From NCBI GenBank assembly GCA_033064195.1, contig JARBJD010000010.1:434001-498000 (forward strand): a stretch of DNA of 64,000 nucleotides, written 5' to 3'. Each line of letters opens with the position of its first letter. The stretch's first letter is position 1. This document shows positions 1-64,000 of this stretch, piece by piece. The notes under the pieces are model-generated. The model was given only the letters and a program-made list of their open reading frames with translations, made no database searches and was not told the DNA's origin. Position numbers and translations under genes: made by a program. The DNA comes from Blattamonas nauphoetae. Taxonomy: Eukaryota; Preaxostyla; Oxymonadida.

Positions 1-2205
<2,205 letters not shown>

Positions 2206-2438
2206 GGTTATTGGTTTCTCTAGATCGAAGCCATAATCCATCGATAAATCCAAAATTACCTGTGAAGACGATAAATAGATTATTCTCGACCTGTTTTCGT
2301 TTTTAGAATATATGATGAAAGTGATTTTCATAATTTGAATTGAAATGTTCTTGAAATAAAGAAACTCAGACCGGATCGAAGGAAGAGACGAAAACCATGT
2401 CCAAAACAAGACAACATCCAAAAAATGAAATCGGTGTT

Positions 2439-5315
2439 TCAACGAGGATACGTTTGAACTTGCGGAGGGGCAAGTTGACCGCTCTGTCGAGGCTGTAATT
2501 GTGGTGGTTGGTACATGGTAAATTCATCCCCAACAAAACAATGTTCAATTGCTGGGAGTATAATACCTCTCGTAGGTTCTTGGTGAGGTAAATTCAGACT
2601 ATTTAGTTCCTTTGCTTCTTCTGTGAAGTAGGGAAAATTACTTGGCGCTCGATTTAGTTCTTGGGTAAGAATTGAACGACATAAATTGATGTCCTGATCT
2701 GACACACAATTGTGAGCAAGGGCTGTTGGAAGTTGTGACGCTTTCTTGATTGTTTCTTTAGAAAAACCTGTTCAAAAAATGATGTGATGCCACAGCTGAA
2801 ATGAAACTCGTACGAGTGAAATAGTCCTTCAGTTGATCCAAGACAACGATGTCGGTATTTTCAATTCCTTCTGAAATTAATAACTCCTTGATAGCGGCTT
2901 CCATGGTGATGAACCCATTGGACGACATGAACCAGGTTTCCACCGAATGGTGCGGTGATTCGACGATGTACTCATCCCCAATATCTCAATAATGATGACA
3001 TGAATTAATGGGAAGACAAAAGAGAAATTATGAAAGGATCTCTAACGAAATAATGACAAAAGTGAAGAGTCAGTAATAAGGAGAGAAGAACGAGCGAGGA
3101 CATCGAGTAAGTTCCCGATCTGCTTCTCCGATTCAGAAGGAGGTGTGTTGAGAGAGAGTGAAAAAGCTTCGGTATGTGCTTCAGACGAGGAATGGAAGGA
3201 GGACAAGATTTGAGAGATGGACTCAAGTGTGTTCTCAGCCGAAAACTGGACAACAGGAAGTGCACAAGAGAGAGAATGTGGAAAAGTGGTCTGAGACGAG
3301 CGGATAGCATCTTCCAATTGCTTCAGTTCGACCATTCTCGCTCGTTGACTCCGATTCAACTCTCGCCTTTCCTCAACCACCCGCGACAGGACGTCTGTGA
3401 CGTTGTCGCCAGGGAAGAACAGGGCTGTCAGCTTCGTCTGAAGTGATTTGAGAGGTGTGAAGTCTTCGCTCGATGATTCATCATCCAGATCGTCGGCAGG
3501 ATGGAATTCGGGAGTGTCCGGAGCAAACACTTGCTTCCCAAACGTTCGATGTGGATGATCTGCTTCTGTCATCATCACCATCATTGGTTGGGCCAGTTCT
3601 GCTTCGGTCATCATCACCATCATCGGCTGGGCCAGTTTCGGAGTGTCATTTTGGGGATGAGTGATTCGCTGTTTGGCTGCTCGTGAGAGGTGGAAGGGAT
3701 GGATTGTGATGTGATGGGGAAGGAGTCGATCTTCGAACAGAAATGCTGTGTCGAACGAATGTGACCGAATCCGAGCTGGCAGAGTGTCTGCATCGAAAGG
3801 GTTTGAGAGTGTGATGAAAGGTTGTGTGTTTAGCGACAGATTTTCGCTGGCCTCTGAGTGGTTCAGGCTCATCTTTGAACTAATCTTTGGCAGCGGATGT
3901 GTGTGTTTTGGCGAGGTATCCACAGGGTTTGTGGTGTCAACAGGGTTTGTAGTGGCTTCTTGTTTGCTTGACTCTGTCGACTCGCTTGGGTTGTTGGTTG
4001 TCTCCTCGTTTTTGCTCTCTCTTCTTTCTGTCTGCGTGTTTTCTTCTTTCTTTGTTTGAGATTCGGCTGAATCAGCAACCTCTTTATCTTCGACGTGTAT
4101 GTCATCCTTCTCTTTGCCTTCCTTCTGATCTTTGCGTTCAGAGAGATCATCTTCTTCGGGTTTGGAGACATCGTCGTCCTCGAAGTGGTCTTCTTCTGGT
4201 TCCTTCTCGTCTGCTTGTTTGGGGCTCTCTTCGCTTTGCACAGGCGCAGATTGATTCCGTTCCCGCTCCTTTTGGAGCAGCATCTCTCGCATCTTCACAT
4301 AGTGGTCGTTTCCATCCCCCAATTTTGGTAAATCGTCCCATACTCTGAAACTGGCAATTGCATCGATTTCTGCGTGTGAATCAATGTCGTGTTCAGCACC
4401 TCCAGATGGCTTGGTGACCGGGGAAAAATGAGGAAGAGAATGGACTGATGATTGATCAGTTGAGTCGCGCCATTCGGAGTCACTTGTCCGTGCCACTGAA
4501 CGGGAACGGGAGAGGGTTGAACTTGTTTCGGACAGCGAAATAGGAGTCAGCATTTCAGCAAGAAGATAGAAACTGAGAATATCCCTTAGGAATCTCGGAG
4601 TCTGTTCATTTGAAAGAGATGGCGAAGAATACCTGTTCATGTGTGCTATTTGTCTGGCTAATTGGTACTAGTGCGAACTGTGAACCAAATGACAGACTTC
4701 CACTTGAGAGATGTGAAGGATAACTGTCACCTGGAGAACAGAACCAGAAATCTGATAGAAAGCAGTCTGTCGGGGAAGAAAAAGAGTACATAGAGAAAAA
4801 ATCATACGTGATTCTTCGATGGATACATAAACAGAAGTAGGAGAGAGATTGTTGTGTTGGACTCCTTGTTTCGAATGGAGATATTGCATGGTTTCCTTGG
4901 ATAGTTCGGGAAATTGATAGAAAAACATACCAAGATCTGGTGAAGCCAGACAAGCATAACATGATCAGTTATTGTGTCAAGAAGCATTGAAAGAGGGAGA
5001 ATTCTTTTTGTAATCAAGATTAATGAAGATTGATTTTCGAATGAATCAAGAACTGGAAGAATTCCCTCTTGATCACATTTGTTGAGCCACTGCAGACAAA
5101 ATAAAAGGAATTAGTGTTAGAGGACAGACGTAGAGGTTCATTTTGTACATTTCAAGAGTGGAAAGGGGTGATGAATCTTTGTTCACGTAAAAAATTGATA
5201 TAGCTTCGCCACTCTGTTTAATTGTTCCATGGTAGATTGTATAGATACTATGATTGTAATCAGTGTCAAGGAGGATCTGGTACTTCCCTGCAAGGGGCTC
5301 AAAGAAGTCAGCCAT
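2439..5315 (-). CDS. SCYL/CEX1-like pseudokinase with long acidic linker
   Basis: Exons (minus): 5130-5315, 4931-5089, 4808-4895, 4731-4766, 3047-4657, 2814-2984, 2439-2767; introns 35-73 bases, total 859 residues. The N-terminal 180 residues follow a kinase fold like SCYL1: WLHQILETMQYLHS, then HNNLS where HRDLK would stand (SCYL1 also has HNN), and SDFW in place of DFG. There is no glycine-rich loop, so catalysis is not expected. SCYL proteins act in Golgi-ER traffic and tRNA export, which is a possible role here by family only. The middle (about residues 200-560) is low complexity, Glu/Lys/Ser/Thr-rich, and includes a 13-residue tandem duplication. The C-terminal part has no clear HEAT repeats. 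The 62-base intron at 2985-3046 has an alternative donor 40 bases upstream, so that joint is less certain. The start lies 6 bases from an inverted repeat. Confidence 0.72.
3562..3639. repeat. 39-base tandem duplication inside the SCYL-like gene
   Basis: Two adjacent 39-base units, differing at only a few bases, encode LAQPMMVMMTEAE followed by LAQPMMVMMTEAD on the minus strand. The reading frame is kept, so this is an in-frame tandem duplication of 13 residues in the low-complexity linker. Confidence 0.85.
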
Positions 5316-5320
5316 TCCTG

Positions 5321-5798
5321 TACAGGTATGGCTCGAAGAACTGGGACCGAATTTTTCTCCCTCAATATTGCATTATTTCATTTTTCCTTTAAATTCACCA
5401 GTGAAAGTGGTCATTCTCCTTATTTTGAAAAAACACCGAGATAAACTAAAATTCTCCAAAATGAAGTGCGGGTGTTTGCGATCAATTGTCCCTCGTCCTA
5501 TCGAGTGATCCTCTGTGACTCTCGTCCAACAAACTTCGCCTCCATCATGTGTATGTTCCTCTTCTTCATTATTTCCGTCCTATCTGCCCTTTCCAGCGCG
5601 AATGAGTTTTATGACTTCCTCCTCACTCAATTAGGCAAAGATGAGCTATTGGACCCTGGAAATGGTATGACATGCTAGTTTAAGTCTTTTAACCTTTCTC
5701 TTCGATTTAGATGGTTGTCGTACCTTTTTTGTGTACTTTAAGAGGATGATCGCAATAAATTGTCCGGTCTAATCATACTGCTCCTTGATACGTGACAA
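5321..5798 (+). repeat. Left arm of a 477/478-base inverted repeat
   Basis: Bases 5321-5798 read on the plus strand match 9154-9630 read on the minus strand. I compared them by eye along the whole length. They are identical except for one T in a homopolymer: six T at about 5735 here and five in the other arm. The arm starts at TACAGGTATGG, six bases upstream of the SCYL-like start codon, and ends at GTGACAA, after which the two copies diverge abruptly. It carries a short reading frame with a signal-peptide-like start (listed separately). Confidence 0.93.
5547..5772 (+). CDS. Possible short secreted peptide, left-arm copy
   Basis: Putative exons 5547-5664 and 5711-5772, joined by a 46-base GT-AG intron (GTATGA to TTTAG), would give 59 residues. 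The first 18 residues (MCMFLFFIISVLSALSSA) look like a cleavable signal peptide, followed by NEFYDFLLTQLGKDELLDPG. An open frame without an ATG extends further upstream, so the true start is uncertain. The right-arm copy differs by one T and would end in another frame, so at most one copy keeps this C-terminus. No family is recognised, and the frame could be a fragment of a larger gene. Confidence 0.25.
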
Positions 5799-6420
5799 AA
5801 ATCCGGACAGGGAGAATTAAATACAGATTTCTGGACTAGAACTGTCTCGATACCCTGACATGTGGTTCTGTTGAAGGTTCCTGAAGTTCGAGAATGGAGC
5901 GCGGAAAACACCAGAGATTGCCCATTTATCGTGTCTCTATTCCTTTTTCCTGTAATTCTACTCCTTCCACATCGCATTCATGTCTCTTTCTCCTTTCTTT
6001 CTTCATAGTCCTCTTCACACTGAGGCAAATTGATTCAATCGCGATTGGTGAAATGTGGAATCTTAAAAATGAACAAATAAGATCTTCAACAGCATTTTTC
6101 TCCAAAGAGGACGTCCAATCTTGCTCATTAGTCACTCGTTTCTCCTTCTGATCGGTGTTTTGCGATGTTCTGTTTTGTGTCCAATCAAGATCGGTACAAA
6201 CAGGTGACTTTGAAACAAAATAAGAAAGTTGAAGTCAAACCCTGATTCCCTTCAGTTGATTGATAGGGTTGACGCACAGCAGGTGGACAGACGGTTGTTT
6301 TCATTCTTGACCATCACGAAACTCCAAAATAACCACATGTCAAGGTCTCGATACTTCCCTAGTCCTAAAGTCTGTCTTTTATTCCCCTGTCCTGTTTATA
6401 GCCACAGATAAAGCCAAATT
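5799..6420. other. Spacer inside the inverted-repeat module; no gene seen
   Basis: This is about 620 bases between the left arm and a decayed gene fragment. It holds only short open frames without recognisable motifs, conserved start context or splice-closed exons. I see nothing that can be annotated. Confidence 0.6.
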
Positions 6421-6892
6421 ATGAGAAAATTGGCCTGTTTTCGGCCACCTTTGTCAGCTCCATCTCCCGCATGAAGCAGAACTCAGTCCAGCGTTCGATG
6501 ATGTGAGGGACGGACTGTTTGGCCTTCTAAAGAGCATCTGCTGCGCGGGCTGTGTTGTGGAGGATGTGTTGAAAGTAGAGGGAAGCGAGGATCCAGACGG
6601 ACGAGGCATTTGTGAAGCGCTGTGTGCCGAACGTGAGCAGGTTTACCAAAAACAACTGCACGTTTGGATCGGAGCGAAGAGACTCGATTAGGGTGAATCG
6701 GACAGCTCGTTCGAATTGATGCGAGTGTCGGTATTTGGGAAGCTTTCGGGAGGACATGTGCTGGTTGGCGATGATGACAGACTGTTGCGGAGGCAGAGGC
6801 TGCAGTTGGAGAGGAGGTAGACTGGCACGGGAGCCGATACGGGAGCCCGAAGAGAGGTTCAGTCGTATTTTTCCGAAGTTATCGGCAACCAA
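6421..6892 (-). pseudogene. Decayed fragment resembling TPR-type (TmcB/TmcC-like) large proteins
   Basis: An open frame on the minus strand (6892 down to 6527) ends in TAG and the same frame then continues with coding character (KAKQSVPHIIERW and onward) to about 6421. The text around YRHSHQFERAVRFTLIESLR, LVNLLTFGTQRF and LYFQHILHNTARAADAL has the helical-pair spacing of TPR-like arrays found in large protist membrane proteins of the TmcB/TmcC type. That assignment is recalled by pattern only. There is one in-frame stop and no start or splice context, so it is read as a gene fragment. It lies just downstream of the OTU-like gene, whose end it overlaps by 14 bases in another frame. Confidence 0.4.
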
Positions 6893-7854
6893 AGGCTACA
6901 ATCTTTTCTTCGATGGTATACCTCTTTTCTTTGGACTTCCTACACTTCTCTTTTGTCGCTTGTCTCCCCCACTGCACGGTTTTTCTGCTGGTTTTGCTTT
7001 TTCTTTTCTTTTCGCTACTCACTGATTGCTTCGAAAAGAAAATTCTAAAATGAAAGGCAAACCGTCGTTTCCTGCCAGCGATTGGATTTTGCGAGTACAA
7101 AACGTTCGCTTGAGCCCACTGAAGGTCAGACAACAGTGGTTGAAAATGCTGGCTCTCCCTTGAGTAGGAGAGGTGAATAATGCGGCCATCGGTGAAATGA
7201 ACAGGGCATGGCAAGCAGGGATTGTCAGGAGTCCAAATCACAATTGAGAGTTGAAAAGCGTGTGACAAACAGTGATTTGCGATGAAATCGGCATATGTCC
7301 CGTCCACTTTCATCTCATTATAGTATTGATCCGCTGAAATTGGGGGCGTGAAGAGCGATAGACAACCTAGGTAAAATTGAGAATGTTGTTTGAAATACTC
7401 GCAGGTGATTTGTCTTAGATAAGAGAAATGATCCTCCGTGTTTGTCAGGGAGACAGAAACGCTTCGGAAGAAGCAGTTTCCGTCCCCCATTACCGGCCAT
7501 TTGTGATGTGATGACCTTGGATCGGTAAAAGAACGTAAATGGCGGAGATCCGAATCCGCATCATCAGGAGTGTACCCCATTACAACTTGATTGATGTGGG
7601 AAATAGTTTGGTTGGGAGGATCAAAGGATACTTTTCGGATGGATGCAGGAATGTGTAGGTCGACAGAGTTGGTGGTCGGAAAACTGCCCGCTGGAATTGT
7701 GTTCGTTGAATGGACTAGTGTTTCGATTGAGTTGTGAATTGGTGCCACTTCATCTGTGAGTGTGTGTTGTGAAGGTTTCGATGCTTGTTGAGGAGAAGGG
7801 AGAGAGTTGATAGGATGTGATGATGTGAACGAATTCACGCATTTCTGACCTAAT
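6879..7854 (-). CDS. OTU-family cysteine protease-like gene, 5' end cut by mariner
   Basis: The frame carries the OTU signature GDGNCFFRSVS near base 7480 (catalytic Asp and Cys), then DGTYADFIANHCLSHAFQL and, further on, SYSRESQHFQPLL, where His would complete the triad. The order and spacing (about 100 residues from Cys to His) fit OTU1/OTUB-like deubiquitinases. About 120 residues of Ser/Thr/Pro-rich sequence precede the domain and a very basic tail follows. At its 5' end the frame runs directly into the end of a mariner element at about 7855, so the original start is lost and no upstream exon was found beyond the transposon. If still transcribed it would need a new start. The protein would remove ubiquitin; its substrate is unknown. 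Confidence 0.6.
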
Positions 7855-8979
7855 TCAGATGAGTAATGTAATAAAAATGAAACCTTCGTTGTAATACTCA
7901 CCATTGTGTTCCACAACCCATCTTAGTCTTGTGATCCAATTTTCGAAAACCATAACTTTTGTTTCGGGGCTGATCTCAGCCATCAGTTTCGCCAAGTGAC
8001 TCTCCATGTGTTGATGATTTGATGCTGAAATTCCTTGAAGCTTATATTTGAGGTACGGAAAGAGGAAAAAGTCGGATGGCGCAAGATCTGGAGAATGGGC
8101 TGGGTGTTCGAGGATCGAGAGGTTCGCCAGACTCAAAGCCGCAAGCGAAATACGAGAGTGATGAATACTGGCATTATCCTGATGTATGAATACCTCTTTA
8201 CTTTCATTTCCTTCCCTTTCTCTCCATATTTTCAACCTTTCCAACACATTTTCTATGTATACAATGGAATCAACGTTTGTGTCAGGGTCGACACATTTAA
8301 CAACTGGGGTGTCCTCAACCCCCCACCAGATGAGTGCCATTGTTTTTGGCACTTATTGATTTGCGTACGATTGTCGGAAGCGGAGCCCCTGCTCGATCCA
8401 GGTATGTTTGTGTTGGTATTCTAAATAGAACCATGATTCGTCCCCTGTTAGAATATTGTGGAACTGAGTAGATCGTTGGGATTGCAGAAATGCACCCATG
8501 GATTGAGAGAGAATCATCCGTTGTAGTTTCAGCTCGGGAGACAGTTCGAAAGGGACATACCGGTTTGTGACCTTTCGTAATTTCAATTCATTTTTCAAAA
8601 TCTTCTTCACAGTTGTCCTTGCGCAGGGTATTCGTGTCGCAAACCACCTTGTGGATGCGTGCGGATTTTCTGAGACGAGTTGCCGCAATTTTTCGCGAAT
8701 TTCAACATTTTTTGGGAGTCCAGGAGGAGAGAGAGTGATAAAACGGAACCGATTTTGCTGTAATTCTCCGTAAATTCGAGAGATCGACGATTTTGAAGGA
8801 TGATCCTTTGGAAAGGCGAGTCGACATTTCACAAGGCATTCTTTTTGTGTCAGTTTGAGTTGGAAACAGAAATAGATGATCGAACGATCACGATATCGAA
8901 CAAGAGCAGATGACATTTTTAAATCATGGGCAAGATCAGACAAGAGAACAAAAAATAGAATTAATTGTATATGAATCAA
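7855..8979 (-). mobile_element. mariner (DD34D) DNA transposon, one in-frame stop
   Basis: The transposase reads on the minus strand from the ATG at 8914-8916 (open frame from 8979) to the stop at 7855. It has two helix-turn-helix stretches (ending near PSKSSISRIYGEL and CARTTVKKILKNELKLRK), then TGDESWF, then HQDNASIHHS, then HSPDLAPSDFFLF. Between the second Asp (of QDN) and the last Asp (of PSD) there are 34 residues, the DD34D spacing of mariner. A single TAA interrupts the frame near 8353, between SYANQ and VPKTMALIWWG; otherwise it is continuous, about 353 codons. Terminal inverted repeats and a TA duplication could not be fixed by eye. It is inserted at the 5' side of the OTU-like gene. 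Probably non-autonomous now. Confidence 0.85.
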
Positions 8980-9153
8980 TGTGAAATGAAATGAAAAAGG
9001 GTGGAAATGAAAACAGATTCAGTAATATGATAAAACTCCTGGGCTCTTGTCCGATTCTCCTCAATCTTCAAAAATCTCTTATGGTTGTATCTTGTTTACT
9101 GTCTCGACTTCATTCGGGTAAAATGCGTTATTTCCGCACTTTGGTTATGGTGA

Positions 9154-9630
9154 TTGTCACGTATCAAGGAGCAGTATGATTAGACCGGACAATTTATTGC
9201 GATCATCCTCTTAAAGTACACAAAAAGGTACGACAACCATCTAAATCGAAGAGAAAGGTTAAAAGACTTAAACTAGCATGTCATACCATTTCCAGGGTCC
9301 AATAGCTCATCTTTGCCTAATTGAGTGAGGAGGAAGTCATAAAACTCATTCGCGCTGGAAAGGGCAGATAGGACGGAAATAATGAAGAAGAGGAACATAC
9401 ACATGATGGAGGCGAAGTTTGTTGGACGAGAGTCACAGAGGATCACTCGATAGGACGAGGGACAATTGATCGCAAACACCCGCACTTCATTTTGGAGAAT
9501 TTTAGTTTATCTCGGTGTTTTTTCAAAATAAGGAGAATGACCACTTTCACTGGTGAATTTAAAGGAAAAATGAAATAATGCAATATTGAGGGAGAAAAAT
9601 TCGGTCCCAGTTCTTCGAGCCATACCTGTA
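9154..9630 (-). repeat. Right arm of the 477/478-base inverted repeat
   Basis: Reverse complement of 5321-5798 with one missing T in a homopolymer. It lies 197 bases downstream of the CBM20-domain gene. The two arms enclose 3,355 bases. Because both arms are nearly identical, the duplication is recent, the arms exchange sequence by gene conversion, or one copy is an assembly artefact. Confidence 0.93.
9203..9404 (-). CDS. Possible short secreted peptide, right-arm copy
   Basis: This is the same signal-peptide-like start as in the left arm. Putative exons are 9287-9404 and 9203-9240 with the same 46-base intron, giving 51 residues. Owing to the one-base homopolymer difference the last residues read CRTFLCTLRG instead of the left-arm ending. 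No homologue is recognised and no start is proven. Confidence 0.22.
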
Positions 9631-9827
9631 TAAAGAGAGTGTGGGTTTGATTTATCACTTGTCGAAATGAGAAACTTGAAAGTGATTGCATCAACCAGTA
9701 ATGTTATTGATGTAATATAATTAAATATTGAGTGAAATAAAGACATCCCAACAAAAAGAAATTAACCACATGTTTTTCTGTGCAAGGAACATTAGTTCCC
9801 TTCATTAAGGATAAATGAACGGTGATC

Positions 9828-12800
9828 CTAGGAAAAAGACAGAATAAGAAAAAGAAAAATGCCAACATTGAACGAGAGATCGAACTTCAGCTGATCAGAA
9901 ACAGACACTGAGCTGTGAACGAAGAATTCCCTGTTGTCGCCGTCCTCCCATTCCTAGAAACGATAAAGAATAAAGAGAGAACATACCCGTGAACCCCCCT
10001 GTCGGACGAGTTTGAATTTGAGTGATGTATCACGTGGAAGAGTGTATGTAAGTGTTTGAGATCCGTTCGAAGGCCCTTCTTTGGCTTGGAAGGCAGCATC
10101 TGCGTTCCAATCAAAGAAAGGAGCTCCTTCTCCAGCAATCACAACAGGTTCGTTGGATTCAATGACGAAAGAGACAGTAACAAAGGGCGATTGAGAGTTG
10201 TCCTTCTTTTCCTCTTCCTTCAGTTCTTCAGTGTTCTCCAATTGGGTCTCCTCTTTCTGGTCTTCTTTGTGATCACTGTTCTCCTCTTCCTTCAGCTCTT
10301 CTTTGTTTTCATTGTTCTCCTCGTGGCCGTCATGGCTTGCATCCACCTGTTCTCCTTCAACCTCATCCACCTTCTCTTCTGCGTGTGCGTCCTGAGAACT
10401 GTTATCCTCTTTCTTTTCTTCTTCCACTGGCTCGTTAATGTTGTGATGTGTCTCTTCTTGGTTCTCCGTCACAGAGGTTTCATCTTTCACTTCCTCCGCT
10501 TTGGCTTCTTCTTGTTTCTCACCATCATCCTCTTTCTCTTCGTTCTCATCGGTTTCTTGTTTCTTCTCTTCTTCTGGAGTCTCCCCTTGAACATCATCTA
10601 CAACCTCATTCTCCTCCTTTTCCTCAACACTTTCTCCTTCCTTCTCCTCTTCTTTCTTTTCTTCTTGATTCGCAGATTCTTCCTTCTGTTCTTCGGGATC
10701 ATCAACTTTTGCTTCTTCCTCCAGTTTTTCTTCTTCGTTTGTTGCTCTTTCTGAAACTTGCTCGTTCCCCTCCTCTTCCTTCTTTTCCTCTTCTTTTGTG
10801 ATGTCTGCTTTTTCCTCTGCTGAAGCGTCCCCAGTCTCCTCCGACTTCTCTTCTTCGTTCACATCTTGTTTCGTTTCTTCAGGAGAATCGTCTTTCGTTT
10901 CTTCTTTTTTGTCTTCTTGCTTCTCTTCAGTGTTCACTGCGTCTTCCGGGACTTGTTCGTCTTCTTGTTTCTCTGTTTCCGGTTCTTTTTTCTTTTCCTC
11001 AGCTTGTTCTTTCCCTTCTTCGATCGATTCTTCTTTCTCTTCTGTCTTCAGCTCTTCTTCTTCCTTCTCGTTCTCTTCTTTTGGTTCATGCTTCACTTCC
11101 TCCTCCTCTGCCTCCTCTTCCTTTCCTTCCGTTCCGACCTGTTCTTCCTTCTCTTCCGTTCCGACCTGTTCTTCCTTCTCTTCTGTGCACGGTGACTCCT
11201 CCTGAGTCTCACCCACTTTCTCTTCTGCATCGTGTTCTTCGGACATTCCCTCTGTTTTCTCTTCGGCAACATTTTCTCCCTCGTTCTCCTCTTTGGTTGG
11301 TTCTTCTTTCACTTCCTCTTTGGTTGGTTCTTCTTTCACTTCCTCTTTGGTTGGTTCTTCTTTCACTTCCTCTTTGGTTGGCTCTTCTTTCACTTCCTCT
11401 TTGGTTGGTTCTTCTTTCACTTCCTCTTTGGTTGGCTCTTCTTTCACTTCCTCTTTGGTTGGCTCTTCTTTCACTTCCTCTTTGGTTGGCTCTTCTTTCA
11501 CTTCCTCTTTCTGTTCCTCAATTTCTGCGGTCCGATCATCTTCTTTTTCCGGCTCAGCTGGAATGTTATGGGTCTCGTCTTCATTGTCCTCCATCGCATC
11601 CCCCTCCTCGAGATCATCCAGTTGAATCTGAGATTCGTTAATGTCGATGTTCTCGTCCTCATTCTTGTGTTCTTCCTCTTCCTCCTCCTTCCGTTCCTCC
11701 TCCTTACCCTCTCTCTCCTCCTCATCCTTGCCCTCCCTTTCCTCCTCTTCTCCTCTCTCGTCGTGTCCTGTTCCCTCACCATTCTCCTCTCCCTCGTCAA
11801 CCTTTTGCGGTGGAGCCTCGTAAATAATGCCATCTTCGATGTCATCTTCCGGTCGAGGGCGAAGTGTGGGTTCGATGTTTGACATGACATGCTTCAATCC
11901 CGGCGAATCCTCCTCGCTGCTGTCCGATACTTCAAGGTCATCCTTATCATCCTCCTCGTCCTGTTCCTCATGTTCCGACTCGACAACCTCAAACATCCTT
12001 GGGTCAATCGTTTCCGACATGGGGATCGGCTCGTATCGCTCAAACTCATCGGTGTGTCGCATCGTCTCATCGAATGTTGGGGCAGGGCCAGTGATGCCTG
12101 CATTCCATTCAGGTCGTCCATATAAACGACGTCGCTCTTCTTCCGATCGCAAGTTCTGGCGACGTTGTTGTGCTCTTGTGACACTGGGAGACGCGACACT
12201 CGATTCTGAGACGGCTGTCAAGTGTGGGAGGTAGTCCTGCCTATATCGTCTCCTTTCCAACTGTCGTCTTCGTTGTTCCGCTTTTTCTTCTTCTTCTTGC
12301 TGTTTCTTCATTTTTTGAAGATTATTCAATCGCAGGCGTTCAGTCTGGGTCGTTCGGATCGCTGGTGGTGATTCTGGGATAACCGCCGTCTTTTTCCGAT
12401 GTCGAGGAACAGCACGCCCAGAACTCGGCAAATTGATACTATAGAGTGCACTGATTGACGCTGTCATTTGTTCGTAAGAGATGAGACTGGCCGGATGGAC
12501 CATGTCTGCATCTGTGACAACCTGACCCTTCTTTGAGAACAATCCCATTTTATGTGTGGTGATATTGTTTCTGTAGTCTTCAAGATCAGCGGGGGAAACA
12601 TAAGACGACCTAATAACGAAAGAATTGGCCATTTGATTTGGAGTTTTCTTCTGATCTTGATATCGTGACGGGTCGTTCTCTCCAAATTGTGGTTCTTCAC
12701 TTAAAGCGGGTGTCATATACTCTTCTGTGTTAGTTTTGCCTTGATAAGGTGTGGCCTCAGTTGCTATTGACTCCTTGGTCGGACTGGCATCTTCTTCTTG

Positions 12801-13317
12801 ATGTCTCTCGTTTGTATCTTCAGACGGGAGTTGTCGTGAGTGACCAGTAGAAAATCCAAAAAACGACTGTTTGTGTTTTGTACCAAAGAGATTCTTGATT
12901 CGTTTTCGACTACTCGTTTGATGAATCAGATTTCGTTGTGATCGTTCGAATTCGAGCTCTTCTTGGATTCTGAGTCGTTTTTCTTCTTCTAATCTCCGTT
13001 GCTGTTGTTTTTCCTCTTGGCGTCTCTGTGATAAAAATCAAATACTTGAACAAAACGAAAAAGAAAACGAGATATGCTTCATGCTCTCTTTTCTTTCTGT
13101 TTTCTTCTTTAACTCGAAGGACTTCATTGTGTCGTTGATGGTAGTGGAGCTCTCGTAACTCTCCAACAAGAGTGACCCCAGAACGTTCCAGTAAATCTTG
13201 AAGAGAAATGTGTGTTCGTGAGGACAAAAGTATAGTGAATTAGTACAAAAACAGACTCTTGATTGATTCCTCGTCATCATTCTGGTTGATAGATTCAATT
13301 TCGTTGTCACTTGACAT
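9828..13317 (-). CDS. Large acidic repeat protein with C-terminal CBM20 starch-binding domain
   Basis: Exons (minus): 13257-13317, 13069-13196, 9987-13025, 9828-9953; introns 60, 43 and 33 bases; 1,117 residues. An Arg/Glu/Gln-rich helical N-terminus (about residues 20-110) is followed by a less biased stretch and then by about 650 residues dominated by Glu and Lys. The last 110 residues form a CBM20-like domain: VTVSFVIESNEPVVIAGEG, then FFDWNADAAF, LTYTLPRDTSLKFKLVRQGG, and after the last intron EWEDGDNREFFV. The tryptophans and WEDGDNR match the usual starch-binding face. A short hydrophobic end (FNVGIFLFLILSFS) follows. A role on glycogen or starch granules is inferred from CBM20 only; no catalytic domain is seen. 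Confidence 0.8.
11293..11512. repeat. 24-base tandem array coding for VKEEPTKE repeats
   Basis: About eight near-perfect 24-base units lie inside the acidic region of the CBM20 gene. On the minus strand each unit encodes an eight-residue repeat of the form VKEEPTKE. The plus strand shows the unit as TCCTCTTTGGTTGGTTCTTC-like text. Units differ at single positions (TTGGTT versus TTGGCT), so the array is expanding or being homogenised. Confidence 0.9.
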
Positions 13318-13551
13318 CAATTAACAGAGATTGTTCCCGGGAAGAAAAGAATCCTGGGGCTGATCAGAATTGGGGAGGATTATGAGCAAAAATATAGATT
13401 CAGTTCATCAAATGAATCCACGAAATGTTCGAAAAACGAATGGTTGAGTGAAAATCATTATGGACAGAGCTTGACGAGTTCTGTGAAAAAAGACGGTAAT
13501 GAGAGATGATGATTGAGAGATAACAAAAATGAAAAAGTGAAAAGGAAATGA

Positions 13552-14714
13552 TCAGATGAGAGGCAGACCATCCACAATGTGGTTTAGTGCATCCATCACA
13601 GGAGTGCCTTGCATTGTTTCGTAGACAGGTTTCCCTTCGTCGCAAGCCACAGACACACGTGGGTCAAGTGGGATCGCTCCAAGAAGATGAACCTTCATAT
13701 CTTCGCACATTTTCTTTGCTCCTCCAGTTGACGGCGCGAAGAGAGGATGTTCGGTCTGACAATTGGGGCAGACAAATGCAGACATATTTTCAACAACACC
13801 AATTACGGGAAGGTTGGTCTTGTGGCAGAAGTTGATTTCTTTTCGGACAGCAGCGAGTGATACTTCTTGAGGAGTTGTGACAACGACTGCTCCATCAACT
13901 TTCTTTGTTTGGGGCTTTGATGGATCTTGATCTTCATCAACAGCACCCATCATAAATTGTACGATGGAGATGTGTTCGTCTGAGGTACCTGGAGGTGTAT
14001 CAACAATCAGATAGTCCAAATCTGACCAGTTTACATCAGTGAGGAACTGTTTGATGAGAGCTGCAAAAAGATGAAAAATGTCATGAAGAATGGCTAAAAA
14101 ATACGATACCATTCTTACGGGGACCTCTCCAGATGACAGCATCATCCTTCTGGCTCAGGAGGAAGCCAATTGACATGACTGACAAATTCTCGTTTCCTTG
14201 CGAGCAGACGGGAGTCCATCCATCTGCACTTCCATGAACATCTTCTTGCTCGCATCCTAGCATTCGTGGTATGCTTGGTCCACAGATATCGATGTCAAGA
14301 ACACCAACCTACACATTTCAAGTGTGAAACATGGATGATAGAAATAGGTAAAGTCCATCAGAGCAATGAAACCAGTAGTATAGTGTCAGTAGAACAATTC
14401 GAAGCCGATGAAAACAGACTTTGTATCCTTTTGAGACGAGAGTAGTGGCAAGTTGTGATGACACGGTTGATTTGCCAACACCTCCTTTTCCAGACAGAAC
14501 AAGGATCTTGTGTTTAATAGTTGACATTCTCTTTCCGATTTTAACCATATCTGATTGGAATGATTCATAAATATGGAGAAAGTGTGAAAACGAGAAGAAT
14601 GAGACCAGGATCTGGTCCAGCCTGATTAGAAGCTCCTCCGCATGAAGACTTCATCGGACAAGTTGAACATTTGTCGGGTGCACACCCTCCTTCTGGCTGT
14701 CCTTGTTGGCTCAT
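13552..14714 (-). CDS. NBP35: Cytosolic Fe-S cluster scaffold NBP35/NUBP1
   Basis: Exons (minus): 14606-14714, 14420-14550, 14110-14308, 13552-14060; introns 55, 111 and 49 bases; 315 residues. The deviant Walker A is [12 protein letters not shown] (about residue 55), followed by [14 protein letters not shown] and a Walker B-like [14 protein letters not shown]. The C-terminal FVCPNC supplies the CPXC pair that bridges the transferable 4Fe-4S cluster. Four N-terminal cysteines (residues 11, 16, 19, 25) identify the NBP35 branch rather than CFD1. The first spacer is short (C-X4-C-X2-C-X5-C) compared with C-X13-C-X2-C-X5-C in human NUBP1. The family assembles Fe-S clusters in the cytosol for nuclear and cytosolic proteins. 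Start: first ATG, with the Cys motif close behind as in homologues. Confidence 0.95.
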
Positions 14715-14889
14715 AGTGAATCCATAACCATTTCTGTTTTGCAGTTTTCACCATGTACACATGTGTTCGTGCCATTACTTCCTCAAATTCTGGAAAATCT
14801 CAGCAAATATTTGAAGAAAACGTGTTTTTAAAAACAATTTTGTTGAATTAAGACCGTGCGAGATGGTTGAGGCTGGTGAAACGTGCCAT

Positions 14890-15579
14890 TCATGTAAATG
14901 GATCAGAATGCAAAAGTTCAGCCATCTGAGCGGAAAGGTTTTTCGAACGATCAAATTGAAAAGACCTTGGAGGAGGTGGCCTTGTGAATTGAAGATCGTC
15001 CAATCCTCCTTGAGGCTGGCTCGAAAATAGGCCACCATCATCAGACGATGGTCCAAGCTGAATTGTGCATCCGTTAGATTCGTCGATCTTGACATCGACG
15101 ACACATTGTGGGTTGTCGACAGATTTGATTCGAAGATGCATGGCTGTTGTCCCTGTCGAACCTGTATTGCCAACTTCGACAATCTCAACAACTGTTTTGG
15201 ATATGTCTTTGACATGGACTCCATTGGCACTGATGGTTGTGCCTGTCATGGCGAGGGCGGCTAAAGCATTGCCGGGCTTGCCTTTCTGTTTGTCGTTATC
15301 TTTTCCTTTCCGTCGTACACTTTTCTCATATTCATCGTCTTCTTCTTCCTCTTCTCCTTCGTCATCTTCGTCTTCGTCGTCTTCCTCATCTTCTTCATCC
15401 TCATCGTCATCATCGTCATCGTCATCTTCATCATCCTCCTCATCATCTCCGTCCTCTTCATCATCATCGATCTCTTCATCGTCATCCTCGTCGTCCGAAC
15501 GTGGCATTGTATCCCGTTCGAAGTTCGATTGAATGGCCCTTTGTTCAGTTTTTTGTCGAACGTCCTTGAATAAATTCAT
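14890..15579 (-). CDS. Asp/Glu-tract protein of unknown function
   Basis: An uninterrupted frame of 229 residues. An almost pure Asp/Glu tract covers about residues 28-83, followed by a short basic patch (SVRRKGKDNDKQKGK) and a Val/Gly-rich stretch with beta character (VHVKDISKTVVEIVEVGN, MHLRIKSV, VVDVKIDES). The C-terminal part ends in PPPPRSFQFDRSKN and an amphipathic helix. The arrangement resembles histone or ribosomal-protein chaperones with acidic tracts, but no family motif is recognised. It sits between two well-supported genes on the same strand, 175 bases from NBP35 and 189 from the kelch-FYVE gene. The frame is non-random, but the codon repeat in the acidic tract also opens other frames, so some caution is due. 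Confidence 0.6.
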   Translation of the reverse strand: MNLFKDVRQKTEQRAIQSNFERDTMPRSDDEDDDEEIDDDEEDGDDEEDDEDDDDDDDDEDEEDEEDDEDEDDEGEEEEEDDEYEKSVRRKGKDNDKQKGKPGNALAALAMTGTTISANGVHVKDISKTVVEIVEVGNTGSTGTTAMHLRIKSVDNPQCVVDVKIDESNGCTIQLGPSSDDGGLFSSQPQGGLDDLQFTRPPPPRSFQFDRSKNLSAQMAELLHSDPFT

Positions 15580-15768
15580 CGCTAAATCAGTTATTCCACT
15601 TCCAACAACTTGTTCATATCTTCCCTCTCTTTTCTGATATTTCTACGCCCTTCAAGTCCTGGTTAAATTGAGTTCCGTTTTTCTCGTCCATAATCATCTC
15701 AAAAACATCAAGATGGTGGATAATCATCGTTGAAATCATGACAATTAAGAAATGAGTGAAATAAAGAT

Positions 15769-17205
15769 TCATTGACTGTATTTGGCCTTGAGAATATCAA
15801 AACAATTGTTACACACTCTCTCGCTGAAGATATTATATTCTGGGATGTCTGCTTTTTTGTAACAACATTTTCCGCAGAATACATATCCACAATATCGACA
15901 ATGATGACGCCTGTTGACGACAGTGAACCGCGATTTGCAGAGACGACATGATTGAGACGCCTCGTCTGGTACCCACTTTGGTGCCTGTTTTTCGGTTGCT
16001 GTTTGCCGTGCTATTGTTATTTCTGAGAATAATTCGATTTCTTCGGCAAAATAACCAAGTTCATCCAGTTTTGTTTCTGTACCTTTCACTTCTTGATATG
16101 TGATGACTTCAGGATCAGAAAAAGGACCATCAGCTGAGCCAGGCATATACAACGTGTGGGAAGTAGAGTTGAGATCAGGAGGCATTCCTCCTTTGGTTAT
16201 GGTCGATTGAGGGATGGGCAGTGAAAGTGTGAATATCTGTTGGTTCATTGACTCATATCCTTCTCCTCCTGCAACTAACACCCTCAGTTTCTTGGATTCC
16301 TGCAATGATATCCCAATTGTTTGTGGGGTCAGTGAGTTCTGCGGGTCGTCGGGTTCCTCCTGATGCTTCACTCCCACGAGGCAAAGAGCTGAGTGAAATG
16401 TGACAGGAGGTGGATCAGCCAAATCTGTGTGAAAGTGAAGCTGTGTCCAGCTGAGAGACTCCAAATCAAAGCGGAGGAGAGAGTTTTGAATTGTTTGGCG
16501 TTCATCCACTCCACCATACACAAACAGACAATTTCGGACAACAATACTTGAGTGGCTGCGCCGGAAAAATCCATAAAGCGTTCCTTGGGATTGAATCTGA
16601 GTCCAAGTACCCAAATCACTGTTGAAGATGTGGATGTCGTTCATCACATCACCACTCTCGCCAATTCCACCGTAAAGAATGGCTCTTGTGTTCCTCCATG
16701 CTGTTAGACTATGTTCGGTGCGAGCTGGAGGTGATGGACTGAATAATTCTGGAATTCCCCATTCGAAGGTGAGACAATCGAAACAGAGTGTGCGGTTTAT
16801 TGGAAGATTGCTTACTTGATCAACAACACCCCCAAAGCACAGTCCAAGTTGTCCATATCGAAGTGTACACAGTGCATGCCCGTAGAAGGGGAGAAATGGT
16901 TTTGACTTCAGATGGAGCGGACAATACAAAGGAACTTCAGAAAATTGTTCAGTTTCTGAAAGAAAGAGAAAGAAATGCTAAGAGGTGAGACGAGGAAGGA
17001 TCATACCTGTGCAATACAACCAAAGGCCAGGATCTGTTTTCGGCGAGTTCATCCCGCCAACAAAAAGGACAAAATTCCATCCAATTCTGACAGAGGGAAC
17101 AAATCTATAATCTTCTGTGAAAGGTGGGTCGATCTGCGTGGTTTTTGTTTCAAGCTGTTTGTTGTTGGTTGAGAACCAAGTCGAACGAGCCTGTTTCCCA
17201 GACAT
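15769..17205 (-). CDS. Kelch-repeat protein with C-terminal FYVE zinc finger
   Basis: Exons (minus): 17007-17205 and 15769-16955, one 51-base intron, 461 residues. The N-terminal 270 residues contain several kelch-like blades (FVGGMNSPKTDPGLWLY, ALCTLRYGQLGLCFGGVVD, LYGGIGESGDVMNDIHIF, VYGGVDERQTIQNSLLRF). The last 65 residues are a complete FYVE finger: WVPDEAS, NRRHHCRYCG, KCCYKK, ERVCNNC, with all eight zinc-binding cysteines and the basic RRHHCR patch that binds phosphatidylinositol 3-phosphate. An endosomal or phagosomal adaptor role follows from that family. It is head-to-head with the dynein gene across 681 bases. Confidence 0.9.
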
Positions 17206-17886
17206 TTTCTCGGTCGGAATGAGATGATATTTGTGCTGTGTGTACAAGGAAATTACATTTGATCTGAAGGATGATCAAGTCAAAAACGAGGTGGAATAGA
17301 CTCTAGTTTGATTTGATTGCCAACTGAAGAAAGAATGTCATATTCTGATTCCATAAAGTTGGGAATCGCCTATCACTCGATTCGACACACACCAAGCCCG
17401 GACAAATGTATGATTGCTGTAAAATGACAAAAAATCGTTGTCAAGATCAGAACCATGGAATTCTGTATTTTGGATTTGTTCTTATGGGGTTCCAACTTCA
17501 ATTCTCGAAGTACAAACATACATTCTCTTGTTTTCAGACTAAAATCGTTTGATTGTGACCATTATGTCTTCTTTGTTCCTCATGAAGGCTTGAAAACCAC
17601 GAAAAACCTGAGTCTGATCATTTCATCTCTCTCCTAACACCTGGATAATGTTCCGCAATGAAAAGCGGCTATTTCAAAACTTTAACACTTTTTTGTTGTT
17701 ATCGCTGAATCATTCGCTGTATTTTTTTACGGTTTTCTCAGTGTTATCACTTCAACAATTACCTATCACATGTCAGTCATATACACAATTGTATTTTGAT
17801 TCTTTCATCACAATGAATGAATTTGTTCTTTTTGACCGTACGAACAATAATATGGATTCTCATCGAAAGCCCTTATTCCTCTCTTC
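17206..17886. other. Divergent intergenic region between kelch-FYVE and dynein genes
   Basis: 681 AT-rich bases between two start codons facing away from each other, so both promoters should lie here. Short open frames are present without domain signals or exon closure, and I could not pin down an initiator or TATA-like element with confidence. A further 5' dynein exon cannot be excluded. Confidence 0.6.
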
Positions 17887-20800
17887 ATGAGTCATTCATC
17901 GCTTCGCCTTAATCGTCCGGATGCCCATTCACGAGCACAAACTGCATCAGAACTTCGTCAGATTGCGTCAAAACTTCTCCATTTCCCACACAATCTTTCA
18001 ATCACAGAGATTCCATCGATTCTCTCGAAAGAGCCAATTACGAGATTTATCACTAATCCTGGATGTGTCACATTGTTTTATGCCTACACATCGGACCCTC
18101 AACAACTTTTTGCTACAAATGAAGCTCGGTCGTTTGAGGCAAGCATTGTTTCCAGGGATACGTCTCCTCTTGCAGTTCTGTCATTCGCTAAGACGCATGC
18201 AACACTTTTAACAAAAGATTCGATATTCAATCGAACACAGGTTCTTTGTTCACGCAAAAAACCAACAGAGACACTCCGAGTTTTCATTGATGGTGTGCTT
18301 CGACAAGCCCTGGACGTGATTCGGCAGAATCCAAAGCAAGCGATCCATGAAGATGAGTCATTAATTCATTATCATGAATCCACAACATTTCATTCCTATT
18401 TGAACTTATTCGGACGTGAAGCCCTCGCAGTTAACCAGAGATTGTCCGATCAAGCTCTCTATGACAAGGCGTGTTTTATTTCTCTCTATGAACGTTTATC
18501 CAGATTGGAATGATGGTTCTCTTTCGTAAGTCTCTTCTTCATGCCCAACACAAAACAGAACGGTTCTTTTATGAGCTAAGCCTCCTGGAAAAACTAGTTT
18601 CTCAAACCACAGAAGACACGAAGGCATGGACCTTTACTGAATATATAGACTTTTGGAATATCCGACACAATGTTCTATCCGAAACAATTCACAATATGAA
18701 ACAGGAAAAATGGACTGAGCACTTCAAGGAAGGGGTCCAAGCATTCAACGACCTTTTTGAAAAGGCACAATTCTGTTTAAAGGAGGCACATGTTAATAAA
18801 TCTTGTCTACAGGCTTTGGAATCCATTGTTGCAGACGTTTTGACGGCACCACCGTCGGAATACCCATCCCATCTAACAAAATTCCATGTTCTCGTAAACA
18901 GCCTCTTTTCTGCTCATATTTCATCGAAATCAATATTCCTCCTTCATCCAAGCCTGGAAATTATCCTTTCTGACTTTATTTCCCTGACCCAGAAACATAC
19001 AATCCACATAATTCGCTCTATCGAACTCCTCCTTCTCACACCATCCCATGAGATGGACTATTCAATGACCCATGAAATAATTAAAACTGTCCACGTAACA
19101 CTCGATAAACTAATCAAGGCATGTGGATTTTTGAAGGAATCTATCATAAAGACCTATCAGCAAGCGGTCTTCACAACTTCGACCAAATCTATGGATCTCC
19201 TCTCGTTTTTTCACCCATTGGACACGCTTATTGAACAACTTTCAACTATTTCTACGACTTTAAAGATGCTTTATGTTGTAAATATCACAGCTTTAACGAA
19301 TATCGCTGGATCTTTTGGCTTCGTAGTCGACGCCAATTTAGGGAATGTCCGCAAAGAATTTCATTTATTTGTGAAGAATTTGATATCAACGATCCTCACA
19401 GATTGGCATAGGTTCTCCGTTCGACGTGTCATAAAGGACACAGCTCTCACAATTGCATCCATCATCTTATCGACGATTCAATCTCAGTCAGCAAGCGTTA
19501 CCGCCAAAATTCTGACAACTGTTCAACCTTTTATTCAAAATGACATCATTTTACAAGCCATTCTTGAGCGGAAAACGTACATTCTCTCACCATTTTGGAG
19601 AGATCATCATTCTCTCTCCTCTGAGTTTAAATCTGTTTTACAGTCGCCACCATGCATTCATCGTCATTCAACGTCGTTCCGACAGATTCTTGCCCTCAAA
19701 CAGCTTCTCACTCAGGCTCAATCTCTCTTAACATCAATCGCCATTTTAACGAATGTTGTCACAGTACAACCTCACAATATGATCCCGACTGACCTCAGAA
19801 ACGATTGGAAAACATGCATAAATGACATTACTCATAAATGTCGTATTCTGAAAGAAGCTATTGGAACCAGTCTGTCCACACGACTCGACACCTGGGTGAA
19901 ACAGTTCGAATCGTACCAACAAGAGCAGTTTGGAGAGTTCTGTTTCTATCGTGCTGATTTAGACGACCAAAACGCCATCCAAATCCAACTCCCAAACTAC
20001 TCTGATCTCCTCGCTCAATATTCGGTCTGTGTCGGCTTTGGTTTCAAAGTGACGAACTTTGTGAAGGAAAACGCAGCGAAGTTGTCTCGGCTCCTGCAGC
20101 AACGACAGCAGTTGGAATACTTTCTGAACCAATATCGGATTTTGTACAACACAATTAAGCCGATCTACACGGAATGTCTCAACACTTACTCGTCGGAGGT
20201 CGACAGATGTTTGGAGAGTGGTTTGAAGGTGATCAAGTGGATGAGCCCATCGCTTGACCTCTTTGTGAAGCAATGTCTCCAAGCTATATCTCTCTATCAG
20301 CTGGAATACAACCAGCTTTTCGCTGTTCATGCATCGTACACACTCGAACTCCACACTCTTCGAAGCCAGCTTGTCTTTCACTTTCCGCAAACCCTCCTGC
20401 ACGAAGATGCTTTCGAAGACTTTCTGGAACAGACTCTGTCGAAACGAATGGAAGACCTCAGAGCATGCGATGAGCGACTCAACCACATCAAAGAACACAC
20501 TCTCATCAGAGCAGCTGATCGAAATCTAAATCTCATTGCTGTGGAGGCCTTCTTCGACACACTCGAAGCAAACAGAAACACAATTTTAGAGAATTTTGCT
20601 ACAAACACCCTCAGCTATGTTCTGAACTGTCTGCAGACAGACGCACCACTCATCGAACTTCCCCTCATGTGTTCCAACGGGGAAGTCTACTTCCATCTTC
20701 GGTGTTCTGATGAGGAGAGTGAGGACTCGATCAACTTGGTCGAATTGTTTGACCTGATGATTGTGAAACTATCTGAAATCAGTGATTGCGAGTCGTCGGA

Positions 20801-23800
20801 GGGTGTCAGCGATATCGTGCCCAGCATGTCTTCTCTCCTCATCCGATCGGAGAAGAACTGCATCGCCTTCAAAGATCGTCTTGTCTCCCAATTTTCTTTC
20901 GTCTGGAAAGACAACCCACACACTTTTTTCGAAGGCTTTCTCCGAGCTCCGATGAATCCAGGCGATGAACCCTTCCTGAATGGGTTCCCAGAATCGTTCC
21001 ACGACTTCGCAGCGATCTGTTTGATGTTGCAGGAGAAGAAGAATGCGTGGAACAAGAAGAATGGGATCCTGTTGTTGATGATCGAGGAAGTCAACCCACA
21101 AGAACGACTCGAGGCCCTCAGAGCTTCCACCCCAATTGAACACCCATACAGCGAATATCGAAAAAGAGCGAAACAACTCAATCAAGTGAACGACGGGATC
21201 AATAAACTCCCCTCGCAGGTGCCTCTTGGATGGATCTGCATCAACATCGTCTCCTTCAAGCGAGAAGTCTTCCTCCTTCTCTCGAAGTGGGGTCTTCCGT
21301 TTGCAGAGTTCACTGTGAATGAGATCTCGGCGTATGTCTCTCATGGAATGGCCCTCATCAGCATCTTCCGAAGAAGCTTCGATCCGTCCTTCTCGCACAT
21401 CACAACCGCTCAGAAAATCGACCTCATCAACACCACTCGCCGAGCCACTGTCGACGCGACAAAGATGGATGTCTTCTTCTCCACAGCTCGACTGAGGCTG
21501 AAACAGGCCGAACAGTTTCGGGTTCCTATTTTGGATCCAGTTTACACAAAACTCGACGCATTTGAGAAGGAATGGAAGCACTTCTTCAGAAATGAGATGA
21601 AGACTTTCACTGATCACATCCAACAAATCGAGAGAGATGTCTTCAACGATCTCTCTGAAAGGGAGCAGATTGTCAAGATGCAGACCACTGCCATCAAACT
21701 CTCTCTGTCCGACCCAACACAAACCCCAATGTTGGACGATCTTGACCCAACAACAGCTCTTGAAATGCTCAAAAAGCATCGTATTGCCCTCTCCGCTGTT
21801 GAGAAGCAATCGTCTGAAATCTGCAGCCTGCGGAAGAGCCTCTCAGGTGGTCTCGTCTCTCACCCGCCAGATCTCATCCATTGTGTCACTGTCATCGACT
21901 CTCTGGATTCTCTCTGGTGTCTCATCCAAGAAATGACGACATATTTGGACGGATATCTCTTCCCAATGTCTTGGACAACCTTCACAGCCGAGAATCTGAC
22001 TCCACAGTTCTTCAACACCGCACATACCACTTTGCTGTCGATGCGGGAGGCTCTGCAAAACTATCCTGTCTACCGTTCATTTGAGAACAAGATCCGACAA
22101 TACAAGCAAGTCTGGATTGTTCTGAACGATCTGAAATCAACCCCATTCGAAGTGCGATATTGGATTGAGATTCTTAACTACTTCAACATCCCGCCGACAG
22201 AGCTCTACCGACGACAGCAGGAGGCTGTCGATGGGACCATCCATCTCAGAGTGTTCTTTGAGACGTACGATAACGAGAATCTCTCTGGGATCGAAACTTT
22301 CCTTTTGAAGAGCAAGAAACAGCTCGAACTCTTCCAGAAGTTGACTGAAATCGTTGACAAATGGGCCAAAACACCTTTCCCAATCAATCCTTTGGCAACA
22401 TCGAACATTCTCCCGCTGATCCTGTCGGAAATTGAGAAGAGCAGTCGGCGGTCGAACCAACCAGTCAATCCCTTCTTCCAACAACAACACGAACAAATAT
22501 ATCACATCAACGCACCACTCTGCCTGGCCAATCTCGGAGAGGCGGAAGATGACATCTTCATTCTCGCCAACATGATGACACTCGACCATTCCTGCGATTA
22601 CCGACAGATGATCGAAGCGACGATGGACCTTCTCACGCAGATCATGATCTTCCTGAACGTCTTGTGTGACTTCGAAGACACTCTGAATACTTTCACGTCG
22701 TCCATCCAGAATGGGATTATCTCGCTTGCGGACAAGTCGGTGTTGAACGTGGCAATTTCTCTTCTCCAAATCACTCCCAACATCAATGCGATGAAAGCGA
22801 TCACTGGACCCAGCAACACGGAACTGTGCATCGCCATGGACCACATCAACCAGGACGCCCGAAATGTCCTCGCCAGCTCGCCCAAAGACATGATTCTTGC
22901 TATCGCTGAGAATAAGCCTCGTTTCTTGATGCTCACCGCGAATGAGATTGTGAACTATCTCAGCGGAATGACCGGAGACCCACATTACTTCACCATTCCT
23001 GTCAACATCCTCCGCATCTTCATGCCCGGCACCCAACGAATCGTTTTCGAGATTCCGAAAGAGAAGAAGAATGTCCTCATTTCGTGTTTGATCGGAACAG
23101 CCGGCGAAATTCTCTCGTTCGACGAAGAAGCAGTCGGGTTTGGAAATGACATCTGGAATCTCCCACACGTCCTCTACCAAACATGCACACAATTCATTCG
23201 ACGGCAGCTGGACGATGCTGTTGAATCAACCACCACAAACTCTTCGTCATTCTTCGAGTGGTTTGGGGGGCTTCTCGTGCAATACTCGTCAGTCGAGAAC
23301 TACCCTCTTCTCGTTCAGGTGTTTGTCTCGACCATCTACATCTGGTACACCTCCCTCGTTCGGCAGATTCAGGAGGACATCAACCACGAAGACGACACAA
23401 CTCTGATTGAAGCTGTTCTCACGCTGAATAACAACGTCAACCATTGTCTCGCATTCTTGATGAATGTGCAGCGGATCAGGTACCCTCTCTGGAAAGAAAA
23501 GAGAGTGGTCAACATGCTCTATCACCGACACTGTGCCGTCATCCAAGAAACTCTACGAACGGGAACGATTGAAGCTGCTCAGGCAACAGCTGACATCATT
23601 GCAGCGGATATTCTCATACAGGAAGACGTTGCGAATGTGGAGACAGACAAGCCAAATCAAAAGCCAATCGAAGACAAGATTCGATCAGGTGACATGTTCG
23701 GTGATTTCGATGATGTTGATTCTAGTTTTGATGATGCAAACCGAACAAATGCTTCCCAAAATACTTCTCATGACACAGAAAAATCAAAAGTTCCTGACTC

Positions 23801-26800
23801 CATTTTGGATACGACCTCAATTCTCTCAACATTCAGAATGATTGTGACACGGCTGATCTATCTCTTTCAGAATCTCGCCAATGAACAGGTTGCCATCATC
23901 GAGCGAATTCAAAAGAGCGGTCACAACCTTCCCGAACAGGCCATTATATCTGTGACCGAACCTCCAGCAACTCAACAAGCACCAAAACATTCACAAACAC
24001 TGATCAAATTCTCCAACACTCAGATTCTTCCGTTCTACACTCTCTACTTTGACAAACAGAGCCAACAATACTACTCCAACTTCCCGATTGGAGACATCAT
24101 GCCCAACATGACCATCTCTCAAAAGAGGTTGGTGTATGGCTTGGAGTGGGTCTCCTCCTGCAACTCACTCCCCGTGATTCCCTACACCACAGACACTCTC
24201 GAAAAGATGGATGTTATCCTTTCCGCTCTCTCCAATACAAATGCAACGAATTCACAAATCTGTGGGTGTGCTGTTTACACGACAGAAGAAGAAAGGTCAA
24301 CGAACATTCAGCTTCTCCACGACACGGCACATCTGTTCGGACGGAATTTGTTCGTCTTCAACTGTTCGATCCTCACCACAGCTGAGCAAATCAAAAGTTT
24401 CCTGCTATCGACTCTGGTTGACTCTCATTTCATTCTGTTTGACAACCTTCATCGCCTCCCAGAGCTCGTCCTTCATTCTCTCGTGGACTTCTTGAAGCTC
24501 CTCATCAACTGGAGAAACAAACACCATACGACTCAGTCTGGCTTCACTGAGATCGACATCGAAGGAATGAAGACAACCATCACTCTTCCACTCTCAGATT
24601 GGTTTGTGGTGGGAACATTTGTTGTCAAGGAGCCAAACTATAACAAACTACCATTCTTCATCGAAGACGTGTTCGTCCCCGTCACTTTCAGCCCTCCGGA
24701 TCCGACTCCCCTCTTGGCAATGCTCCTGACAGGAGAAGGCTTCGTGTTTGCTGAGCAGCATGCTACACGTCTCATCACGTTCTTTCAAAGTCTGATCTCT
24801 CTCATGCAGTACGAATTCAAGTCGACCTCAAGACAGTTTAACTCACTCTTCTTATCGTTCTCATTTCTTGCATCATTTGCGAAAGAGGCAGGACATCTCC
24901 ATCGAATCACCCTCTCCATGCCTCCTCCGGATGCAGAATGGAAGTCAACTCGTGTGCAGGGTGCTCCCCATTTCCATAAAGATAAAAAGTTCCAGAACAC
25001 CATTCTCCAACTTGAAGAAGGTGCAATCCGAGCTCATCTCCTCGACACGATCAAGAAAGTCGTGTCGATTTGCCTTCCTCTCAACATCATCCACCCACAA
25101 CACACATCCACATCACTTGTCGGGGAAAACACGTCATCTCTCGTCCCCATTGTAACAACAATCCAATCACAAATCTACTCGTTCTTCCCAGTCCATCTCG
25201 AGAAGAACCAATCCCGCAATCAAGTCAATATATCGTCTCTGCAGTCCGTCTCAATTCCTCACAACTTCCAAATGCATGTGCAAGCTGTATTGACTAAATC
25301 TGGATACGCTGACGAGTCTCAATTCATCCAGCAATGTTATGCTGTCTTCAAAGCCATTGAGAACAACACAGTCTCTGTCATCAGTGGCCCAACTGGTGCC
25401 GGAAAGGCAACTGTCCTCGAAGTTGTCCGAATGATCCAACAGCGCTTCAACATGGAGAATCCAGAGATGCTCATGATCAGGTATCCACTGAGCCGACCGA
25501 AGCAGGATTCCATCGATTCTGTGATATACAGTCAAGAATTCCTCTACGAACAGCTCACCATCCATCTCTTCTGCAACAAAATCTCGCATGGAGGACATAT
25601 GTCCGTGTTTGATGCCATCAACGACAAAAGTCATCGTCCGATCTGGCTGATTGTGCCGATTGACAACGCCAGGCCGGTGACCACGTTCAGCTTCTTCTTC
25701 GAGGAGATCTTTGGGGCGACTACAACCACTGACAATGGAATCATCGAATTCTCCTTCTACACCCATGAAAAGATTGTTCTTCCGCCAAATTCAAAGCTGA
25801 TATTCGTCGTATCCTCGCCAATCTTCGACCTCCCGTCGGCATTTTACACGCATACATCGCTTGTTCATATTTCGTTCCCAACCATCACAACCATGAACTG
25901 GATTCTGTCCACATGGATGAAGGAAGTCGTCGGAACTGTGCTCCCAACAGAGCATGCCCAGGCGACAGGTCTCCTCTTCAGGATGCTCTTAACGAAATGT
26001 ATGCAATTTCTGAAGACTCAATCGAACACATCAATGCACACCATCGTCTCACGCATCCCAACAATCAGCATCCTCAAAACTGCTCTCTCCATATTCACCG
26101 CTGCTCTCCGGCTTTTCAGCGTACAGATTGTGGGCAAATTTGACATCTTCCTCATCCGAATGCTTCTCATCTTTTGTATCTTCTGGGCCGGAGGAGGTCA
26201 TCTGGAGTCGGAGCTTCCATCGATTTCTCAATTCGAAGATTGGATGTCTGAGTGGAAACGAAAACATTCAACCCCGTTGCAACTGAAAGTCACGCCTGTG
26301 ATGGATGATGATGGGAATGAGTCTTCTCGAAGACAGACGGACAACAAAACCCGGTCTGATTTTGATGTCTTTGTTCGATCGAGCTTCGGAAATGACGTTG
26401 AATTTGGGAAGCTTGGAACTGTGTTTGACTATTCGGTCGATCTGGACGAAAAACAACCGACTTACATCTCAAACCCCAACACACATCCTGTCACGTTCAG
26501 CATGCTCATCGATCATCCACCACGACCTCTTTTCGGAACGTTTACTCCTTTCCTCGCCTTGTGCAATGTGTGTCGATTGTCCTTGATAGGTGATCGTCCT
26601 GTCCTCCTCCTAAATGACAAGTTCATCGGGAGGCAAAGCATAGCCCAAGCCATTGCAGAAGTGATGGTGGATGTTCCTCGTTTTGGGCTATCGCAGACGT
26701 CAGCCCTGAGAAGGAAAGGAGATTTGAAACAACACCCGTTCGTCCTCAACGTGACACAAACAGCCATCGACGTACCAAACATTCTCTACTCTAAATTATT

Positions 26801-29800
26801 CAAATCAGTTGCTCTCAGGCAATGTATTCCAGACAATCCTGATCGACCACTCGTTCTGTGCTTCAATGATTCATACTCCGATGATTCAGACATGACTCAA
26901 CCACAGAATTCGATGCTCTCTGCTTTTCTTGACTCCATCTTCATCGACGAGGAATACAGGGCACGCGCATCGCTTGTGAAACAGCCGCTCTTTATCGTTG
27001 CCTCTGACAGGTATTTCTTCAATCAGTCCGTCAATGTTGCCCAAACCTCGAAGTTATCAGTCTTCCAGATTCCAGAAATGGAATTGAATGACTTTGTCTC
27101 ACTTGCGAGTGCTTTATGGGATCACACAATGCAGATCCGCGGGAAAGAGCTGTTCGCAAACAATTTCTTCCGTTCAGAGGCCGAACTCCACGAAGCAAGA
27201 ACTTTCTTCATCAGCACACTCGTCACTGCAACCATGTATCTTCATCTCTCCTTCGCAAGTTCTCCCAATGGCCTCCAACGTCCAACAATCAATGCTTACC
27301 TGGAAGTGATCAACTCCATCTGTTCATGCCCAGTCCCGCTTCTTGCTCGGAAGGATTATTTGTTTTCTCTCTGGCTATGGGAATGTCTTCGTGTGTACTC
27401 TGTCATACAGTGGACAACCACAACCAAACTTCATGCAATGAAGTTGATTTATCATGTTTATTCCACGTTCCTCCAACAACGTGTGAGAGTCTCGTCAGAT
27501 GATCGGACAGAATCCGTGACTGATCGGTCGTTCCTCCTCTTCGATCACACGAACAGGTCTCTCCCTCTGTTCTATGAGCCCTCCAATCCTGTTGAAAACA
27601 ATCTACCAAACTGTTTCACAATCATCCCCGATTCTGTCTCATCTGGCGATGCTGTGGTTCTTCTCAACATGAGCCAAGCACTTCGTAGCCGCTCCGTCGC
27701 CAATGTATTCCTCATGTCGTGCGAGTCTATCCAAAAAGCAACACGGCCGATTCTGTACTTCGACGCTCACAGTCTCACGGCACTCTCCATCTGCAAAACT
27801 GCTTCATACTTCATGGGTTTCAAGTTGTTTGACTTTGTCTTCCCGTCAATTATGAAACATCTCATCTACCTTTTTGAGCTTCTTGCCGAGGCCATTGGTG
27901 ATCTCTTCCCTCCCAGCGCAATCCGTCCTGATCAGCCGGATCCCAATCTCACCTGTCCACTCATCGAAATGGGTATTCGAACTGTCCGTCCCACTTTCGT
28001 AGTCGCTCTTTCGTATGGTCGGTCCTGCTCGTTCACTCACCAACTTTCCGAGTTCCTCAACGGACTCTTCGTAGATCGACGATTTTTTGCATCAAATCTC
28101 GAACTTCCTGAGCCTGACTACAACTTTCGCACGTCTTCTCACTCAACAGCTGATTTCATCAAGTTTTTTACTCAACAACTCATCGAATACTACTTCCAGA
28201 AGTATCAGGAGGTCCTCTCAATTGCAGATATATGTGCCATTGTGGACAGACTAACTGTGTACGGCCGATTGATCATCAATGTGCCATTTGCGACACAATT
28301 GGTTGTCTCGAAAGAAATGCCATTCCTTTCTTCGAATGCCATTCATATTCATGCATCCCCCACCGATAAAGAAGCACTCAAACAGATTGCCGAAAATTCT
28401 CTCCAACCGCTCTTCGGAATTCTCTCGCCTTACCTACATCAGAAGATGATCTCGTTTCGGGTCCAAAAATCTGCACTTTCGAACAAAGACACCACACTCA
28501 AAGATGCGATCGTCGAAACACTTGCTTCTCTCTTCCTCATCACTCGGAAGCACGATGAGTACAGCGCACAGGGAACCGTTTTCAACATCAAACAAGAAGA
28601 ATCTGATATTGGTCATCTCCAAATTCGGCCACCATCAACTTTGTCGTTTGTGGAGTTTGTCCACTCGTTCTCGAGATTCTTGCTGTACAAAGTGAAGTAT
28701 CTCCAGAACACAATTACCGTTACGGAATCGGCTGTGACCACTCTCTCATCATTCAGACAAGCAACAGAACTCTTCAAACAAAACCTCAAAGCAGAGTCGT
28801 CGTCTCTTCAAACAACCACTGTCGAAAAGCAACTTCAGGAAACAAATGAAACGTTGAACGAAATAATTCTTCTCTACGATCGGCAAATCGAATCACTTCG
28901 AGAACAGAACGCTGACCTCGGTCTCGGAATGTCATCGGTTCATTTTGTGATGAACGACCCAAATCTGTCGTTGTATGTCAAAGATTATCAGAAAGCGATG
29001 ACGTCTATCATCGACGTCAAAACACATCACGTCGAGGAACTTGTCGCTTTTGCTGTCTACAACGCAGACGCTCATAAGCTCGTCAATTCACTTCTCTTGT
29101 TCTTGTCAGAGGAGGATGATGTTCCAATGGAATGGCCGGAGCATTCCTTCAACGATCTTCTCGGAGAGTTGTGGAGTGTGGACATCTTTGATGCGAGAGA
29201 AGCCAACAGACTACGGGTTGAATACATTCTCGTGGAAGAGTTGAATGTGGATGACCTCCCACAGATCCCTCAGTTCACTATTGTTCTCTACAAATGGCTG
29301 CAATCAATCGTGGCTCTGGCCTCCAAGTTTGCAAGCTTCCCAGAACAAAAACAAACGATGTTTTTAGGAACATGTCATCAAATTCTTCTGAAGATGAAAC
29401 TTACCCGGAGCGAGAATTCTCGAGGATCTCTTCAAAATGTGCAGAAAGAAATTCAAAGTGCCCTGAAACAAGTCCAGAACAATCCACTATGCACTGACAG
29501 AGCTCTTCAGAATGGGCAACAGCTCCTTGTTCAAGGTGAAGAGATGATGCTGATGGCATCTAAACTGAATGATTTTCTCGAAAATGTGATTGAAGATACA
29601 AACAAGCAGCTTCGAGTTGCCATCGGATCCTCAATTATCACGGCCTTCCATTTCATCTTGAATAACTTCTTTACACCGTCCACATCAACCGTCCTCATTC
29701 ACGATTTTGCCGTCCCAATCCTTCAAGACAATGGGATCCTTTTCCCGTCTGTCATCGATCCTCTGTACGATTTTGGGCGTTATTCCTCCAGTCAACTTGT

Positions 29801-32800
29801 GATGATGGCGAAGAAGAATGGAGAAGGAGATCTCAACGACGATCGCTTGATGTCCTTCGGAGATATTGTGCGGAATCATCGTCTTCCATACGTCACCATT
29901 CCGCAGACACTCTTGGAGGACACCACAAAAGGCTTGTTACTATACGCTGACACATTCAGAGGTCGAGATTCGTTTCTCACGCAGCCATTGATGGATGATG
30001 CAAACGACTCCGAAATTGATCTGAACCTCTTCATCGGTGCAGACAAGACCGCACAGCTCTCCTTCTCAAGCGGAGATCGGAAGATGGTGGACCATCTTGC
30101 TTTCATTTTGTATCATGCCGGCTGGTTCGCTCGCTTGTTGGGGTCGCCCTCTCTAAACCGTGTTCACTCAGCAACTTCCTCATTCAGCGGGACTCTTCTT
30201 CCAAATCAGAATCAACAAGCGCCAATGTTCCCTTCACAAGTCAAAGTCACTCTGTTTTTCGATCCACTGGAAGTCATTCTTCCATCGATTACGCATTCCA
30301 TGACAGCCTCCTCCACGCTCTATCATGTCTACGATATTCAGCATCCGGCCACGTCACCGTTTGTGATCTCGCTGAGGGATCCATCGTTCCTCCAGAAAAT
30401 GCACGATGTCTTCCAAATGCTTCAGGATCTTCATCAACAAAATGTGAATCAGAAGACTGTACCTCTCAGACGGAACGCAATCTTCTTCACTGACGTCTGC
30501 GATCAGACAACCTCGTATCCGCTTCTCTTCCTACTCGCCCAATACCGATCATCTGCTAACTCCCTCCTGACGCGTGGTGGCTTCTATGACTACACGTCAA
30601 TACACATCGGTTCCACGGACTTCACTGTCAAATTGATGAAAGCTGACACAAAGGCCTGCTGGCGAACAGAGGAGATTGTGTCATACACAATCTCCTGTGA
30701 CGTCGATCTCATCCTGGTTGCTGATCGGACATCAACATCCACCTTTACGAGTCCAGTGTTCATCGACGCTGCGCCTCGTGTGATTGTCCCTGATGAATGG
30801 ACGGTTCAAACAACATTACTTGAACCAACAGGACGAATTGTCACCGAATGCGTCAAACGGACTCAATCAAGCGTCCTCTTTGGTGAAGATATCAACACAC
30901 TCACCCCCAACCTGATGAGAGTGTCTGAACTGATGCATCAGTACTCGGAAAAACTGTCAGAAGCCACAACTTTCATCCTCGAACACTTCTCTCATCAACT
31001 CTTGCCTCTTCCGGTTTATCGCGACGATATCCTTTTTGACTTCATCCAAAACAACTTCGATGCACCAAATACTTTCGATGCAATGGACGCAATCTCAGAA
31101 CAAGCCACCCTCGTGTCGGATGTGTACTCTCAGTCTCTCGTCACACATAGTGTCTTTCAAGATCACAACACTGGTGAGGAACTTGTCTCATCACTCAAAG
31201 CATCTGTCATTCTTTTTTCTGACCTCATCCACTGGAAGAAGGAAGCAAACGAACAGTACAACACAATGCATCAACAGCTCTACCAGATAATGAATAAGTG
31301 CCTGGAAAACGATTCAAAATTGAAATCCGGTCTGAGTTGGCTCAGATTCTGCTACTCCTGGACGGTCATTCACGTTCATCCCTTCCTCTCCACAATCTCT
31401 CCATTCGTCTCTTGCCTCTTGAGACAGTTGGACAAGCCTTTCACAACGAACAAATATGTCCCGTACGGCCTGACGTATCACTCCCTCGTGAATACCATCT
31501 TCACCGTCTGGATGAATGCAATGGAGAAGGAGATGAATCGAGTCAGTGGGCCAGCCCAGGGGAAGTCCTTTGATGGTGACGATTTCATCAACGAGGAGAA
31601 ACCTTTCTCGAAGCGTTTCGAATCTGACAACATGTCCAATCTCACAACAGAATCGAGGCATGCTCTCATCCAGAGTCATCTGAGCACCGACATCAACACA
31701 TCTCCAGTTGGCCTCAGCGAACAATCCAGGCAGGCGGTTAGTGGAGAGTTCACACGCAACATCATCGAGACGATGTGTTCGATCATCAACGACACTGATT
31801 CTCTCCTCGCGTCATTCTTCGACATTTCGTATACACTCGCCTGTCAAACAGGAGAACCATTACAAAGGAATGAAACCCTTGCCTTCCTCTATCCACTCAA
31901 CTTATTGATCAACGATGTGAGTGCGTCGCTTGGATTGACTCCAATCGATCCTTCACATTATCACTCCCCAACGTTCTCGTTTTTGGAGGTCACAAACTTG
32001 CTCTTCCCAGCGATGACGGCGGTTGTTCAAACTGCCGGTCTCCTCCCCCTCAATCCAGTTCCGTCTTTCATTCCCGAATCATTATGGAAGAATATTTTCA
32101 TCTTTGGTCTCATTTGCCCAGCATTCAGACCTTTCGTGACCGATCTTGAGCCGCATTGCCAGAATGTCTATTCCCTCATCGATCACATGAAACCCGGCTC
32201 ACTGGATCCAGGAATCGCTCTTCAAACAGTTTATTTCTCAACATCTGTTCTGAACACAAATCGGGGACGTTCACCTGCTCTGGAGAAGAGGAGCCAACAT
32301 GGAGGAATGGGAAGGCAACGATCAATGCTGGAACTGACAACCCAACGACAGCAAAGGCTTCAGCAGACTCACCACACATCCAACTCACTCAAGGGCATTC
32401 ACCTCCAGCAGCCTGAAAATACTCGGAAGGGTATCCCATTCACACGGGAGTCATTTGTCTTGCATTCAGAATATACACCCTTTGGGTCTGTTCGGATCCA
32501 ACCCCCGAACCTCGAAGTGAGTGCTTCACACACCAGAATTCGAATGTTCAATGAAACAAAGGAGAAGAATCCTTTTTCATCTTATTCATTCACTCCGGAG
32601 CCAAAGCAAACTCTCACCACAAAAGTGATCGATTCTTCATCTCCACTTCTCACCAACATCCAACGGAAATGGGCAGACTGGATGCGGTCAGACGCTCCGG
32701 AACTTATCAGCTTCCCCAACTCGGATCTCAACACACTCAATCAGTTCCAACGTGTCTTGTTCTTCAATGTTGTCCGCCCAGACCGACTCCGACATGCGAT

Positions 32801-35800
32801 CCGAATCGCCATTGCAGCGTCACCTGCGTTTGGACCAAATGTTGCCTACTTTGACTCCCTTCTCCCATCGAGCTCGTCGACCGTGTCGCCAGGTGTAAGT
32901 CATCCTTCCCAACCCGGTACCAACCCAACATCTCTCAGAATGTCGATCAACCCAAGCCCGTCAATGTATTGTGGAATCCCAACGCTGAACAGACTCTATC
33001 TCAAACCAGATCATACCACACATCTCACCTCGCTTCAACCCGAGTTTTACGACCCCTTCTTCCAGATGATCATTCTGGAATGCGTCGATACACTTGGGCA
33101 TGCTCCAGTTTCGTTCACTCGACTCCATTCTGACCTTGCGTCCTTGGCGACGGTTCGAGATCGGAAACTGGTTACGATTCGACTTTCAGAGTCCTTCCGA
33201 TCGACCATGAACAGTCTGGTCAATTCAGCTCGTCGGATTGATGTCTTGACGGAGTCTGCTGTGGAATACGTTTGGGAACGAACCTGGGAGCACATCAAGC
33301 AATCATTTGACTCGCTCATTTCAAAAGAACCTGTCTGGATCGTTCTCGAAGGAATTGAACTTGCCACAATGTCGTTCATTGGCCCATTCATAGCTTGGTT
33401 GAACACATTGGCTCTTCAAAATCTTCCAAACTCTGTGCATCTGGATCATGAGGTCGTCTTCTGGATTCTGGGTCTCCCCAACTTCGAAGTGAAAGATCGC
33501 GCCACGTTCAAGTCGATGGACCGGATCAGCAAACTGTTTTATATTCGCCAACCCAAGTCTTTCAGAGGAACTTTGGCGTCCTCACTCATCCAGATCTCTC
33601 CTCTCTGCACATCTGAAGCTCTCCTCAATCGATGCCGACACTACGATCCATCAGCACAGAAAGACTCCCCAATCACCCGAACACTCCTCTACCTTGTCTT
33701 CTCTGTTGTTGTCTGCCACAGTCTGTTCGTCGAGTATTTCAGAACCCTCTCTCATTTGGATCACTCCTTCCGAATCGCTCTCACTGAAGTCAGTCTCGAA
33801 AGGATGGTCAAAGCAGTCCTCGCAACACCAACCGGAACGACTGCCAGACGCGCCAGAGATCAGGGCAGTGCTTTGCCTGTTTCGGAGTCAATTGTGTGGA
33901 TGAATGTGATTCAAAAGATCAAAACAGTCGCATATCCACATCTCTCACGATTCATCAATCAGGAGTTGTTGGATATGATTGTTGATCCGATCCTTGAATA
34001 CGATGCTTTCATCTCGAGCGGATCTTTGCCAATTCTGCCCGGGATCCCATTCCCAACTGAGGAATCGTCTTTCACATCCATCAACCAGTACTTCAGTGCA
34101 GTTCTGAGTGCATCTACTTCTCGTTCACGAGCTCGTTCTCTGAGTATCTCTCACAGCCTCGCTCAGCGATGCCTCTCAATCACTCTCGGTTCTTCCGAGC
34201 AGCTTCGACCGCTCGTTCCAGTTGAGAACGGATGCCTCCTTGACCCGTTCCATTCGGATTACTCGCCATTCAGACACAACCTCATCTCGATGATCCGCGC
34301 CCTCCACCATCTGGAATCGATCCCGACAAAGTTCGTCCGTCAGGACTTTCTCATCGCCAGTGAGGGTCAACGATTGAGCATGTACATCAATATTCGGATT
34401 GGGCAAGAGATCAAAGAGCTGTCACAGCCGACTTACTTCGACATTGACACAATTACAAAACTCTTGATTGGATTGTATTCTTCAGAGTCGTCGATTCCAC
34501 CCACACTACTCTGCCTGCTCAGAGAAGCCAACTTGCACAACGCACTCCTCTCACACATCTTTGATTATGTAGACAATCTTCCTACGATCTCAAAAGCAAT
34601 GGTGTCTGGCACAGCAAACTCGTCTCTCTCTCTGTATGCATCAGAGGACAAGCAAGCTGAGTTCTTCTCTCAACTCCTCACGAGATCTTCCACATTCTTG
34701 AAAACATGGATCAGCATCTCACAAAATGTCGTCCCAACAAATTGGAGAATCGTCACGCATTCGACACGAACAACTCTCTTCCACACGTGGCTCAATTTTG
34801 TGATTGGTGGAGTCCAACAGATCCATCGAATATTCTCTTTCATTCCCATCAACCAACGTCTCAGAGATTGTGTGACAGTTGGAACAACAACATCCACGCA
34901 ACTGAAAGGCGAACGAGCAATGAAAAACGCACTATATGTTGTCCCGTACCATCTTCTCCGCCCAAAAGCCTTTCTAAATAGTCTCATTCAGGAAATTGTG
35001 ATGTCGCTGAACACGGTCATCATGTCCCGACTCGACATGGACCACAATTCACTCCATCGACGGTTTATCAGACTTGCCCAGCACTTCGACCTGACAAGCC
35101 ACCTCCCGCTGGACACTCAAACAATCGCCCCATCACTATTTGCTTCTCTTGCTCCTCATGGCCTTGGTCGGTCCAAATTAAGCACCCCACATCTGAATGA
35201 TTCGACAACACTCAACACAACTGGTCACAGTCTGGCAACATTGCATGGTGTGGCACCCTCCGTACCCGACACTGTCCGCTTCCTCTCCTTCTGCGATGTC
35301 TCTCTCCGACTCATCCCGACCACTCGTCAACCAGACAGCCTTGCATCGGTGACTTCGTCCTCGTTCATCTACCGTCCGCTGAACTCCGTCTTCTTTGGTG
35401 GAGTCACCTTTTCATCAAAATCGGGGCATTACTTCAGCATGAAGCAACAAACTGTGACAATCAGCCCGTCGTACTTCCCGCCTTCGATTGCTTCGCAGGA
35501 AACTGAAGCAACAGTCGCAGGAAGCCAGATTCTGTCGTGGAAGTCACGTACACAGATGATGTCGGCGAATCTCACGCAGAACCTCTCCCAAACACAGCAG
35601 ATCCAATCAATCTCTCGTGTCAATCTGAACAAGTTGATGGTTGTTCGTCCTTATTCCAATCGACCCAACGATATCGACTATATCATCTCGACACCCACAA
35701 AAGCCCTCTCAATCTCGATGTTCCCTGATCGTGGAGACTACCTCTCCCAGTTCACTCGTCGGCCCAACCAGACAACGTCCATCCTCCCCATCTTCCACAC

Positions 35801-36026
35801 TGTTGTGTGTGTCAAGGACGAAAACGGGGTTGTGCGATCCCTGGATGGGCTCCAGGTCGAGGACGACACATTCACGCAGCAGGTCTTCCAGCTTCCTCTA
35901 ACAGTCCACGAAACTCAGAAACCGATTCCGAGATACACTGTCGTCCTCCCTGTGAAAGACAAAAAGGTCTTTCATGGAGATTACTCGATTAATATTTCTA
36001 CTGATACGGTTCTTGGTTTTCTATAA
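17887..36026 (+). CDS. Very large, degenerate dynein heavy chain
   Basis: Exons 17887-18493 and 18559-36026, joined by an inferred 65-base intron (GTTTAT to AACAG) that closes in phase; about 6,024 residues against 4,000-4,600 usual for the family. Readable parts are the N-terminal tail, the linker (about residues 1270-1370, SWTTFTAENLTPQFF, RYWIEILNYF), the AAA ring, a stalk coiled coil (from about 3590), a microtubule-binding-like region, and an AAA6 region with WADWMRSDAPELISFP and FQRVLFFNVVRPDR (about 4906). AAA1 keeps LFVFNCS but has no Walker A (text AVYTTEEERST) and FDN instead of DE in Walker B. AAA2 keeps GPTGAGKAT (about 2478). AAA3 and AAA4 also lack P-loops. ATP-driven motility is doubtful; a structural role is possible. 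The stop TAA overlaps AATAAA. Confidence 0.85.
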
Positions 36027-36030
36027 TAAA
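36025..36030 (+). promoter_or_regulatory. AATAAA at the dynein stop codon
   Basis: The dynein frame ends CTA-TAA followed directly by TAAATC, so AATAAA overlaps the stop codon. With only 175 bases before the next gene, this is a plausible polyadenylation signal. The motif assignment is by analogy with other eukaryotes. Confidence 0.35.
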
Positions 36031-36201
36031 TCTTCTGTTTGGAACATTTCATCTATTCATTCTCGCATTGTTCTCGTCCTCTGTTACACATATTGCACCA
36101 ATCTCTCTGATTTTTTTGCCAATGTTTATCATCAAAGACTGATGCAGTGGTGAGAACAAAGCTTCTCCATTAGATCGGCCCAAATCACCCACCCAATCAT
36201 C

Positions 36202-39200
36202 ATGTTGTCCCCTTACGGGGATATAGGTCTGTTTATCTTTCTTCTCCAAAACCTTTATTGAATATTCTCATATTTAGAATCTCCTCTCAAGACCATCTCT
36301 GAACTTGAGACTTATCTCAACTCCCCGCCACAAAGAAAGGAATCTAATGATAATTGTGTGGTTATTTCTCCTTTTTGAAATCAACATGTCATTTTACTCC
36401 TTCTTTTGCCACTTTTAGATCACAAAATTGCACTATACGCGATTCGTCTTCTCACATCATTAGATGAGGGGATACTAAACAATATCTCATTCAAACATCA
36501 GAAAATGATCAACAATGTTCTTATGGAACTATATTCTTTCATTCACTCGTTTGCTATTTGATCTTGACCTTCAATACCTCTCAAAATTACTTATCACTTC
36601 TTTATCTAGGAGTCAGCAGACAAATTCGTCCAAATCATCTATATTCAGAATCCTCTTTCTCTCTTTGCCATACTTATATTCTCTACTGACGCCTTCATTC
36701 TCTGATGAATCACTAGAATTACTTTCATCATTCATCACAGTCTCTGACTTACTATCTCATTCTGTGGAGCTGCAACTACAACAAGACACCTCCGAACACT
36801 CTTTGATTGTCCTTTCGGTCCATTCAGAGCAGGACCATCCAACTTATGTTGATTTTCTTACGCACGTCTTTTCAAACCTCGTCAAACATGGGTTGTTGGC
36901 GATATTACTCCGTTCTGCACGACACCAACATTCCAACTCTTCATTTACTGAATATCAGCAATTTGTTTGGTCCTATAATCTCGTCAAAATTGTCTTTATG
37001 GTATCTCACATTTATTGCCTCATATTCCTCTCCCAGTGCACATTCGTCGATTTCTCAAACGATATTTCCACTATAAGGGACTTGATGAAACATTTAGCTG
37101 ACTCTATCTCCAAAAGTGATTGGGCGACGGTTTTTACGAACCGAACATCCGAACGGTTGGTCAGGCTCATAAATATGATCGAAACGATATCATTCAGAAT
37201 ATGGGTCTGATATTTTCATTGTTTTGAATCGTTTAGGAACACAATTCTGACGAACTAAAGCAAACTGAGCAATTTTGTCTTGGAATTTGTGTTCGACTCG
37301 TCTCAACATTGTCTCTTCATCTAAACTCGGTGGGTATATCTATGCTCGCAGCATTTTGTGCGTCTTTATCTATTCGAGCAGACTCACCTTTTATCGACGA
37401 GACAGAACCCAAATTTTTCCACATTCATTCTTCCATCAAATACCACTCCATTTCTCTCCTCCCTCCTTCGTCATTCTCCCAGCCCTTATTTATCACTCCT
37501 CAAATTCTTGCCTCCATTATTAAACCCCAAAAACTCGCTGAAAACGTGATCCGAATCCATCAGTCTTGGCAACAGACAAATGGACGTGTAGTCGATACGT
37601 CCTTCATCCTCCACACCCTCAATCGATTCTTCTCCCTCCAACCGGCCATCACCTCGCTCATTGCTGGCCTTCCTCATCCATCCCACTTTCTGACTAAACA
37701 GTCACTGGCTGGGACAGAGAAACAAACACTCTCGCCCCTTTTTGAGATTCGAAGTCGGATCCCATCTTTCGTTCTTTATCCTTCTCTGAACCTGCCTCAT
37801 TTTGTTGTTCCTCCCGAGTTATTCACTGAGACCGACCTCGTTGTTCTTCATTCGTCTTGTCGAGCGGCACTCACCCTTCACAACAAAACTCTGTTCATGT
37901 TTGTGATCAACCTAAGCCTCCATCTCCTCAGGACCTTTTCGCCCCTCCCTCTGCACTCCCCCATCCAACAGATCAGCATCCTCCCGGATACACTCTATTT
38001 GTCGCTCTCACAACACATTCAAAGGATCCTCAACACTGTCACTCAGGCCCAAGATATTAAGCAACTGATTCAGATCCTCTCCGTCGAGTTGACTACGTCT
38101 TTCCTGAACACTCACATCCTTCCGTCTCTCACGTCATTCTTTATCTCACTCGAAACACCTTCGACGTTAACACAATCACCTGATTCCCACTCCAAGCGGA
38201 TGGATCCCCGGAGTGTCCAACCGATGTCTCCAAAAGACATCAGCGCACTCTTCGAAAGACAAGCACTCCTTCCCAAACTCCTCGCGTGCGTACAGAATCT
38301 CCACTCGTTCGTGACTCGACTCCACAAGTCCAATCCAAGCACATTCACCCGGGATGATATTAACACAATTCCGATCCACACCACATCATACACGAACCAC
38401 ATCACTTCTCTTCGGAATGCCATCCTCCATGTGCTGAGTGTCCTCATGAACAACAATCCCGGCGAAACCACATCACTCATCACTCCCGTCTGGACCACTC
38501 TCGTCCTAAATGCAATCAACCGCGACGAAATGCAAGACTCACTCCGAGGAATCACAACAATCCTGTACACATTCACTCACACTACGCCTCCGTCCTCAGC
38601 GAAAGGAAAACAGAAGTCAACACCTCCCCGTCAGAACGATCGTCTCTTCCTCCCTGTTGTCCTCCACCTCTCGAGACTCATGCAAAGCGCTGCGAACATC
38701 TCAAAGAACCCGTCTCAGCTTTTTAAGACGCCGTCAACCCCGTCATTAGCGAATGGGAATGACCACACTTCGTCTCCCAATCCCAGAAAGTTGTCATTCA
38801 TCCAGCGAATTGGTGAGCAGTTCAAACGTCCACTTCAAAAACAACTTTCACTTCCCATCCTGACCGGCGCGCCAGTCCTTAAACAATCCGTAATCACCAC
38901 AACAACCACTCCTTCCGTTGATGAGGCACAATTTGTTGGATTTCCTGACGAAATGGCACAGGATGGGTATGTCATGCTGGAATTGTTCATCCAAACCAAC
39001 CTCTTGCTCGGTCATATCGAAGAGACACAAAAAGGTTGGATCATCAAAATGCCCATCATCGGCGAAGATTCCATCCCGCTGGGTGATCTCCTCTGGGACT
39101 ATTCACTCAATTGGCCAACTCAGACTCTCCTCGATCTCCCAACCTCTCTTCTGCAGATGGTGCGGCCACAGGTGGCTCTAAATCCAATTCAATCCTTTCT

Positions 39201-42200
39201 CCTCGGAATTTTAACCCTCGGAGCTGAGACGAAGTCATTCGACTCGATTTTGGAGCAGACTCTTGGAAACATGATCACATCAATCATCGACGAGCAGAGT
39301 CGGATCTCTCCCCCGCCAGATTCTCCTTTCACGGCCGTTCAGCAAATCAACCGCGTTGAGAACGCGCTCGCTTTTCTGATTTCTCTCATCCATCTCTTCA
39401 AAACACGTCCAAATCCACGAAAATCAATTCTCGAGCCCATTCCGATTGTTGATCGCGATAGACTCTCTCTCTTCATCCAACCATACGGGCGTGTGCCTGT
39501 CACTGTCTCCGCGAAGGACACTGTTCAAGATATTCGTGTTCGAATTGCAGCCCTTTTCGGACATTCCACTCCTGCCTCGATCCAAGTCTATCTGAACGGC
39601 ACAAACTCAACTTATTCACTGCTTAAACTCTTTGAACTTTGCCCGAGAGATGAATTTGAGAAGAATGTGACGTTTGATATCATCCCGATCGCCACTGGAA
39701 GCGACTCCTTCCTGGATCATCGACAGGGGAACACGAAACAGCTCACTGATAAGCAGGATCCTCTGAACAGTCCAAACACATTCTTCTACAAACCACCACA
39801 GGTCAGCAAGGCACATCATCCGTTCTCGGGAACAATGGCTGTTGCGCAGAACCTCAGAGTCTTGTCAACTTATTCGTCGCTTCTGGGCATCATCACCTAT
39901 CACCTTGCAAGGTTGTACCAAAACTCGTTCACACTCGTCAATCGGATCATCCAAAGCGCGCCGTTCACAACATGGTCAATTATCTTCCGTCCAACACCTT
40001 CTCTCTTCTCCTCTTTCAACATCTGTTCCTTCACGCCCACTCTTTTCAACAGTCTATCCAATCCTGGCCTTTCAGAAAGCGGAGCAATTGCTGCCGCTGT
40101 CGCCGCCTCAATCGTGAGTGTCGAAGAAAAGAAGAAGCCTTCGACAAAATGTCAACTGGAGGAGATGCTTGACTACATCTGCAAGACGATCTACGAGCAC
40201 GATCATCAGAGCTCTCACTCAGAAAGCAGTCCCTTTCGCGAGTTCATGAGCCGTTTTGTGACTGTAGGTGGACTCACAGCCATCCTGTCGCTTCTCGAAT
40301 ATGACTTCGACTCGTTCGAGATGGGACCCCTCACACCGCCTGGCACGTTGACCTTGAATCACCTCGCAACAGTCGTTCACATCCTCGGGACGTTTCTCCT
40401 CGTGCCGACGACTCAGAAGGAACAGCCACATCCGTCAGTGATGTCAGCCTCTCAAAGCCATTCACTCAATCGAACAGGAGTCCGGAATACTCTGAGTCAG
40501 CTCCCATCCACTGTGTCGTCACTGACTTACACAGCCTATGACGATGTTGTTCTTCCGTACCCAGCCAGACATCCGACTATCATTCTGTTCTATCTCCTCT
40601 TTTCGAAGCTCATTGTCACGTTTTCTGTTGGGATCCCCGTAAGAATCCCTCTCATCACAAAGAAAGTCTCCAAACATGTTGAGATTGTTCATATTCGAGC
40701 AGAAAACACTCAAATCCCGTTGGACATCTCTTTCACCAGCAACGACTATCACATCCACTTCATCGCCCCGTCAAGTGCACGATCCCCTCACTTCTTCCGT
40801 GATCTCTTCCTCCTCTCGCAGAAGCAGTTCGACGATCTGATCATGAATCGGGACAACTGGATCAATTATGTCGAACATAATTTCCGGCCATCGCTTCTCT
40901 CTACGTCAGATTTAACTGCGACGATTATTCCATCATTTCTGGAGATCCTCACATCGTTCAACAACACTAGCCATCCTCAACATGTGTTCTGCGTCACCGA
41001 CAACACAGTGACAATAACAGTCACACAGATTCTTGAACTCTTAACCATTTTTGTGAAGGAATATCCGTCAGACATCCTTCCGATCATCGGCTCGCCCTCT
41101 TTTACTCCTGTCTTATTCAGTCTTCTGTTCGGACTGTCATTGTCCAAGCACACGGACACCACTCAATCTCAACTCCGAACTTTCGTCTCTTCCTTGTTGA
41201 CTGTCACTGAACGAAGTCGATCGTACGCCAATTGCCAGGTGGCACTGTTTTTCACACTTCTCGACTTTGGAGTGATTTTGATGCTCCTCAAAGAACCTTC
41301 GTGGATGGGGATCACTCTTGTCCTCTCGTCTCTCGAGCTCTTCCTGTCCTCTTTCACACCTCATGTCATCACCCCAACCTTCCCGCAAGAACGCTGGGCG
41401 TGGGCGAATGTCACAATTGATCGAATGAGTCTCATTGTGGCTGCCCTGCTCAAATATTCATCACATATCAACATCCAGTTTGACGAAGAGATGGGACGGT
41501 TCTTTTCATCAACCATGAATTCGACACGCCTGGCTCTCTGGCTCTGTCTGTGCATCACAGAAGTCAAGCGTTCTGCGAAACACTCCAAAGACAGAATGCT
41601 TCGGGCAATCGGATTTAAGATCAGCTCTGGTTTCGGTCTGCGACTCATTGAAACCCTCTTCTACAAACTTTTTGAGTTTGACCAAGATTCACTTCAGAAA
41701 GCGTACAATCCGTTCGCACGTGATCTCGTTTATCCCAATCCAGATAGACCACCAGAACGGCTTGTCACAGATCCTGTTGAGAGACAGATTCTGTGTGAAT
41801 TGTTGTCTATGCTTGGGTCCATCTCTGAATCTGTCCTCGGAATTTCGACGCACTTTTTCAGTGCACTTCAGCTCTCTGAAGATAAGAGGGTCTTCCACAA
41901 TTTCGAGAACTTCACCCCTCGCGAATTATTGACACATCTCCAACCGCCCACAACAAAGTATATCGGCCTGTTCAATCCATCCTCGCTCTGCTATCTGAAC
42001 TCCACCATCGTCCAACTCTTCATGCACACCCAGTTCAGGTACACAGTCCTCAATTGGAACTTCGATGTCAACACCCGGCTCAACGTAGCTCACGGCCCCG
42101 CCCCATCTCAAAACGAAACTCGACCGGAGACAGGAACTCTTCCTGTGCCGACTTTGACAGGAATGTGGTCGTCTCTTCGTGATGTCTTCGTTGAGCTGCA

Positions 42201-45200
42201 AGAGAACAGAAGTGTTCTCTGTACTGATCTTCGATCGTTCATCTCATTTTCTCCTCAATCGAATGGAAGCCCAATCAATCCCTCCGTCCAGGAGGATGCG
42301 ACAGAGTTCTTACATAGTCTTTTTGACCGAATGGAATCCTTTTTGAAGGCCAAGCAAGCTCCCAACATCATCACCAAGTTCTTCTCTGGTCAAATGGCTT
42401 CTCAAATCCTGTGCCAAAATGGTCATTTCTCCGAAAGAGTCGAGGCATTTACGACCATCCCTGTCGACGTCAAACAGCTTGGTTCTCTTCAAAACTCTCT
42501 CACTGCTGGTCAGAAGGGAGATATTATCAAAGGATATCAGTGTTCTCAATGCAAGAAAGGGGTGACTGGCGTCAAGCAAACTCTCCTCACGGACCTTCCG
42601 AACACAATCTTCTTCCACCTCAAACGCTTCGGATTCACATCCGATGGTCTGCCACTAAAGCTTCATGATGAATTCGCCTTCCCCATTGACGAATTGGATA
42701 TGTCTGTCTACATGCGGGAAGTGATTGACGAAATGAACAAGTCAGAGTCGGATCCGACTCTCCGCTTCAAAAATGCTGTCAACGCGATGTCTCAACCAAC
42801 CGTCCTCCGCACCAACGACAAGTACGACTTTCCTGAACTGAACAGAAACAGAGATTACTACCTCTTCGAGCTGGTCGGAGTTGTCTGTCACTACGGATCT
42901 CTGAACGGTGGACATTACTATTCCATCATTCGAGAGAGAGAACCTCCATTTGAATGGTACATCTTCAACGATGCGCGTGTGTACAAGTATGATCCTGCCA
43001 ACATTCCCGACGATTGCTTCGGAGGGAAGTTCACTGCTGATGACATTGCTCTTGAAGACCGATTTAGTGTCAACAATCAATATCAAAAGGGGCAGGCAAA
43101 GAGATACTCGGCATTCATTCTGGTCTATCAAAGGAAGAAACCCATCAATGATTGGTTGGAGAAAAAAGTAATCGCCAATAAGGAGAAAGTGTCACCATCG
43201 GTATCTCCTGGACTGGTAAACTTCCCGTTCTTCAATCTTTCCACATACTTATCAGCATCTGAGAAGAAGGATCTGATCCCGCACCATCTGAAGATCAAAC
43301 ACAACATGATCTCCATCCCCTCCTGTCTCCCGTCCTCCCAGAATCAGCTCTACCCTTCGACTCCTGAACGAATGAGAACAATGCCTTATTTCGATCTCTT
43401 CCATCGATTCTTCAAATCGAGTTGGACTTTCTACTTTCTGACGGATCACATCTCGAACAGTGCAACTGTTTATCACATCACTTTTGGATGGTTTCGGTGC
43501 CTGCTTCATCTGATGGGTCGTTCATCTGATTCCATCGCATCTGAATACTTCCTCGAATGGATCCGGGAGTTGGAGGATCGATTCCTTTCCAATCCCACTC
43601 TCTCTGTTAAATGTCTCAAACACCTGCTCACTCAAATGGAATCATCCGAACAAGTAGTTTTCACTGAATGGGATCAATCTCCTCACAAACAATCAGTCGA
43701 GAAACAAACCATCCTCAAGAGACGAAAATCTTTTGATGCATCACTCCTTGGGAGGCCAATGTTCAAAGCTCGAGACACAATCATAACGTATAGCAGAATC
43801 GAAAATGAATGTCCTCCAAAAACGACTCCTCACCAAAAGCCGTTTGTAACCAGAAATCCCTTCTCAGAACAATCATCGTCAGATCTAGCTGGATACTTCT
43901 TCCACTCACGAGACCATTCGAAAACTCTCGCTGTTGCCAGTCTTCTTCTGTCGATGGTGAGGAATCTGAGCAATATCATCCACACCGGCATGGCCTCAGC
44001 ACAACCCATCGACAAAACAGAACCTTTCACAGCACAAGATCTCAAAAACATCGTTCAGACGAAAGAGGTCACTTCTTCGATCACACGTCTTCTCACGTTG
44101 TTCACACGATTGATCCAACTCATTCACGTGGAAGGACATTGTCTGAATGATCCGTTCTCCCGACCAAGCATTGGATCAATTCTTGCGCTTTTCGTGTTTT
44201 TCCGCGATGCAGCAACCTCGTCACCTCTCATCGCCACCTGTTTGCACGCCGCTTCATTCACCCAGCATATTGCCGACATAATCATTACAGCTTCTCGAGG
44301 TTATTCACAATATGGATGGGAGAGAATGGTCCATACCCTCCCTCGTGTCATGCGGATGCGAGACAGACTCGTAAGTCTTAACTCATTTTTAAGTCGCCAT
44401 TCACCGAATGAAGTCGGAATGGACTGGGTTTTGAATGAGCAAGTGTTGGATTCAATGGTCAGCGCCGTCCTTGCAGTCCAACTCAACACACTCGCATTTT
44501 CAGTTGAGGAGGCATGTGATATTTTGCATGTGACACCAGATCTCAGGATGGGCGGGATCAAGGAAGTACAATCTCCTTTCACAGATTTCTATCCCATCAC
44601 AAATCTCTCTTCCGAGTCGTACAACTCTCCCCTCACTCGAGACCTCATCCTGATTCTCGTCCAAAAAGCCGATCCTCTGATCTCTCTGACTCTCTACCAA
44701 GTCATGCTCTGCCAGGATATCATTCAGAATGGGTTCACCGAAAGTCATCTTCTGCAATCCACGCGACTACTCATCTTCACCGAGATCGAATACCAACACT
44801 TTGTTAAAACTCAAAATTCCTCTGCGTACAACATCTTTCTCTCAGCCTATCTGATCCTCGCGTCGATGGACCTGGACGAATCATTTGTCTTCCACACTCA
44901 CTCTAAGGTGCTCTGGGATAGATTCAACAAAACGCGTATGCTCTCGCTTTCGCGTGTGGTCAGGCACATCTCCCTGTTGCCTGGTACTTTTTCCAAGCCA
45001 CAAAAGTTCACCTTCAACCAGCGACTCCCTGATCCATTTATCAGCGCAACATGTGCTCTGTCTCAATACGCCTCAACTAGTTACTTCCTTTCCAAGGCAC
45101 TCACATCATCACTTGTCAATCCTTTGCTTGTGATTCACCTCTTCTCAGAGTATGGAGTTCATCGTGAACTCATCGCTCGAATATTCAGAGTGATAACGTT

Positions 45201-48200
45201 GAAGAAGAGGATTTCACCAAACCATCCATCGATCAGTGTTCAAAGTCTTGACGATCGCTGTTATGTTCGGACGACACAAAATTTCACTGTTCCATTCTTT
45301 GAGATTTCTCCTCAGCCAGCAGCTTCCAGTTCTCTTAACACAATCGGGCTTCCTCTCATACCGCATGGCAAGGGACAGAATCTCACCTGTCTACATCCAA
45401 ATCCCAATTATAAATTCCTTTGGGCGATCGATGAACTTGGGAAAAGAGAGAACACAGACTCTCCTCCTCGCTTCAACTTTTCAGCCATCTCATCTTACAT
45501 GGAAGACCATCGTCCATATCCTCCTTCAGCAGGGGGTCACACACCACAACACCATCTCTACACAAACCTCTTCCACGGGATGCTCTGGATGGAAGAAGCA
45601 ATCGCCATCACACTCGATCCAACCGGGATATTTGATTCCAACCACTTCACAAGTCGGAATTATGATTCTGTGTACAGTCCAGTCCGACGAGGTGTGTTCA
45701 CATCGTTTATGAGATATCTTCCATCACCATCTCCTCGAGAACCGATGATCGAATGGCTTAAAGCAGTAATGACTGAGGAATCGCATCTCAGAGCGATCAT
45801 TGACGATCCAGACAATGAGAAGAAGGACCAGGAGAAGGACGTGGATGATCTGCTTCAATTTGAGGACCCTCCTCCCAGCACTCCTGGTCAGCTTGATTCA
45901 AAATTCGGCAACAAGGAATCGAAGAATTCCATCGACAAGACACGATCCCAAAAGCTGGCGTCTCCAAACTACCAATTTGTCTCGCCTTCATTCCATTTCT
46001 CATCGCCTGTTCAACTCCATCCTCACTCACCGAATGCTCTCACTCTCAACACGGTCCCTCGTCCTGCTGGAATGTCACTCCAATTCAATTCCTTCCGCCC
46101 ATCAGTAGTTGCCATTCCTGAACTCCCCTCAAAAGTTGACGCATCTCACGTTCGACCCAAACGAGGAGTCATTTCATGGAACTATCAAAAGTTGGCTCCT
46201 CACTCCACCCGCATCCCACGTGACTATTTGTATCGAATCCGAGGAACGATCCTCACAGACAATCCAGAGAGGCCGATCAACCCACAAAACCTTCGCGCTC
46301 ACTCGTATTTCAAACTCCACAGTGATCATCTGCCAAGTCAACAGGTATTTCGTGTGCCATTTGTTCAGACTGTTCTCCCATCGTTGTCACGAAGCTCCAT
46401 CGCCATGCTCATCCAACCGCATGATGAATCACTCAATCTCCTTGTCAGCAGTCAACTCGCTGATAAAGGCGAACTCTTCCCTGTTTTTCACCTCGTCACT
46501 GAACCAGACTTGCTTGAAGTTGTAGTTCAAATTGTTGTCGATCCATCGGGGCCGTTCTTCACGAAACCTTTCAGACAATCCGACACTCATTTCTTGCTCA
46601 TCAGCTGGGTCCTCAATTCACTCCGATCAGAAAATATTCACATTTCAGTCAGACGAACACCGCTCCTTCCTTCCAATGACTCCCCCAACCTCCTTGCTGT
46701 TCAGATTGGTGACTTAGAAAGCGTCCCTGTCTCTGCAATAAAAAAGCACCAGCCTGCCTTTCCGATTGACTGGACATTCTTCTCTCAAAAGAGTGTTCTT
46801 CGTCAGTGTCTCACAAAAACATTCATCGACAATTCCTTCTCAACGCTTGCCGGGGCAGGCTCGACGAGTTTGGATCGAATGGATTCAATCTCCTCGGAGA
46901 AACGGAATCCGTGCACAAACTCGTACATCCTCTCAGTGTACTCACTTTTTTCAGACATTGCTTGGTCAGACATGGAACTGGGAAAAGAGATCGGGACAAG
47001 TTTCATCAACACTCTCCAAACAAATCCATTTGCTGCTCTTGCTCTCCTCCAGCCACCACCAATCGTCATCGCTCCACCAGAAAAGCACCACACTAAATCG
47101 AAGAACAAACCGCAAGATCTCCTCGAACAGGAAGCCACGACGAGTCATGACTCGTCTGATGATAACAAAAGAGTGCAGCGCACTCACCCAACATCATCGG
47201 GTCTTCGATCGACGAGTTTAAGTCAAACAAGTGACTTGAATCGAAGCGTCAACATGCGCACACTCACAATATCGAGTGTCGAGGGTCCAGTCCTCATTCC
47301 CTCTCCGTCAACACATTATCAGCGTGTCTTCGCCCGTGGTTTCCAATCAACCTTCACAACATTCCTCATCATGACTGGAGAAGCACACCCAGCGGTGTAT
47401 GAAACAAGCCTCCTCACCAAAATCATTATCGGTCTCGGAAACGAGATACTTCAATTATTTGAACAGAAACAACAACGCCAATTAATCCTCTCTCAATTGA
47501 ACAACTTCTGCGTCATACTGATCCAGACTGTTCACCACCATCCCCACCTCGCAATTCGCCTCGTCACATCATTGTTCCGCCCAGATGGCTCTTGCCAGAT
47601 GCTGACCGATCCTGACTCGATATACTTCCTCTTGTTAAATTCCATCCTCCCCTTGCGCATTCTGTTTTCGTGTTACTACTCCTTCCCCGCTCTCCTTGGT
47701 CACCCGCAAGCCATCTCGCCACTCTCCAAGACACAGAGTAGCCTCTACTGCCAGCCCTTCAACACCACCCATCCCCTCCTCTCCTTCTCGCCCCTCCATC
47801 CCAAGTCTTATGCTGACCACCCATTTCCGTCTGTGTCTCTAGACACTGATGTTTCACTCTTCTTTTTCGCCATCTTCCCTGATTGGGTACGGAACACTCA
47901 GCTTTACTCCGGTCTTAGCAAAGACGATCTGACAGAAATCCTCCAACACCGCAACGAGATTTTCACATATCCTCTCCACATCCTCTCGCAATCATGTAAA
48001 GATGTCAGGCCTTCTCAGACAAAAACTACAACCACTTGGTTGTTCGAGTTTTTCCGCCGATTCTTCACAGACTGGTTCTTCTTCCTGGAAGAGATGTTCA
48101 TCTGGGCCGACAGTGTTGGTATGTTCAAGCGAGAGATCATTCAGGAGCCTCCCCGCACGACATCGAGCAAGGCAATCCTGTCTGGTTTATGTCCACCTGT

Positions 48201-49233
48201 CACGAAAACTCCAGACACTCTCTTTCCTTTCATTCCATCGCTTCCTTTCTCTGATTCAACTGTCAAACAAGTGTTTTTTGCATTCATTTCCTTCACTTTC
48301 CCGCATCAAACGCTGAGTGCACGCTCCTTTTCGTTCCAGCTCCTCGCGGCCATTGTTTCTCTCCAACCAACACCATCCCCCAACCCCATCTCCCCCAACT
48401 CTCCAGCATCTGAGTGGGACTACTTCTTCCTCGATGCTCTTCTTGTCTCGTTCGATTCGCTTTATTTGGATGAAGCTATCAAAAGCAAGAAGAGTGGAGC
48501 TCTCGAGGACAGTCTTGTCGGCGATGAAGAAGCGTACTCCTTCAGTGACTCCGACATCTCCTTTGGGTCTCCTTCCAAATCAAGGCACAGCTCGGTCCAC
48601 GAAATGATGTCGGAGAAGATTCGGGCACAGGAGGAAATGGAAATGGAAGTCCCGATGTCTCACAAGGAATGGACAAGGAGTCATTTCGATCCGAACAATC
48701 CATTCTTCTCAGGATCGGTCAATTCTCAGACGCAGGAGTCAGAAACCCTCGTTCTTCCGTCTCCATTATCATTTCTCGTCGTCAACGAAAACAAGACCGG
48801 AGATCAAGACAAAGAGTTCTCTGAAGCGCAGCGCACCCTCCTTGTCTTTGTCCTGTCTGTCATAAAACGAAACATCGAACGATATGAACGCATCGTGGCG
48901 GAGATGAACGAACCTTCCCTGTTATCTGTTCTGAATTCCTGGGACGAGCCGATCAAAACCACACATCCCTCTCAAACATTCTATTTCATTGGGTCGTCTG
49001 GATTTGATCAAAATGAGACACTTGCTCAAATCAGCGAGGGGCAAAAAGAGGGGCGACAGTACAAACGACGAATCCAACTTTTGATCGATATTTTCACACT
49101 CTTTGCCTGTCCTGAGGAAGAAGGTCACATTTCTCCGACGTCTCATACAGTTTTACTTTTTCATAGGGTTCCTACCGACATTCAATTGTCTCTAAAGACA
49201 CTTCTTCAACAATTCAGGAACAGGCTAGACTAG
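36202..49233 (+). CDS. Giant USP9X-type ubiquitin carboxyl-terminal hydrolase
   Basis: Exons 36202-36226, 36278-36355, 36419-36548, 36610-37204, 37237-49233; introns 51, 63, 61 and 32 bases; about 4,274 residues. The catalytic Cys box is GLFNPSSLCYLNST (Cys about residue 1861), and the His box is GSLNGGHYYSII (about 2168), followed by WYIFNDARVYKY. QEDATEFLHSLFDRMES, CSQCKKG and FHLKRFGF between them are typical of USP domains. A ubiquitin-like segment (SLFIQPYGRVPVTV to LKLFELCP, about 1020-1095) precedes the catalytic core. The long helical flanks on both sides have the size and layout of USP9X/USP24/USP34. Key residues are present, so an active deubiquitinase is expected. All introns lie in the first 830 coding bases. 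The first ATG of the small first exon has an in-frame stop upstream. Confidence 0.92.
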
Positions 49234-49412
49234 TCGTAGCATTTCGCATGTTTATTCCTTCGTCTTTACTTGATACGCTTCGAAATCAAGATATTTGTGC
49301 CATTATATGTCCAAAAAGTTGAGATAAATCTGAACAAACCAGCATTTTTTTATCTCGAGTCGAACAAGGTTTCTTTCATCTTATCCTCTATTTCATTCCC
49401 GAAAACAGACAG

Positions 49413-52400
49413 ATGGAAGCAGTTCTTGTGAATCACTTTGAATCAGTACCTATCGAACGGATTCGCCACTTCTGCATCCTCGCTCATGTTGACCACGGAA
49501 AAACTACTCTTACGGATATGTTGATTTCATCAAACGGAGTTATCTCACAGAAGACTGCTGGTTCCATCAGATATATGGATTGTCGTGCTGATGAACAGGA
49601 ACGTTGTATCACGATGAAGTCTGCATCGATAGCAGTTCTGTACAAGGATACTGAAGTTCCTGATTCTCTCACATACCTCACGAATATTATTGACAGTCCT
49701 GGACATGTAGATTTCTCGAGTGAGGTCAGTGCTGCAGTTCGTCTCTCTGATGGAGCGATCGTCGTCGTCGATGCTGTGGAAGGAGTTTGTGTCCAAACAC
49801 ATGCAGTGCTTCGACAAGCCTACCACGAGGGACTTCCATGCATTCTCTTTATCAACAAGATTGACCGGCTCTGTCTGGAACTGAAACTCTCGCCAGAAGA
49901 AGCATCCACCCAACTCGTAAAGATTGTGGAAGAATGCAATGTTATTGTCGCATCTCTCCTTAGAGAATCAACATATGTTTCTTCGACGATCACAGAACTT
50001 GCAACTCACGCAGACTCCGGAATGGAAGGGGTCAAAGAGCAAGAGACCACACAGCCTACTACTGACACAGCGTGGGAACTGGATGATACCTTGGAAGAAA
50101 ATACATACTTTCAGCCAACAAAAGGAAATGTCTTTTTTGGTTCATTTATTGATGGATGGGCCTTCACTCTCCCTGGAATGTCGAAGTACTACGAAAGAAA
50201 ATTGAAAGCATATTCGAAAACAACAAAGACTTTTTCATTTGCCCCGGTCATGTGGGGTGATTTCTATCTCCGTGCATCCAAGAAAAAGATTGTTAGTGCT
50301 GCACATGCCACTGAAAAAGAGAAAAGCACAGGAAGGACCGTCTTTGCGCAATGGTGTCTCTCGCCAATTTGGGAGGTCTACGATGCAGTCAATCAAGCAG
50401 ACACTTCTAAACTCAAAAAAATCTGTAGCGCTCTCAACATCCAACCAAATCCAAAGGATATTCCACGATGGCTCCAGCCTGCTCTTCTCGATAAACCTGT
50501 ATCCGGATCCATTCAGCAGCCAAATCAAGAATCATTTCGGCCACTCCACCGAACTTTACTGTCTCTTTGGCTACCACTCGTCCACAATCTCATGAACAAT
50601 GTTATCTCGCTTCTGCCATCCCCTATCGAGGCTCAAAAATCACGAATTCGTTCAATATGGCCACTAAATTCTATTATATTCCCGAATCGCGATGCGGACT
50701 TTACGGAAGCTCTTTCACTACAAGTTGAGGAAGATGGAAAAAGTAAGGAGTCGTCACCTTCTGAAAACCAGAAACTCGAAGTATTCAACAGTACTGTCGC
50801 TAAACAACTGGATATTTTATCCGGTGTTGCAAGATGTCGCCCCGATGAACCTACAGTTGCATATATTTCAAAGCTTTTTGTGTGTGACAGAGATGTGACG
50901 TTTCTTCCATCATATGTAGCCCAACAACCAACAAAATCCCGATCACAACTTCTAAACGAACGGATTGCTCGACCACAAGTTTCAGCTCCAAGTACAGAGG
51001 TGACATTACCGTCGGAAGGCGTCCCATTGCATACCCCTCTCTCATCTCGTCCTCCTGCCACCTCTGACGATTTAAATACTTCTGATGATGAAGCAGATGC
51101 CGAGGAAGAGCACGACGAGCATTTTATCGCTTTCACTCGTGTCTTTTCCGGCAGTTTGACAGTCGGCGATACTCTCTTCCTCATCAACCACAGTTTCTCA
51201 CCCAGCTCCAACCACCAGCCACCATTCCACTTCAACACATTCCCTGTTACAATCGGGCAGCTCTTTTTGTTGATGGGAAAGAGCATGATTCCAGTCACAA
51301 CTGTCAGAGCAGGGTGCATTTGTGGAATCGCCGGAATTGGTTCATTTGTCCACAAAACAGCAACACTTTCATCGTCTCCATTCTGCCCCGTTCTCTTCCC
51401 TCCTTCTGTCACTTATCATCCACGCACCACACCTTTTTTCTCCGCTCATCCATCTCTCACCCTAACATCTCAAACCTCGTCACAAATTCCCATCTCGCTC
51501 AACAAGATTCACGCCCACTCGTCGTTCCAATCCCCACTGGCCTCCAAACCAATTTTCAAAGTTGCTGTGACCGTCCGCAACATCGCCCATCTCATCCAAC
51601 TCGAGCGTGGTCTGGTTCTCCTTCACAACGCAGATCCCTCAGTCGAAGTCACTGGTGTCGATCCACGCCGAGAGGAAGCCATTCTCGCCTCGTTTCAGAA
51701 GAGGATCAACAAGGGAGCATCCAACTTGACAACAGAGTTGGGGAATCTCGCCAAAATGGAAAGAGTTTTCGGCGAAGTGACGGAAGACAGTCAAGACACA
51801 TCAACAGAGACAAACGAGTCAGGAACGTACATGATCGCCTGCAGTGGAGAGGTTCATCTCGTTCAATGCATCGATGATCTCCGCGACAGATACGCTCTCA
51901 TCGATGACATTGTCGTGTCCGACCCTATTGTCGCATTTCGAGAGACAATCGTCGATGCTCCTCTGATCATCAGGGAAAGGAAGGAAGAAGCTGATGCTGG
52001 AAACAGGCCGTGTTTCTACTCAATCCCACTCGAATCGATCGACTCTCGTCTCTTTGATCATCTCCAGCCGTCGGTCATTCTTCCTCCAAACATGATCCTC
52101 TCAAAAGAACTCTCTGGACACTACATGTGTCCTTTCATGCCTTCCCTTCACTTCGGCGGTCAGAAAGGATTTACTGTTCCTGTTCCACCCATGTTCCTTC
52201 CTCCAACAAACCCTCTCTACGCGAAAGAATCTCTCCCGCAAGGATCTCTCGTTAGAACCCCAAGAATCATCACGAAACTCACCTCGAACAAGAAAATCAT
52301 GGTTTGTGTCTGGGCGGCTTGTATCCCGTGGAGTGCTGTGGAGGAGATTGAGAAATGGCAGGAGGTGGATGAAATCACAGACAACGAGGAAGTGCTGGAG

Positions 52401-53809
52401 AAGATAGGAAAGGAGCTGATCGGGGTTGAAGAAGACGATACCATCAAAAAGCGACGAAAAGATGAGATTGGCCTCAAACGAGAAAAGAAGAAGGATGGAG
52501 TCGAAGAAGAGATCGATCCGGAGGAACTTGAACGGATCCAGAGATCGAAGCATCGCAAGTTTTGGAAATCTGAGCTCGGAAATGTGTGGGCACTCGGATC
52601 TCATCGAAACATCGCCAACTTACTCGTATCTCATTGCCAAATGGACTCTCAACCAACACTCGATCAACCCGCACCATCAACAGCCCCAACTTCCGTTTTT
52701 TCTGCACCATCGATCTTTCCACAATCTGTCTGCCAGAAATTGTGTGGAAATGAAGCCAAGATTTCCAACACAATGCTCCCTTCTGAATCAGCACAGACAG
52801 GAATCTATCCATTCCATCTTACACCATCTCTATACAGCTCAATCCAGTCTGGCTTCCATCTCGCTTGCAGACAAGGCCCGCTGTGTGAAGAACCGATGAT
52901 GGGAATGGTTGTATGTTTGGAAGGCATATGGACAACCGAGAAGGGCCTCTCAGTTCGCGACAACCTCACGCCTGAAGAGCTTGCTCAGGTCACAGACCCA
53001 GCGAAGCAAGCTGGCCTCATGTTTGACATGTACGGTCCACTCACAGGACAGCTCATGGTCACCATGCGCGATGCATGCAGAGAGGCTCTCTTGGCGTGTT
53101 CGCAGCGAATTGTGGAACCGTACTTGAAGTGCACGGTCCAAACAACAGGTTTGCCTCACCTCAATCATTTCATCTTCTTTTTTCAATCTTTCTCCTGTCT
53201 CAGAGGAACAACTCGGAGCGGTCTACACGATCCTCTCAAAACGGCGGGCTCGCTTCACAAACGACGAGCTCAGAGATGGAACAGTCCAAGAATTCATCAT
53301 CCAAAGTCAGATATCTGCCGCCAGTTGTTTGATGAGTCTGGACACAAAAGAAGAACCCACAGACAAAAAGGTCGAACGGGGGTATTGGAATCAGACTGTC
53401 GGAAAGGCAGAAGCTGCAACCCAGCGAGGTTCGAAGGCACGGCAGACAAGAGAAGCAGACAGAGAGAACGCAGACATCCTCACCAACGAGTCCTCTGCTC
53501 TCTTTTCGCAGTCTCTCGCCTCGGCTCTCCACTCATCGACTTCCGGCGTTGCTCAAGTTACAGAAATGACATTTGATCACTTTGAGGTCTTGCAAGTCGA
53601 TCCAAACAAGGTCCTCTCTGAGAAGGAGAGGGAGGACGATGGAGAAGGAATGTTTCTCAGAGCTCCCAACATCGCACGTGATTTAATTGTGGCTGTACGG
53701 AGAAGAAAGGTGTGTTCTTTGTATTTTTTAACTTTTTTAGGGATTGAGAGTCAGAGAAAAGATTGTAGAGCATGCAGAGAAACAAAAATTCTTGGCAGAT
53801 GCTTCTTGA
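49413..53809 (+). CDS. EFL1: EFL1/Ria1, 60S ribosome-maturation GTPase
   Basis: Exons 49413-53148, 53204-53709, 53741-53809; introns 55 and 31 bases; 1,436 residues. G1 is AHVDHGKTT, G3 DSPGHVDF, G4 NKID. MDCRADEQERCITMKSA matches the EFL1 form (ITMKSS) rather than EF-2. The C-terminal domains V are intact across both introns (EEQLGAVYTILSKRRARF, then GLRVREKIVEHAEKQKFL at the very end, as in yeast and human EFL1). The protein releases eIF6 (Tif6) from late pre-60S particles together with SBDS. A Lys/Glu-rich insertion follows the middle domain (about residues 980-1045). The switch I glycine of RGIT is Cys here. The gene starts 180 bases after the ubiquitin hydrolase. Confidence 0.95.
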
Positions 53810-53944
53810 ACACTTCAGCAATCAATACTATGACATTTTGTTTATCAGTTGTGTGAATCGTGAACAACGTCATTTTACAGAGGTCGAGTCTGCTTCATTG
53901 GAGTTTGATGGACTTCTTGACGAGATTCGAATTTTTCAAAACTT

Positions 53945-54963
53945 ATGGCCCGATCAAAGTTCGTCAACTTTAACAATTTCTCTGAGGAATACTACTCTCT
54001 TTTTCCAAAACTTCGTCGTTTTGTAATGTATTTTCTTTGATTTATTTGTTAATTTTTTGCTCTCTTAAGCCTGTGAACTTCGATTTTAAAGATTCACCAT
54101 CAGGTCCTCGAATGAATGGTGTTTCAAAGGATCTTGCTGCAATACTCCAGCAAGTTCAGACACTTGAAGCTGAAAAGGCAAGGTTGATTCAAGAGAATAA
54201 CAAACTTCGGGAGGATGTATCAACTCGGAACCATCTCATTCATGCCCTCGTAGGGAAGTACTATAAGCTCCAACAATCTTTGGGGGTATCCACGTATGAT
54301 TGTTTTTAAATATCTGAGCAAGATTTAGCCAGAACCAATCTGAAGCACACAAGACTGCCACAACTTTGGATGAAGCACGAGAATCCATAAGTCAGGAAAG
54401 TCTACCATCACCGTCTCTCATCCACAATGTGTCATCTGTGAACGATGATCGAACGCAATCACATACTCTCTCGCCGGACCTCAATTCAATCCCATCACCA
54501 TCACTCAACTTTACATCTCCTTCAATCCCTGTTGGTCCTCCTCCACTCCCCACAAGCATTCTTCAAAACGATCAGTTGCCTAATTTCCCTCCTGGGCAGG
54601 CTCCTCACACCCAAGATTCATTCCTTCCTGTGGACGTTCTCAGCCCAAAAAAAATCAAGCAAGAAACTCAACAAAAACGGTTTGTTGCAACAGAAAGACG
54701 CAAGAATGAGCGTGAAATGATGAAAGGTACCATTTGTGAAAAATGTGGAACGGTACACCTCTTTTTTCTTCATTTTTTTGAAGTTCTCTGATCTTTGCGG
54801 TCATCTTGGGGTCCACCATCATCACATGGACTATAGCAGGCATCGTCATCAACATACACCTCCTCACACTCCAGAAGCCTACTGGGATATTTCCTTAGGA
54901 GACAGTGCAGAACTTCCTGACTCTGATGATGAACGAGGAGAAAAACGAGAAAAGGAAGAATAA
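53945..54963 (+). CDS. CtIP/Sae2/Ctp1-like DNA end-resection factor
   Basis: Exons 53945-54022, 54070-54285, 54333-54752, 54784-54963; introns 47, 47 and 31 bases; 297 residues. The N-terminal third has a coiled coil (LAAILQQVQTLEAEKARLIQ and following) as in CtIP, where it drives tetramer formation. The middle is Ser/Pro-rich. The C-terminus carries the family signature: RRKNEREMMKGTICEKCG, then SRHRHQHTPPHTPEAYWD, which aligns with the CxxC and RHR-PPNTP-FW block that stimulates MRE11 nuclease. The residue before SRHR is Tyr where Cys stands in human CtIP. Family role: start of homologous recombination at DNA double-strand breaks. The third intron falls inside the signature block, so a naive single-frame view hides it. 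Convergent with the TTLL gene 105 bases away. Confidence 0.85.
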
Positions 54964-55068
54964 ATTGTTACCATAACCCGTTTTAAAAGATTGTCGCTGG
55001 AAATGCTCTATTGAAATGAAGTTTTACATAGATTAGAAAATAAGAATGGATAAATAAAGAACAGAATT

Positions 55069-58000
55069 TTACGTTTTGAGCGGGGGAAGATAGTGTTGAG
55101 TCAATTCGCTGTCCTTCTCGATGGAAATCGCTGGAGAGGGACTAGCGTCTGTAGAAACACCAAGTAAAGATCCGGCAGACTGGGTGTTCCCGGGTCCACC
55201 TTGCTTTTGAGTTTTGCTTTTTGGGTCGTCTGGTTGATTGGATGAAGTGAGTGGGATGAGATTGAGAGCAGGGGATGGCGCATTTGAAGGGAGGCTGTGG
55301 GGAATAACTCCAAGGGCACTGAGAGTGCTACGCATGTAGTTGGGGAGAACAGATGGATTGGAAGTGGTTCTGTTGATGATGGGTCGTGGCTTTTGCTCCT
55401 CTCTCGGTCGAGCAGGGTTGTGTGATGTGACAGTCCGTCTGTTGTCGGATCGATCTCGTCGCTCAGCCGCCAGGCCTCGCTCTACGCTTGTTCCTCTTTT
55501 CTTTCGTTGCGGTGGAGACTTGTTTCTGTTCTGTCTGTCTTCCGTATCCTTTGGTGAGCTTGTCCGAGTTGGATTCTCTGACGCGGAACCGCGTTTTTTC
55601 GGCTGGCGTTGGAGAAGTCCAGATGTTTTGGCGATGACCGGAACTGAAATTAAGATCTCTCGTTCTCGCATCTCCTCCTCAAGTTTTTTCCGCTTGCGCT
55701 CGTCCTCTTTCTCCTTCTCTCTCTGCTTCGCTCGTTCCCATCTGAGCTGCCATTCCAGTTGTCGTGTGTAATATGCTTCGAGTTCTTTCTCGTTCTTTTC
55801 GCGTTTGTCTTGTTCTTGCTTCTCTCTGTCAAGTCTTTCTCGTTCTCTGATTAATCGTTCAATATCTCGAGATTTCTTTGGTTCCTTGACTGGTTGGAGT
55901 TCAACCTCTTCGTTGATTGACGTGTTCTGATGATCGCTTGGAGTCTCCTCGTTCATTTGAGTTTTCTCGTTCGGTGGCTCCGTAGTCTTATCCGTGTTCG
56001 GAATGAGAATCTCGTCTGTCAGTCCTGGTGAATTCTTCTCCATGTTTTGAGGAGGATCGATGACGGGAAGTGTGAGTTTGTTCATGTGTGGGGAGGGGAT
56101 AGTGATTGTCTCGAGCAACGATGGGAGTTTCTCGAAAGTGGCTGGTGATTGTTGGATGGGGGTAATGTTTCTTGATCGATCTCGCTCGATCTTTTCCTCT
56201 TCGCTGAAAACGAGTATGTTCGTTTCTTGATCACGATTGTCGTTGTCCGCTCCTGAATCAGATTTGTGAGCGCGCTTGGCTCTGTTGGAGAGTTTTGACT
56301 CGTTTCTCTCGACCCGCTTTGAACGTTTCTTCTCTTCCTTCACGTCAACCACTCCGTACGGAGAGAGGTTGATTTTCGCGCGGATTTCGTCTCTTTCCTG
56401 GAGGGCTCTTTGTCGCTCCTTCAGATCCATCAGCCTCTCTTTCCTCCTCCTCTCCCTCTCTTTCATGTCTCGAGATTTCGCCGCTTCTTCTCTCCGGAGC
56501 TTCGACGAAGTTGTCTCGATCGGAACAAAAACAGGATTGGACGAGCGTTGCGGGGTGAGATTCGCGTCTTTGTCTTCCTCCCAAAACTTCACAAGTTCAG
56601 CATCGTTCAATCCAGAATACTTGTTGTACCCGACTGTCAGGGCACTTGGGTATATTCTTTTGAAACCGCCCAGGCGTCCGTCCTCCCATTCTGTCAGTTG
56701 TCTGATGAACCGCTCTGCATGGTTTTGAGTCGACGGCTGTGTTTCTTCGCTCTGCTCCTCGTCTGAGCTCTCGGAGTCGTTCTCTGATGCAATTGGTGTC
56801 TCCAAGGAGTGCGACTGGTCAACATGTTCTTTCACTGTCTTCTCCTTCCGAGACTTCCGTTCCTTCTTTGCGCGAGAATAGATCTGCTCTGTCTGAACGA
56901 GTCGTTGAGAGAGATCCGGTGTTCGTTTCGGGTCACGTTTCCGCTTCCTGCCATCCTTCTCTTTGTCCAGTCTAGTTCCATATCTGATCTGATTCTCCAT
57001 GATCTTCTGCTGCTCCCATTCTTCCATTCTCTCGTGCGAGCGTGCGTAATGATTCATCCACTGCGGTTGATACAGTCTCTGTGCTGTCTCCTTCCTCTCC
57101 TTCCGCAGGATGCAGTCTCGTTCATCAGGGCTCAGATCGACAAGACGGAGGACGTCGCTGAGAAGCGAGTACTTCACACGAAAGTCAAGAGGGGTGTCGC
57201 ATTGGAACGACGGCGAATGGTTGACCTCGATGACGTGCGGACGGTGCTGGCTGTCCAGCATCACGTCAAATCCAAGCACTTCGAAGCACATGGACGTGTG
57301 TGTTCCGCTGGAGTAGAGAAAGAAAGACTGTGAACGTATGAGTTCCTCCTTTGTCATCGAACTGAAGTCCGTGTTGAACTTCTGCTCCAACTTGGACTTT
57401 CTTCGCCGTACGTAGGGGTCCAGTCCCGATGTCGTGGGAGATGTGAGGGTTTTGTAGAGTTTCCAGAGTTTCTCCTGGATGGGGAGGACGGTTTTGACGC
57501 AGACCTGACTTATTTCGTCCCAAAGAGCGGAATCGTCAATACCCTCGACTTCTCGAAGGTATCTTCGGTAGCTATCAATAGTCCATTTACTTCCTTTCCC
57601 ACCATCCTGCTCTCCATTTTCGTCAAACACAAAATCTGCACTCTTTTTGTTGACAGCGTAATTTGTGAGGTGCATGAATTCGTTTTCGATATTTTCGTTG
57701 GTAGGAGCTTCATATGGAGTTGTGGCAAAGCGTACAAGACCCTCTCGATGCATGAACATCCGAAGAGGGAAGCAGGATGAGACAAGCACATAGAGGCGAA
57801 TGTCATACTTGAGCTTGTTAATAAGATGAGGGTGTGCGATGTAAGTTTGCACAATGCAATCATCTGTCGCCGAGATGTTATCAATATTGCGGGTGAGATA
57901 GATTCCACGACCTTGACATGATGCATCAGGTTTCACGATGAAGGTGCGTTGCTTCTTCCCGAGATTGTGAAAATAATGTCTCAGACCAACGAAACTATCA

Positions 58001-58554
58001 CAGAAAACATGTTAGGATATGTGATAACGCAAACTCTTGTGGAAGAATCCATGTATTTGGGACGAATGAATAATCATCACGAAAACGATGCTTCATTCGA
58101 TTCATATTGCGTGCCAAAAGATCTTTTCGACATATTTCATTCATTCCGGGAAAATGATTGATTTTCTAAGAGATGAAGCGAACTAGAAGCACAAACTTGA
58201 TACAATTTAAGTTTCTTCACTCTTTCATGAGGAACATACCCATCCTGCCAAAATAAAATCCAGTCCATCTCTTCGGACACCTCATTCCATTTGAAATTCC
58301 CGAGAATATCCCGAAATACCTGGTATTTGCACACTGAATGAAGAGAATGGTTTAGTTAATCAAAAAACGGGGACAAGACTTGATAGATTTACGTTGATCG
58401 GCAAGATGGGTATTAATGGGAGTGTTATGGTCTTGATATGGAGATCAGGCGAAGATGGCTCCGATGTATGTGACGAAACTTCATTGTCAGGATCTGATTC
58501 GAAATTGACACGATTTGACGATTCTACAGGTATGAATTCGGGAGAAACTGACAT
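55069..58554 (-). CDS. Tubulin tyrosine ligase-like (TTLL) glutamylase
   Basis: Exons (minus): 58380-58554, 58197-58333, 58035-58165, 55069-57994; introns 46, 31 and 40 bases; 1,122 residues. Across the exons it reads INVNLSMCKYQVF, KINHFPGMNEICRKDLLARN, FVPNTWILP, FIVKPDASCQGRGIYL, KYDIRLYVLV, MHLTNYAVNK and HVIEVNHSPSF, the ATP-grasp core of TTLL enzymes with its ATP and Mg ligands. The FPGMNEICRKDLLARN form and the basic helix after the core resemble TTLL6/TTLL13-type polyglutamylases. The last 600 residues are charged coiled-coil and Arg/Lys-rich sequence. Expected role: adding glutamate chains to tubulin of flagellar or cytoskeletal microtubules. The ATG at 58554 is the first in frame; a further upstream exon is possible. 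Confidence 0.93.
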
Positions 58555-58945
58555 GAAAGTCAGAGGGAAAGGCTCAGTGGAGGTTACACTGCTTGAGGGA
58601 GGGGTGTGAGGATGAAGGGATGAAAATGTGTGTGTGAGGGCCGATCGGAACAAGATCTAACTCGCTGGTTCATACTCCACATCACAGCATGTACCGTTTT
58701 GACATATTTTTGGCATGATCTCGGTATCAGCCCCATCGCAAAAAAAAACTGTTTCTCACCAATTAGCAAAGATCAATACGAAAATTGTTGAAATAATCGG
58801 TTGAAAAGGTGCTGGAAGTGGTTTAAGAAGTGTCAAAACAAATAATGGCCTCGATCAGACCAAAAACGTCACATTTTCCGCACCTCAGACACGTCTGATG
58901 TCAAAAAAAAAGTTGACCTTTATTCGAATCGTCAATGATGGTGCC

Positions 58946-59411
58946 AGGATAAACCCTGACAATGTTCAGAAACCCGAATAAATTCGATATTGTTTCGGCG
59001 AGTTGACCAATCTTCACCAAAATCAATCTCAACACAGTTTGTGAGGTAATTCATAATTTGACAACCTTTTTAATTTTTCAAACCATTGGTCAGTGAGCTA
59101 CTGCGGTTTATCACATGTTTTTCTCGAAACCTTAGAAACCACGCATGTTTTTGTCAAGTTATTTCTGAGTGTTCATTTGAGTTCTGATATGATTCCTACA
59201 AAATTTGGTGAAGATCGGTCCACTGGTTCAGTAGATACTGAGCCTCGACAACTATTTTCTCATTTTTAATTTTTTGGTTATTCGATGTTTTCTCAGCGAA
59301 TACTGGGAGAAAATTCAACAACTTTATGGTTTTCTTAGTTGGACTACATGTGTTCCTTGGTGAAAAAAGCTCGATTTTATTCGGGTTTATGGATAAACCG
59401 GGTTTATCCGG
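58946..59411. repeat. Decayed long palindrome
   Basis: Two arms share ordered blocks when one is reverse-complemented: GGATAAACCC, AACCCGAATAAA-TCGA, and GACC-ATCTTCACCAAA. The left arm is about 58946-59026 and the right arm about 59190-59411, with unequal spacers between blocks. The order of blocks is conserved, which makes chance unlikely. It could be the remains of a foldback element or a degraded inverted duplication. Confidence 0.5.
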
Positions 59412-59439
59412 GCACTATAACTAGTTTCGAGTTAAATGG

Positions 59440-59600
59440 CTGTCAGGAAAAAACCTTAAAAGCTCCCGTTTTGCCAAAAAAACGTTTCGGCTATTTGTCA
59501 ACAACCACTGAATCGATTCGGATGAAATTTTTCACAGAAATGTTTTTCGGAGACACAAACTTAACGAAACAAAAAGGAGACAAAATCCCTGGTATTTTTA
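59440..59600 (+). repeat. Dispersed repeat A, copy 1
   Basis: About 160 bases similar to 62158-62317, same orientation. Shared blocks include CCTTAAAAG, CGTTTTGCCAAAAAA-CGTTTC, TGTCAACAACCACTGAATCG, ATTCGGAT-AAAT and GAAACAAAAAG. Judged by eye to be roughly three quarters identical. Confidence 0.8.
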
Positions 59601-59630
59601 ACCATATGCAAAGTGTCTTTTTTGAAGCAT

Positions 59631-59857
59631 ATTTGGGTCAGAATTTTTGACATCATTCAAAAGTCCGAAGACCAACATTCAAAACTATTCTCCTCTCATG
59701 GTTGAGAAATGAATCAACCTTTCTCGAGAATTGGTGGATGACATGATTAAATAATCTTTTCGAGATCTTTGATCAAGCTGCGACAAGAGCGATGAATTGT
59801 ATTTTTTGAATGCTGGTCTTCGGACTTTTGAATGATGTCAAAAATGCTGACCCATTT
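59631..59857. repeat. Inverted repeat with about 54-base arms
   Basis: 59631-59684 and the reverse complement of 59803-59857 share GGGTCAG-ATTTTTGACATC, ATTCAAAAGTCCGAAGACCA and CATTCAAAA with only a few mismatches. The spacer is 118 bases. The transcript would fold into a long hairpin. The arms have no coding potential. Confidence 0.85.
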
Positions 59858-60779
59858 TGACAACATTCCAAATAAATGTTGGTACTATTTTGATGTTTTT
59901 CGCTTTTGTACCACAAATCAATTGAAACCAAAAGTTGAAGAACTTCGAAAAATGCTGAAAAAAAAGTTAAAATAGCGGGGAACAATGTAGGTCGTCGATC
60001 AAAATAGGTTTTGAATTCGTGGAGCTTAGTCCCGAACTTTGGTCGAAATAGTGAAAATTAGGTTCGTGTTTCGGTTTTTTTCTCTTCAAAACAACAAAAA
60101 GTGATCAAAAAATATGTGAAATGTTGGTTTTAACTAAAAAAGACCGAGATATGAAGTGGACCATTGAATGCCATATCTCTGCAAAAGTCCGGAAAAACGA
60201 GTTAGTGAAAATTAGTGTGTTGTAATTTAGAAAAAGTCTAGGTGAAAGAAACATGAATGAAGTGGTGAAAACAAGTAAACACTGAGAAAAAGAGGAACGA
60301 ACAGGTCACCAAAATGAATCAATAATGAGTGAAAATGAGGTGAATGTTGGACCAAAAACAGTTGAAACCAAGCTGAAATATGGAGAAAATGAGGTTGATA
60401 TGGTGAAGAATACATGCTTTAGTTGAGATCTGATGAAAGTTCAGAATAGAGAATGTTTAACGAGAAGAGACAATACAAACAAGGAGAGAATGAGGTGGTG
60501 GATGATTGATTCGATCTGAATGAACCGGATGAAAAGAAGGAGAATAAAAAGATGAAAATGGAGAGTACACACCTGAATGGAGAAGTGGAGGACGACGATA
60601 TGTTCAGTCAGGACAACATACTTGACATAAAGGAACATGTTTGTGTACGTGTACCAATCATCGATCAATGTGAAAAAGAGAGATCATTTGGAAAACATGA
60701 GAATGTCGATACCTATATCAACATTTCTCGTTTCTTTTTTGAACTACTGCGTTCAAAAAACGAAGAACAGATAAACTGA

Positions 60780-61030
60780 AAAATGATTACCTTGAAAAAA
60801 AGAAGATACAGAAGAGATGCAAGTTCGTCCACAACTTGTGCTGCTGTCAAGTCGATGAGTTGATTCGTGCCCCCAACCTGCGTCATCCCGCGCTGTTCGT
60901 GTTTCGAACTCAGAATAATACTCCTCAGCAGTCATAGTCGCATTTTTGCCGTTGTGCAACAGAGAGAGGATGTCCCTGCTGCCTGAATAGTTTAGGTCGT
61001 CTAAACGACAATCAATCAAATACCTTAGCT
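60780..61030 (-). mobile_element. Possible retroelement gag-like fossil (fragment)
   Basis: A short minus-strand frame has the look of a Ty3/gypsy-type Gag segment: a Leu-rich stretch followed by MTAEEYYSEFETRTARD and AGWGHE, similar to the EEY--EF---A-RAGW pattern of that family. No reverse transcriptase, integrase or terminal repeats are seen nearby, so at best this is an old, broken remnant. Age cannot be estimated from one copy. Confidence 0.25.
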
Positions 61031-61399
61031 GTAATAGAGTGAAGGTATCTGTTCGGAAATAGTTTGGGTTAACTTTGGACTGTCATACATACAGTTCACG
61101 AGCGAGCAGGAATCGAAAATATTGGATGATGTGTGGTATCCCATGATATCGATGCTCGATCCCTAAAGTTGGAAACAACGTTCGATGCACTTGGGCGCGA
61201 TTCATGCCACGGTACTGTTTGGCATTGACCACAATGAGGAAACATATTTAAGTTAGATACTTAGAAAGTGAAAGAAATTGAGTCAGAGTCAAATCGAGTC
61301 ATTGAGTATGAAGTTTGTTCTTCTTGACATTCTGAACTCTTTCCCAGCTTTTTTTAACATTCACAGTATTCATCGAAGTATTAAAATTAAACTCGAAAT

Positions 61400-62160
61400 T
61401 TTGAGAATATGTTGGAAAAAACAAGTTCATCGTGCTTTTTATTTTCCGGAAAAGTATATTCAGAAACGAATCGACAAAAATACAATTCACAAATGATTGA
61501 GAAAATGATTGATCATACTCTGTCGACGATCACTGAGAATGCAGCAGTCATCAACTCACTGCAGAAAGAAGTAGAAACGAATCAGATAGAGGTTGACTCA
61601 CTTCAGGAGACAATAGAAGCACATAAGACAGCGATATCTTCAATTTAAAAAGTGGTGAGCACAAATGGATCGATCACTTGTTCAGCTGGTATAGCGACTC
61701 CAGAAATTGGAGGATTGATCAATGTGAATCGAGCGAAGTGGAAAATATCCATCATCAACATTCTCTTCTGGTATTTCCATTTCACAATCACTTGCAGAAA
61801 CTTCAGGTGTTCAGTTCAATGGTGATGGAATTATCATGTGGTCACCGTGTGACAAACCAGCATTGTATGACTACGATGAGGACACAGGTTCAGGAGTGTA
61901 TTCAATATGGGTGAGAATTGAAGAGATCAGAAAAAAGTTGTCGGATCCGAATTCGAAAATGAGGCTCATCTCTCTTGTCAGTGGTTTGTCAAATTTCACG
62001 AGAATGATGTTGAATAATGTCTCCAACCATATCTATTTTCAAAAGTGTGTCCGTAAGACAACCCGTTTCACCTATGGGGATCGTTCTCTCACGATCCTTC
62101 TCAGCGACAAACGCTGGCGACTTTTCGGAAGGAATAAGTCTTGGGTGGGCATGATGTCTG
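61400..62160 (+). mobile_element. Possible virus-like fibre-type fossil, broken
   Basis: A plus-strand stretch shows coding character in pieces: a coiled-coil segment with regular hydrophobic spacing (ENAAVINSLQKEVETNQIEV), then NGSITCSAGIATPEIGGL and other Gly/Ser/Thr-rich beta-type text, the layout of phage or virus fibre proteins. It is not intact. Family and age cannot be fixed; a Polinton-like or other viral source is only a guess. No polymerase, integrase or capsid gene was recognised around it. Confidence 0.22.
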
Positions 62161-62317
62161 TCGGGAGAATACCTTAAAAGACCACGTTTTGCCAAAAAAT
62201 CGTTTCAGCAATATGTCAACAACCACTGAATCGATTCGGATAAAATATTTCACAGATATGGGTTTTGGTGAAACAAACATATCGAAACAAAAAGAAGAGA
62301 ACATACTGGGTATTTAG
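62158..62317 (+). repeat. Dispersed repeat A, copy 2
   Basis: Second copy of the roughly 160-base repeat at 59440-59600, direct orientation, 2.7 kb away. It directly abuts the end of the broken fibre-like stretch. Confidence 0.8.
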
Positions 62318-62440
62318 GACGAAAAAACAATTTTCTTGCCAAAAACGCGAAAATAACATCGTTTATTTTTGAACCATCTTTTATTGTTAGTGGTGTCACA
62401 AAACCGTCCGGTGTCACCAATCAGGCCTTTTTTCTGTGAG

Positions 62441-62775
62441 GGACCATTTTGGTCAAACTAAGAAAAATCCAAAGGTGTTGAATTCTACTCCCACCCGATC
62501 CAGAGAAAACTTCAAAATACGTTTAACGTTACGAATGCACACATTTTTTTGACATTTTTGACCTTATTTCTCCACAACAAACCACCCGTTTTGAACCAAA
62601 TAATAGTGGCGTCATCAATTTGTTCCATGTCAACAATTATAGTCGTGTTTTTAATCCGTTCATTATCAAAAATCCGTAACATGGGATTGCAAAATATGGA
62701 TTGGTCAAACTAAGAAAACCAAAATTTTTAGATTTTTTGCCCACACGTTCCTGAGAAATCCACAAAATACCTCTT
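62441..62775. repeat. Repeat B: two direct copies around GGTCAAACTAAGAAAA
   Basis: Copies at about 62441-62525 and 62695-62775 share TTGGTCAAACTAAGAAAA, a T-rich middle, CTCCCAC/GCCCACAC and GAGAAA--CACAAAATAC. Inverted, more diverged copies lie at about 59283-59345 and near 63730-63752. That makes four related copies in 4.5 kb. Confidence 0.6.
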
Positions 62776-62778
62776 TTT

Positions 62779-63372
62779 AGCCACTTTTTGGCATGGGTCC
62801 ATTGTGTCTGGTGGTTTTGAAAAGAGTCTGGCTCAACGGGTTCAATGTGTCTGGCGGTAGATTTCTGAAGAAATCTGGAATGTATCACAATATAGTTTTC
62901 ATATATGGTAGTGATGAGATTCATAGAGAGGGTGTCGAAGGGACAGAACCACATAAAAGTCATGGAATGATGAAATTCGTCCTGTCAATGTTGATCTGAA
63001 AAAACCCCAGGTTTTGACTTTATGGATGGTGATTTTGAAAAATCATATGTTTATCACAGAATAATGTTCAAAACAGACAATAATCGAAATATAGTGAACC
63101 TACAAGTCCAATGAAGTGATAGTTATTAAGGATTTCGAATCGGAGCCTCACATTCTTGAAGGGCAGATCCTCCATTGACTGCTCCGCCTGTAGCAACAGT
63201 TGGGAAAATAGATGCCAAGAATGTAATCAATCGATTGTGTATGTTCCAACCCTCAGATGCTCGACTTTTGGAGGTATCTCACCACCAGACACACTGGACC
63301 ACCGCCAGACATATCGGACCACCACCAGATACAATGGACTTCGCCAGACACACTGGACCCATGCCCACTTTT
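62779..63372. repeat. Inverted pair built on a 20-base minisatellite
   Basis: At 63281-63359 four imperfect 20-base units of the form ACCGCCAGACACACTGGACC run in tandem. At 62795-62859 the reverse-complement form (GGTCCATTGTGTCTGGTGGT) occurs, and the flank CATGGGTCC next to an A/T-rich CTTTTT stretch is shared as well. The two arrays therefore form a large inverted pair about 420 bases apart. Confidence 0.7.
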
Positions 63373-63753
63373 TAAAGGTGTTCTTGTCATATCTTCACAA
63401 CCTGTGAATTGATTTTGATGTACTTTTTTGTAGAATCGTTTATTTGGTGAATTGTTTTTTTATAAAAAAATCCACAATAAAATCGTGGGTTTCTGGGACG
63501 ATGTGAAAAAATGCTATTTTTCGCCCAGGAAAATTTCATGGGCAATTTTTTTATTTTTTTTGAGTGTCTTTGATCGAAATATATACGATCAAAACGCTTT
63601 TTCTTCGGTCCAAAACGGACGTCTGGTCGTGGAGAAATGACCACAAAAAGTTTCAAAAAATGGGTGTGTTTTCCTATAGGGCGATTTGAGGCACCCTCAA
63701 ATTGTTGTCGTAAAATAAAACAAAAATTTTATTTTTTCTTAGTTGGACCAATT

Positions 63754-64000
63754 GTGATTTATCCTTAACAGATCGTGAATTACAGTGCCCGCAAGAATTA
63801 TCTGCGGCACAAAGGAGAGACAATAATGAATGAAAGAGAGGCGGAGAGTATTGAGCGGAGAGATAGAAGTTCATGCTACTGTCCGGCTGGATTTCCTGGA
63901 GTTCGGGGATCTCATCCGAGGAGATGTCATCCTCTTCCTCTCTATCAGATTTGTCCGGTTTATAATGAAGTAACAGTCCGACCATCTCCTCGAAAGTTAG
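63754..64000 (-). CDS. Partial reading frame at right edge, unknown product
   Basis: On the minus strand the frame is open from base 64000 inward and reads LTFEEMVGLLLHYKPDKSD, an acidic patch, IPELQEIQPDSSMNFYLSAQ and LFHSLLSLLCAADNSC before running into repeat-B-like DNA at about 63750. Codon character is better than in the surrounding repeats. The start lies outside the window and no family is recognised. It may be an exon or a gene fragment. Confidence 0.35.

Follow-up and report, generated by a model that had tools for sequence, protein, structure and literature searches.

A giant dynein-like heavy chain of Blattamonas nauphoetae lacks the AAA1 nucleotide site and is probably one of a family of non-stepping proteins

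The 64,000-nt stretch of DNA analyzed here (the window, whose numbering is used for all coordinates) comes from the gut protist Blattamonas nauphoetae and carries, at 18510..36026 on the + strand, an open reading frame of 5838 aa in the standard code, for which the public model, BLNAU_2481, gives 5471 aa. The original prediction of a frame open for ~17.5 kb was confirmed; judged by how often stops occur in the two remaining forward frames, ln P is ~ -209 for so long a run arising by chance. The gene span proposed with it, 17887-36026, was right about the long open frame but not about its start; the frame begins at 18510, and 17887-18509, although open, lies in a different frame, leaving the N-terminal gene model unsettled. 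Under genetic code table 6 the frame grew at its 3´ end by no more than 28 codons, and the standard code holds.

Judged by its sequence, the product is a divergent dynein heavy chain. The tail matches DHC_N1 (aa 41-583, 18630..20258, Pfam 7e-11) and the linker matches DHC_N2 (aa 1124-1304, 21879..22421, Pfam 5.1e-11), both above the Pfam cut-off. These are followed, like all features below on the + strand, by an AAA_6 match that begins at profile position 50 and represents the remainder of AAA1 (aa 1937-2096, 24318..24797, Pfam 6.4e-7) and by a Dynein_AAA_lid match for the AAA2 lid (aa 2489-2589, 25974..26276, Pfam 1.1e-6). The order of AAA1 to AAA4 is that of dynein in the profile alignment, and local alignment continues it to the C-terminal domain. 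Using local hhalign, a profile of subfamily A, the six paralogues that include BLNAU_2481, was aligned with dyneins over 3074 columns from the linker to the C-terminus (E 4.8e-25), with the late-ring signature FQRVLFFNVVRPDRL (32745..32789) paired with canonical FQQLLLVQAVRPDRL and the C-terminal-domain signature LLRPKAFLNSLIQE (34953..34994) paired with LFHPDTFLNALRQE. The part from AAA5 to the C-terminus is the least certain, as a global-mode alignment put the C-terminal half elsewhere than the local one. A stalk-like stretch of ~307 aa, near the canonical length, was placed at 28686..29606 by local hhalign with low confidence, and the Pfam families MT (PF12777), Dynein_heavy and AAA_8 had no match in the BLNAU_2481 protein; among the giants and related paralogues, MT was matched in C667a, C712 and, weakly, C1. 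Microtubule binding by BLNAU_2481 appears doubtful. Collectively, Pfam (for tail and linker) and the profile alignments (from the linker through the ring and a segment of stalk length into the C-terminal part, which is the least certain) show that the dynein layout is retained in subfamily A.

Searches of the PDB were also carried out. With BLNAU_2481 as a single sequence, the best match was too weak (E 0.0092). With profiles, the matches of subfamily A included an axonemal alpha heavy chain, at 8.3e-13, as well as DYNC1H1 chains (1.7e-10), and the AAA2 stretch scored below zero in both alignments displayed for this subfamily; those of subfamily B, a second group of paralogues, included DNAH10 (2.8e-25) and DYNC2H1 (2.9e-25). 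AlphaFold2 run on aa 1821-2640 of BLNAU_2481 with an 8-row alignment gave no usable model (pLDDT 31, pTM 0.23).

Nucleotide sites were located by motif search and by profile-profile alignment of BLNAU_2481 and five paralogues with four heavy chains. A profile alignment had been proposed as a check on the original prediction, and the P-loops of AAA1 to AAA4 paired with exactly the segments named there. At the AAA1 Walker A position, AVYTTEEERST (24270..24302) stands where a P-loop would be, and the Walker B position reads FDN (24438..24446) where FDE is expected; LFVFNCS lies at 24348. P-loops are likewise absent from the AAA3 position, which reads LLNDKFIGRQS (26607..26639), and from the AAA4 position, which reads YFDAHSLTALS (27756..27788), so that the claimed loss in all three domains was borne out by both approaches. 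The AAA2 P-loop, GPTGAGKA (25386..25409), is the sole GxxxxGK of the protein and also the single occurrence in its entire length of the wider pattern [AG]xxxxGK. The claim that AAA2 keeps its P-loop thus stands with a reservation, as the motif is itself imperfect, ending in GKA rather than GK[ST] and missing the Mg-binding Ser/Thr. As in ordinary AAA2, the Walker B position is without a catalytic glutamate (PIWLIVPIDN in BLNAU_2481, EIFLVxDL in the subfamily B consensus).

Pfam AAA_6 and DHC_N2 matches across the genome revealed at least 18 such giant paralogues, comprising subfamily A (6), subfamily B (11) and C712. Matches in short frames, among them AAA_6 hits at seven sites around profile positions 155-206, stand outside this lower bound. 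The AAA1 Walker A, the FDExN with its Walker B glutamate and the sensor-I, by which an active dynein is recognized, are all present in 15 of the 15 intact canonical heavy chains examined from the same genome and in none of the 18 giants, that is, BLNAU_2481 and 17 paralogues. All 18 have the AAA2 Walker A lysine, and 16 have a strict AAA2 Walker A; the exceptions are BLNAU_2481 and C13, whose GPVGSAKQ is the worse of the two, with the lysine still there in both. Invariant columns are few (31 in subfamily A, 17 in subfamily B), the P-loop glycines and lysine being among them. The strict linker-bending H2 motif of AAA2, taken from passages of PMC4047620, was found in 0/18 giants, but in only 8/15 canonical chains, and a WxxG remnant of it was seen in C5 and C667b. 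Open frames reach 5.6-8.2 thousand codons in 15 giants and exceed 3000 codons in 17, and the frame of one subfamily B member, C556, is broken in AAA1. For subfamily B, AAA3 and AAA4 were viewed in two public models, C323 (P0009) and C556 (P0003, which begins past the AAA1 Walker sites). When subfamily B was aligned with the canonical chains, the AAA3/AAA4 portion seemed to be misaligned. C667a, a paralogue that has diverged less, retains a P-loop in AAA1 and appears to be intermediate.

We also considered selection and origin. Among four giant pairs for which dN/dS was computed, one, in subfamily B, was unsaturated, and its values (dN 0.30, dS 1.73, dN/dS ~0.17) indicate purifying selection in that pair, although one of its members is C556 with the broken frame. 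In trees that included 4 of the 11 subfamily B members, the giants fell outside the canonical tree and within no canonical class, a placement that is unsure because their branches are very long. Protein searches for orthologues returned only B. nauphoetae proteins (BLNAU_2481, C556, C323) and, in one search, five weak dynein matches, three named DYNC2H1 and two unnamed. A search with the C556 protein listed nothing for C5 and C24, its near paralogues, so these results do not show absence from other oxymonads. No AAA1-less dynein family was found in the titles and abstract openings of the open-licence papers listed; a 2019 M. exilis genome analysis or a 2016 dynein classification may mention one. 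The main text of PMC10703272, which describes the B. nauphoetae genome, does not contain the word "dynein", nor does that of PMC8767320 on the M. exilis assembly, and passages of PMC9916431 (DNHD1) and PMC4759005 (oxymonad flagellum) yielded nothing usable.

In light of these observations, BLNAU_2481, like at least 17 further giants in the genome, is probably a dynein heavy chain that has become a structural protein and does not step. The loss of the AAA1 catalytic residues across the giants, with AAA2 kept, supports, as far as sequence goes, the original prediction that the protein is dynein-like but non-motile and may have a structural or regulatory role, though that reading missed the family and the nature of AAA2 as an ordinary structural site. 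Passages of PMC4047620 describe the AAA2 ATP of dynein as structural and AAA1 as the one nucleotide site conserved across all dyneins. Since ordinary dyneins carry structural, non-hydrolysed ATP in AAA2, the site retained by the giants is, by analogy, the usual structural one, rather than a motor site that has moved. This suggests that a motor protein gave rise to a family of non-moving structural proteins, most likely ATP-stiffened scaffolds or crosslinkers that do not step. Loss of AAA1 would remove the power stroke, AAA2 (with AAA3) would hold a single permanent ATP that clamps the ring, and a permanently empty AAA1 would keep the head in its nucleotide-free, tight-binding form. If the stalk still binds microtubules, a giant could act as a static crosslinker or ruler, with diversified paralogues serving differing spacings or partners. 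Candidate places are the pre-axostyle and axostyle, which are lineage-specific microtubule arrays, or the axoneme; the axostyle is a guess.

The two best Pfam scores of BLNAU_2481 are those of tail and linker, as would be expected of a dead partner subunit whose tail dimerises with an active heavy chain to regulate or tether it, the ring being ballast, and the 15 intact canonical chains are possible partners. We consider this unlikely, given that the ring is retained in 6/6 members of subfamily A and conserved to about residue 5400 with an identity about as low as that of the linker; conserved like the linker, the ring seems to matter. Very long branches, the loss of most motifs and the broken frame of C556 could instead reflect the slow drift of redundant heavy chains towards pseudogenes, as said of human DNHD1 in part of PMC8754002. 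The long open frames of 17/18 giants, the P-loop lysine invariant in subfamilies A and B and the dN/dS of the one informative pair make such decay improbable.

That the AAA2 P-loop is the sole retained site could also mean that hydrolysis has passed to AAA2 and that the protein goes on working as a motor, though one of a novel sort. This is very improbable with no catalytic glutamate at Walker B, a P-loop that terminates in GKA in BLNAU_2481 and no strict H2 motif in any giant, a motif that many canonical chains do not have either. As there is a single assembly and the N-terminal model is not settled, AAA1 might have been mis-assembled or read in the wrong frame, an artefact that is scarcely credible because the 17 paralogues, on other contigs, show the same loss; moreover, downstream of Walker A, AAA1 is collinear with solved dyneins.

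The reading as non-stepping structural proteins can be taken further, if tentatively: a further dynein superfamily, larger than the first, may have arisen in oxymonads by a single loss of the motor site. It would have retained no nucleotide but the structural ATP of AAA2, would have come to outnumber the intact motor dyneins and would make ATP-stiffened, non-cycling microtubule crosslinks for the oxymonads' own cytoskeletal arrays, C667a being a surviving intermediate. At least 18 heavy chains minus AAA1, plus a structural AAA2, would amount to a natural dissection of the motor, showing which parts of the machine stay worth keeping without movement. The giants would offer a test of the role of AAA2 ATP and are candidate components of oxymonad-specific microtubule structures.

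Several known proteins invite comparison. Midasin/Rea1, described in part of PMC7311170 as having six AAA domains on one chain, aligns with the profile of subfamily B at the P-loop of AAA2 (E ~1e-18). According to passages of the same paper, RNF213 is likewise a giant dynein-like ring in which an active AAA1 is absent and ATP sits in a non-catalytic AAA2 as a molecular glue. It differs in its active AAA3 and AAA4 and its E3 module, whereas BLNAU_2481 has a dynein tail and linker and an AAA2 P-loop only. Neither the RNF213 E3 module nor the midasin MIDAS domain was found in BLNAU_2481, where the Pfam families above cut-off are dynein families only. DNHD1, likened here by description only, is a human heavy chain relative outside the 15 human motor chains, called an "orphan" or "ghost" gene in part of PMC8754002; it is a single gene, compared with at least 18 giants in B. 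nauphoetae. With the canonical heavy chains (DYNC1H1, DYNC2H1 and DNAH), BLNAU_2481 has its domain order in common, but it is without their AAA1, AAA3 and AAA4 sites, and the AAA2 P-loop alone remains.

The window gene carries an open reading frame at 18510-36026 (+) of 5838 codons without a stop in the standard code; with the stop frequency taken from the other two forward frames, ln P for such a run by chance is ~ -209. A protein search returned Blattamonas nauphoetae BLNAU_2481, 99% identical over the region searched. This public model starts elsewhere, its first exon differing from that of the window ORF, and the stretch directly 5´ of the ORF, 17887-18509 (+), is open but in a different frame, which may reflect an intron or an indel. 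BLNAU_2481 also lacks 17 residues in AAA2 (RYPLSRPKQDSIDSVIY, 25479-25529 (+)), though the frame is open there, possibly reflecting a mis-called intron. Pfam detected DHC_N1, DHC_N2, AAA_6 (starting at profile position 50) and Dynein_AAA_lid, while Dynein_heavy, AAA_8 and the stalk model MT gave no match. The neighbours, encoding a ubiquitin hydrolase, an elongation-factor-like GTPase and a tubulin-tyrosine-ligase-like protein, say little about function. The tubulin-tyrosine-ligase-family gene lies in the same window at 55069-57936 (-) (TTL, 5.8e-56).

The original prediction was of a dynein heavy chain with its sole recognisable P-loop in AAA2, and all of the motifs it named are present where it placed them. 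A profile of the window protein and five paralogues (subfamily A) was compared, by profile-profile alignment, with one built from four heavy chains (global mode, 99.8%, E 9.7e-27; local mode, 98.7%, E 4.5e-16). The canonical P-loops of AAA1, AAA2, AAA3 and AAA4 paired with CAVYTTEEERST, GPTGAGKA, LNDKFIGRQS and FDAHSLTALS, respectively, bearing out the lack of a P-loop in AAA1, AAA3 and AAA4, and the AAA1 Walker B FDN paired with the canonical FDE. The sole [AG]xxxxGK in 5838 residues is that of AAA2. Even the AAA2 site of the window protein, GPTGAGKA, is imperfect, as alanine follows GxxxxGK in place of the usual Mg-coordinating Ser/Thr.

Searching the genome with Pfam AAA_6 (50 matches) and DHC_N2 (56 matches) revealed 15 canonical heavy chains, with the whole AAA_6 match within an open frame, and a second set whose open frames are very long. 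We read AAA1-AAA2 in 18 of these giants (the window gene plus ten plus seven, a lower bound) and in C667a, a less divergent paralogue (C-numbers denote contigs or the chains on them). Frames span 5.6-8.2 thousand codons in 15 of the 18; C284 (4812 codons) and C827 (3267 codons) are shorter and C556 is broken up. BLAST among the giants defined subfamily A (window gene, C13, C223, C135, C246 and C667b) and subfamily B (C24, C5, C323, C556, C1, C827, C335, C284, C47, C379 and C28), weakly linked by C223-C1 (2e-5), with C712 separate from both and matching, weakly, only C667a (3e-6). We also noted fragments of more canonical-looking heavy chains on C211, C301, C125 (two places), C579:48k, C25 and C444, several with stops inside the matches (pseudogenes or intron-rich genes), and two heavy chains, C837:60-69k and C147:30-39k, that are 92% identical in the compared part and group with DYNC2H1 in the tree. 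Short stretches on C13:41k, C20, C124, C201, C457, C701 and C123 share an identical sub-threshold DHC_N2 score (positions 15-92), which may mark a repeated element containing part of a heavy chain, or may have arisen by chance.

The AAA1 GPAGTGKT, FDEFN and sensor-I MNP motifs occur together in 15/15 intact canonical chains; each occurs in 0/18 giants, with C556 checked in pieces. A strict AAA2 Walker A was found in 16 giants, and the other two keep the lysine (GPTGAGKA in the window protein, GPVGSAKQ), while 0.07-0.14 strict P-loops are expected per protein by chance (eight whole or near-whole proteins). The P-loop glycines and lysine are among the invariant columns, which number 31 in A and 17 in B. 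For AAA3 and AAA4, covered in all six A members and in the public C323 and C556 models of B, no second strict P-loop was detected. Relaxed [AG]xxxxGK matches were ANSLLGK (C223), AEGPSGK (C135), ASITLGK (C556) and GVIGGGK (C323), the last adjoining the AAA1 Walker B position.

Once the five A paralogues had been extended on their 3´ side (three frames end at a stop, two run past the fetched stretch), the six members could be aligned from the linker onward; identity averaged 12-25% in each block of 150 residues as far as residue ~5400, and the alignment was weaker beyond. In local mode the A profile and the canonical heavy chains are collinear all the way between linker and C-terminus, an alignment of 3074 columns (99.6%, E 4.8e-25) that includes late-ring and C-terminal signatures. 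Global mode ends the template at residue ~4440 of the window protein (99.9%, E 3.3e-30), making the C-terminal half less certain. The AAA4-AAA5 stretch, aligned at low confidence, is of near-canonical length; an LP motif occurs there in 6/6 A members, and in 5/6 a W comes after it, resembling the way the second coil begins in canonical chains. The Pfam stalk model matched C667a (141 bits), C712 (91) and C1 (24-26). The AAA2 H2 insert is described as taking part in bending the linker (PMC4047620); its strict motif is found in 0/18 giants, yet also in just 8/15 canonical chains, so its absence argues weakly.

In a linker-AAA2 tree (29 rows, 1162 columns, 4/11 B members), A and B each had support of 100, and all giants fell outside the canonical set (support 92), with A first, followed by B, C712 and C667a. 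With a simpler model, the canonical set was still separate when A, or B plus C712, was omitted (96 and 94). C667a (C667:419-433k, 7273 codons) carries GPSGVGKT and LDEIN in AAA1, GAAGTGKT in AAA2 and GPQDAGKH at the expected AAA3 place, and seems to stand between the canonical chains and those lacking AAA1 sites. The tree order and the C667a motifs fit a single AAA1 loss after a C667a-like stage, though long branches could yield the same tree order. C323/C556, the only unsaturated pair of four giant pairs tested, gave dN 0.30 and dS 1.73 over 1136 codons; since the C556 frame is broken in AAA1, this ratio may partly record past selection.

Based on sequence and analogy, we suggest that the giants are likely structural proteins, with a ring that would be stiffened by one ATP and would not undergo a stepping cycle. 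If the stalk binds microtubules, established dynein mechanics predict that the empty AAA1 would lead to constant tight binding, giving a static crosslinker. We conjecture that they could reside in the pre-axostyle/axostyle or the axoneme. AAA1 is described as the main hydrolytic site of dyneins and the sole site conserved in all, while ATP in AAA2, neither hydrolysed nor exchanged, keeps AAA2-AAA3 closed (PMC4047620). RNF213 is likewise described as a giant of dynein-like type that lacks an active AAA1, with ATP in its AAA2 serving as molecular glue (PMC7311170). Judging from their motifs, the giants of this genome have kept just this glue site.
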